Shown in pieces: positions 1 through 64,000 of a DNA stretch of 64,000 nt. The stretch is from Lutjanus erythropterus (lineage: Eukaryota > Chordata > Actinopteri > Lutjaniformes > Lutjanidae). The translations under genes and the position numbers were made by a program. The stretch lies in NCBI GenBank assembly GCA_020091685.1, contig CM034606.1, forward strand, positions 16,647,695 through 16,711,694. The letters are read 5' to 3'. How positions within the stretch are numbered: position 1 is the stretch's first letter; the number at the start of each line of letters is the position of its first letter. The notes under the pieces were generated by a model. That model was not told where the DNA came from, did no database searches, and saw nothing but the letters and a program-made list of their open reading frames with translations.

Positions 1-958
1 ATACCCAAATTGATTATTTCACTTCTTCATCACGCTAAATGTTGTTGTGCTATAAACAACCAAAGTTATGTTTCATGCTAGAATTCTACAGAAGGGTGGA
101 AATCTAAAGGAAACGGAACAAAGTTTCATGTTGCAAATATGTCACCTGTCTGTAAGTAGACTTCAAAACTGTATTTTGGTAGCAGCTGAAGTAATGAAAT
201 GTAATGAATGAGTCGTATGCAGCTTTCTGCTTCAGTGATCGCAGGCTACTTTTGTGGAGTATAGGAACTTGAAATGACATCCTGTTCTCTTAATCTGCTT
301 TTCTTTCTTTAAAAAATGTGTATGCTATTCTTAACACTTAAATAGTCTTATTAACACACATTACTGTTGATAAGCATCTTATAAGGACCTTATTACCTAT
401 TAAATATAAAGTGTTACTGATCTCATAATTGCAATCAGGAGTAAATGATGACATAGCATGAAGTCCTAAGTGGTAATTTTGCATCTTTACAATATAGTGT
501 CTCAAAAGGATCATATCTAATTGACTCAGGCCCTTCTTATTGATGATTGTTCATCCACGCAGATAATGGAGAGAAGCCTCAAACACCAATAACCTCTTCC
601 CGTCAGACTCTACACTACTTAACTGCTTTAGGATTCTGGACTTACATCTAAGCTTGTGAGTGCAGATCCAGCTCTGTGATGCTGTATGATGCTGCATAAA
701 AGGGTCAGAGGAGAGCAGAGCTGGGAATCTAATCAAAGGAGAATACCATTACAGCAAATGAGAGATGGCAAGCGCACAAAACGTGGCGAGCAAACCGAAG
801 TGGCTGCTGCTGCTGCTGCACTCTCCAACTGTGCTCATGAAGGAGAAAGGAGAGGCACTTCTCCTCCTTCCCATCATCTTTTATGGTCTTACTTTTTTAC
901 AGCTGGTCGAGAATGAGACAATGACTGCCAGAGGAGAAATGAAGCAGCAACACTACCT

Positions 959-959
<1 letters not shown>

Positions 960-1007
<48 letters not shown>
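960..1007. repeat. (CA)n microsatellite
   Basis: About 24 uninterrupted CA units. The open frame encoding a Thr-His run across it is an artefact of the repeat. Confidence 0.97.
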
Positions 1008-1011
<4 letters not shown>

Positions 1012-1014
1012 AAG

Positions 1015-1400
1015 GCTCCTTAAAGGAACAGTTCAGCCCAAAATCAAAAATACATATTCTCTTCTTCAACTTGTAGTGCTTTTTATTCATCTACTTTGTT
1101 CTGGTGTGACGTGCAAAGTTTTAGAGATGTCAGGTGTAGAGATATCTGCCTTCTCTTGAATATAATGGAACTAAATGGCACTCGGCCTGTGGTCCTCAAA
1201 GCACCAAAAAGTACATCTGAAAAATTTAACACCAGCGTCTCTCTCCAGAAATTATGATTGTGAGCAGTTTCATACTAGAAAGAAAGTTCTTTTCGATCCT
1301 ATTGCAGAAAGAAAGTAGTCTTGATAGTTTCTACCATAGAGAGAAAGTAGTTCCCACATGAAAGTGCTCACAACAAGGTCTGTGGGTTATCTTGAGTAAT
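1015..1400 (+). repeat. Dispersed percomorph-type repeat, copy 1
   Basis: The sequence starts with 'aaaggaacagttcagcccaa' and shares long blocks with 51345-51760: the 'tgtagtgct' start, 'gttttggtgtgag', 'cttctcttgaata', 'gcaccaaaaa' and 'agaaattatga'. I recognise this as a common non-coding interspersed repeat of perch-like fishes, probably a non-autonomous DNA transposon. Class and exact ends are not certain. Confidence 0.6.
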
Positions 1401-1450
1401 CAGGTCATGATTTTTGGAGACAATGCTGACAACACATCATGACAATCTAG

Positions 1451-2060
1451 TGGAGCTTTTCCATTGGCACTTTTGGCTGCGCCAAGTCAAAATGGCTGCG
1501 CCAAGTCAAAATGTGCTGAGTCGCACCTGAGATGGACTATCTCTGGAGTGGGGCCAAAGCAAACCCAACCCACCTCCAAGGAGGCTGTGGGACTGAACTT
1601 ACGTCTGTTCAGGAAAGCAGAGACAAAGACGTTTTTAAAACGCGTGTTCAGCTCTCATTGTTTCTAACTTCTAATTGATTATCTGTGGTTTGAAGTTTAG
1701 TTTCTCTCTTTCGTCACTGTTTGTACTTTCAGGTGTCTGCTTTATTTTGCTGTTTCATGTTTGCTTTCAGCAGGATAGGAATTGTGTTAAGTCACCGCTG
1801 ATGAAAACACAAACCCCTGATTTTGCTGTTGCAAAATAAAACAAAATAACACAGGGCTTTTATTGCAATGAATTTATGGGAACTTAAGTGTTTGTTCACC
1901 ATTTTACAACCACTCGACTCAAACTAAGCTCGTCTTCAGGTAAAAGACACACCAGACACCCTGCTGTAATGGAGATGCAAACCCCTGCTGTACTGGGCTG
2001 ACAAGCCAAGTCAAACCGAGTCAAACCAAGTCAGCACGTGTCTGAAAAAGGGGTATAGAT
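1451..2060 (+). repeat. Degenerate TIR DNA-transposon remnant
   Basis: The left end 'cttttccattggcacttttggctg' and the right part, rich in 'agtcaaacc' and ending 'ctgaaaaagggg', are roughly inverted and resemble the ends of a common fish MITE ('...ttttccactatggtg...agtcgagtc...'). A perfect 19-bp tandem duplication (ggctgcgccaagtcaaaat) lies at 1473-1510. There is no transposase open frame. Confidence 0.4.
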
Positions 2061-3413
2061 GGCTCATTAGCACTACAGCCAGAGGAAAAAATATATTTTT
2101 GTTCTGTCACTTTAAAGGTGCTGTGAGCCAATATTTTGCAGTGTTATGTCCATTTTCATACTGAATTGTGAAAGAGGGTTGCAAATTTTGTGGATTTTCC
2201 TTAACCGATAGTTCAAAACACTAACAATCAATTAATAGTTAATAAGTAAGTAAAAGGTACAAAATGTTTTTTTCTCATTTTAAGTTTCCTTATTCAACAA
2301 AGTCTCTGAGGTGCGATTACTGCCATTTATAGATGACCAATAAATACATTTTTAATCAGTTAAATTCTTCGTGACAATTAATGAATCAATGATTTATCAT
2401 TATCAGCATTCCTAATGTGAATTAATTCAAGAAGATCATAAATCCTCACAGACCTTTGTCTCCCGTCAGGGTGGAAATGCCTTTGTGGACACTCTCTAAA
2501 AACCACTGCCGGTCTATTTCCTTGAGATAAGTTGGCAACTGTCACAACTCGCCAGGGGCAACCTGAAACAGTGTGAGTCGGTTGTCTATGGCAACCACCT
2601 GCTATGAAGAGCACAGCAAGTCTCTAAACTCTGCATCGTGATAATCTGGGTGCCAGGCGTCGTTCCTGTGATTTACAGCTTCCTTATTCATCTTCCCACA
2701 ATCATGTGAGAAGCGTCCAGACTTCAGTGGCCACAAGTGGATTTTACCCCGCGTTAGAGGAACTATGTTTGACAGTCAGCTGTTGTGATTTACAGGAGCA
2801 GAGAGAGCCCCACATTCCTCTCACCACCTCTGATCCATCTGTCGCCCGCTCAAAACCAACCAACCAGCCAACCAAAAACTAAACCCTGAATAAACAGAGA
2901 TACGGTCATGTGCTCAGGTGTGAACATGTCAGGATGCAGACCACTGTAGGAGGGAGGCTCATCCTTCCAGCAGCCATGTTTTACTACAACCCACAGTATC
3001 TCCATCAGGATCAAATCTTCTAGGAATGAGGACGATGTAATGAGGAGACAAGAGGGATTACATCATCCTGTAGTAGAGCCTGTTAACTCTCAATGAGCAG
3101 AAGATAAAGGCATCACCACTTCAGATCATGCAAGAAAACTCAGGTCACTGCTGATAACAATGGTCACTGGGATGCAGAATGACACTGGTGCTAACATGGC
3201 GCTGTTACACCTTTCTGATGTCATTATCAATGAAAGCACTGACAAGAATATTGATGATACATTATCACAAAGACAGCAGGACAGACGGAGCTCTGCAGAT
3301 GCAACGAGACAGGGAAGAGATAGACTGCAGAGAGAAGCATGGACAGAGAGAAAAGAGATGGAGCACAGAGGAGGACAGGATGGAGAAAGAGGAGGAGGGG
3401 GGACTGTGCTTAC

Positions 3414-3447
3414 CCCGGCGTGCCTGTTTTATCTTGGGGCTCAGCAT
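3414..3447 (-). CDS. arhgap22: arhgap22 first coding exon (partial gene, N-terminus only)
   Basis: Reading the minus strand, an ATG at 3447 opens M-L-S-P-K-I-K-Q-A-R-R, followed by one G and a GTAAGC donor at 3413. Human ARHGAP22 begins MLSPKIRQARR and continues with Ala, which fits a phase 1 exon ending in G. ARHGAP22 is a Rac-specific GTPase-activating protein with an N-terminal PH domain, a RhoGAP domain and a C-terminal coiled coil. Only the 11-residue start is in this window; the PH exons must lie to the left of position 1. The ATG context (AACCATGC) is good. The neighbouring wdfy4 and lrrc18 genes reproduce the human 10q11.2 order, which supports an otherwise very short match. The purine-rich minus-strand sequence at about 3448-3800 is a plausible 5' UTR. 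Overlapping plus-strand open frames here are shadows. Confidence 0.75.
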
Positions 3448-3830
3448 GGTTACCGTTGCTGTGCTGCTCCCTCTCACAGAGACATGACTGCATCCCTCTG
3501 TTCACACACTATTCCTCACACACACACACACACATGCTCAGCTCCTCTCGCTGCTGCCTCGCCCTGTTACTCCTCATCCTCTCTGAGCATCTCTCCCTCT
3601 CACCACCGTCTTGCACTTGGACACTGTCTCACGAGCATTTAACCACACACTCCTCTCCTCTTCCTCCCCTCCTTCCTTTCATCTCACTCCCCCCGTCTGT
3701 CCCACTGGCCCGGCGTGCTGTTGTTCTCACATACCTCGAGCCCTGCCCACTCCCTATCTCTCCCCTGTCTGTCTCTCTCCCTTCTGCTGCACACTCTCAG
3801 TATCAGTTTCTCACCGTCTATAAATATGTC
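3448..3830 (-). promoter_or_regulatory. Probable arhgap22 5' UTR and core promoter region
   Basis: Upstream of the arhgap22 ATG the minus strand is strongly GA-rich, with a short GT run at about 3513-3535 and a TATTTATAG element near 3817-3827 that could act as a weak TATA box. No transcription start can be fixed from sequence alone. The assignment rests mainly on position directly 5' of the coding exon. Confidence 0.35.
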
Positions 3831-3996
3831 TGTCTGGTTGTCCTCTGTCTCGTCACCCATTTCTTTACATCAGCTCCTTCATCACTGCTTCACAATCCCT
3901 TCAGCTGTTTGCTCATGGAGATTTGATTATGGTCTCAGTACCTGAAATAAAACCTCAGATCAATACATTTGATTCAGCTGACACCATTCTCATCCT

Positions 3997-4961
3997 TTAG
4001 ACTGGATTGCACCAATAAATATTCATTTAATCCGAGATTATTTTAGCAAAACTAGGTGCAAAAACAAGCAAATCCAGATTTAAACTTGAGCAGAGCTCTG
4101 TTGCACAATTAAAAACTAATCTCCATTTGGTAAAGTTTAGTGATGTAAACCAAAATTCAAGAGTTTCCTCCTTACCAAAATTTAAATAAATAAATAAATT
4201 AATAAATTAATTAATGCTGATGGGATCTTTAGGGTTAACTTTTGGCTGCTCTGTATCCCACAATAAAACATTGCATTATTCACTAGATAGCTTAAAAGCT
4301 AACAAAACATTAGATTGTTTGCTAATTAGCTAAAAAGTTAACAAAATACTACATAATATGTTTGCAAGCTAAAAAGTTGACAAAACATTGTGTTGTTTTC
4401 TTGCTGAAAAGTTTGAACAATGTTTTATTGTTTGCTAGTTAGCTAAAAAGTTAACAAAGCATGGAACTGTTTGCTAGCTAGCTAAAAAGCTAACAAAATA
4501 TAACACCGTTGGCTGGCAAGCTAAAAAGTTTACAAAAAAATTTCATTGTTTGCTAGCTAGCTATAAAGTTAACATAACAACATTGTTTGCTGGCTAGCTA
4601 AAGAGTTAACAAAAAATTGTATTGTTTGCTATCTAGCTAAAAATTTAGCAAAACATAACATTGTTTGTTTGCTAGCTAAACAGGTAGTTAGCCTGGTTAA
4701 CTTGCTCAAGATGGCTGAGAACAGAGAATAATTTTGCTCAGTCTATTTTAAAAAGGCAGTTATTTTTAAAGTTAAATCTCCTGAAGTGTTAATTTAAAGT
4801 TAATACTGAATTACAGTTTTAACTGGAATGGTTTAAATTTAATCTTTCTTAATTTTAAGATTAGTAGATTAGTTTTAAAGTTTGAGGCAACATAGTTTAA
4901 AGTGAAACTATGATTTAATCTGGTTGAAAAAATAATCCTTATTGGTGTGGCCCAGCCTTAA
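3997..4961 (+). repeat. MITE with terminal inverted repeats, copy A (carries a minisatellite)
   Basis: The left end reads 'ttagactggattgcaccaa' and the right end 'ttggtgtggcccagcctta'. These are near inverse complements, giving a TIR of about 28 bp with the core ACTGGGCTGCACCAA. The interior is AT-rich with repeated 'aatccagatttaaac' motifs shared with copies at 8573-9106, 29487-29874 and 62232-62400. There is no open frame of note, so it is non-autonomous. This copy is unusually long because of an internal tandem array. Confidence 0.7.
4283..4692 (+). repeat. Minisatellite, about 9 degenerate units of about 45 bp
   Basis: The unit is roughly 'gtttgctagctagctaaaaagttaacaaaacat' plus a variable tail ending 'tgtatt'. 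Units diverge by a few substitutions and small indels (gctagttagc, gctggctagc, gctatctagc). The array sits inside the MITE at 3997-4961. A related one-to-two-unit segment in the other orientation is inside the MITE at 8573-9106. Confidence 0.85.
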
Positions 4962-5444
4962 TGTTTGATACACACCAAGCGGCCAAGTTTTTGCATAATA
5001 AATTTGGGTGGACACGTTTAAAACTGACAGAACTCCACTGTCCCTCCCTCATATTTACCGTCCCGACTTATTGAAGCTCAGATTTATAGTCAGAAGGGAA
5101 ATGCCACACCACTCAGTCACTCAGCAATCTGTATGGTTGAAAGCCACAACACTCAGGGGTGTGATGTTCTTGTTCCTATTCTGCCTGGTGGGGCTGTAGT
5201 GGATGTGATAAAGCCGATAAATGCTGCAGCTCAAGAGGCTGGATGAGACAGAGACGCTGCTAGAAGGGAGAGCTCACTGAGATTTCTCATAAGAAGAAAA
5301 TAACCTCTTCAGCTCAAACATAATACATCAGTGACAAATGGCTAACGCTACAAACTGTCTTCATACAGGCTTTACAAAGAAGTCACGGTACATTTTTAGT
5401 AAAAAAAAAAACACCTCAGACCCTAAAAGACAGACAGAAGTCAT

Positions 5445-5730
5445 GCAGATAGAGATGTTAGGTTGTCTGGAGCCAGATTGTCTCACATACCAGATCTCAT
5501 CAGATCACACTGCTATAGGGGAAAAAAACCCTCCCTGGCTTGTTTGTATTTCTCTAAACCAATCACATGTCTTTTGCAGAACTAACATCAGGATGCAGCG
5601 ATGGTGTCCCTGCAAAACAGTGTCGGGGTGGACCTTGTTTTGGTGGAATATTTGCACATCAGGAGGTGAAAAGTTTAAGGTAGCATATAGGTTGCTATGT
5701 CTGAGGTTGTTGTCGTTTCCTGGGAACTTG
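5445..5730 (+). repeat. Dispersed percomorph repeat fragment
   Basis: The stretch with 'cataccagatctcatcagatcacactgctatagggg', 'tccctggcttgtttgtatt' and 'aaccaatcacatgtc' matches a very abundant repeat I recognise from perch-like fish. The 141-codon open frame across it (5338-5763) has no family resemblance and is attributed to the repeat. Confidence 0.6.
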
Positions 5731-6537
5731 GGGAAAACGCAGACAGCGAGAGAGCTCAAATAAACTGTAAAATTAAACTATTTGTTTGAACAGTTAAAAA
5801 GGGTGTGCGGGATGCCTTCAGATTTTAAGCTGACTGAATTTGAAAAGACAAGTGGAAGTATTTTTGTAATGATTCGAAACAAATAAAACTTTCTAGACAA
5901 ATAAACTTGATATTAATCTAGTTGTACTTAAAATATGTTCAATAAGCTTAAGATATTACGTTGAACAAACAGCGCTTGTCAGACAGAAGAACATTACAAA
6001 CACATTTGATTTCCTTTCATATTTTCTCAGTTTGAAGAGTCAGTTCTTCATTTCAGACAAAGCTGCTCTTGTTGGAGCTTTCATGTTCAAGCACTGACAC
6101 CAAGACGATATGTGAAACTGATCCCTGTGAATTTATTACATTTTAAGCGTAAATGTCAACGTAGTTTGCAGTGATTTCATAATGTGAATATAAACAACCA
6201 TGACTTATCATAAGGTGTATTAGAGACACACAGAAGTTCTCATCATATATGTTTTCTTCAGTCTACAAAAAAAGAAGGGTCTCTGGCAACTCTCTCAAAC
6301 GATGCATGCTGGGAAGTCTGCGAATACGTTGATCATGTTTCTTTAGAAACTTAATTAATGCTTTGATTGAACTCTGTACAGTACATTCATTCAACTCGAT
6401 TTCAAGTCAAAAGACTTCAAGTTTGGAACTGAAAATAAACTAGAAAGTTTAAGTTTAATTAACTTAAATAAAAAATGAATATTTACATTAAATTAATGAA
6501 CAAACATCAGTTGATTCCATTAAAAACAGAGCTTTAC

Positions 6538-6589
6538 CTGCAGATTCCTGTGGTTTGTCACTAGTCGGAGGAGTCCTGGATGGTTTCAT
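6538..6589 (-). CDS. Candidate alternative first coding exon of arhgap22
   Basis: On the minus strand an ATG at 6589 opens M-K-P-S-R-T-P-P-T-S-D-K-P-Q-E-S-A and ends with G before a consensus donor (CTGCAG then GTAAAGC). The phase (1) equals that of the MLSPKI exon at 3414-3447, so both could splice to the same next exon. Upstream minus-strand sequence (about 6890-7080) is relatively GC-rich. This is inference only; I do not recognise the peptide. Confidence 0.25.
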
Positions 6590-8572
6590 GGCTGTGAATC
6601 CGTATACACAGTGTATCCTTCTCCCCTGAGGCCATTTCTAGAGCCATAACACACACACAAAACACACACACTGAAGGTCTGAACAATGGCAATGCTGAAA
6701 TCTCAGTCGTCCACTTAATTGATAACCACCAAGAAACAAATCTAAATGACATCCACATACCCACAGAGAAGGGACTACTATAGCTGCCATCATGAACACA
6801 CCGATGACGTGTGCCTGAAGAATGCTGATGTGAACAGACTCTGATAGAAGGAAGGAAATGAAGACAGTCATGAGAGTATTACTTGCCATGTCATCTCGGA
6901 TGGGCAGACCAGACGACTCTCAGTCTGGAGCCAGACTCTCTGCGCTGCACATGAAGGCATCACGCAGTCCCACGTAGCTGCGGTGCTACAGTAGGTACTG
7001 ATCCACAGAGAAATAAAACACAGCTGTGCGACGCTCTCCCGCTGCGGTCCTCCTCTTCTTTTTCAGTCTGTCTCTCACTGAAGGAAGTGAGTTGCCTCAA
7101 TGGAGAAGTGAAATCTGCTGACTTCTGTGTAAAAAATATTATGAGTATAACTGCAGCTCCCATGCCCTGTGATGAGAAAATGTTTTTTCAGTAGAGTTTT
7201 GTGGCTGTGAAGAGAGTAAAGACGGTAGTTTCAGTTCACAGTTAGTAAAGGCTGCAGACAGCAGGAAAATGTGTATTTAAAATTAGAATAAACTGTCAAA
7301 TGTAGTTGGTTTTGAAACTGGGTGACTATTATAAGTATGTCCAGGGTTGGGTCAGATTACTTTGAGATGTAGTCAGCTGCTGAACACAAATTGCATAGCG
7401 TTACTTGTAATTAGCAATGTATTTTAACATGCATTTTTACCATTTTCTTATCTTTTTCAAGTGCTTGTCTACAAATAACCTACATATATAATCTGAAGTG
7501 CTTTTTATAATAGATAATTGGTTACTGTGAAAAACTGTCATGATTCCACAACTGCTAATTTTTTAATGACATGATCAAACATGTAACCAAGTAACCCTTG
7601 GCAACGTGACTATAATTCTGTATTTCATATGTATTCTGGACTGATTATTATTTATGTATATTAGTCTAATGCACACCCCTTCAAATAAAGTGTTACCTCG
7701 ATTTGCCACAAACTTTGAATCTGAAAAGATCTATTTCTTTCTAGCTACAGAGATAATAGAGAAAGTTATTTTATTTTTTATAAATGGCAGATTTCAGTGA
7801 TTTATTAAACATATTTTTCTTACAGCAGAAAAACATCATGGAATCCATCTTGGAAACCAACAGGAACTGTGTCACCACAGATAAAATACATTAGTACATA
7901 TAAAATATATTATATATCGACAAATGGCAGCCAGTTCAACACAATAACACTGATCGAGGGATGAGAGAAAAACAGTAAAAGCACTCACTTTCACAGGCGC
8001 ACATGCACTCGTCTTAACAACTCCAATATGCATGACAGGCAATACAGTAGACACTAAATAATGTCACGTGACATAGCCGCTCACATAGTCCAGACACACC
8101 AGCCTCTGAGGGGTGTGGGGAACATCATCCATAATCAAGAAATATGGTCCTGAGGGACACGTAGGAAATGAGTGTGTTTAATTGAAGGCATGAAAAGAGC
8201 ATGTCTCATTAGCGAGAGCAGAGGAAGTGTCGTGGTCCAAATGACTGGGAGCAGGTCAGAGAGGTAATGACATTATGTTAGGAACAAAGCCTTCCAGTGC
8301 ACTCGTTATAACCATTATCACTGGCTATGACTACACAAATCTTAACCTTGAACTACGCTTCACACCATGACACACTTTGATTTAAAACAGTAACAGTAAA
8401 AACGTGTGTTGATGTAGAATATAAAAACAGATGCGGATCTGAGCGTTCATTCAGAGGTGTTCTCCTGCTAAAACACAGTTTAGAAAATACTTAACACAGA
8501 ACAACGTAAACCAACAAGTTCACTAGACAGTATTCAGTGAGGTCTCTAAAAACAAGGGAAACATCTAAACTC

Positions 8573-9106
8573 TTAGGCTGGGCTGCACCAACATGGATTA
8601 ACTTTTAAACATAAGTAATTCATGGTTTGACTTTAAATTATGTTCTACTAAACCCTTAAATTAGCTTTAAATTAAGCAATAGTAATTAAAGAATACATTT
8701 AAATTTCTCTAAACCTCAGTGTAGTTTTTACCAACTACCTGATAATGTTTTAGCTTGGTAGCAAACAATATGTTTTTTGTCTTACTTTTTTAGCTAGCTA
8801 GTAAACAATGCAATTTTTTCTAAAGGAATACAGAGGAGCCAGAAGTTAAACACTTTCCTCCCTCTTTATACTTGCTAGGTCGTGACAGCACTTGAATTTA
8901 TTATTTATTTATTTTAATTCAGGTAAGCTAGCATCTCCATATTGATTACTTTATTTATTTTTCACAAAACTAAACTAAATAACTTTTTCATCTCTGCTTA
9001 ATTTTAAACCTGGATTTGCTCATTTTAAACTCTGTTAAACTGTTTTAAACTCTGATTAGCAGTAATCTTAGATTAAGTACGTCCTTGTTGGTGCCACCCA
9101 GTCTTA
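8573..9106 (-). repeat. MITE with terminal inverted repeats, copy B
   Basis: The left end is 'ttaggctgggctgcaccaac' and the right end 'gttggtgccacccagtctta', inverse complements over about 20 bp. The interior shares 'aaacctggatttgctcattttaaac' with copy C at 29487-29874. It lies in inverse orientation to copy A and includes about one to two units of copy A's minisatellite (8745-8815). AATAAA-type signals on its minus strand (8897-8935) are the nearest candidates for polyadenylation of the palmitoyltransferase gene. Confidence 0.7.
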
Positions 9107-9363
9107 GTGCTAGTTATCCTGCTAACCACTTTTTGGACAAATCTGCTGATGAATCTACTCTATAGCCTGCTGTATATTAAAATAGAATATAAGGATATAA
9201 CCTTTTTTTTACATTCAAGTACAACATGTTATATGGCATTAGAGAGTTACTGAATCTAAAGAGGACATTCTCACTAAGTTGAGTGACACCAAAGACTCTG
9301 TAAACCGAGAATGTACATGTCTAAGGACCAGTGATGAAATAGCCGGACACGAGACAGATGGTT

Positions 9364-12300
9364 TTAAATGTCTATGGCAGTTTTGTCCTCTCTTGTCTGT
9401 CCGCTGCCCAGCCGTCTTCGACCGTCCAGAAGAAACGACAGCACTATAACCCAGCGCTGTCCTAGTGACCTCTGTCGCACCGAGCTTTCACACTGTCTGA
9501 AGTAAGTGGTCGTCCCCGTGGCGATGGCATCAAACTGCTCGGTCAGTAGCCACCCCTCCCAAAGGAGTGTCAGAGCGTTCATGTTCATCATGACCACGAC
9601 CCAGAACTCCTCCCCTAACAACGTGAGCCACAGCGACAAGCTGCGGTTGCCCGCAGGCATCTTGTCATACAGGTAACTTGTTGCCGTGGCAACAAAAAGA
9701 AGGTGTGCAATCACCATAGAGAGGATGAAGAGGAGGAAGAGGCGGTGGTTACCCCGGCCGATGCAGCGGTTGAGGAAAAGGCAGTGGTGGTCGTAGTCTT
9801 TAATGCACACGTCACACAGCTTGCAGTGTTTAGTGAAGTCGGGCGGAAACAGCTGAGAGGAGTGAAGAGAGAATGTGGTATCAAAAAAGTATCGTTCAAT
9901 AACCGTTATCAATGTCAAGACATTGGTAACAAAATTTTTAGGATGCTCTACCTTTCAGAAATTGTGCTGTTTGTCTGCTTGTTTGTCTTTCAGAAGGATA
10001 ACTGAAAACTACTGGCCTAATTTTTATGAAACTTAGTGGAAAGATGTAGCGTTGACAAAGGGAGAACTCACTGAATTTAGGAGCAGATCAGAGTCATTTT
10101 CACTTCTGTTAACATTGTGAGACAGGACGGCGGAACAAATGTCATACATCTTCAAATCCAGTAGAAAAAAAGTAAAGTTCAATACTGAGAAAACAGATGT
10201 ATAATTTGCAGACGCCGCACTGAATACTTTGGCCCATGGCTGTGATACGTTAACATCACCGCCATATTGGTCCCATCAGGACTGGCCTGTGAACACAGAT
10301 GTAAATGGGAAGCTGCTGTATTTCTGGATAAAAAGCACTAGCACCAGTACAACGACGCCATAATTCTAACAGTGCTTTTTTCTCAAACAATGGTATGTCT
10401 ATGGGAACATAAATACACATATATTATGCAACTAATCACACCCAAATGTGAATTGTCTGTAATAAACTCTAGCAAAGTGTTCAAACTTTACAAGAAGTAA
10501 AAATATTGACTGCAAAGTTTGTGCTTTGTCTGCACCCTTCATGTGTCCTTCTAGTTTTACTTTGGGATGAAAATCATCTTGCAGAGACTCAATCACCATA
10601 AATATTTCATCGCATTTATTGTCACATCATTGATTCTTTGTGACAGCTGAGATTTTAACAGGGGCGTGTCAAGAACTTTGTGAAGGAGAGAAAGGCTGCA
10701 TGTTCATTTCCAGATTTAGACAGAAGGACTGATGATGCGAAAACACAAAGGCTCCCTGAACGACAACCAGCGTGAATGTCTTACCTCACAGTACGGACAG
10801 AACCTGTGAGGGCTCTGGTTGTTCTCCACCAGGTCGGCAATACAGGAGAACCGAGGATCTGCATCTGCTCTGTCCAACGTCCCTGGGTCCTGAGTCAGAA
10901 CCTTACAGAACAAACCGAGGACTAGAGAGAAGTGGACCATCGACACTTGGACCAGAGCACTGGTTGGCCACACACATTCAAAAGGTTAAGGATCAACACT
11001 TCTATCTTTAAAAAACAAAGTCCAAGTTTACATTTGTCATACTGTGTATATTCACAAAAAAGATTGTGGAGTGTCCAAAATATAAAGGATTTATTATCAG
11101 GGAAAGATGAATGTGCTCACCAAATTTCACTATAATCCACCTATTAAACTTGAATTTCATATCTTATGGAAAATTTTTCTGGCTACTGGAGGAACGGTCA
11201 GAGGATTAAGAAAAACACTGGGATTCATTTTCTGAGGACCATGACTCTTATGCGTAATTAGTCATAGACCACAATGCTGGTTTTTGACCATATTTAGGAA
11301 TCATCCTGAGATGACAGTGATTATCAGTACAAATTTTTAAAGCAAACTGACTTTTGGTTGAGACATAAGTATTGAAGGGACCGGTGGCGTGGTGGTGCTG
11401 CGACTGGGATGCGAGAGACGGGCGTTTATTTGTTGGAAAAGTTGTTTTGTTTCAGTTTGTTACATCTGTCAAGTGTTTCAAGTTTGTCAGTGTGTCGAGT
11501 TAAGTTTGGAACAAGAGTAACACGACGGGGAAAAGGAAGCGTGTTGCATTGATGTTACTCTTGGCGCTGATTACATCCGGCGCCTGTTCACAATACGACA
11601 CCCCCACGGTGCTTCATGGGGCACACGACTACGTGCTGTGATTGTGCAGCAGGGACTGGCTGCCGTCCCTACAAAAAAAAAAAAAAAGCTGCACCAGAAC
11701 TGGGCCTGCTGGAGAAAGCCAGCAGCGGGAAGGAGGGAGGAGGGGCAGCGTTCAACGCCATCTCCACTGAAGGTACAACAAGCCACTTCTCAGCAACACT
11801 CACTCTCTGAGGAAACAAGATGGAGACGCTGCCTCATGATCTACACAGAGAACTGGCTTCATGGTTACTTTCCTGACCCAGTGGTTCAGGTACAAGGCTT
11901 CTCAAATGTTCGTATGGTTGTATGGAGGGTGATACTGTATATTAACTAGAGTTTGATTGTACATATGTGGTCATGTTGTCTGTGTTCTCTCAATTATCCT
12001 CTACAAATGACTCCTGAGGGGGACAATAATGGCTAATCTAATCTCATCAAGACCAACCAACACTGAGATCCTCATGTCATACAACTAGCAGAAAAAAAAC
12101 AGCAAACTAGAATTAAAAAAGTCACATGATACAAAAATATGCATGGGTATGAAGCTTCACGTGTGTAACATTTCTTAAGGATATTAGGCATTATTTTTCC
12201 ATAGAAGCAGAGCAAGGAGTGGAACAAGCCAGCTATGAGGGTTCCCAAGTAGATTGGGTTGGGTAACCTGGAAGGAGGACAGATGATATCTCAACAGAGA

Positions 12301-12726
12301 TCTAACAAACAGTGAAATATGTGGACCTTCTGATAAAAATGCACTACAGTTTGTCGAACCTTTGGTACGTGGTCATGCGGTGGTACTGTGTGAAGATGCT
12401 TCTGGCGAGCCAGGGGAACAGCAAAGCACAGATTAGCCCCCCGTAGCCTCCCAGCATGGCTGCTATGAGCAGGATGGCAGCTCCGCTCAGGGTTGGAAAG
12501 AACAGTGTCCAGTAATACAAAACTGGTGAGGAGAGACACACAAAGAAGTGTTAAAAAAAATCAAGGCACATGCAACACTTTAAATGTCACTGTGCCAATA
12601 TTACCATCACCATTGTCATCATCACTAAACGAGACTACAGAGTTATATTTACCATGAGACTCTCTGGGCTTGTGGTGTATGGGCTCATTAATGTACCGAC
12701 TCAGTAGCTTGGTGAGTTGCTGATGT
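9364..12726 (-). CDS. Palmitoyltransferase exons 6-10: membrane segments and DHHC catalytic domain
   Basis: Exons 6-8 encode two or more hydrophobic segments (LYWTLFFPTLSGAAILLIAA; LIAGLFHSLLCFYG). Exon 9 adds another and the first Cys-rich motif, HRFCPYCE. Exon 10 gives HCKLCDVC, then catalytic D-H-H-C at about residues 422-425 (Cys425), NRCIGRGNH and two further membrane helices. The zinc-binding Cys/His positions of the DHHC domain are all present, so the enzyme looks active. The TTxE motif that usually follows the last helix is not intact: the matching site reads GTTTYFRQ. The C-terminus is short and basic. Confidence 0.85.
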
Positions 12727-15700
12727 CTGGAGAAAAAGACACAGTATAGAAATGTATTAATCAGCATCAGGATCCCAGGAGAGAAAGGCAATCTGGAAAT
12801 GCGAACATACTGGATATTTAAAGGTACTGTGGGGGTGTTACTATCCCATGCAGTCAGTGTTTTTCCAGTTTTTTTTTTAGAGACAGCACATTCACCTAAA
12901 TGTTTTCCCCTGTTTGCTGAGGTCCAGCGGTGTCAGGCCGCTGTGGTTCTTCTGATAGAGCATCCCGCAGCCTGTTCTCTGCAGCAGCGTCCAGCACACC
13001 TCCACTCCACCCCTCTCTGCTGCAACGTGAAGCGCTGTCGCCCCCTGCTGGTCGACTGCATCCACAGCACATCTCTGACACACACAAGCAAGAGGGATGA
13101 GATGCACAGCTGCTAAAACATAATCAAATCTGCATTGGGTCCTGTTTCACAAGGCATCTTTAACCTCTTACAAATGTGGGATGTAACAACATAAAACCAC
13201 AATAAAAACTCCACGTTACTGTATCTATTAAAAAAAGGTCCTTTATTAAATACCAAATCTGTGTGATGTAATCGTTTTTTGGATCATCACAGTCTGATAC
13301 AGTATTGAGACTTTTTTTAATGCCGATATTCAATATATTGTTACATCTTAACCAACAATTCTATACATAAAACTATATCAAACACAGAAAAGCAGCAAAT
13401 TCAAGGAGCTGCAGACAGAGTATTCAGTTCTTCTTTAATCCCACTGTTTTGCCCACAAAACAGTCATTACAAATTCATGCTGCGCAGCCAAACCTTGTTA
13501 AAAAAAATCACAGAACTTTATTTTAAATTCAATTAGAGGTCCAAATCTGTCAGGCTAAATTTGTGGAAAGAGGTATAAAAGGATGCATAAGACATCCAAA
13601 CATGTTCCATTTACAGACATTTTCATTTAATGACATAGTGCACTTAAAAACATGGATTAGTGGGTTATAAGACTAAGGCAATTAGGTAATATTTTACATA
13701 GTCTAAACTTTATATGGCTTCAAACACAACTATGGCTGTCATGATATCAGAATTTCACTTCTCAGTTATTTTGGCCTTAAGAATTCACAATAAACATATT
13801 AGATTACAGAAGAACAAAGTAAGTATCAGTAAAATTCATCTTTAACCTTGTTTTATTGTGCGGTTTGTCTCTTTTTTGGCAAATGAATTACACTTGAAAT
13901 ACGAATGTAGGGAGGTGCAGAGAGAGTTTGCAATCATCCCTGTACAAAAGTGTAATCCAATCCAATTACACTTGGACTATGGATAGAGAAAAGGCAACCA
14001 GATGAACTGATAAACAAAAAAAATACTTTCAAAAATATTTTACATGCAGCTAATCAATTAACTTCAACCAACCAACATCGACCCGTCCTGTTCTGTTTGT
14101 CTAAGATTTGTCAACACACCTTCCCTTTCCCTTTCCATCCTACCTCATCCCTCCCTGTTTATCCCTAACATTCCTTCAGCCTCTCTTCCCTCGGGTGGAA
14201 ACACGCCTGACAAGAAACCCCCACTCTGAGTCTTCCTCCACCCCGTCTTCAGTACAAACCTCAGACCGGCCTAACAGACGTCCTTCTTCCACCCTCACCC
14301 CTTCCCTCACATCCAATGGAGTACTGCAGTGATCACGTTTTTTGTAGGAAACCTGGATTTTAGCATCGCTCTGGTTTCCTCCACAAAAAGTCAATAGGAT
14401 TTTCCCACTGGATTTTGGAAACATAAATGGAATCGCTAGAGGTAAAAAAAACTAATGCTAGGCTATAAATGAATTACACAGTGGTCACATGAATTCATAT
14501 CACCCCCACTAAGTGATGTTTAATGTCCCAGGCGACCTTTACGGCCTCATTTAGCCACCAACCAGGTCTTTTGAGACACAAAAAAGTGTCACAAGTGAGG
14601 TAATGACTGAGACCTTATTTCAGACAAACAACAAAAAACCCCAAAACGTTAAAAAAAAACCCATTGACCTCAAGACAAGGGAAGTGAAAGTGCTAATATG
14701 GCAACTCATCTCCTTGTTTTAAGGCTAATTCCTGCAGCATTATTATTATACATCCTTAATTCACATTAAACTAGGTATTTTTAAAGTCTGAGACTGTGGG
14801 CAAAAAGCCCCTTACTTAATTTGCTATTTCAATTCCTGCATGTCTATGTGTTCATGATTATGTGATTTGACCCCACAGACAGTCAAGAACTGTGCAAAGA
14901 TAAACAAATATTGCTGTTTTACTTAACTTCCAATTACATGACAAAGGTCTACAAAGGCACTTAATAGTTTCTGACTCAGGGAAAAACAGTAAAAACCCCA
15001 TTTCTGTATCTCTGAACTATCTCAGTAATCAAATCACACATATTTAGACTCTTCTATGTGTGTTCCTTTTGATATTTAAAGAAATAACTAATGTTTTTTT
15101 TTAAATTTTCATTCACTGAGCCTCCCCTGAAATAGTCTTTGAAAACTTGTGCATTACACCTTTAAATGAAATACTGTTGTTTTTTCATTGTGTTGCTTTG
15201 TTCTTCACCAGCAGTGACCACACCTTGCAAGTGGAGCTATAAGATAAAGTTTTATCTTCCTGCTGGTCAGTTAGAGCATGTGAGAGGGAGACAGAGTGAA
15301 CTGAAGACAATATTGTACCTGGTCTCTGAGCAAATAGCGCACCACCTCTGTGTTGCCTGTGGATGCAGCCAGGTGAAGCGGTGTCACCTGGTACATGTCT
15401 GTGTCTGAGAACCGGAACATTCCTGTCTCCCACAAATAGTGAACTGCAACACTGAGAAATAAAATGAACAGTTAGTGCATGCATGGTGTATTTTACAAAA
15501 CAAACAGATTACAATAATAGCAAAGTTTGTGGTGTGTTTTTCTCATGAACTCACATGTTGCCCCCGGTGACAGCATGATGCAGAGACGTTTTTCCCTGCA
15601 GGTCTATGAGGCGCAAATCAGCTCCATACTGCATCATTTGGTGTATGATATATATGTTCCCCTGCCTGAGAGAAGTCAAAAATACAAACTATTATTACAG

Positions 15701-16830
15701 ACTAACTTTGATGCAATTACTAGCATTAAAAACAACACTTGATTCATCTTTCAATACTGCAGAAAAAGTTTTAAGAACATGGATAACGAGGGGAAACACG
15801 GAGTTAAGTTTATTTCACTAAAATTCAATTTGAACCCTTTTTTATCAGTTGCAATATCAGGACGTGAACTTTTTTCGGCTTCTGAAGTGAGGAATGCCAG
15901 AAAAAGTTTGGTTTAACACCCAAACATGTGACTACTGCTCACCTGCAGCCAAAATGAAAGGCTGTCTGTCCTGCATCACATCTCAGGTTGGGGTCAGCTC
16001 CATTACTGAGGAAAAGGTCGACGAGGGCGCGGTTACCATGGAGGGCAGCGTAGTGGAGCGGGGTGAAACCACCCCAGCCTGGATGAAGACAAACACATGA
16101 CAGTCAGGTTTGAAGATGCAGGCTCTGTGACTAGCAGTATAAAAGCCTGACGTAAATGCACGCTCTGCCAGCCTGTTGATCTTGAAAACCCTGTGGAGTC
16201 GGGGTTAGGGTTCCCTTTGGCACAATGTGACTTTGTGCCGTGTTGTCACAGGATCTGTCCATCTAGATCTGTGCCAGCCCATCTCACAGAGGAGCTGCAG
16301 CAGGGTTCAGTTTCCCCCTCTGGCAGGGAGACAAAATCACATCAGGACACACTGGTGGTGCAAGGTAAAGTTCAAAGTGTTCCTTTGTAAATGACATATT
16401 GTAAATTTAGACTTGCTCAGGGAAATATTTGCACAGTATAACTTATCCTGGTTATATGATGCAGATTTAAGATAAAATGTTTATGACAGACAGATGTGAC
16501 AGGGGTGTAACAGGTTTGTTCTCTTGGTAAACAATATCTATCAACAGTTTTCTGGCTTCAAAATGAGACTGACAGTTAAAAGGCTAAAAGTCTGTTTTAT
16601 GCTGACAGTAACAGAGGAAGTACTTGGCCTGTAGTTTGTCAAATATAAATCAGAGAGCAACGCTGACCGGATCAACATGTGATTTTTATTACGTTTCAGT
16701 CTGTCTTACCTTTTTGCTTGAGGACTGATCGATCATTTTGAAGGAAGTGTATGCACTGTTCAATGTTTCCTCTCTGTATACAGTCAAATATGTCTCCGCC
16801 GCTAACGGAGCACACAGGCATCGGATGCAT
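9364..16830 (-). CDS. Ankyrin-repeat DHHC palmitoyltransferase (Akr1/ZDHHC13/17-like), 10 exons, complete
   Basis: Minus-strand exons in order: 16830-16710, 16078-15943, 15665-15555, 15451-15319, 13074-12896, 12726-12653, 12522-12348, 12267-12185, 10975-10785, 9852-9364 (stop TAA). All junction phases agree and give 563 residues. The protein should transfer palmitate from palmitoyl-CoA to cysteines of membrane-associated proteins, probably in the Golgi or endosomes. It has about five ankyrin repeats (residues 40-230), membrane segments, a Cys-rich DHHC domain and two more membrane segments. The layout matches Akr1, ZDHHC17 and ZDHHC13, but the sequence is not a close ZDHHC17 orthologue (DYDHHCL replaces FDHHCPW) and ZDHHC13 has DQHC instead. 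Start chosen: the first ATG (MHPMPV). Uncertain points: the exon 7 donor (ending at 12348 or about 14 nt earlier, both in frame) and the acceptor of exon 9. Confidence 0.85.
10976..12184 (-). other. Probable U12-type (minor spliceosome) intron of the palmitoyltransferase gene
   Basis: Exon 8 ends ...ATGCCTA and no GT donor continues the frame correctly. The next bases are ATATCCTTAA, an exact match to the U12 AT-AC 5' splice-site consensus ATATCCTT. Near the far end is GATCCTTAACC (branch A about 10986), matching the U12 branch-site consensus TTCCTTAAC. The frame-preserving exon 9 start is at 10975 (giving S-V-W-P-T-S), about 10 nt past the branch A, so the intron would end in AT rather than AC. 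The only AC nearby is out of frame. Confidence 0.65.
11390..11960. other. GC-richer insert of unknown nature inside the U12-type intron
   Basis: This block is more GC-rich than the flanking intron, contains an A15 run (11671-11685) and has overlapping short open frames on both strands with no family match. It may be an old repeat or retrocopy fragment. I cannot classify it. Confidence 0.3.
12896..16830 (-). CDS. Palmitoyltransferase exons 1-5: N-terminus and ankyrin repeats
   Basis: Exon 1 encodes a 40-residue leader (SGGDIFDCIQRGNIEQCIHF is the first helical pair). Exons 2-5 encode successive ankyrin units with hallmark motifs: GFTPLHYAALHGN, GQTAFHFGCRQGN, GKTSLHHAVTGGN, QVTPLHLAASTGN and GATALHVAAERGG, then a degenerate GLTPLDLSKQG. 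Each unit ends with the usual V..LL...AD segment. In ZDHHC13/17 the ankyrin block binds substrates, so a similar role is inferred. The intron between exons 4 and 5 (13075-15318) is the longest in this half and shows nothing gene-like. Confidence 0.88.
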
Positions 16831-17100
16831 TATGGTGACAGGAGCCGACGGCAGCGGCCTGACTGTCGTTGTTTCCACCGACAGAAAAACTGCAGCGGAG
16901 GCTAAAAATCAGCTCCTCTGACGAAGCGCTACGACATCACGATGCAAAGTGAGACGGGAGATCATCTTCCCCTGCAAACTATCGGCGATCTTTCATTGTG
17001 CTAAACTGATTGAGGCAGACCACGCCTTGGACGTCTCATTGGCTGCAGCAGGTCAGATGAGCTGTGACGTCAACGCGTCAGCAAAACACGTAGTCCCTAA
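16831..17100 (-). promoter_or_regulatory. Promoter region of the palmitoyltransferase gene with CCAAT and CRE
   Basis: Upstream of the ATG at 16830 the sequence is CpG-richer than its surroundings. It contains ATTGG (CCAAT on the minus strand) at 17038-17042 and a perfect palindromic CRE, TGACGTCA, at 17065-17072. There is no TATA box. This pattern suits a broadly expressed gene. The plus-strand open frame at 16949-17146 is not considered real. Confidence 0.5.
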
Positions 17101-17559
17101 AAATAAGATAATGCCGCTAAAGTTAATTAGTTGTGTGTCACGATGAACGTGCACACATTAAGACTCAGACTTTAAATTGTAGAGTATTTATTTTTAATAA
17201 AAAATGGGGAATTTAAATGGCTAACTGGCAAGAAATAAATTTATCAGATGGACAGGGCGCCATGATTTGTGATTATTTGCTGATAAATAAAACATACTTT
17301 TAAATTTTCTATAATTATAACAGAAGAGCTGGAGCACATTACATTACAATGCATTATTTGTGAAAATGTAAAGACATACACAAGTTAGAATTGCAGCAGA
17401 CTTGCAGAATTAAGTTTACTATTATAAATGGTGTTATATATGATAATTATTCCATTATCATTTATAGCATTTTACCTAGTATTTTAATTTAGTAGTTACA
17501 TGTGTAGTATTTAAGTTTCTTCTTCATGTCCCTCTTGTCTAAGCACTAATTAGTTCCTA

Positions 17560-18155
17560 CCTGTCAGTGTTTAGGGGGGGACAGGTATGAGTGTGGTGCC
17601 ATGTGTGCAACAGTTTTGTTGACCCTGCTGTGAACCCCAAAGAGTGAAGTTGCGTGTCCTGTGCTGTCAGGCCGTTTAGGTGAAAATTAAGTACACAAAG
17701 AGAAGTTAGAGCAGGTTATTACTTAGAAAGGGGCGGCGGTGTTTTTTCTTCGTCTTCGGATTAATTTGCGGAGGCATTCAACTAGTTTCCACCCGCCGGG
17801 ACTTACTGGACAGCGGCTGGCTGCGGCCTGCAGGTGCTCTCTGAGCGTTTGTTTCAGTTTTACATGGACTTACATGGAATTTTACGGACAGTTTCCAAAG
17901 TCTCTGCAGTCATTAATGGATAATGTTGAGGACAGTGAGTCTCTTGCTGATGATGACGACGTGTCCAAAAAAAGAGGGTAAGAATCAGCAAACGCCTTGA
18001 ACTCTGCGTCCTGTTGGATCTTTGGATGTTTACTTGTATAGAGCGGCTACTTTTCGTGTCGTGGTATCGGGTGTGGGGTGTCAGAGTAGTTTTATGAGTA
18101 CGAGTACAGCACGTGAGGACAGTATCGGATCGATACTGGTATCGGTGCATCCCTT
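17560..18155 (+). mobile_element. hAT-like DNA transposon remnant
   Basis: The right end 'gatactggtatcggtgcatccc' (18134-18155), preceded by 'gagtacgagtac' and 'gtatcggatc', matches the typical end of fish hAT elements. Upstream is an open frame with an acidic stretch (SLADDDD) that ends at a GTAAGA donor at 17980, as a first coding exon of such an element might. I could not find a convincing left terminus, and no transposase core is present. Confidence 0.4.
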
Positions 18156-18159
18156 CATC

Positions 18160-18350
18160 CAAGCTGTATTCTCAGATGTCCATTACACATTCTCAGACTT
18201 TTATGCCTTTTCCTCATATTCTCAGACCTTCAAGCCATATTCTCTCTGATTTTTTTTTCCATATTGTCACGTTCATCTTATATTCTCAGACTTTCATGCC
18301 CTAGTCTCAGACTTTCAAACGATATTCTCAGACTTTTCATCCCATTTCAG
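18160..18350 (+). repeat. Degenerate tandem repeat, unit about 'tattctcagactttcatgcc'
   Basis: At least six divergent units of 20-35 bp, each containing 'ctcagact' or 'ctcaga', follow each other directly after the hAT-like end. Confidence 0.65.
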
Positions 18351-18359
18351 TGTTTTGTG

Positions 18360-20047
18360 AACTAAAAAAAAAAAACTAAACCTGACCTTAAGTCAGCATG
18401 AGTGTGAGCAAATAAGGAGTAAATTTTCATTTTTGGGTGAACTGTCCCTTTAAGCACGTTGAAATTGTTTGTTGGTAAATCATATAACCTTTATTATTGT
18501 TATCAGCCACAAAATATATGCCAGCAGCATAAAACTAATATATCTAGCATTAAATATTACAATTTGACAGAAAATTCTTATTTTATACATCATGTGATGT
18601 CTGTTATCAAAATAAGAGCCAACTGGAGTCTGCAGCTCCTGGCCCTAAAAACTGCGGCAGCCTTGATCTTGTGAGGTTATCATTGCCCACATGTACATGA
18701 TGTCAGAACAAGTCAAGATCAATAAATCTAACCAGCATGCACTGTGAGGCAATCACCGGTGATCGATTCTTTGCAGGCCTGGCTCATTTCGAACACACCT
18801 GATATCTGAGTCTAATAAAATAGTTCTGGTTGCTGTTGCTTTGGTCTGAATCTGTGAGACAACCATGCCCCTTCATTTGCATATAAGAATTGGAAATAAA
18901 AAGAGTATGGAAAGAAATATATGTGGTATTAGGAAATAAAAGTCTCCTGAAATAAATAGGAGTTTATTTATTTACTTGTTTGTTAATTTATTTCATAACC
19001 TTATTTGTTCAGTATATACTAAAATAACTTTCCATACGAATTGGCTTATTAGCCTCATAAAATGATCTTCTAATAAACAATGTTAACACCCAGAAACTTG
19101 AATGTCAGTGCGATTTTTAAAATGAAATCACAGTGATATACTTATTTCATGTTCATAAAAATTAAAAGAGCCAGATTGAGGTTGTTAATGGGCCGAGTTC
19201 AGCCTGTGGGCTGCCAGTTGAATGCATCTGTTCTGGGCAAACCCCTAAAACATTTTGTGCTAGGTAGGACCCTGCAAACCCTTTGTTATGTTACCATCAT
19301 GTGCCTATAAAAAGTGGGGAACATAGGACACAAGAAACATGCAATCGACCTGAACATGGCATCATTCCAGAAAACCACGGATAACAGCTAACATTATGGC
19401 TGCATCATTAATGTCATCTGTTACACCTGTAAGTTTCCAGCTTATATTTGGGACAGTTTTTTCTCTCTGTTTCAGGCTGCTTTTATCATATTTCCATACC
19501 ATTCTTACCCACAAGATGGCGCTGTTTAGCTATGTTAGTGCTGCTTGTATTTTCTCTGTTGCCAATACAAACAGAGCGGCTTCCCAATCTCAGTGCAGTG
19601 ACACTCAACATTCATAACACTGTCACCTACATGTTATGACCGCACACCCGATACGTGAGCCAAATATGGTGAAAATGAGTGATATAAAAAGAAGAACAAC
19701 ATGTCAGGATGATTCTGTGCTGTCAAACCTTTGTTTACTTTACTAAACCCTGTGAACACTGTAAAACACAGTCAAACAGGCTTATCTTTACAGTTACTGT
19801 CTGCAGACAAACACATAAAATGCAATTTGTTTCTCCTGTAAGTCAAAGTGCTCAATTTATCCACATAAACCTGATTACAAGCCGTATTAGCTGTCTTCAG
19901 TGGTGGATCATGCGATGCTGTCACTGTGATTCATATCATGCCAGTCCTACATGATACGTCTATATTAAGCAAAGGGACTGTTCTTGGAGCTGTAGTGGGA
20001 GGGCCCCATCGAACCAGCTCAACAACAGTATTTCACTTCTGCTTCTC
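18360..20047. other. Intergenic sequence upstream of wdfy4, no gene seen
   Basis: It contains a short 'tttttgggtgaactgtccctttaa' motif at 18430-18455, which often marks the end of fish repeats, plus AT-rich unique sequence and only short open frames. Confidence 0.45.
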
Positions 20048-20056
20048 AGAGGAAGT
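20048..20056 (+). promoter_or_regulatory. PU.1/ETS-like site (AGAGGAAGT) upstream of wdfy4
   Basis: AGAGGAAGT is a close match to the PU.1 consensus and lies about 250 bp 5' of the first wdfy4 ATG. Myeloid and lymphoid expression of mammalian WDFY4 would be consistent. Such sites occur by chance, so confidence is low. Confidence 0.25.
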
Positions 20057-20303
20057 AAGAAGGCACATGACCCGGGCCAGCTGATGGGAGTCGCTCTGCT
20101 TGTTCAAAGTTCAGTCTACATGCTGCAGATTAGTGAGGGGCGGGCAGTTCTACTGAGGGGTCTGCACAGTATGAGCTAGTCATGTCTTAGCACGTCTCTG
20201 CTTGTCTTTTCTCCTGACATGGGAACACAAACAGACCACTCACTCAGTTGGAATAACACCACACAGATGACAGCATCCTCTTAGAGTGTTGGGAAACTTT
20301 CAG

Positions 20304-23300
20304 ATGGCTCTCACGCAAGTACAGGTAAGAATATGAGGAGTGACCTGTGTTGCATGAATGGTTTTCCTTTTGAAGGCGACAGAAGTTTCACTTTACCTGT
20401 GATCATGTCTGTGTTTTTCACTTTGACATACATGTCACTGAAAAACACAAAAAGTTATGTGTTGCATTTCTCTTTCACAAGAGTGACTTACACACACACA
20501 TATTGCACACAGGACTTTCTCACATGAGGAAACATCAAAGTATTAATTAATTTCTATGGAATGTGAGCTGCCCTTCCCTTTACTTTACCATCATGACTGA
20601 TTCTACCAGCTTATTGGTTGAGCAATCTCAACCAGTGACCCTCATTGTTCACCATGAGTGTGTGTCTCTAAACAGAAAGCGCCTAAAATAATCTCACTGT
20701 AATGAGGAAATAATGCTCTAGTCGAGCCTCAGTCATACAGTAACATGTCTGCCCAGGAGCAGGATTCCTCATCCACGCTTGGTGTGACAGAGGAGTGTAA
20801 CATTTATGTTAGCAGCCTGTGAAGGACTGCAAAGTGGAGAGGGATTTTTTTCACATGATCAACAAGTTTGGCAAAACTGGGGGCACAATCGAGAGGGGCA
20901 AAACATCCTAGGGTTCATTTTTAAGACCAAATTCATAAATTTGCCATTTTATTTCATGTAAGGGACAGGGCTGTTTAGGTATTCCCAAACTGCTGCGTAA
21001 TTACTGTTGGTGACTAAATTTTGCATTGGGAAAAAAAGGAAATTTGACCACACTCACAAACACAATTTGTCCATGCTGTAGTGTCGGTACCAATCCAATC
21101 CAATATTGGGTTGTCGGGTGTTGATCACAGACATGAATAAAGATGGACACTGCAGCTCCACTTCCTCCCACTGTATAAAACTTAAGCCAAAATCTCCCAA
21201 ATATGAGCACTGCCATCTTGCACTAGTGACGTCATGTGTAGCCAGAGTCTGTAGTGATCAGGGTTGGAGCTGTGCTTTCAAGTTCCTGCCCACACAGCCG
21301 GCTGACTCAGTACTGAGCAGGGCTCAGCTGTGAATCATGGTATAAAACCCCCTTTTTATGTGTCAGATAACTAATTAAAACCAAACTGATTAGAAAAATT
21401 AACACTTGAACAAACACGAGCATAATAAGAACTACCTTAAATGACAAATTTATCTAACGCGCATTTCGATGTTTTAGTTTGGCCAGTGTCCTGTCTTCTG
21501 TATTAACATTGGGAAGGTGGGGTTTATGACCAATACTGCAGCCAGCCACCAGCAGGCGATCAAGATGCATTAGCTCCACTTTTAGGGAGCGGTCATGCTG
21601 TTCATTTCTGTATACAGTCAGTGATGCAGACACTGATGTGATTAACTCATGATTGACTGATGTGACCAATCGACATACTGATCCAGATTCTGTAGTCTGA
21701 GGTTTTTATAAATGAAATTTCAAGCTCATAACCAAAATGTTGCTGCACAAATGAATGAATGAATGAAATTAACTGTTCTACAAAGATATCCATTAGTCCT
21801 TATATTTTTTCCGTCTCCCAGAATTCTTTGGGTTACACTTACACTTTGCTGAACAATGAACCCACTGTAACACAACAAGAGACAGTCTGTTAATGAGTGA
21901 CCTAGTAACAGCTGGTTAAGTGATGCCCTTAGTTTGCAGATGTTTTACTGTATCTGTATAGATATCGGCAGATTTATCAGCAAATTCAAGAATTGGAATC
22001 AGATGCCATCAGACGGACCTGACCCTAACCAAACTCCAAAGGTGAAATCAATAATTTTACCTCAGAGAACACAGGAGCTACTGGTCTACTATTGCTTTAA
22101 TCTGTTTGTTAATTTCTGTTATTGGCTGAGTTTGGTGTTTTTAAAGGTTAGTTTGGATTCACCGAAGTCACACAATAACACAAACAGACAAACACCAACA
22201 ACTCCTCAGTGTTCTGTGGGGAAAAATTACTGATTTCGCCTCTGGAGTTTAGCTGGTTTTTGAGAGAGCGATATCTGGCTTATGTAACAGCGGTTTCTCA
22301 CACGAATAGGCTGTCTGACAACAAAGTAAAGTGGTGAAAATATTCTAAATATAGTGCACGCTTATAATGATATTCATTTTTTAAAGTGGACCTTTTTATA
22401 GGCGACTAAAATACCTTTGGTTGCTGACCCTGTCCCCAGCAGTACATTGTTTAACTTCTGTTCTAATACTCCTCTCTGCTTCTCCAAACTGGTGGTGTGA
22501 CAACTGATACCTATTATAGCTAATACACTATCGATAAGTACCTCATATAATCATCTGAGCAATCCCTTAAGCACGTACTGATATTTTATGCTTGCAATTA
22601 CTGAAAATTTGGCATCAGTTACGCCGTGCACAGAGGTTGATAACCAGTTAATGAGAATGGCACATGACTCCCAGTGGTGTGTCTGGTGATTTCTTAATGT
22701 GCTCGGGGGGGTAGGGGAAGAAGACTGAGGGTTTGGGACAAATTTATCTGAGGAAGTGAGACAGAGCAGGAAATATGATGAAAATATGTTGCACATACTC
22801 CATAAACCCAGAGTATCTAAAAAAGGTGGAACAGCCTGAGGATTTCTCACTTTTGGTTCTGTCTTTTCTCCCCCCCCCCCCCCCCCCCAGGGCCAGACTG
22901 CTAAAGGGGAAAGGATCAATAAGGAGACTGGAGAGCTGAGTGCTTCAGGGGAGTTATCTGCCTCTGTGGAGTTGAAGGTGGACAAAGTGGAGGGCTCTTG
23001 TAAGAACCCTCAACTCCCACAAGAGCTCGTAGAACAACTACAGAGGCTGGGAATTGATGCGCGCTCGAGCTCTGACCACAGAACGGACCGTGTTCCTTCA
23101 GAGCAGAGAGAGGAGCATCTGGTCAAAGCGCTGCCTCTCTACATAAAGGTACTGCAACAACAGCGTGTGCTTATTTATCTTTCGTTGTTCAGGCCTTCAT
23201 CATTTTCGGTGCTATATTTTGTAGCTCATCAATCAATAAAGTGAGTTATTTCTTTTTGTATTCTGAATGAAGGGAAAGTTTTCTATTGTCAAACTATTTT

Positions 23301-26300
23301 AACAAACACAGACTATCAGCAAGAGCAGAGCAGCAATTATTTATGAAGACCCACTTTTTAAAAATGACAAACAATTGTGACCCAGTTCACAATATGCATT
23401 ATCAGTAAATCTTTGGAAGACTTAATTATTTATTTGGTAACCTAAATAACATCTCCTGTGACCCCATTTGGTGGACAAGAACCAGTCTGTTGGAATAACT
23501 GAATCATTGGTGGATCATGCACAGAATGTAAAGGGATAGTTCAGATTATTTGAAGTGGAGGTACTTTTGTCAATGTGTTACCTACAGTAGCTGGAGGTCG
23601 ACACGCCCCCAGTTTGAGGATGCAGAGAGGAGTACCAGCACAGATTTAGGCAATGAACTGCTGTGAACAGGGTCAGTAACAAAACGTATTTCAGCCCCTT
23701 AAAAAGCCCACCTAAAGTAACTGCTATCCGTTTCAATACACCCTTTTCTGATGTGAAATCTCTGTTATGTACACCACATATTGCTCCCTCCAAACCAACA
23801 GAACCCCACAGGCAAAATCAGTAATTTTATCCTGCAGAGCATGGGAATTGCTGGTCTAACACTGCCAAAATCAGTTTGTGTGTATTGGTGAATCTGAACT
23901 AACCCTTTAAAACACACAAGTCACACAACAAGCACAAAGAAACTAACAGATCGAGGCAGCGGTGCACCAGCAACTTCTAAGTTCTGCAAGGTAAAAGTTC
24001 CCAAAGGAGGAGGCTGTCTGATGGGAAGGTAATAAAATACTTATATAAGTGGCTAAAATATGTTAACATTGCTTAGCTTCCTACACTGATACTCCAGCTG
24101 CTTCTCCGAACTCAGGGCATGTAAGCTGCCATCTACTAACACTAACACACCGACTATCAATAAGTGCCTTAAACAAACAGCTAACCCAAACTATCCTTTT
24201 AAAGTGCAACCACTGCTCTAACTAGGCTTATTGATGCCTAAGGACACTGTGGTTTCCAAAACTGCTCCAGACCGCTTGAATGATCAATTACATGAGGCGG
24301 CAGTCAGATGTTTGGCCCTCAGCTGATCCCATCACTGGCCCTTGAAGGACTGTGTATGTGGTCTCTCGGTAAATCTACACTGTTTGCTGAGCTGTCACAT
24401 GAAATAAAAAAGCGCTTCCAGTGCGTAGCTTCAGGCCTTCAGGCTTTGATTAACTGGAAAGAGAAGAATTTCTCATCCGTGCCTGAACTGCATCGCAGTG
24501 ATGAAGAAACCTCCCAACTTTTCTTTGTACTCGTGCACACACTGTAAATTCCATCACTGATCTGTGTATGTGTGTTTATAACACCAGTGATCAGGCTTAC
24601 GGCTGCAGACGTAATCACTCTTTGGTTTGTGTGTAGCTCTGTGTGTGTGTCTGTGTGTGTGTATAAGCCCCATGACCAGAGATTTCACCAGAACATAGGG
24701 CCTCACTTAAGAACAGCAAACTCAGTGAAATGCGATATCCTCTTATGGAACTGAAAAGAGCATATAGTATGCACTGGTTTCTATTATTTATAGTGAAGTG
24801 CATTAGCCAAAGCAGCTGAGATCCAACTATTATATGTTGACATTGCATCTCATAATGTGCCAAATGTGGCAGATAAAGGCAGGTGTGTCATATATGAATA
24901 CATACAGTCATTTCATGCCAATATTTACATGCTAAAAGAACAACAAACAATAACTTATAGGAGAAATCTGTAATATATTTACTGTTACGACACATAAAAT
25001 GGCCATGATTTATCATCAGAGATTAAGGAAACATGCTTGACTGAAGTACTCTCTTCTCTGAAAATGCTGCAGACATGGTGTCCTTTGAAATGTCCATTCT
25101 GTCCCGTGACTCGTGATCATATTTGCTCGATTCATCTTAACTAGAGCTCAAATTAATGCAGAATGTTCCCTGAATGAGTAAGTGTCTGTTTATGAGTCGT
25201 AACAAATCATCAATGATCTTTTAGAAGGAGTAGATATTGGTAAAAGTTCAATTGAGCAAAAATATTAATGGAGTCTTCCAGGCAGAAGGCAGGCAGTCAC
25301 CGAACTCAAACCACAGAGTTTGTATTTTCAGAGCAGCGGGTTTTTGTTTCGCTTAAAATTGACATCTGAACAGTGAGTTTCCTGAAGTGAAAATCCCATT
25401 CTGAACAGAGGATTTAGATTATTAGTCATGATGTCGTGACCTTCTTACGGCTTGCCTTGAGCTTTGAGATTGTGAAACGATATTTGATGGTCCTGTAGCA
25501 GCCACAGATCTGTGTCATATCAGACTTTTTAAAACTAACACCTTTTATTTACAATATCCTGGTGAGGTGCCGCACTACCCACAACCCTAACATGTAAAAT
25601 CAACGTCTCTGATTGGTAGAACTCACTGTTACCATGGAAATTTTTAATGCCTCCTTGAATGGGTGCTTCCACTAGCAGGCTGGTTAGTTTGGTAGCTAAC
25701 ACCATTTGTACTAATAATGTCGTTATGCCACAGTGAATGTAATTTATATACAATTTATTACAACACTCTTATTAACAATATAAATATTATAATAATCAAA
25801 AAAGTAAAATTTAAGAATTGGTATCATTTGCAATGGTTTATGGGATGAGTAGTTCCTTCACTCATAATATAATTATGTACACAGTCTTGTACTTCTGGCT
25901 TTTTATCTGTTTTTCCAATCTTTTTGCTCCAAATCAAATGTTTTATGGTTGATAAGGTTTTGCACTCCTGTATCTTACTATCTCTTCTCTTCTCTGATCC
26001 CAGGTCTGTGAGGATGGAGGCAAACTTGACGGTTTGAACTTAAAGGGGCTTGCAGCTCTCACTGCCGACTCCGTCATCCACAACATCCACAGCAGACTGG
26101 CGGAGAGGCCTGCAGGTACGAACAACTCCTCATATCAGGAAATATGGTGCATTGTTTTCCAGGTAGAGGGACTTTCTACCTCTTTTGTCTACTTCTGCTT
26201 TTTCAGTGCATGGTGGTTCTTTTTTATTTTTTTTTCCTCATATTCTAGATGTCTCTGTGGTCATGTTATTGAAAATGAAACACCAAAAACCACATGCAGT

Positions 26301-29300
26301 CAGTTATTATAATATGTACCTCTCTCCTTCAGGTTGTTCAGTTTTCAGTTGTTTATGGAAGATATTTTTCTAGGCAGGAAGAAGAAGCTTTTTCTTTTTA
26401 GGGAAGTACATACTTCTTGTTTTGGATCTTGGTTTGTTTAAGGCCTAAAATGTTCCAGCTATTTAGTACTAGTTAATTATTTTACCCGACAAAAGTGTAA
26501 CTTTTCACACCTGCTCTCTCGATCTTTACACTGTCATATTCTAATACATTTTTAGGAACTCACAAAACTCACACTTACCAAAATAGAAACACAATGCAAA
26601 TTTTCTCTCTGAATATAGAAATGATACTGTGAAGAGAACATGTATCTACCCAAACATTAGATATGCATGGTGGTGTTAATCTGAGCACTGATATGCTTGA
26701 CTGAAATATGGACTTTCTGTGACAGTAGATGGTGAAGAAAAACAATTACAGCATCTAGACAGTCATGTTGTCTTGTTGTTTTTGGCTTGTTCATGACCTT
26801 TAGCCTTTGGGGTCATTGTTCATCAAATGTTGAGTCTTTTTGTTGGTTTGTTTTCAGAGGGGGCTCGTGATGAGGTGGTGCAATTCTTCCAGAAGCCCGA
26901 TACAAAGGAGACGACCTGTGATGCCAGAGACAATCAAGGATGGCTGCTGTTAAAGTCTCTGCTGCTGCTGACAGCCGACAGCTCAGTGAGTAATAATTAA
27001 GTTTTGAACTGAAGTCACATTTATACAGTTTGATTGGAGTCAATCAGTCAAATTACTCACCTTTATGATAAGGCCTTGTCTGGCGTTGGATGTTGGACAA
27101 GATTACATTATATTTATTATATTCATAATGACCACGTCTTCACGATGCATCAAACATCTCTAAACGGGGACAATCTGGGTTAATGTTATTAGTATTATAA
27201 TACATTTTGAAATGTTTGATACAAAGAAAGCATAAACCTTACTTTCAAAAAAGACAGTCACCAGAAAAAGCCACACTACAAGTCACATACAACAGTCTAT
27301 CAGCATGAAAAGCAAAAAGGAATGATGGATGTTGTGGAGTCAGGACTACAGCTAACAGTTGGGTAGATTAAGAATCCCGTGTACTTTCAAATTTTTCATG
27401 ATAACTGTGTGTGTTGCTTCAGAGTTTCTCAAACCGTATCCCTGAAAGCACTTGTCTAAGAAACAAGGACCACCAGCGGCCTTCCATTTCTTAAGAATGA
27501 TCCTCTTTGCTGTTAACGTACCGGACATAAGGGTCTGCTGTACAGCACATGGCAAAGCAAGAAAAAAAAAGTAGTTTCAAATCAACACTGACTTTTGTTT
27601 GTGTGTGTGTGTCTGTAGGATATATTGTCCTGTATAAATCCAGGGCTCCCTGCCGCGTTGGTGAAGTGTCTGTACCTGCTCGTGTGCCTTCCAGCTAAAA
27701 AGGAGAACACGGCCGTAGAAGAGGCCTTTCAGGAGCCTCTAACGCAGGTCACTTCATGCAACAGCCTCATTTTACTTGTTTGTTTGTTCACAGTAAAAAT
27801 GAAAGAGTTGAGAAAACTCAAAATTTCAAGGCAAGGCAAAGTTTTGAAGAAGTTTTACCAACTATTAATCTTTTGAATCTTTGAGCTTTAGAAACTCATC
27901 AAAATATATTTTAAAAATTATTGAGTGAACTCATTGAAGTGAAGATGAATAATGGTTAATATTTAAATATTTTAAACAGTTCAGGCACCCAGATAATGAC
28001 TTTTTTTTTAAAACTTTTTTTCAAAGATTCAGGTTTATTTAAGGAGGAAAACTCAATAATCCCAACTAAAGATTATGGGCTGGTAGAACTTTTCTTTTTA
28101 GTTTATTTCAAAACTTAAAGTGATAGTTAGGGGATAGTTTAATCCAAAAGACACAGCTTGAGTTCACTTGTTGGGCTCATACTCAAGAATCTATTGCTGT
28201 ATACTGCCTTGAAATTTTGAGTTGTCTCTCTGTTTTTTCAACAGTGTTTTTTGCAGGCTGTAGTCATCTGTCCTCTCTGCTGCTTCCTTTCTTTGGTCTC
28301 ACTCTAAACTTCTCTTTTACAGGTTCTCCTTCAGCTCTGTAGGCTGCCAGTCAACGTGGAGAGACTGGTGGAGACTCAGGAGCTGCAGTGTCTTATCATC
28401 GGCCTCACATCGCTGTGGGACCAGACAAGCGCCGCCTGGAGACATCAGGCATCCCGTGTCCTCAAGGCCGTCTCTGCTGTAGCAACGAGCAACACTGTCC
28501 CCAGCTTGCTAGGTGACGTAACTCAAACTACTGCTAGAAGTAACATTTTCAATTATCTTACAGTCAGTTAATTGTTTTGCTGCCAAGTTATAATAGAATT
28601 AATTACATTAATTAAACTGAACACAAAAGGAGAAGTATTAAAGACAAAAAAAGAAGAGAAGACAGAAAACAGGCTCCACAGAAAGTGAATAATTAGATTT
28701 AATCAGGGAATTTTACTTGTCCAGAGAGATATTTTTGTTTCCAGTAATGAGTTGATTATACAGAGACACATGACCACACATCCCAGCAGAGAGACATACT
28801 GCAAGTATGTTTCACATGATGCCTCCATCAGCACACATAATTCACTCAAATGTTCTGGTACACACAAGGTCATGTTGATTTGTTTGGGACACCAAGACGT
28901 TACCAGCTTTTTCCAGCATGATGTTTTGCTCACATGACTCTAAAGTTCTGTGCCATAAGATCATTAGTCATTTACATTTTGTAAACCTGTAATGCAAAAG
29001 TTGCACTTGTTCAGTTGTATTGTATGACGTCACTAACCAAGAGCACGGTATTTTCCTCATTAGGGAAGAACTGTGTGCGTATCTGCACCCAGAACCTGTT
29101 GCAGATCAGTGCTGATGTGTCGGGATCGCTGCTGGCCGAGGTGGCTGTGGCTGTGTTCAGCTTCATCAGGGACACCTACGCCCTCAATCCGGCCCTGTTC
29201 ACGGAGTTTGACACCAACAACGGCTACCAGGCCCTGGAGAACATCCTGAAACGGTGAGATGACAGGACATGAACCGAAGAATGAGATGACTGTGAGATTT

Positions 29301-30124
29301 CAGGATCGGGAGCAAATGGGACTCAATTAAAGAGTTCACTTACAGAGAGGGCATTCTTGTTTAAAGACATAAAAAGGCAACAGAATTAGATTTTTGTCTG
29401 TTTCAAGGAAAGAGTAAATGGGCATTCTTAGAAATGGAGGGAAAATGCATGATCTAAATATACAGGCCCTTCAAAATGTAATTTGTTTGGCCCAGTTTTA
29501 CTTTAAATGATGTTGCACCAAACATTAAAATAATCATAAAATTAAGAAAGAATAAAGTGAAACTTCGTTTTAAACCTCAGTTTATTTATTTTTTGCTCTA
29601 AACCTAGATTCAGTTTAATTCTGTTGCTGTAGTATTACCTTTAAACTTAGCTACAAATGAGGAGGTTTAACCTTTTATTTTAAATCAAGCATCTCTATAC
29701 TGATTGAACTTCAGGTTACGTCACTAAACTTGGATTTACTAAACTCAGAATTGTTTTTGATTTTGCAGCAGAGCTCTGTTTAATTTTAAATCTGGATTTA
29801 CTCATTTTAAACCTAGTTTTGCTAAACTAAAATCGTCAATTAAATTAATCTTTGTTTGTACAAGCCAGTTTTGGAGTTAGTAGAGAAGAGAGAAATCTTT
29901 ATTTCTCTCTGATTTTTGTTTAACTTGTCTTAACTTTGTCTCTTATCATGATGCCATAACAAGCTGTGAGGAAGGTGTTTCTGTGGATCAGTTCCAGCCT
30001 GTGGAGGAGCTGCTGGCTCTCATTGCGTCATTCACCCTGCTTGGAAAAACTGAGCTGAAAGTGGCTCTTTGTGTCACGAGCCCTCAACCTCCAGGCTTCA
30101 AGTTTGACCCGCCACTTACCAAAG
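20304..30124 (+). CDS. wdfy4: wdfy4 exons 1-8: N-terminal helical region
   Basis: Exons: 20304-20324, 22891-23148, 26004-26115, 26858-26985, 27619-27747, 28323-28512, 29064-29253, 29964-30124. Exon 1 gives only MALTQVQ before a CAG/GTAAGA donor. It is the least certain exon because seven codons cannot be checked by similarity, although phase 0 matches exon 2. Exon 7 (SFIRDTYALNPALFTEFDTN) and its continuation in exon 8 (EELLALIASFTLLGKTELK) are typical of WDFY3/4 N-termini. The exon 2 acceptor is preceded by a C20 tract, and exon 5 by a GT-rich tract. Confidence 0.88.
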
Positions 30125-33100
30125 GTAGGTCAAGGCCTCACCTCAAGTTCTGCGTTGTTGTTCTCTGGCCACCCTTCCCTAATTATCTCTAACAGCTGAT
30201 TGTACCGTGAGGACAAAACTCTGAACCGTCCCTTCCGAATTCACACCCCAAACCAAATTATCATCGCCTGCATAGCTCAGCAAAGATAGGCTCTGTGAGG
30301 GGAATGAGCCGCCCCCTCCTTTGCACTTTTGCCCTCATATAACCGACCCAAACTGCACCACTCCCTTTCCCTGATTTCCCACACACCCTGACTTCCCGTT
30401 CCCCCACTGCTACCCCGCTGCAGCGCACAACACCCCTCAGGTTAACAGGAAGCTGAGGTGATTATGTCTGGGATGATGAAGTGGAGGCTTCCACTCTAAC
30501 TCTGTTAGGATGCCCCACATCCATTCACCACTGGCCTACAGCAACCAGCCATCTATCATAGACGCACACACACCTCCATCCAACACTCATAAATAGAGTG
30601 CCCATAATAAACACACACATACCCATCCAAACATACACACTGACACACACTCAGCACCCATCCATCACATCAAGGAGTAGATCTCTTTCCAGCAGAGGGA
30701 CCAGGGACTGTTTTGTGCTGATCTTATTTGGTTCTGATGCAATTTTGCCTAAGTGTGAAAATGAATCCTATTACTAACCAGGTATATATTTATTCACAAC
30801 AAACACAAGTGTGTTCTGGCTCCCAAATCTAAGAAATATTTTGACAATGCAGCAAACAAACTCTATCAAGGCAGATTATGCTACTTTTCTCTTGCCTTCA
30901 TGCATGTTGTGTTGTTTGTTTTCAATCTGTCTATGTATGTGTAACTCAATTGGTTTATGTGATTCAGTGTGTGCTCTGTGTTAAAGGTTGGTTGTTTATT
31001 TATTGGTTTTCTTTTTCCAAAGAAACCGACTGTCTGACCTTGCCAGAGCAAAATCTGATAAATTGAGCTTAAAATTGTAAACAAATTTAGGTTAAATTGA
31101 CCTTAGGCTGATATTGTTTTGCATTACTTTATTTTTATAGACTCATACAAGAACACGTTCTCTCCCAGTCCAAAATGTTAAAAGTTTTTAGCTGGTTATG
31201 AAACAATCCCACGAGAAAATTGGCTATTTCTAGACAATCATGCCCCAAAATATATCACTACTAACAATCTATTCCCTTTTTTTTGTCAAAAACTATTATT
31301 TATATGTATAAAACATTAGTAATTTACGGTATGTTTTGGTTTGCTGCTGCAGAGTTGATGTAAGATGGAAACCAATGCCTCTCACCACATAAACCAATGC
31401 CACTCACCACAGCATTTATAACTGGTTTTCAGTCCCTGTCCCTAGTTGGGCCTTTAAGATACGAGAAAACTCAGCAGCAAAGGCACAAAAGACAGTACAA
31501 AATTTAAACAACAAGCAAATAATTAAAATTAGTACTTTTTTCAATCCAAGGAAAAATAAATAAATAAATGAGTCAGCGCTTACTTTGGCCAACTAGTCAA
31601 AAAATTCTGAATTCTGTTCAGAAAAATAAAATCATGGTGCACCTAATTTGTATTCTTTCTCTTATAAATAATATTGTGTGTCTGACATAGTTAACAAAAT
31701 TCCCCAGCCCACCCCAAATGCTATTTAATACAAAAATTAAATCACAAGGAGGTTGGCCCATTTAGTAGCCAAGAGTTTAACCTTTTAAAATATAATTATC
31801 CCTGCACAATGGAAGAGTTAAAATCGAAATCCCCTAAAAATATGTTTGTCCCAATTCAGTTACTCTAAATGTCTTAATGAGTTTGATTCTTCGTGAAATC
31901 AGATGTTTACATTTTCCCAGACAAAGTCACAGTGAGCGGCACATTAGCCAGTAAAAATAACGCAAGAGAAGATTTTTCTTCAGTTGATTTTATATCTGGC
32001 GTTATATTTTGAGGTTATAATGGTGGACACACCACCACTTTTTTCCACAGGGGCCTCCAAAACAAAATTTTAAAGTTCCTTGTAGTAGTTTTAAACAAAC
32101 ATGCAGACTGTATTCAGCTCAATACGACCTCTGGTCTGAAATGTGCTTTGACAAGTTAAATGTCCTGACACTTTGTTCAGATCTTCGTCTCTTGATGTAC
32201 GTTTTTCTCCAGGTGCAGCAGTAAAGAACCTGCCTGCCTTCCACCTGCTGCAGGCCTCGCTGCTGCGTTCTCAGGATCCTCTGCTGTGCTGCCAGCTTCT
32301 TCGAACCCTGCAGACAATATGGGAAAGGGACACAGCCAATTTCTTCCTCTTGGAGTGGACCGTCCAGTCGATGGCCCAGCTGGCTGCCTGTGTGTGGAGT
32401 AAACCAGCTGCTGTCCAAAAGCTTTTCTTCTCACTGCTGGAGATGGTATGACTTCTCACGTTGACAGCAAAGTCCCTGCAAATATTTTTCTCTGAGACAA
32501 AATGCACAGGATGTCTGATTAAATGCTGGGCTCCCTACAGGTGGTATTTAAGCTGAACTACATCCCCCATGAGACCTTGCGGGCACTGCTGAATGTGCTG
32601 AAGCAGAGCTGGGCTGGGACGCTGGCTGTGGGAGTGGCAGGGACAGAGTTTGGAGTGGTGGCTCTCAAGTGTTTTCACAGGTGAGCAGTGCTGGTAACCA
32701 TAGTACTCAGAATTATTCAGGATGCTCCTGTTTATAATATTTTTTATCCTGAATGTATCCTCATGCGAGTCAGGATTATATGTTCTCCCTCAGTTAATAA
32801 GTGCATTTGTAAAGTTAGTTTAAAAGCCAGTGCAAAGAGGTTAAAATAATAAAGTGACATGACCAGCTGATTGTGAGCTTAATAGCAGCATTTTTGACGG
32901 TTTGTCGTCAACTTAAGGAGGATTTACTTGGCCAATGAAAAGAGAATAACCGTAATTGTACAAAAATGTGATGAGACAAATGCATGTGTTAGCATCTCCG
33001 TTTCTTTTTGTGATGCAGTGGACCTTTGGTTATGTTTCTTAAATGAAAGAACTCCTCATGTGAGTATCAACACTGATGGATTGGTCAAAAATCACATTAA

Positions 33101-36100
33101 GATTACACAGACTAGATCAACAAGATGACAATAGGGCACAGAGGTTCTGTTTGACTGTTGCTTGAAGAGTATTCAATACTTGATTTTATTTTATTTTATT
33201 TATTTTGAACATTTAAAAAATTTAGAAAATGAAACTTACAAAATGCAATAATGAACAGACTTTCAATGAGCAGCATAAACGAACATTTGGCGTCTGAAAA
33301 GGAGTATGAAAAAGCAGCGTGCAAAAATCAAAAGTTGAGTTTTATCTGAATTCAACTGCAGAAAATTATTCACCAACCAGTTCCAAATTGTGTTGAAACA
33401 GTTGTTCAGCGCAGAAAGTTTATGAAGCTCAAAAATACATGTTATTAGCATATAAATGATAGAAAATATTGCTGAAATGACTGATTATCTGTCCTACTGG
33501 TAGCATGTATAAGGGATACAAATGGACACCACTTGGAAAAGCAGCAGTGTCTAAAACAAGGTCACCCATAGAGTCTGACAGAGTCCTCTGTAAAAGATTG
33601 GAGGAAAAGGCTAAGGTCCCATAAGACCAAAATTAAACAATCTCCAGCATCTACAGCCATTCAGACCTCATCTGAAAATATAGTTAACGGATGTGCTTTG
33701 TTTCCACCCATTGTTTCTTTAATCTGGGCTGAGTAAAATCTATTTCCGCTGCTTTGTAGGATGATGGTGCACAGTGGTATGCTCGCTGAGGCGCTGAGTG
33801 ACTGGGGTCTGCTGGAGATGCTGCTCGGTGAACTACGTAGGAGAGCGAAGATCCTCAGGAAAGCAGGAGTCGTGTCTTCGCCTCAAATAAGTATGACGCG
33901 ACATATTTCCTTAACATGCTTCCTCAACATCTGATGTAATCGTGATTGTACAACCACTAAAAGCAGACAGAGAATGATTGTTTGACACAACAATACGTCG
34001 TTGATTGAGCAACGCACCCAGTCACAACTCAGTAACTTAACTTTCGATATGAGTCATTTTGAAATAAAACTGATGTGGACCTCAGCAGCCAAACAGCACA
34101 TCCAACTGCAAAGATTAGTCTCTGATTTTAGTTTCTGATTTTAGTTTCTCAAATGTGAATATTATTATTATTAATATTATTTAGTCTAAACTGAATATCT
34201 TTGGATTGTGCACAAAACAAGACATTTGATGATGCCATTTAAAAGACAGTGATCAACATTTGTGTTGATATTCTGATATTTTATGGACCAAACAATGAAT
34301 TGATTAATGGAGAAAATGATTGACTGATTAATCAATAATCAGTCTAGTAATTTGCACCTGACGTTCTTGTGCTCTTTAGATCCCCAGCAGCTGTCGTCTG
34401 TAGAGGACAGCGAGAGACTGCTCACCACCTGCATGCTTCAAGTTGTGTCAACGCTTACTTTGCGCTCTATCAAAAACACAGGTATACACATTCACTTCTT
34501 TTTCTTGTCCATTTTTATTAGATTACTTACTGTTTCACCATCTGCAATCATTTTCTGCACGTTTTATTTTTGTCATGGCTGGAAGCCTCTGTTGTATATT
34601 TAATTTTCGCATGTGTATTCCAGTTTCAGTGCGAGACCTTGGTATGGTTCCCTACATAAAGATCTTCCTGGACGAGGATCAGTATCGAAGTCCCACTCTG
34701 AGCATTTTGGAGCAGCTGGCTGAGATTAACCCTGAGGAGTTCATGAGCACAGCCATCGGAGCCCTGTGCTCCTCTACGCAGCAGGAACTTGGGTTGAAGC
34801 GGGACCTTTTGCAGGTACAACCAGACGCAAACTCAAAAAGTGCATCAGAAAATTATTTCCTGGATGTACATGTGATTATTTTATTTTATTATTTATTATC
34901 CTTTTCTATTCTGACTAGATGTACTCTGCATGTGTGTGTAGCACGAAGGAACTACAAGTCTCATTTTGTTGTACGACCCTGTGTTGCATGATGATAATAA
35001 ATACCTTGATACCTTATGCAGTAACAATCACAGACAACAGCACACACATGCAGAATCACTCAGATATGCAGTGATGTCAGCTGAGCTGTACATGTAGTCT
35101 TCACTCCACATCAAATCATAACAAATTGTAATGCACTTTAAACATTATAAACCAGTGAATTTATTTTCTTAGCATGTGGGACCCTGATTACATTAGAGAC
35201 AAATGCAGATTGATTTGCTAAAACAGGTTTAGCTGTTAACTCTGGACCGATTCGATTAGGTGAGCAGCCTTGTGCTGTGGCACGCTGAAGATTACCACCT
35301 CTATCAGATCAGTGAATGGGACAGAGATCTGATTAAGCCTAACTGAGTTACACACCCACTGTATGTGTCCGTTTTTATAGATGGCAGCGAGAAGATCACT
35401 TACTTGCAGATATTGTGTGCATTCAGGATGCAGGAGCGTGTGTGTGTGTGTGTGTGCGTGTTCTTTGTGCTAACATGGTTAAAGCAGGTGGCAATCAGAT
35501 TGGGTACGACCTGGGTTGGCAAGTGTTAAGAGCCATTGTGATTACTCCAGTTTCAGTTAATCACATTTCCCTCTGCGTTCTGCCTCACACATTACCTACC
35601 TGATGGATTGGGTCTCTAAATTGAATAAAGCTAATGTGATTTTGTTCACCTCCAAAAACTAGTTACCAGAAATGATTTATGATATATCTATATGTTTCAT
35701 CTATTTTTCATGACATTTTTTTTAATTGACTAGGGAGATGCTTATAAAAGCTGAGACTCTGAGCAAAGCATGTCTATCAAAATACACTCTGAAGTATAGT
35801 AAGAGTCTGTGTCACACTTTATTCAACCATACACTAATAAGATGTACCAGGCTGAAATTTGTCTCAGGTTAGACAAAAACTAGAAAGAATATGTTCTTTA
35901 CTGGACAGAATCAGACCCTTTATTCAACCCTTTATTAGACTTTATTAGAGGGTAAACAGGGACACATAACAACAGAACTGTACTGTAAACTAAGTTGTGA
36001 AATCACATATCTGCTACTTGAGACACACCTTCTTTTGCTGTCTGTGCAGTCACCAACAGACTACCTCAGCTTGGTAGATCTGGTTCCAGAGGTGGGAAGT

Positions 36101-39100
36101 AACTAAGTACAAATATTTTGTTGCTGCACTTAAGTAGATTTTTCAGGAAGCAGTATTTTTGTATTTATTTTTCTGACAACGTTTTACTTTCACTCCCTAT
36201 ATTTGAACACAAATATCTGTACTTTCTATCCCTTACATTTTCAAAACAGGCTTGTTCCTTTAGCTTTATGCATTTTATAGGAATTACTGATTATTTTGCA
36301 TCATTATGTGCCACCTTCCCAACATCAAGACATTTCAGCCTAAATGGATGGGACAATGACACACAGAAAAGACAATTTCTCTGCGTATACATCAGTGCTT
36401 ATCAAGCATAATGGACAAAACAAGACAAAAATGACAAAATACGATGAAAGATTGCATGAAAAAAAGTCAAAAAAAGATGTGATATGACAAAAAAAGATCT
36501 AACAAATATCGAAACAAAAAGTGCAACAAAATGAAAAACAACATAAAAGATGCGACAAGACAAACAACACAGACAAAACAAGATTAAAGACTATCATACA
36601 CACATTTACTTGTGTAAAGAAGTTGAAGTATCCTTAGTTGAAGTTGAAATTAAATGTCTTTAATTAGTCTAATGTGGGTCTAATAATGTGTAATAAAGAA
36701 CATTATTTGTAATTTTTGTCTAATATAATGCAAAGTACAGCTTGTTACGTCTTATTAGTGTACTGTAAAGTACGATCAGAATCTGTTATCTGTTATAATT
36801 TGTCATATGTATGATTGTGTCTGGTGAATTCACATATTTCCTGTCCACTTGGCCTGTCTGACTCCTCTCTTGTGTTTTTCAGTCTGTGCTGAAGGTGCTG
36901 GAGAGCCCAAACAGCTGGGATGCCTTCAGGAGAGCAGGAGGCTTCACAGGCCTGCTGTCTCTAGTGATCGACATGGAAGGAGCTCTGTCCGACCCTCCTC
37001 AGGGAGAAGTGTGGAAGTCACTTGGGCAACAAGCGCTGCTGGACCTCCTCCTCCTCGCTCTCCACATCCTGGCCCTGGCTGTGCACCTTCACACAGTAAA
37101 TGCACACCATTTTGAGACAGGTGGCTTTTATGAAAGACTTGGGGAAGCTCTGCTCCAGCTGGGCTGCTTCCACACTGCAAAAGAGAAGTTTGATGGAGAG
37201 GAGAGCTCGTGTACCAAGTCTGCAGAGGACAACCAGTCCCCCGGGAAGAGCTTCCACCAGTTTGTTGAGTTAGCAGGAGCCTCTGAAGCTCCGTCCTCTC
37301 CCTCTACCACACCGCAGCCCAAGCTGCCCGTCACTCTTCGGACTTGTATAAGACTGCTCTCCTACCTCGACCAGTTCGCCACAGGGACCTACTCTCCTCT
37401 GGAGTTAAACTTGGGACAGAAGCCTGAGAATGGGTGTGATGAAGATAAAGAGAAACTAAATGGACCAGCAGGGCCTGAAGGAGTTCATTCAGGGTCCCCC
37501 CCTGTCCACTTGGGATCAAGTCTGCAGTCTGTGGAGGAGACACAGGGAAGATCCAGAAACGCAGCACTCAGTATCTCCACAGTTTGCACAGAGTCTCAGT
37601 ACAGGTGGATATTTCTAACCATTTGTAGGTGGTGTTAGAATCAGCCATATTCCTCTAAGATAAATTTCCTCTACATTCATGTGATGCATGAGGTCATATG
37701 TGATCTCATGAATATCAACCCATATTTTTTTTCTTTTTTTGGCTTACAGTAGGTTCACCTGCGATCATGTCATTCTTCATCCGGGAGCAATCAGAGTTAT
37801 AATGGCGCTTCTTCCGTCAGTGTTTACTCCTGAGGACCCACAGGTACCTTTCCAGACTGGAACCATTGACATAAATAAAGACAGAAAATGTGTCTCTACC
37901 ATTTGGAGGCACGGTCTGTTACAGTATGACTTATACTGCAGCCAGTCACCAGGAGATGATGGAGATGTTTTGGCTTCAGTTTTGGGGAGCTGTCATGATG
38001 TCCATCTTTATATATGTCAGTGACTGGAACACCCTCTAAATGTTGCATGCTATTTAAGACGTTATACAGTCCCTCCAGGAATTTGTGATGTTGCGATTGC
38101 AGCAATTCATGCATATTCAACCATTCTCTGTGAGTTCTTCAAGACCATGCAAGTTTGTCCAGTCACAGCAACTTTTCTTTTATATTTTTTTAATTAAGTA
38201 AGTTTGAGCTCCAAAAAGGGTCTGCTTCTTTGTGGAATACCCCCCAGTTGGACTTTTTCATGTACAAATAAAGCATATTTTGTTAGAATTTTGGCACAAT
38301 CACAGCTTGTTTATTTGCAATTTTCACTTGCTCCAGCTGTTTAGTTGCAAAATAAGCCTAAAAACATTGCATCACTTTTTTTTTTTTAGAAAAGCTGCTG
38401 TGAAATCAGGCATTTTAGGCCACAACAATCCCAAAAAGAATCATGTGAAATCCTGGAGGGACTGTAAAATAGCTCCCCAGGATAAGACAAATGTATTTCT
38501 CTCTCCCAGCTCTCAATGGAGGTCCAGTTCTCGCTGGCGCACCACATCCAGGCCATGGTCAAATCTGAACGAAACCGCCAGGTGATGTGTGAAGGGAGGC
38601 TGGTCTCCACACTCCTGGCCCACTGTCACAGCATGTTACTGGCTCCAAACCACCCGTTACATCTACCTGTTACGCGCATCCTGGAGAAGCTCTCGTCTCA
38701 GGCCATCACACATGCAGACTTCAGGTGAAATGGTGTCAGACACATGGATGTATTTACTGTACTGAAGATGAAGAGGCTGTTGTACTACAATATTCTGTCT
38801 GACATCTGTTTTTTATTTTCTCCTCCTCAGAAAGTTCCTTTGTTTAGGAGACCCTCTCATGTGTTTGGCCGAGAAAACAGCCATGCAGTCACAACCAGAA
38901 TGTCACCCACCAGTCAAAGCGCCTGTTTCAAATGGTGCAGTCTTATTTTTTTTTTTTTTTATAATAACATAATCTTTCAGTTGTTTTATGTCTGCTTTCT
39001 ACTGATGTATGATACATTCAACCCCCTCGTTCTTTAATTTGGTCTTGTTTTTGTGTTGTCTAAACCAGGTCACAGTACAGAGACAGCTGCCTCATCGGGA

Positions 39101-42100
39101 TCTCCAGTAAAGACGCTGAAGCGGACCTTCAGCTTGTTAAAGTCCACAACTCGCAGTGAGCCGTCTGTTGGTTCTGCGATCCCGGTCCACCAGATCATCA
39201 GTCTGGTGTCCATGACGTCACCACGCACCTTCAGACCACACAGAGTCTCCTCCTCACCTGCCTTTGTAGAGTTTGACATGAGTGAGAGTGGATACGGGTG
39301 AGTCCCTGTTTTACTGGGCTTCTGTTGATCTGATCCTTGAATCTGGAGAAATGAATATTTAAGGCTGCAGCTAATGATTATTTTCATTGTTAATTAATCT
39401 GTTGATTATTTTCTTGACTGATCAATTAGTTGTTTGGTCTATAAAGTGTCAGAAAATGAAAAAAAAAAGTCGGTCAGTGTTTTACAGAGCCCAAGATGAT
39501 GTTCTCAAATGTAATGATTTTTTTTTCTTTTCAATTTTTCAATTAAAAAATTTTAAGAACACATTTTATTTCTTGCTTTGCAGCTGCCTTTTCCTGCCGT
39601 CTCTGGCCACAGTGAAAGGAGTGACCGCAGATTCAATCTCCACAGGTGGAATTGGAGGAGGTATGTGACGAGTCTAAATGTTAAATACTCACATGTTTGT
39701 GAGTAAAGAAGAATATAATGTCTGATTGTCTCCCTCTCATGTTTCAGACTGCCGGGGTTTTCCCCCAGCAGCTGGCCTCTCATTCTGCTGCTGGTTCCAG
39801 ATCAACAGGTTCAGTTCGGCCTGTGATTCCCACCCGATCCGTCTGCTGTCAGTGGTGCGCCACATGTCCCGCACTGAACAACAGTACATCTGTCTGTCTA
39901 TCTCCTTCTCGGCCTACGACGGCTGTCTGGTCATCTCCACAGAGGAGGAAGCATTCACATACCTTGGTAAGAGTGATTAAAGTTTTGTTAATAAGATAAC
40001 AAAATCCAGGAAGTCTTGCTTAAGATTTCTTTATGAACTTTAGTCATTATTTGCCCCTGGTGATCTTTTGAACATTTGTTGACTGACAGTAAGTTTTTTT
40101 GAGCTTTCTTTGTTTGTTCACAACTGTCAGCTGTTCCTTATCAGTTGTGTTTACAGTGGGACTGGACATCATTGACTGAATGTCTGTTTGATAGATATGA
40201 TGGAGCCAGAAGTTTGCACTCCCACATCTTTACCTACCTCGCTGAGGTTCCGCTGCTCCAGCATGCTGGTCCCAGGTCAGTGGCACCATCTGGCTGTGGT
40301 CATGGCCAAAGACGTGAAGAAAAGCTGTATGGTCTCCGCCTACTTCAATGGCAGGGCGGTGGGGACAGGAAAGGTATGGCAAGAGGACAGCGACTCATGA
40401 TTGACCTGAAGTCTAACGTGGTGTTTATGTATTAATGCATCATGGCCTCTGTATTTTCTGTCAGATGAGGTACATTCAGCCATTCCCTGGTCAGTATGTC
40501 TCCATGGATCCCACAGCTGTGATTGATGTGTACGGGCTGATAGGAACACCAGCTTTCTGGAAGGAACACGCTTCTCTGGTGTGGCGAGTGGGCCCTGCTT
40601 ACCTGCTTGAAGAGGCTCTGAGCCCTGAGGCTATGGGTGTCATATACACACAAGGCACTGCCTACACGGGCAACTTCCTGGCTCTGCACAACACAGGTGA
40701 GTCACAAGTTGTTGTGCAAGAATTGCACCAGATTTAAGCAGAGGGTGTCTTGTTTACTTCCCTGTAAATGTATTACACTGTGATTTATAAGAACAAGGTT
40801 CTCATGGGTGCTGGAAATCCCCGAAAACACTTAACAAGTGCTTGAAACTGCTTGAAATTGTTTTAGTAAAAGAAATAAATTAAATCAGGGAGAGGCTTTT
40901 GCTTTTCGCAGAAAATGAAGACACCTCAGCTTGAACCTCACTTGCCACTTTGAATTTGCATGGGTGCTATGCTTAGTTTGATCTGTCAGTCTTTGCTGAT
41001 GTGCGCCCTCTGATGGAACAGTGAGTGGGATAGAACAGACAACGACACGCCACGAGGTTGCTGTTTCAGTGACCGTTAAACAAAAAATGTTAAAAAAAAG
41101 ATCGCAAGACTTTCAGCTCTCCTTGTACTTAACCAGTTGCTTCTGCTTGAGGTAGTAAATTAGTTTGTTGTTTTACTTCCTTTTGTTGTTACAGGCTTCT
41201 TATACTTCTTACATATTACTGTGGCTTATTGTGCATCTTTTGCAGCCAAACCACTTCCACATTTCCGAAGTCGCTTCCCTTTTTGAAGCCAACTCCTCCA
41301 CTTTAGTATTGTCATTATGATTCATTTATGTTGTAATATTGCCAATATCACAATATGAATTTTTCATGCAAAAAAACGATATATTGTGAAAGATACAGTA
41401 TGACACAACCATATTTGTCACCCTTCTGTAAAATTCTATCACAAAACATAATTTTGATTGTTCATAGCACAATGACACCTGATTTAATATGATTAAATGA
41501 GATCAGGCCTAATCATTTTTGGCATAAATACGTTTTTTACCAGAAAAGCTGAAAATGCACCTTGAAAATGCTTGAAAAGTGCTTGAATTTGACTTTGGAA
41601 AAGGTATATCAACACTGTAAGTAACTAATGACCCTAGAACAAGGTAAGGTTGTTTCTAGATGTGTTAGGGATGTAGTTTTGATCAAACAATCTTCTTTTT
41701 TTCTTTTTTTGTGTTTTGTTTGTCTTCCCCCATGTCTCGGCATGCAGGAAATTATGTTGTCATGGTGCTTGTTGCATGCATGCGCAATTTTCTCCGCAGA
41801 GCAGATGATGTGCTTCGATACAGGAGTATCTTACATACTGATGCAGTTGTATAACTATTGAATACTTCAAATTCTTACAACTTGTGTATTATGCAAGGAC
41901 AAGTGAAATATAGAATTATCAATCAATGAAATACATGGATTATACAACTAGTTTCTCCTACTAGTGATAGACTTGACCCACCTGTGTTGTGTCATCTGTC
42001 TGTTTGTGTCCAGGTGTTGATCCAGATGCTGAGTCGGTCCCTCTCAGGCTGGTTCCTGAGGAGAGGATCTCATTTGGCATCAATGCAGCGATTTCTACCT

Positions 42101-45100
42101 TAACGACTGTGGCGCAGATCAGAGAGGACTACAATGAGGTCGACTGCAGGCTGATTGCTAAAGAGGTGAGTCCAAGTTGAACCGATGTGTTTGTAGTTTT
42201 GGTACAGGGTAGTAATAATTGTATGTAATTACAGATGGGAATAACATCTCGGGATCACTCCACTCCTGTGCTTCTCGCTCGAAACATCAGCCAGCACCTG
42301 AGTGGTACAGCTCGCACCATAGGAGCGGCCCTGGTTGGACATTATGGTAAATAAACTGTTGTTTTTTGTATTTTTGTTTGCACTGTCACGCTTGTTAAGC
42401 ACACGGTCTCTTCCTTCTAGGTGTGCGTACATTCACCCCCAGCAGTGCCTCCAATGGTTTCCTGTATGTTGGTGGACCTGCAGTTGTTCTGAGTCTAGTT
42501 GCGATGGCTCCAGATGATAGCTCTCTGTACGCAGCTGTTAAAGTTCTTCTCTCTGTGCTGGAGACCAACTCTGCCATGCAGCAGGAAATGAACCGCATCA
42601 ATGGATACAAGGTCTGTTTAAGGCCTGTCCTAAAATCACTGGAGTAGCACATCATGTATAAACAGACATCAAGATCTGTTATCTAACTGTTGTGATCTGT
42701 TCTCATACATCATTTGATCTCCTTATAGCTGCTAGCTTTCCTGCTGAAGATGAAGAGCAACCTGATCAGCCACAGAACCTTTCAGCTGGTTCTGTATCTC
42801 TCGAGCTCAGTGGACCTGAGCTCCGGGTCTGGTTACCTGAAGAACATTCCTGCTTTTCAGGCCCTGCTGTGTGACCTGGAGGTAAGCATCCAAATTTTAA
42901 CAGAAACGTTTAGTGGGTGCAGGAAATCGATCATTTTTATGTTCATCCAGTATTTATTCAGTGGAGAAATTGGACCTTTTGACAAAATACGTTTTTTTTC
43001 TGTACCTTTTACATATATGATATTTTTTGTATCATATTTGATATGTCAGGAATTTATGAAAATTAATTGATCGCAGTATTTTTTTATTTTAGAAACAAAA
43101 ATATTGTTCATTGCTTTTGAAAAATTTGGCACATTTCAATTGGTTTGGTTCCTTTTTTTTACCTTCAGGTTGGCAAAAACAGCTTGATCAACATAATTGA
43201 TCAATACATGCAAAAACATACATAGAAGTGCTCACTTGCTAATAATTGTTTGTAACATCCAAGTAATTATAATGATGGTTCCATAAAAACAAACATACAA
43301 ATATCTCAAACTCTAAATTTGTCTCAAGATGAAATTTCAGCCTTTAATTAGTTTATTTAGCGGCGTGTTACGACGCTGGCTCAAGGGAAGCAACCAGAAA
43401 GATAAAACAAAGCTGGTTAAGCCAAATTATATATTTATTAAGTAAATAAAAGAAAAGTGTGAGGAGGGATTCTGCTCCTGCAGAGTCTGCTGGCTGAGAG
43501 AGAGTGTGAAAGGTGGAAGAAGGGCCTTTTGTAGAGGGCGTCAGGTGCAGCTGCTCAGAGGGAGGAGTTGGTTAAATGTGAGTCTCCTGACACAAAAAAC
43601 AGAAGCCAAGCACACAAAAAATACCCTGGTCGTAAGACATGTCTCAGATGTCTTTTACTTTAGGAAACTACTGATCATATTGATGTTGTAAAGGTCTCAG
43701 AAACTCATGTATCGGGTATGACACAAATGGTATTACAGGGTTAATGCATCTGGAAGCTAATCATCAGGTTTTTGTGCCCTCTCACCCATTTTTTTCAGGC
43801 GTGGGAGAAAACTACAGATAACCTGGACCTCTCAGTTCTGAACCACTTCGCTGAAATCCTGAAATCCTCAAGGTAACTTCCTCAATTTATCAGCGTGGGA
43901 CCAGACCACACAGAATACGTTGTAGCGTTAATCTAATTTACTATTTACTCACATGGCCAATAGGTTACATGACACAACAAAAGGGGGTCTTGTTCAAGAT
44001 CGACGAAAGACTTTATCGGCTGTTCTGTCAACATCTGCAGCAGCCTGTCATCAATATCACGGAAATGTACAGCTGAAATAGTCAAGGGAACGTTCAACAG
44101 AATCAGTCACAGCGGCTGAAGAGAGGAGCATGACTGAACGTGTGCATGGATTGCTGAATTAGATTTTCTGTCTGTGGGAACAGATTGTGATTGATATTAA
44201 CGCTCTCTCTGTTTCTCTCTCTGTTTTCTCTGTAGTGACAGCAGGAATGCAGCGGACATGCACAGTATGGGCCTCCTGCCAAAGCTGCTGTTCAAGCTCT
44301 CTGATCCCACTGTGACCGTTCAGAAGGTTAAGATCATTTCTGACATCATCACATCCCTCCTGAAAGCTCACTTCACCCCTCTGGACATCAGCAGGTACAG
44401 TCTGGGAAAACAGCAGCAGTTTTCACACAAAATATCACATAAACCATAATTCCACAACATAGTATGGCTTGACTCTACTTGCCTTTGGTACCTTGACTTC
44501 ATCTTTAGTACTCCCTCAGCGTACGCGGGGCAGATTGTCATAGCGACAGTATGATTTAGAGCAGCCATACGTCACATCCCTGTCTTGAGGGTGACCATGC
44601 TCCCCTTTGGGTGTAGATAAGCACTGTAAAAGTGGCCAGTCAGTATGTGTATGTGTCAAACACTTCATCAGAGGTTAGTTAATGATGTTACTGAGTAAAT
44701 GGCGTGTGCTGATTGTGCCTGTAAATCGAACTGAATCAGAAAAAAAGTCTAGTCTAACCCCAGTGTCCCCCCTCATGGACTCACAGACTTTGAGTTGAGT
44801 CCATAAAGCCTGAGGGCTGTCTCATTGTCAAATCGCTGAATGCATGAGGGCTGTCTTGCCAACTATTTCAAGCCCTGGAGCTAAAAAATAAAAAGCAACT
44901 ACAACCGCAGAAGAAGAATTATGTTCACATTTTAAGTGTATGATGCTGTCTTGAGTCTGAGTCTTTTACACTGTTGACCTGGATTAATGCTACTAATAAA
45001 AATATTAAAACAACCAAATTATTACATTTTATTGGACTATTAAAGAATACTTTTATAAGCATAGCATAGCTCCTTTAAGGAACAGGGTAGTACGTAATGT

Positions 45101-48100
45101 GTGTTTGGTGTGCAAGTGAGGGAGAGAGCTTAAGCAGAAGACTGAGGGTGCTGCTCATAATGGAGCAGAAACTTAAACGTAGCAGTTGTCAGTCTGGCAG
45201 TAAATGCACAGTACAGGTTACAGTGTCAGTTAATAAACTCTGCTGCTTCTCAAGATCAAGAAAAGTCTTGTCTGTTATTTCCCATGTGCTGGAAATGTGA
45301 AGGCAGTTACCCCTGAAGTAAGCTGATCAGAAAATGTTAACATCAAGCTAATGCTAATGCTGTACCTTTACAGCATTAGCTCTGGTGCGAATGTATGTGT
45401 TTCAGATTCTTTGTAATCCAGCCTTGAACTGCAGTGTCTTTTTGGTAAAATAAATCCATGATGGCCAATCAGAGGCCGTGTTCCTGACTGGTCTCGAATG
45501 CACTGCACAATAGAAAAGCATGAAACTGACCCTTCAAAATAAAATTTGCTGTGATGACGGTAGTGAGCTCAGCCCTGCAGTATGTGTAACATGGCTGGTA
45601 ATGCGGTTATCGTCACAGCTCTAGTTGCTGTGCCTGTTTGTCTGCGGTTGTTACTTTATCTGTCCTGCTGCAAGTTTGTACTAGTTTGTTCTGTTGTTGT
45701 ATTACCTGGTGTTGTTGTCTGTTTGCTACCTGCCTGTGCTTGTATGTTAGACTGCATGTCACTAATGTAATGCTTATTTTTGCATGTAATGTTGTCTGCA
45801 TCGCTGTCTTAACTTTTGATGCCCCTTTTAGCCCCTCCTTACTCACAAGTCCTTTACAAGGCCACTGCTGTAAATTTGAATTTGTTCTTGATGACTTGCT
45901 TGGGTAAATAAAGTCAAAATAAAAATAAGTTGACTTAAGCTGTACCATGCAATGGAAATGCTGCTAAAAGTTTTTTTGAAATAGTTCTTTAATTAAAATG
46001 TGTCCTTTTATTTGGTCAGACTTGGACTCTTCCTGGTCTACACACTCCCCCATCTCAGTAACACAAACGAAGGCAACAGCATACCTGACAGTGATCTTTC
46101 ACAGGATACTCCAGGTATACTTATAACATATAACGCACAACATCCTACAGATGTAACAGGTTGTTACGGATACTGACCCGAACTTGTCTCATCTGCGCTG
46201 TAGCTCAAAGTTCTGACCCAGCCAGCCTCATCTGGATCCGCAACCAGATGTTACTCTCTCTTTGCGAAATCCTCAACTCTGACGGCCTTCTAATAAACGA
46301 GTGAGTAGCATCTGTGAACGCTTAGCTAAACCAAAACTGGAATGAAAACATACTTTCCCAGTATTTCATGTGCTGTAATATCGTGGCAGAAACATTAACT
46401 GAATTAGTCCGTCATGTTCTTGTTCCCCATCAGTCAGCAGAAGGCCTTATTTGATGCCCTGGGCAGTGATTGGTTCCTGCTCTTCCTTCAGCCTCACCTT
46501 CACGCCTCCACCTTGAAACTGGGCCTCGTCCTGCTCACACACTTTCTGTGGAGTCCCAGTCAGCAGAGCAGCTTCAGGGAGGGGGTGCTTCCAGCTACGC
46601 TCATAGACGGCATGGAGGAACCTTTTGCTGTCATGGGTACTTTAAGTTAAATAATTTCTCACAGAAAAGGCAGGGGAATTGTTTAATGTCATTTTGCCCT
46701 TTTTCATTGGAGCCGTATTGTGAAAATACAAAGTTATTCAGATACTTTGATGCCCAACTCTGATATTTAAATTGATTAAATGTTGGTAATGTTGGCAACA
46801 TGCAGTTCAGCATAATAAACAGCACTTAGATTATCACTTAACATGCACACATACACCTCATCATGACTTGAATATGATATTTAATATGGAAATTATAGTT
46901 TTAGTAATGTGATTGAACATGTCAAATTTGAGATTTAAGTATATTAGAATATTTTGAGTGTCTTACTTTCATCAAAAATCATCTTCCATCATTGATTTCT
47001 TGTCACCAGACAACCTTCGAGCCCTCTCTTGGTCTCACGAGTGCTCCAGCGCTATGTGTCCAGGTTTTGATGTTCTTCAAGGGCTGCTGATCAGACACTC
47101 TCACCTGCCTCAGGTGTATGAAGCCCTGGCTGCCCTGCTGCTGGGGAAGAAGGCCAGTCACACTGCAGAAGGAGAGGTGAGCAGTTTTATGTTGTGTAAA
47201 TCATCCTCTTCATCATTCATGTCATAATCAAGGCATCGATGTCATGTACTTTTATTATTCAACACAGGGTTATACATTGAAATGAGGGTTGCAGTTCCTC
47301 TGATGTATTTGCATCGGGTTAATTGTAAGAAGCAGCAACACGTTGATGATCATAATATCTTCACATTAAAAGTTTGACATCTGGGAGACATTTTCTGTCC
47401 ATTTTGACTGTGTTTGAACACAAAGCATCATTGCTGTAAACACAGAGTCCTCCTCCTGTTGTCCTGCTTGGAGTCTTGTGTGTTATATCCTGTCAGTTTG
47501 GAGTACGATCCGCCCGTCAGGTGCGACAGCCTGATCCGGGATGTTGTGGAGCAGGTCTCTCTGTGTGGACACTGCAGTCTAGGAGCAGCCTTAAGTCCAA
47601 GCTGGGTTAGCACAGCTCTTGTCCCCACTCACGTCTTCTTGGGCTGCGGTGGCGTATCCAGCTGATATAACTACACGCATTGTTGATCATCTCAAAGTCC
47701 GCTGGTCTTTAATCCAAACCCCACACCTCCTTTTCCAATGTTTACGAGTATAACTCTGTCATAGCTTATGTGTATTTCAGCAATAAAGCCAAAAAGTTTG
47801 AAGGAGCTTATGGTTAACACCATTATTAGCATGACAGTGATGCGGAGTTAAGCATCACTGAAGTTTATACAACAGATTTCCAACAAACTAAATAGATATA
47901 ATTAAAATGTATTCATGTTGTTGGGCAATTTGCTCTCAAAATAAAAAAAATGCTAGTATTATCTCTGATTGCCTGGAAACACTAATAACTGGAAAACAAT
48001 TAGTCACGTCAGTAGACCTCCAATGTAATGAAAGCTAGTTTACTGCTCCAGCAAGACATAGCAACAGACACGATTTCCAGTCCCTGTTGAGTCAACCAGC

Positions 48101-49393
48101 TAATTTGAGCTAATGTTAATATTTTCTAGAGATGGTGGGATTTCCCAGACTGAATAAATACCGCACATATAAATACAAAACTGCTGTGCTAGCTCAATCT
48201 TGCTATGACTAAGATATCCGCTGAAAAAAGTAGTAGCTAAATTTGTCCATGGACAGATTTAGCCACTACGTTCAGAAAGAGATATGCTAGTAGCGTCATG
48301 TCACAGACTCACTGGGGTGCAGCTGAGGATGCTGAGTTTCTGTGTGTAAATCATTTCCACCTACTCTAGAGCATTGCAAAGTCCAAAAGTCTAAATATAC
48401 TGAATATATACTGAAACACATGGGAGGCTGCACCTGTAGTAAAGGGACGGTGTGGCAGAGATCCAACAGCATCATAAATTATACTCATAAAGGAAAGTTT
48501 ATTTAAGTAATCTATAAATATTACTTAAACAGCTGAAAGAAACAGCCAAACAGGAGGTCATAATCTGTATAGGCCCTCTGTGGTGCCTGATTTATTTTCA
48601 TGAATAAAAACGTGTCAAAAACATCCCCCCTCTAGGTGGAGTAATATTTTTAGTGATGAGCACAGTGTGCTGTCATGCTGATTTGAGCACGGTCTAAATG
48701 TCTTTTCGACCAATCAGATTGCTTGGTTAGAACTAATTGTTGTATGTTATGTGTCTTCTGCAGGTGAATTTGGATGATGTCCTACAGTCACTGATTGACA
48801 GCCAAGCAGACTCTCCTGCTCAGCAGCTCTGTGCTGAAGCTGCAGTGATACTGCTGGAATTAGTCAAAGTCATCATCACTAAGGTAAGATTGTAAAATAA
48901 TCTCACAACTCAGTATTTTCCTTTATTCTCTCATTTTTTTCATTATTCTTTTATGTTTTAACAGCCTGTTCCTCCGACAAAGCACATGTCAGACACTGAT
49001 GGATCATGGAAGTTGCAACTCGCAGCAAGTGTGATGCAGTTCCTCTGTTTACTCCATAACCTCCGACCCAGAGACCCGCTGTGGGCATCACCAGAGTTCC
49101 TCCGTGCTCTCGCTGGAGTTGTGTTCCCTCTGGACGGTTCAGAGGTTTGTGTGTTTCTCTGGTTTTATGAAACTCTTAACAGTGTTCATCTCTGTGGTCT
49201 TTTTCACTGATTGGTTCACTTCCTTCAGGTCACAGTCGATCCTTGCATAACGAGTGAAGGTGATGACACATTCAAGAGCCAGTCAAACAGGAAGCCGGTG
49301 TGCGACTTCATCCGTATTCTGCTAATGGACAGTCTTCTTAATGTGTGCGCCAACACCAACACACATCCTCTCATTCTGCTGCTGGAGGTGAAT

Positions 49394-49444
<51 letters not shown>

Positions 49445-52400
49445 CACGTGAATGCCAACAAATGTTTTTCTCTATTTTGTGTTAAGTGAATATTGACATG
49501 CATGCAACACACGCACGCTGGTGCCAATATGCATTCCCACTGAATAAAAAGGCTCTTCAGTCTACTAAAATACTGCAAGCCTCTAATTTCTCCAGAAGGT
49601 GCCACTCTTTGCTCAGTTACTAAATAAGGCAGAGCCGAGGTGCTGCTGGTAAAATCATTCACCACTAGGAGGGAGAGAACACATGAGCTACGGATTTCTA
49701 TGGAGGTGTTTTCAGCTGAACAAGCTTAACCTGCACGCACACACACCACCAGCTACACCCACACTTGAGATATCAGACCAGATGTTCCCCTCATCATCAA
49801 GCATAAAAGAAGAAATCATAAACGGGGTTGAAAACAACGGAAATAATAGTGGAATAAAAACGCTGGAAATGATAATAATAACTATTCAAATTACTGCAAT
49901 TAAGGCATTTTTGAGTACTTGTAAAGTTGTTTTTCAAGTTTGTAATTTTATTCTTACTTAAGTATGCATTATACTATGTAATCTATGCTTTTTTTTCAAC
50001 ATCTTTTTATTTCCAATGAGTGTACCATTAACCAGCACCAATACAGAATGACTGAATTAATGGTAATAGTCCATAATTTTCAATGTATATCTATAAAGGC
50101 TCTATGCCATAAAAGTCTAGGCCCAAAAAGTAAAAAAATATCCAAATCTATTATTTAAATCCCCTTGAAAAGTATGAAAATAGTGTGGAGTTCTTGAGAA
50201 ATATCTCCCAGATTATTTTTTTCTAAGGTCAGTCTCTGTAATGGTAAGAATTCTGATATTTGTTCTCGCAGCAGCTAAAAGGTACGAGGGGATTTATTTT
50301 TCCAAATTTTAAGTACTTAGTTACTTTTAAAATCATAATTTGCTACTGAGTAGGCCTAGAATTTTAAATAATATCTAAACCTTTCACCTGCACATTTGTA
50401 GCCAGTAAGGTTATCTGATCACAAACCAATGAAAACCAAAACAGCCTGCTAAAAAAATCAACCCTGACATCATACTAAATGGTGATATACATGTTTTTTG
50501 TATTAACTGGTCAAAATAACTTGTATCTATACTTATTAACAACAGTGTCTAACAATTTGAAAACCTTTCACACTACAGCAGACAGCAAATTTGAACACAA
50601 ACTTACAGTTGAAATTTCCAACTGGGAACTTTGAAATTCCAACTTTCCAGTTTAAACTGAACGCACCATAAAGGAGACAGGCAACAAAGAGATGAAGAGG
50701 GAGATGACACAGAGGAGAGGAGCGGATTTATCAGGCATCATGTTATATGTGTACGTTCACATTAACATTCATTAGTTGCAAGCTGATCCATGTAGTTCAC
50801 CAAAAACATGAGCACGTTCATGAACATTTACACTTTTAGCTTTTTTATGTGCAACACTGCCACATCTGATCATGAACATATCAAATTGCATACCATTATT
50901 TGTTGTCAGTCATGCTTTTTGGCAAATAAACTGCTTTAATGTCACAGTATTCCCCTGATGGTGCATCGATGGGTCAGAAGCAAAGTTTCCAGACTGAGCT
51001 GCTGGAGTTCATCATGGACATCATCTACATGCTCAGCAGTGAGGAAGAAAATAGCACTCATCTCAACACACAAGGTAGAATTACAATGCATGCTTTCCTC
51101 ATCGCTCAAACTGCAAAACATGCACAAAAAAAATCTCTCTCATGCTGCTTCTTCTTTGATCTCTCAGGCTGTCCTCAGACAGAGAGTCCTGAAGGACAGA
51201 TGGGCACATTGATGGACAATGTGGTGCTTTTCACCAAGACGATGCTGCAGAAACTTTACAGTGGAACATTCTTGGGAGACCCTGAAAGTTTGCTCAATTT
51301 CCTCGCAGATCAGATTGTGGTGGTAAGACGAACACATACACCTCATATAGTCACTTAATACAAAATCAAAAAGACACATTTTACCTCTAACCTGTAGTGC
51401 TTAGATTGTTTTGGTGTGAGTTGCAGAGTTTTGGTGATATCAGCTGTAGACAGGTCTTCCTTCTCTTGAATACATTGATGGCACTAAAAGCACCAAAAAA
51501 TACATTTCAAAAAACTTCAACTCCAGTGTCTCTGTCAAGAAATTGTGACCAAGTTACCCATGTATGTAAAACTATATTATAATCCACAGACTTTGTTCTA
51601 GTAGAAATAAAGTAGTTCCTACATGGTCATGACTGACTGTTTCTGGAGAGAGACACAGTTGAATTTTTCACATGTATTTTTTTGGTCCTTCGAGGTCCAC
51701 AAGCCGAGTGCCATTTAGTTCCATTATGTTGGAGAGAAGGCAGACAGCTCTACAGCCGATGTCTGCGGCTCTTTTGCCCCTCTCTAGTGGCTCCCTGTGG
51801 CTTTAACCCAAAAATTAAATAAAAATAAGTTATCATTCTTTTTTTTTACTTTTTAGTTTTTTTACTTACCATTGTAGGCTTAAAGTTATTCTTACATTCT
51901 TCAGTTGTAAAAATGTATAGCCTGTACACCAAATGAAAATATGTTTAAATATTTCATCAACTAAAATGTTCATCATAACTTATGCCTACAGCTCAGCACC
52001 TTTTTCTATAAATTTTGCCATTGGCTAGTCTTCAGTCTGGAGACAGTTTAGCCAGTGGGAGCTCTGAAATATGTGAAAATCTGCCCGCAGGTCGCTAATA
52101 TTTCATTTCAGTTTGATTTGAAATGATAACAGACACACTGCTGTTTACTTCTAGGCTCTGGAGAAAGGCCAGACTCAGAAAGAGAAGACGCTGTCGGCCC
52201 TCTACTCCTGCACCAATAAAGTCCTGCTGTATTTCTTATCTCAACCGCGACTTTCCCACGAAGAAAAGGGGGGCGTCATCAGGGCGTTACAGACCTTCAT
52301 GGAGCGCTGGGATGTTGTCATGGCAACTTACAATTCAAATGTGAACTTCATTACTTGCCTTCTTCGTTGTCTGTTACTGATACGATCTGGCAGGTAATAG

Positions 52401-55400
52401 CAAAACCCACATGCAGATACGTACGAAAGTGTAGTTGAAACCAGGATTTCACACAATCATGCACTTTTTGTTGTAGCTACCCTGAAGGTTTCGGATGTGT
52501 AGCACAAAAAATGCACAACAGGAAAGCCTCGTCCCACCTGTTTGCTACCACAACCAGACATTCTGCACGCCTCAGCAACGGAGCAGACGTTACCACAGGT
52601 ATGAGAGCCAGTATGCGAGAGTTTATTTACATTCATCACTTCAGCCTGACATTTTTGTAGATTTTTTAAAGTCTTTAGGGGTTTACTTGGGTCACTGGAG
52701 AGTTCAGAACAAATGTGTGTGTTTTCCAGATGACAGAGAACTAGTGTCCTTAGTGGAGGCCTGTTGGTCAAAGGTCATGACAGAGAGGCAACACACGCTT
52801 GAAGAAACCTTTAAGATTGAGATCTCAGCGAGCCACACAGCGGAGACAGGCCCTGTGAGCATGACGGACGTCAGCCCTCTGTGGGAGGAGATGGCGCACA
52901 AGGCCTGGCTGATACACGCAGGTTGGCTCTCAGTATTGTCATAACTGCAAACAGAGAAGATGCCTTAAGACAGAATCAGTGGGATTTGTCTGAGCTGTTC
53001 GAAAACACACCAGAAAGATATTTGATTGTTGTGTCTCATTCCCAGGGTGAGAAATACTGATGATTTGGGTTTGTTTAAGGGTCCAGATTGATTGATGTTT
53101 ACAGTAGCCAATAGAGCTCTGCATTGTGCCCCTTGCCCTGCAGCTAAGCGACCGTGGATGTAACTCTAGAAAGGAAAGTGGTCAAATTAGTGAGTGATTA
53201 AAATATCATGGTAGTTAAAAAAAATCGTTTTTATTTGTTTGTTTGTTTAGATTTTACATAAGGATAGTTCAACAAATAATATTTTAATCAGGAAAGCAAT
53301 CATGGCACTCCAGAAAGGAAATGATAACGTGGAAGTAAAAATGAAAAAGCCTTTATTACAGTGGTTAAATTACTTAAAATGCCAACATGTTTCAACCATT
53401 ACAGTTCTTTATGAGGGATTTGAACTAATTAATTTTTCGTTCCTCGTTAAAAATTCCTGAATCACCTTTCCGACACATTTTCTAAGAGCACACATTGTTC
53501 ATCTACAGTTGCAAACATTCATCTCTCTCTCTTTTTAAATAATATTTTAATAACAATCAGCTCAATCCAAAGGACAAACACCCAGGTAGATTTTCTCTTT
53601 TTTAAGGAGTCCTTGGCTAAAAAAAAAACACTGAGAAGTTCTGGGCAACAGTCCCAAAGTGGTATTCTTGCTGCGTTTGTTCACAGCGTCCTGTGGCTGA
53701 ATCTCAGCTCAGTAAGCTAACGACACTTAGCTGATTCTGTCGCCGCTAACAGCAGCTAACAACTAACAGATACAATTAGTTACTTTAGCAACAAGTAAGC
53801 TAAAACTATCTGTCAGGAAAACTTTGTAATTAAATAACCAAAAGCTGAAGCTGAGCAGCCTAAGGACATTAGAGAGAAATCCAGAAAATATTTTTGATAT
53901 GAAACGTGATCCATTTTCACCCAAATCAGTGAATTAAGTTATAAAGTTGTGTTTTTGTACAGTGAGGCCCGTTCCTCAGAAACACTGTAGTTCACTCAGT
54001 TCACTCTGGTGAAGGGATGTATCCTCCTTCCATGCTTCACTGTATCATAAGAAAGAAAGCTTTACCTTGGGTACAAATTCAGTGTACACCCACAAGTGCA
54101 GGATGAATCATCAATAGTTTTTAATCATTTTCCAGGAAAAGAAAAACTCTGAAAAAACATTAAAATACTAGAGAATATCAACAGAATAACTTTTTTGCCA
54201 TTGTTGAACCAGATGCTGGTGTACAGGTGACATATAGTGCAATACATCTGTGATAAAAAAACACTTCAAAATCTTTTAATGTTAGCTCCACATTTTTGAC
54301 GTTCACATTTTCCTTCTGTATCTTCTCAGAGTCTCAGAAGACGAAGGCGGCCAGCAGCTCTCTGAAGAAGTTTGACATTATCAGCAGCGCCGTCCGCTCA
54401 GCTCTGGGCAGACATGACAAAGAGTCAGTTACAGTGGAGGTAAATATACACACTCACATTCCCTCCATGTTTGTCACTTTTCCACAGGACAGGACGAGAG
54501 ATGTGTCTGCTTGTGACTGTTGAGTGAGGGGTTGTTACCTTTTCCCAGGTGCCCCTGCATCCCAGAGCTTTGCGCCCAAACACCCATCCCAAAGTCACTG
54601 CTGCGTTTGTGCTGTGGGCCGTCCAGCCCTGTGGGGGTGTTTGATTATTTCTTTAAATGGATTTGGATTATCACAGCTGATTGCCCCTGAGTGGGCATAG
54701 TAATTGATATCTGTTAGGCCTATCCATGGGAACACTCGCTACAACACACTGTTTGCCGCTGAAGGTTAAAGACGCGTTTATTGTTGTTTTTCCCCCCGAA
54801 ACACGTGGCCCACATCATTAGTTCCCCCACAACGCTTAAGACGTCGAGCCATCTGGAGCAGGGAGCGGGGACATATTACTCAGGCACACAGGCATGAAAT
54901 TACCGCGTCTGTGTGTCTGTCTCACCCCCACAAAGTGTGTGTGTTCTTGTTTGTGCGCGTCTCTTCGCCGACAGAAATCGGGTTGGCAATTATAGTGGTA
55001 CCAATCTGATGAAAACATTATTCATTTGATGTTATTCTTTATCATATCAGTCTTTGACAGGCTATCAGAGAGGGTGATGAATTGTTTTTCCGTCTGAGAG
55101 GCAGAGAAGAAGAAGAGGGAGGAACGTTTCTCCCTCTCTCTCTCTGCTGCGTGTTGCACCACTTCGCTCTGAGTAGGTTGCAGCAGCATGCAGCGAGTGT
55201 TCATAAAACTGATATTCAAATGATCAGTAGTGGTCAGCCGGTCTGCTCATTTTCCATTCATCCTCATAAAGAAACAAGTGAGTCATTAATTAATTTCTGG
55301 ATCATCAACTTATGACCTTTGCTTGGCCAGTCATGAGCTTGTGGGGAGTCTCTTCTCAGTCATTGGATCCATAGTGACGCATTTCTGCAGAGTTTCAGAG

Positions 55401-58400
55401 CCTGAGATATTTACTTTTATTGAACAAAAAGCGAGTTTTAAAGCCGCCTGTAGGTAATGAATGAGAATACAGAGGCTGATAGGCAGACTGTGTCCTCAGT
55501 CAAGCTTCAGTGCAATCCTTCTAGAGATTTATTTCATCAGCGAATGCAGTTTCCATAATCATATCTGTGTCCTCATATTAGAAAGATAATTAACAGCACT
55601 AATGATCACGTTAAGTTCATTACACATTCACTGCCAGCCCAGAATGAAGTTGACATTATGTTGCCTTATCATCAAAGGTGGCGTATTGTTGGGAAGTCAT
55701 TAAAATGGAAATGAGTGTGATGTTCTGATGTTAATTGCAGAGGGAAGAGATGAGTTATGTATTTAATGCAGCATTTAAAAAGCCAATGAGGTTCCTATCT
55801 GCTAAATAGGGTAATTAATGCTATATATTACTTATGTTTGTCCAAATGAAGGAATGAAATTAGGAGATGATGACGCCGACTTGCTGTTTATCTGTCGCAA
55901 CACGGCTCTAGTTCGCAAACTTCATTATTACTCTCTTTTTTGTCTGTAATATTTCTATAATCTCCCCTCAAATTACTCCTTTATTTCTTTCTCGGCACAA
56001 CTTCTCATTTGGATAGGCAGCCAGTCATTTAGAGAAAACACTTTTCATTCTCCAGAGGGCTTGTCAAAGTTTGCCGTCAACTTTTCACGCATGGGTTTAT
56101 TCTGAAATCATGTTGAATTTTTGCATCTCTCGTGCTACAGAAGCACTTGTTTTTTTTATTGTACTCGGAATCAATTATTGCATTCATGGGGTTATAGCTG
56201 CAAAACACAGAATTAGCATCTGTAAATAAGACTCGATATAAAGAGTTACTGCATGTTCATTCAGTCAATTAAATGGCTTTCCTGGGTCAGCTGTGAGGAT
56301 GGACACATGTTGTTTCACTAGTCTCTCAGCGAGCACTGCTGTGATGATGGGCTTAATGAAGCAGTTAACAGTCAGAATATGATCCCAGTGTGTCTGCTCA
56401 ACACGAGCATCCTGCAGTGTCAATACGGCTCTGTTTTGGGGTTTTTCCATTTTTTATTTGCTTTTCTCTTTTAATCGACACGTACACACTCGCTCGCACA
56501 CAGTGAAGGCGCACACACACTTACCTCGCCCTTGACTGTGGCGTGGCTCAGTGATATTAATGTTTATGTTAATTAGATCACACCAACAAATGATTACATT
56601 TGCAGACAGGGTTATTGTAAGCCACTGTAGCCACTAGCTTATTTTGCCCAGTGAATGCAATTTACAACAGATGTAATTGTATGAATGCATTGTAATTGCA
56701 TGAGGAAACAACAATACCATTATGAATATACAATCTCTGTGAACATGATGTGTGTTGTGTGTGTGTGTATAATATGAGGTAGAGGAAGAGCGATTGTGCT
56801 GCCCACTCTTTTCATTTGCACCCATCAGGTGACTCTTGTTTCTTTTGTAGGAGTTTCTGTCCTACATGGAGTTACATCGACGGAGAGGCCACAGCATGTT
56901 TGAGAATATGAGGACCAACCACTTACAGGTTTTGACAGAAATGTTACCTTCAATATGTACGGCATAATGTGAAATGAGCAGGTCATTATTATGAAATAAA
57001 CTCCAGCAGGGTGATGCAGGACCTTGATGCAAAGTGCAGGGGTCTTGAATCATTCTGAAGGGGAGTCTATGATCATAACTGTGTCCATAGCAATGGTCTG
57101 ATCTTCATAACAGCAGTCTGTTCTTCATAACAACAATCGGCTATACAGAAATAACAGACCTTAGAATGCCATAATTGACCAATTAGAACTGACTATTTAA
57201 TAAAGCTAAGTAATAAACTAAAATAAATGTTATTAAAAAGCCAAAATTGCATCTGTAATATTGTCTGTCTCTTTGTGTCTGTCTCATGTGTTCCCTCTAT
57301 CATTGGTCTGTTTCTGTGGCCCCAGTTACGAGCCAGTGAGTGGGAGCGAGTGAGCTCCAACTGGCTGCACGTGGAGTCCGAGCTGCTGAGGGAGAGAGCT
57401 GTGTTCGGCCCCGGCCCAGGGGTGCTGCTGAACCGAAACTGGGTGCAAGACGCTGCCGAAGGTCCCAACCGGACCAGATCACGCATCCGCAGAAAGGCTC
57501 TGAGAAGATCCAAACGGGTAAAGCCTCTCAGTGGTATCAAAAGGCCCAAACACACTGAAATCACCTCATTTGACACGTGTCAATTGATGCTCCAATGGTG
57601 CAGTGAGCCAAAGAAGCATCAAATTTGAAATGCCAACCCCACAGAACCAGCACTATTTTGGGGAAAGGTTGCTATTTATATATTATTTTTTTATTCATTA
57701 TTATTATCAATAATGATTTATTTCTTTAATAAAACGTTATCCTCTGGGAGAGAATCCTAGTTTTTGATGGTGCTGCAGCCTGGTCAACATGCACTTCTCG
57801 CAGTCATGCCTTTATTGTTGTTTTTAGCTCTACCCAAACAGGTACTGCGGCTGCAGAAAAAGAGCTTCCCTCTTCATTTGATACTCTAAAATCAGAGCAA
57901 GGTTGGAGTGGAAGGATCAAAGTAGTTTGGCACATCACATAACAGTTTTTTGTGTGTGTTCGTCCATTTAAAACAATAGGTGTAGATCAAAATGAGCGCG
58001 TCAGACGCTTTCAATGCAATTAAGCCTTTATCTCTAACAGTGTCACATGTTGATGTTGTTACAACAGGTGCAAGGAACGCTGTGTCTGAGTTTAAGGACT
58101 GGTATTTCTGAGGAGAACAAAAATACAACAGAAGGTGACACAGGTAAAGAAAAGTATTTCCTGTTGTTTTTTTTTAAATGTGCTTTTTCCAGAGTATGTG
58201 TGTTGGATATAAACTCACTGAGATAATCTGATTCCCCCGTAATAGAGCCCAAGATCCTGTGTGAAGTTGGATCAGAGGCTAAAGAGCATGAAGAGGAGGG
58301 AGGACAGGACTGCGACCATCTGACCTTCTTCCCCGCGCTGAATGAGACGCCTGCCGCCACCGAGAGTCAACCCGACTCCTTCACCCCCGAACCCTGCTCC

Positions 58401-61400
58401 CACACACAAGACTGCCCCGACATACGCATCATCCTGCAGGAGCTGCACCCTGGAGCGGAGGTACTGTAGCACAGGAGGGTGTGTTGGTACACTGGGCTAA
58501 AAACAACATGCCTAAACACAAGCGCAACTCCTTCTCACCCTGCTAATATTCACAATCATAATTATCTGATGTAGACTGAGGGATTCCAATAGCCCAGCGC
58601 TGCTATCAGAATTTCATCTTTCCTCATTAGTGTAATGTTTTAATGTCGAGGCCCAGCTCAGCTCTTCTCATTCTTCCAGCGAGTTAGAAACCAAGGCACA
58701 TGTTGACAGGGACTCTCATCGCTCCGGCAACCAGCCGCGGCTTTTAATGTTTCTGACAGAAGTATTAATAAAAACAGTAGGAGGTGATGCAAGCTGTCTT
58801 ACATCCGCTTAGCAAGTGTGTGATGTGTGCAAGTGTGTCCTGTTGTCTTGCAGTGGTTCAGTGTGTGAGTCCTGCTGAGCTTCCTGTCAAATGAACACAG
58901 TCATTAGCTCTGAAAAATGCACACACACACGGACGAACACACACACACACACACACACACAGTAACACACAAAGGGAGACCCACTCATAATTAGCTTGCC
59001 AGCGCCAATAGTGTGATTATGACAGTAATGTGTGTGGGGAGAAATCAATGGTCTGACATTAGGCTCTCAGTCAATAAAAGTCCTCCTTTTCTCTCCTTCT
59101 TCCCATCATCAGCTAAATCACCCACAGACTGATAACGCGTATCTGTCCAGAGCACAGTCAGGAGATAAGGAAACAAGTTTATTGTTATGTATTTAATCTT
59201 TGATAACAACAAATTTAACTATTTTTTTTCTGAAATCTAGTCATTGTGCGGGACGGCAGGCCTGATGACGGCTTGTGTTCGCTGACGGAAACGGTCGTAA
59301 AATCTGACCATGATATAGCTCAACTCTTCTTAAATGTTTTCACATGACGAGTCATGTCAGTTCATTCATATAGAACAGTTTACCAGTGACCAAAGTGCTT
59401 TACACAGTAAAAATAATAATAACAATAAAAAAAAAAACAAAATGTCAAAGAAAACACAGAGACGTTTCATTGGCATACATAGAACATATTAGAAAGCCAG
59501 AGAAAACAAGTTGGTTTTTCGCCTGGGTTTGAAACATGTGATAGCAGGGGCAGATAGAAGATGCAGAGGGAGGCAGTTCCACAATTTGGGCCACCACCAA
59601 AATCTGATCAGTTCATCCTTGAGTCCAGGTGGACATTTGAACCCAGATTGACAAAATTCCCAGAAGGCATTCTGAGATACCATATTACATGAACAGGATG
59701 ACTTGAAAACGTACAGACATAAAATAAGTTTTTTTTTAAGTATTTTTTGAGATTTGCTCCAGGAAAGATCCAGGTCCACTGATCATGAACTCGCGCTCTC
59801 ACGCATGTATGGAAGCAACTGCATGATCCCCTGATGGGGATAATATAATGCCCAGATTCTTTGCAAAGGGTCTTACATAACCTGACAACGACATTTTACA
59901 TTTTTCACAATATCAGGGGAACATCTCACTCTCGTTCACTTTAAGAAGTTGCTAGCCATCAAGTGTTTGACATCATTTAGGCAGTCAAGGAAAATAAAAA
60001 TACAGCTTAGCACCAAACCCTGTTGTACACCATACAAGAGTGGGGGCAGGGATGGACGATGATCCATGAACGAAAACTGAAAACACATTCTTTAGCATTA
60101 ACAGACAGCAGCAGGTCATTGATGACTCTGACTGGTCCAGACTCAGTGTTGTGTTTTGCTCAGAAACACGCTAGAAAATATCAAAAGTGTCATTTTAAGA
60201 AGGAATGAAACTGTTGGAGTTTGACCTTTTGAAGTATCTCAGAGAGGAACTGAAGCGATATTATCCATCATAGCGTGTCTCTATGTGTGCATTCAGTCAA
60301 GAGGTTCTGATCACTTAGCAGGTTTCCTATTGTGTGTGTGGCAGTGATTAATTCTCCTAATAATGGCCAGGCAGGGCCTCCTCCCGCACCGAGCGTGTGA
60401 CTCCGTGTCTGGGGGTAGGGAGTCTGATTTGATTAGTATAAATTGTGAGGGGCCTGCGGGTATGTTGGGGCCCCATATGGTTTTTTGGGTGCTGTGTCCC
60501 AGAGGGCCTGCAGAGGGGCCAACACAGAGAGACAGCCAGGTGCACACACTCACTGTGAAATGAGGGGAGACAATAGAATTAGCTGCACATTATCACAATG
60601 CAGTTAGCATTAGCTACAGCCAGCACTGAAAGCAGCATGTGGGTCCACTTTGGATGAAGCACACAGTCACATGGTCCTTCTCCTCCCCATCAATCAGCTC
60701 TGATAATGAAGTGTTCAACTGTGTCTTTTTAATAATGATTAAAATATGTGATTAAAATGATCAATCAAGTAAAGCCTGAAGTGCCTGCGTTGCTGCCATG
60801 TCATGTCCCGGGAGAGAAACGTGCTGATGTGTAATGTGCCTCTCACATGGGGTTTAATGTATCTCTCTATTCATTCTGTGTAGGTGACGGCTAAGATGTG
60901 TGTGCTGATGGTGAGCGGCCTCAGAGTGACGGAGGGCGTGCTGCTGTTCGGGAAGGAGGGTCTCCTCCTCTGTGAGGGATTCACTCTCAGTCCCACCGGA
61001 GATGTTTGTTGCAGGAAACACTACCCCAGCAGGTACAGCTGTGTGAGCAGTTACAGAAAATGAGCAAATGTTATCTTGTCAGTTCACTCAGTCGGTCATC
61101 TTTCATCCTCTCTCTGCCAGTGTGAGGGATTCCTTCATTTCCACCATGCTGAGTAAAGACCTGCCATCAGCCAGGTGCAGACGCTGGCTCTACGAGGATA
61201 TCAAGGAGGCTCGCTTCATGCGTTTCCTTTTAGAGGTCAGACGTGCAAAACTCTAATCCAAATTTCATTAATTAAATCAACATAAAGATGTATCATATGA
61301 CCTGTCCAGTATTAACATGTGTCCTGGATGATCTGATCAAAAGTGGACAGCTCAGATGTGAACGCACTCAGGACGGATTTGAGATGTCATCACCCAGACC

Positions 61401-62540
61401 ACATTTGGAGGTGGTCTGGGCTGCATGTGACCACATTCTTTCAACAGCATGTACGCAATGTGTCCTGGGCCACACTGAAGAACCGCCTACTCAACTGACA
61501 TCCTGTCAGTACATCATTTGGTTCACTGTAATGCAAATTACTTGTTTGGACTCTCTTACCTGCAACGGATGTTTGTGAACACACTAGTAACCCCAGACTT
61601 CCTTAAAAAACCATGGAGAGTTGTTGACTGAGGAGAAACTTTATGAACTTTGCGCAGCTCTGTCTGTGACAAATTTTTAATCATTCCTGCCTTCATGTAA
61701 ATTCAGCATTAAATGCAATACATAAGATTATTTCTTTCCTTGTAAAAAACCTTACATTGGTGTGAAGAGAAGACAGGAGAGGGGCTCTGTGGTGCGCATG
61801 TTAATACCAGGTCTGAACAGGCTCTTGCAGATTGTGTCTATATAGAATTTGTTACAATAATTCACACAGGGCTGCATTATAGTAAAGTGATGTGATTTTC
61901 TGAACTTACAGACTGTTCTAGCTATTCTATTATTTGCCTTTAGCCACTTTGTCATTATATCCACATAACTATTCACTCATTATTTGTTAATTGTGGTATT
62001 TGATTTTGCCTTTATCACCCAGCCCTACAGCCAGTAGGAGGACAAAAATACTGGCCCTGGACAGTCATTGTTTTATTTTTATACAAATGTAATTCCTACC
62101 GAGTTACTAACGAGCCACCGTGCTTCTCTGTTACTACCAGGACAACGCTATCGAGATCTTCATGAAAACTGGACATTCAGCCTTCCTGGTTTTTCTGAAT
62201 CGAGACCATGTCTCTGCATATAAAAGGTACCACATTTACTTAAACTACCAACAAAGATTAATTTAATCTAAAATTAGTTCTAATCAGAGTTTAGCAAAAC
62301 TTGGTTTAAAATGAGTAAATCCAGATTTAAACTAAGCGGAACTCTGCATAATTAAAAAGTAGTCTCAGTTTAGTAAATTCCAGTTTAGTTTAGAGTTGTG
62401 CAACTCAGTCTATGTGTTTTTATTTTACAGCATTTTGACTCTGATCCCTATTCTTTCTTTTCTCTGTCAACCTGCAGGTTGTGCACAGTAGTGTCAGCAT
62501 TAAAAGGCAGAGGGGTTGCTGAAGTTATCGCTAATGCCAG
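20304..62540 (+). CDS. wdfy4: wdfy4: BEACH-family protein WDFY4, exons 1-49, 3' end beyond the window
   Basis: Forty-nine exons with consistent phases give 7838 coding nt (about 2612 residues) and run off the right edge before the BEACH and WD40 domains; human WDFY4 is 3184 residues. WDFY4 is a large scaffold related to WDFY3 (ALFY) but lacking the FYVE finger. In mice it is needed for cross-presentation of cell-associated antigen by type 1 dendritic cells. In order one sees helical armadillo-like repeats, a concanavalin A-like domain, more helical repeats and a PH-like domain that precedes BEACH. Identity as wdfy4 rather than wdfy3 rests on WDFY-type segments (SYPEGFG, PLWEEMAHKAW) and on lrrc18 nested in its intron, as in human. 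An in-frame TGA at 20268 precedes the chosen ATG. Later entries list exon coordinates. Confidence 0.93.
21115..21640 (+). repeat. Non-autonomous TIR element, percomorph-type
   Basis: The left end 'acatgaataaagatggacac...agctcc' and the right end 'gggagcggtcatgctgttca...atacagtcagtg' are imperfect inverse complements over about 35 bp. The interior has 'tgcagccagccaccagcagg'. A second partial copy lies at 37855-38032. Confidence 0.6.
22040..22572 (-). repeat. Partial copy of the dispersed element seen at 23530-24200
   Basis: It shares 'ctcctctctgcttctccaaact', 'atcgataagtacctca' and a 'caatcccttaa' terminus with the fuller copy. The left boundary is uncertain. Confidence 0.5.
22870..22888 (+). 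repeat. Poly-C tract at the wdfy4 exon 2 acceptor
   Basis: About 20 consecutive C residues run directly into the AG of the exon 2 acceptor (exon starts 22891), serving as its polypyrimidine tract. Confidence 0.9.
23530..24200 (+). repeat. TIR DNA-transposon derivative (percomorph dispersed repeat)
   Basis: It starts AAAGGGATAGTTCAGATT and ends AACTATCCTTTT, a clear terminal inverted repeat of about 12 bp. The interior contains 'gtcgacacgcccccagtttg' and 'tctgatgtgaaatctctgtt', which I recognise as a frequent perch-like fish repeat. No transposase is present. Confidence 0.65.
24201..26003. other. Rest of wdfy4 intron 2
   Basis: AT-rich intronic sequence with a GT microsatellite at about 24639-24663. 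No gene-like sequence seen. Confidence 0.5.
27352..27555 (-). mobile_element. Possible LINE (L1-like) ORF2 C-terminal fragment
   Basis: The minus-strand frame contains LTAKRIILKKWKAAGGPCFL, resembling the 'AK..IL..WK...PP' segment near the end of fish L1-clade ORF2 proteins. It is a short, 5'-truncated remnant inside wdfy4 intron 4. Confidence 0.45.
29487..29874 (-). repeat. MITE copy C in wdfy4 intron 7
   Basis: It shares 'ttaattttaaatctggatttactcattttaaac' with copy B, in the same orientation. Its ends ('ggcccagttttac...' and '...agccagttttgg') are more degraded. Confidence 0.6.
30125..32212. other. wdfy4 intron 8, no gene seen
   Basis: C-rich near the start, with many short 'cacaca' runs (30560-30660), then AT-rich. 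The open frames are short and unrecognised. Confidence 0.5.
32213..34814 (+). CDS. wdfy4: wdfy4 exons 9-13: armadillo-like region
   Basis: Exons: 32213-32445, 32541-32680, 33760-33890, 34380-34481, 34624-34814. They encode Leu-rich helices such as FHLLQASLLRSQDPLLCCQL and YRSPTLSILEQLAEINPEEF, the latter strongly WDFY-like. All splice sites are GT-AG with matching phases. The intron between exons 12 and 13 is only 142 nt. Confidence 0.92.
33180..33470 (-). mobile_element. LINE reverse-transcriptase fragment
   Basis: The minus-strand frame at 33263-33451 reads WNWLVNNFLQLNSDKTQLLIFA, the conserved 'W....LQLN.DKT..L' motif of jockey/Rex-type LINE reverse transcriptases. It is a short truncated relic in wdfy4 intron 10. 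Confidence 0.65.
34925..35012 (+). mobile_element. Possible LINE 3' tail
   Basis: The string 'tctcattttgttgtacgacc...gatgataataaa' resembles the 3' ends shared by many fish retroposons (a 'tcat/ttcgttgta' core and a 'gacaataaa' end). Confidence 0.35.
36088..36270 (+). repeat. hAT-type MITE fragment
   Basis: It begins 'cagaggtgggaagtaactaagtac' and continues 'cacttaagtaga...gtattttt...ttactttcactcc...tttgaacacaaatatctgtactt'. This is the known fish element that starts CAGAGGTGGAAAGTAACTAA. The distal end is lost. Confidence 0.7.
36420..36590 (+). repeat. A-rich degenerate 'gacaaaa' repeat
   Basis: Irregular repetition of 'gacaaaa', 'caacaaaa' and similar purine-rich words over about 170 bp in wdfy4 intron 13. 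Confidence 0.55.
36883..37604 (+). CDS. wdfy4: wdfy4 exon 14, the longest exon (722 nt)
   Basis: It encodes a helical half (VLESPNSWDAFRRAGGFTGL; LLDLLLLALHILALAVHLHT; FYERLGEALLQLGCFHTAKE), then a Ser/Glu/Pro-rich low-complexity linker with acidic stretches, then a short helical piece (LRTCIRLLSYLDQFATGTY) and a second disordered tail. The linker is probably lineage-variable. The exon ends in phase 2 at CAGTACAG/GTGGAT. Confidence 0.95.
37750..39660 (+). CDS. wdfy4: wdfy4 exons 15-19: linker up to the concanavalin A-like domain
   Basis: Exons: 37750-37843, 38510-38724, 38831-38934, 39069-39297, 39584-39660. Exon 15 (HVILHPGAIRVIMALLPSVF) and exon 16 (MEVQFSLAHHIQAMVKSERN) are typical WDFY motifs. 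Exon 18 encodes a Ser-rich stretch ending PAFVEFDMSESGYG, followed by exon 19 (GCLFLPSLA), the start of the lectin-like fold in WDFY proteins. A dispersed repeat begins about 10 nt after the exon 15 donor. Confidence 0.92.
37855..38032 (+). repeat. Partial copy of the TIR element at 21115-21640, next to the exon 15 donor
   Basis: It contains 'gacataaataaagacagaaa', 'tgcagccagtcaccagga' and 'ggggagctgtcatgatgtcc...tatgtcagtga', matching both ends of the intron 1 element. Confidence 0.6.
39748..40696 (+). CDS. wdfy4: wdfy4 exons 20-22: concanavalin A-like (LamG-type) domain
   Basis: Exons: 39748-39966, 40195-40373, 40465-40696. The beta-sandwich signature is clear: PAAGLSFCCWFQINRF, HPIRLLSVVRHMS, the GQWHHLAVVMAK strand pair and SAYFNGRAVGTGKMRYI, followed by IDVYGLIGTPAFWKEHASLV and GPAYLLEEALSPEAMGVIY. 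WDFY3, WDFY4 and neurobeachins share this domain; its ligand is not known to me. Confidence 0.95.
40795..41605 (+). repeat. DNA-transposon-like repeat in wdfy4 intron 22
   Basis: It begins near 'gggtgctggaaatccccgaa...agtgcttgaaactgcttgaa' and ends near 'ttgaaaatgcttgaaaagtgcttgaatttgac', motifs typical of a fish DNA-element family. No coding potential remains. Confidence 0.45.
42014..47176 (+). CDS. wdfy4: wdfy4 exons 23-32: middle helical region
   Basis: Exons: 42014-42165, 42235-42346, 42421-42611, 42729-42881, 43799-43872, 44236-44394, 46020-46114, 46204-46300, 46434-46636, 47010-47176. Family-typical segments include ERISFGINAAISTLTTVAQI, FLYVGGPAVVLSLVAMA and YKLLAFLLKMKSNLISHRTF. A WLLFLQPHLH-type segment follows in exon 31 and LPQVYEALAALLLGKKA in exon 32. 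Introns are short up to exon 26 and longer after it. Confidence 0.92.
42882..43798. other. wdfy4 intron 26, no gene seen
   Basis: AT-rich, with a 270-bp block at about 43365-43640 bounded by 'ttacgacg' and 'ggtcgtaa' that may be an old inserted element of unknown class. Confidence 0.4.
45835..45930 (+). mobile_element. LINE 3' tail
   Basis: 'tttgaatttgttcttgatgacttgcttgggtaaataaagtcaaaa' matches the common fish LINE tail 'gaatttgttcttaactgacttgcctggttaaataaagg'. The upstream part (45550-45835) may belong to the same truncated copy. Confidence 0.6.
47177..48763. other. wdfy4 intron 32, no gene seen
   Basis: AT-rich unique sequence with scattered short open frames and nothing recognisable. 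Confidence 0.5.
48764..52921 (+). CDS. wdfy4: wdfy4 exons 33-40
   Basis: Exons: 48764-48883, 48965-49144, 49229-49387, 50948-51074, 51168-51322, 52155-52393, 52477-52598, 52730-52921. Recognisable WDFY segments are KPVCDFIRILLMDSLLNVCA (exon 35), QTELLEFIMDIIYMLSSEEE (exon 36), KTLSALYSCTNKVLLYFLSQ (exon 38), SYPEGFG (exon 39) and PLWEEMAHKAW (exon 40). The exon 35 donor is followed 8 nt later by a long CA repeat. Confidence 0.92.
49395..49448 (+). repeat. (CA)n microsatellite directly after the wdfy4 exon 35 donor
   Basis: About 25 CA units with one CG interruption, beginning 8 nt past the exon end at 49387. Confidence 0.95.
49449..50947. other. Rest of wdfy4 intron 35
   Basis: AT-rich. 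'tttaagtacttagttacttt' at about 50309-50330 is a small piece of the hAT-type MITE seen at 36088. No gene seen. Confidence 0.45.
51345..51760 (+). repeat. Dispersed percomorph-type repeat, copy 2
   Basis: It shares ordered blocks with 1015-1400: 'acctgtagtgct', 'gttttggtgtgagttgcaga', 'cttctcttgaata', 'gcaccaaaaaatacat' and 'tctgtcaagaaattgtgacc'. It also has 'aagccgagtgccatttagtt' in inverse orientation near its end. Confidence 0.65.
52922..54329. other. wdfy4 intron 40, partly repeat-derived
   Basis: 'gcctttattacagtgg...ccaacatgtttcaacc' at 53350-53430 looks like a common fish repeat, and 53690-53790 is rich in 'agctaac' words. No exon seen. Confidence 0.45.
54330..58460 (+). CDS. wdfy4: wdfy4 exons 41-45: basic and acidic linker before the PH domain
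   Basis: Exons: 54330-54439, 56851-56928, 57326-57517, 58068-58143, 58246-58460. They encode SSLKKFDIISSAVRSALGRH, then EFLSYMELHRRRGHSMFENM, then LRASEWERVSSNWLHVESEL with a following Arg/Lys-rich tail (SRIRRKALRRSKR). Next is an acidic, Pro-rich stretch leading to CPDIRIILQELHPGAE, the first strand of the PH-like fold. The exon 42 donor (CAG/GTTTTG) is weak, but its phase fits exon 43. Confidence 0.88.
54440..56850. other. wdfy4 intron 41, repeat-poor, enhancer-like composition
   Basis: A 2.4-kb intron with no repeat I recognise, dense in TAAT/ATTA words (for example 'taattaacagcactaatgatc' and 'gggtaattaatgc'). It could hold conserved non-coding elements. No coding signal found. Confidence 0.35.
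58461..59340. other. First part of wdfy4 intron 45
   Basis: Complex unique sequence with ATTA words, then a CA microsatellite at about 58920-58961. No gene seen. Confidence 0.45.
59345..60215 (-). repeat. Dispersed LINE-associated repeat copy
   Basis: The strings 'agtgctttacacag', 'gccagagaaaacaagttggtttttcgcctgggtttgaaac', 'ggcaggca/gaggcagttccacaatttggg' and 'gcaggtcattgatgactctgac' are characteristic of an abundant fish repeat, here in degraded form. Confidence 0.55.
60216..60883. other. Last part of wdfy4 intron 45, repeat-poor
   Basis: A GC-balanced block (about 60330-60560) containing 'gattaattctcctaataatggcc' looks like a possible conserved non-coding element. No exon seen. Confidence 0.35.
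60884..62540 (+). CDS. wdfy4: wdfy4 exons 46-49: PH-like domain preceding BEACH
   Basis: Exons: 60884-61032, 61121-61235, 62141-62226, 62478-62540. The strands VTAKMCVLMVSGLRVTEGVL, LLFGKEGLLLCEGFTLSPTG and CRRWLYEDIKEARFMRFLLE, then DNAIEIFMKTGHSAFLVFLN and GVAEVIANAR, are the classic PH-BEACH module, which packs against the BEACH domain in this family. The last donor (62541, GTAAGT) splices into an exon beyond the window, across the nested lrrc18 gene. Confidence 0.95.
61740..61990 (-). repeat. Dispersed repeat fragment in wdfy4 intron 47
   Basis: 'gcatgttaataccaggtctgaacaggctcttgcag...gaatttgttacaataattcacacagg' resembles the 'gcattattgtaatccaacc' part of fish LINE-associated repeats. The boundaries are approximate. 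Confidence 0.35.
62232..62400 (+). repeat. Truncated MITE copy D in wdfy4 intron 48
   Basis: It shares 'aaatgagtaaatccagatttaaac' and 'cataattaaaaagtagtctc' with copy A, in the same orientation. Both termini are largely lost. Confidence 0.55.
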
Positions 62541-62609
62541 GTAAGTATCCACAGTTAGTTACAGTCATACAACAGCAATATTCAGAGACAGTTACCTGTT
62601 GTCACTCTT

Positions 62610-62615
62610 TTTATT
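62610..62615 (-). terminator. Candidate lrrc18 polyadenylation signal (AATAAA)
   Basis: AATAAA on the minus strand 168 nt past the lrrc18 stop is the first canonical signal seen. A transcript ending there would stop about 50-70 bp short of wdfy4 exon 49. Confidence 0.45.
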
Positions 62616-62782
62616 TCAGCAATTAAAATGGCAAATACACCAAAAATAGCTGTGTGACATGTAGGATATAATGTAAGATATAATGCAAATTTTAATGGAT
62701 ATAATATAAGATATAATGCAAATATTATTATTTTTAGGGCTGCTTAAAAATGGAGGTTAAGATTAAGTCAGCAGCTCTTTGG

Positions 62783-63610
62783 TCATTTGATTGGCTTGCG
62801 CTCCACCTTTCTTATTCTCCACACATCTTGATTGACTTTGGCCACTGAGTTTGGTACCATCAGTCCTGAATAAATCCTTATTCTTTTCTCCTCAAACACA
62901 TCACCACCTCCTCCTCCTCTTCCTCCTCTCTCTCTCGTAAGCCGCTCCCTCTGCTCTTTACATTTCTTAAGACATGTCCTACACAGGCTGCTTTCATGGA
63001 CAAGATAAACATCTTCCTCTGGTTCACATTTTTCCTTCGTCATCCCATCTCCATCCCCCTGAGTGAATGATAGAGGGTTTCGTTTCACATTCACCTTACT
63101 GAGGTTACGTAGGGCGGTCAAAAACTCTGGTAGTTTCATGAAGAGGTTATCAAACAGGCCTAACTCCTGGAGGTTGTCCAGAGCGACCATAGTGGGAGGC
63201 AGGGTGTCTAGCTCGTTCATCCCCAGGTTGAGACTCTTCAGGCTGGTGAGAAAACCCAGCGTGGAGGGTAAACCTGCAGAGGTGAGGCGGTTGTTGGAGA
63301 GGTTGAGGTGGGTCAGTCCCGCCAGGTTGCCGATGGACTCGGGGACAGACTCCAGCTTGTTGCTGTGCAGATCGAGCCATCTGAGTGACGAGAGGTTCCC
63401 AATGTTATCTGGGAGTTTCTGTATCAGGTTGCGGCTCAGATCCAACTCATCCACGTTGGTCAGTTTTAGGAGACACTTTGGGAAGATGGTTATACCCATG
63501 TTGCTAAGGGTGAGTCTGCGGTGTCCATCTTGGGTCATCCGTATCGCCTTTTTGGCTGTCTTGAGGGTCACCTTTGTCCCTTTGGCACCTTTTCCCTTTC
63601 CTTTGGGCAT
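62783..63610 (-). CDS. lrrc18: lrrc18: leucine-rich repeat-containing protein 18
   Basis: A single coding exon of 275 residues (human LRRC18 is 261). It starts MPKGKGKGAKGTKVTLKTAK, close to the human MAKGKGPKGKKITLKVA start, and continues RRLTLSNMGITIFPKCLLKL. About six leucine-rich repeats follow (LDLSRNLIQKLP, LDLHSNKLESVP, LNLSNNRLTSAGLP, LNLGMNELDTLP, LGLFDNLFMKLP), then a Cys/Glu tail with a glycine run and a basic end. An acceptor (TTGCAG) at 63615 lies 4 nt before the ATG, so a non-coding 5' exon exists further right. The longer open frame starting at 63778 crosses that acceptor and is rejected. In mammals LRRC18 is testis-expressed and also nested antisense in WDFY4. Confidence 0.95.
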   Translation of the reverse strand: MPKGKGKGAKGTKVTLKTAKKAIRMTQDGHRRLTLSNMGITIFPKCLLKLTNVDELDLSRNLIQKLPDNIGNLSSLRWLDLHSNKLESVPESIGNLAGLTHLNLSNNRLTSAGLPSTLGFLTSLKSLNLGMNELDTLPPTMVALDNLQELGLFDNLFMKLPEFLTALRNLSKVNVKRNPLSFTQGDGDGMTKEKCEPEEDVYLVHESSLCRTCLKKCKEQRERLTRERGGRGGGGGDVFEEKRIRIYSGLMVPNSVAKVNQDVWRIRKVERKPIK

Positions 63611-64000
63611 GGTACTGCAACACACAGACAAATACTGCCTCACTTTGGTGATAACTAGGAGTATCACGATTCTCCAAATCCACGATTCAATATGACATTG
63701 GATTTTAAAGCTACTACAAGGAGTTTTTAACAGTCTCAATTTATCTCTGATGTCTGTGTGACCTGCATAAGTTAACAACCTTCAGCAAGAATATCGGCTA
63801 TTTCTGTATAGTTGTTCTTAATGTGTCCTACCGGGCTGGACAAGCCTTTATTTACATTTTCCCAAGCAAAGTTATGTCCTGCCTCGACCAAAACTGAGTG
63901 AGACACATTGTTCACTCCCACATCTCAGAAACACTTTTATTTTTATCAGTGCAGCTCGGTGCGTCTCGCATACCAGTTGCATCTGAAGGGCGTAACACAA

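Follow-up and report, generated by a model that had tools for sequence, protein, structure and literature searches.

Minor-class introns are recognized through two short consensus sequences, ATATCCTT at the 5′ splice site and TCCTTAAC at the branch site (PMC2831892). The distance from branch site to 3′ splice site is 10–20 nt, with an optimum of 11–13 nt (PMC8199999; the same optimum appears in PMC6717393), an A at position −2 is highly conserved according to mutational work as summarised in PMC2831892, and a polypyrimidine tract before the 3′ end is usually absent (PMC8199999). About 3.8% of orthologous animal minor introns have non-canonical termini, among which AT-AA comes first and AT-AT second (PMC10639083). 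The CENATAC study included AT-AT introns in its A-type set, and AT-AN minor introns, AT-AT among them, are CENATAC-dependent in human cells and have relatively high basal retention (PMC8280824). A minor intron has also been described in another gene of the DHHC family, ZDHHC8, where it is of the GT-AG subtype, unlike the intron considered here (PMC2831892).

Here we describe a probable AT-AT minor intron, intron 8 of an ankyrin-DHHC palmitoyltransferase gene, in the window, which is the whole stretch of 64,000 nucleotides of Lutjanus erythropterus DNA that was analysed. The ZDHHC8 gene is not known to have ankyrin repeats. Intron 8 itself did not turn up in the paper listings and text passages that were searched. 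The features on which the argument turns are the following.

9364 to 16830, minus strand: gene for an ankyrin-DHHC palmitoyltransferase of 563 aa in 10 coding exons, one open frame on exon joining
12185 to 12267, minus strand: exon 8, 83 nt, with a phase 1 end (...ATG CCT A)
10976 to 12184, minus strand: intron 8, 1209 nt, proposed as U12-type AT-AT from motifs, frame and spacing
12175 to 12184, minus strand: putative U12-type 5′ splice site ATATCCTTAA, containing exact ATATCCTT, the published consensus
10985 to 10992, minus strand: putative U12-type branch site TCCTTAAC, an exact match, likely branch A at 10986 or 10987
10976 to 10977, minus strand: proposed 3′ terminal dinucleotide AT, from frame, spacing and an A at −2
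10785 to 10975, minus strand: exon 9, 191 nt, encoding a hydrophobic segment and a DPG motif
9364 to 9852, minus strand: exon 10, encoding most of the DHHC domain

When the ten exons are joined on the minus strand from 16830 to 9364, they read as 563 residues and a stop in a single frame, and Pfam recognizes ankyrin repeats (Ank_2, E 3.6e-55) and a DHHC domain at residues 392–518 (E 3.3e-28). Exon 9 is open in one frame and has stops in the other two; the open frame aligns with ZDHHC5 (E 2.2e-17) from about the codon at 10946 onward and, beyond a GT-AG intron, continues as the DHHC domain. Against solved structures, the best stretches of the whole protein lie in the ankyrin part (best 60 of 453 matches), and the nine NCBIfam families that came up all lie there too, all far below their cut-offs. 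With exon 10 as query, the viral and genome contig sets gave no relatives. Eight of the gene's nine introns have GT-AG ends, and intron 8 is the sole exception. Among the others, intron 7 (12347–12268, minus strand) pairs a weak GT donor, ACT/GTAGTG, at −0.5 bits with a strong acceptor at 13.5 bits; these and all other bit scores given here rest on approximate U2 donor and acceptor matrices.

An earlier sequence-only reading had placed intron 8 at these coordinates, with these letters, and both proved correct on re-examination. It had also found no usable GT at the end of exon 8, and we agree: between 12267 and 12140 the dinucleotide occurs only at 12267, 12225, 12169 and 12160. Exon 8 ends at 12185 (...ATGCCTA), and ATATCCTTAA begins at the very next base, 12184, so that the first eight letters of the intron are an exact instance of RTATCCTT in its ATATCCTT form. 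At the other end lies an exact TCCTTAAC, with 11 nt from the branch A at 10986 to exon 9. The resemblance of both sites to the minor-class consensus, earlier described as close, is thus exact. Either motif alone proves nothing, since for each the number of copies in the window is close to that expected by chance: on both strands together there are two copies of ATATCCTT and three of TCCTTAAC, where 2.3 are expected of each. It is their joint placement that is improbable, with a donor inside a zone of 12 nt where the exon ends and a branch motif in one of 33 places before exon 9, giving p of about 1.4e-7 for the exact motifs and 1.7e-6 for relaxed ones, values that serve as guides since the placement was noticed prior to testing.

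Counting against a minor-class intron, the branch site of intron 8 forms a duplex of −6.5 kcal/mol with an assumed fragment of the U12 loop, weaker than the −8.4 kcal/mol of a consensus branch site. From −16 to −5, a stretch made up of the branch motif and CTTTT, 10 of 12 bases are pyrimidines, compared with 7–11 of 12 at the gene's eight other acceptors, so a missing polypyrimidine tract is no argument for the minor class. Over the last 40 nt, intron 8 has 22 pyrimidines, the fewest among the nine introns (the others have 25–30). Scored as a U2 acceptor with the approximate matrix, the boundary at 10975 reaches −4.3, due mainly to the missing G. Rfam at gathering scores gave no matches on the whole window, and a tandem-repeat scan listed nothing in intron 8. 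The eight letters ATCCTTAA are common to the 5′ site (12182–12175) and the branch site (10993–10986) on the minus strand, so that a branch-like motif overlaps the donor.

The proposed 3′ end rests on frame, spacing and the preference for A at −2. Because the last base of exon 8 is the first of a codon, the start of exon 9 has to lie at 10975 or at a distance from it that is divisible by three. With a start at 10975 the frame is restored, the intron ends in ...TTGAAT, and its final base lies 10 nt past the A at 10986, just as the sequence-only reading had it. Among the 11 exon starts that lie 10–20 nt from the A at 10986, the frame is kept by four: 10975 (intron ending AT), 10972 (TG), 10969 (GT) and 10966 (GC), the last three at tolerable spacing too. 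Only 10975, at 11 nt, has an A as the last but one base of the intron. With an exon start one base earlier, at 10976 (10 nt), the intron would end in AA and the frame would be lost. The earlier statement that the nearest AC breaks the frame holds for the next AC downstream (exon start 10962), which is 24 nt from the branch A and leads to a stop after 350 residues; it overlooked another AC, one that TCCTTAAC itself contains (exon start 10984), in frame but just 2 nt past the branch A. The exact 3′ junction we infer, the protein fixing the frame and not the junction. An apparent non-AC end could result if the sequence or its assembly is locally wrong near GTGTGTG.

Taken together, the exact signals, the frame and the spacing make it highly probable that intron 8 is a U12-dependent, A-type (AT-AN) intron with AT-AT ends, and a U12-type intron that starts with AT and ends otherwise than in AC, as first proposed, is the best-supported reading of the sequence. 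Motifs, spacing and frame are what is seen directly, and from them we infer use of the minor spliceosome. In the mechanism that we propose, U11 would read ATATCCTT at 12184 and U12 would read TCCTTAAC at 10992, and in the second step exon 8, with its phase 1 A, would be joined to exon 9 at the end with the best spacing, ...TTTTGAAT/GTGTGTGG, which is 11 nt beyond the branch A. The junction codon would then be AGT (Ser). It would lie in the short loop that links two hydrophobic segments, presumably within the membrane, and the full 563-residue enzyme would result. By analogy with the published work on human AT-AN introns, splicing of intron 8 may depend on CENATAC.

Compared with the AT-AT members of the AT-AN subtype (PMC8280824, PMC10639083), intron 8 has in common the ATATCCTT 5′ site, the TCCTTAAC branch site, the short branch-to-exon spacing, the AT start and, probably, the non-AC end, and no sequence difference was seen in the one genome considered. 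Canonical AT-AC U12-type introns have the same 5′ site and branch consensus; intron 8 differs from them in its probable AT end, with no in-frame AC within the published spacing. Since AT-AT is the second commonest non-canonical ending in animals, intron 8 would be another case of a known, uncommon kind, and the rarity that the sequence-only reading implied for non-AC ends was overstated, as AT-AN minor introns, AT-AT included, are an established subtype.

Among the alternatives, the one that survives best, though improbable, keeps the minor spliceosome and moves the 3′ end to another in-frame position: AT-TG with exon 9 starting at 10972 (14 nt) or 10978 (8 nt), or AT-AA with a start at 10963 (23 nt). 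Each of the three keeps the frame, the proteins being 559–564 residues long, and AT-AA has in its favour that it is the commonest non-canonical pair of minor termini in animals (PMC10639083). The two TG ends, however, are without the conserved A at −2, and the spacing of 10–20 nt is exceeded by the AA end at 10963 and not reached by the TG end at 10978.

A major-spliceosome intron is very unlikely. With acceptors from 11300 to 10930 there are 13 in-frame GT/GC-AG pairs (29 in-frame pairs in all, the other 16 being AT-AC, of which 12 were listed), and such an intron would use one of the 13, for example the GT donor at 12160 with an exon start at 10945. The pair 12160/10945 is in frame, the frame of exon 8 stays open for 37 codons beyond 12185, and the GT at 12160, at 3.2 bits on the approximate matrix, is a better donor than that of intron 7 (−0.5 bits), but it is without a good in-frame acceptor. 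Donor and acceptor of this pair, the best of the in-frame GT/GC-AG pairs, together reach 3.0 bits on the approximate matrices, and those of the eight other introns 9.9–22.4, so that among the pairs found no adequate GT donor and AG acceptor stand together in frame. The 12160/10945 pair would moreover place NILKKCYTL instead of SVWPTSALVQV between the hydrophobic segments, and a major-class reading leaves two exact U12 signals unexplained. The GT-AG junctions that were found elsewhere in the sequence are weak or alter the protein.

Equally doubtful is a frameshifting AT-AC intron of the U12 type with its end at 10964–10963 (exon start 10962), whether as a truncated product of the gene or allele or through an assembly indel. 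That AC exists, and AC is the usual partner of AT, but its 24 nt from the branch A lie outside the range of 10–20 nt, and the 350 residues that result are without the DHHC domain, though the downstream frame is intact and homologous. Least credible is an AT-AC intron ending at the AC inside TCCTTAAC and served by a different branch site: the exon start at 10984 is in frame and gives a 566-residue protein, but the perfect branch site would go unused and, apart from one that overlaps the donor, no further branch motif, exact or with one mismatch, lies in the intron.

An additional exon within intron 8, flanked by two minor introns, finds no support among motifs with at most one mismatch, as a second exact U12 donor or branch motif is absent from the intron. 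Allowing one mismatch, the only other donor resembling RTATCCTT is AAATCCTT at 11092, which precedes the branch site by 100 nt, and the only other match to TCCTTAAC or TCCTTGAC is TCCTTAAG, which overlaps the donor.

Should the U12-type AT-AT reading hold, the few AT-AT minor introns would gain one well-marked candidate, without a change in how minor splicing is understood. Intron 8 would serve as a natural test case for the part that frame and branch spacing play in selecting a non-AC end. Annotation restricted to GT-AG, GC-AG and AT-AC ends would probably place the boundary of exon 9 wrongly. If the intron were retained, translation would stop after 374 residues, before the DHHC domain. It is conceivable, and rather improbable, that the weak AT-AT end acts as a regulated switch, slow A-type splicing leading to retention and the output of enzyme tracking CENATAC-dependent minor splicing; the retained form would then yield a protein of 374 residues that has the ankyrin and membrane parts and is without the catalytic DHHC domain.

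Elsewhere in the window, a single open frame on the minus strand at 62786–63610 encodes leucine-rich repeats (LRR_8, E 2.1e-21) and presumably resembles LRRC18. On the plus strand, several open stretches between 34404 and 57628 have the appearance of exons from a single large gene. Four of them were scanned: 36862–37635 has an Arm_4 match (E 4.7e-8) and the other three have none. WDFY4 adjoins LRRC18 in vertebrates, and on that ground we assume that the 34404–57628 stretches may belong to a WDFY-family gene. At 4265–4680 lies a diverged tandem array of 10.8 copies, in which the repeat unit is about 39 bases long.
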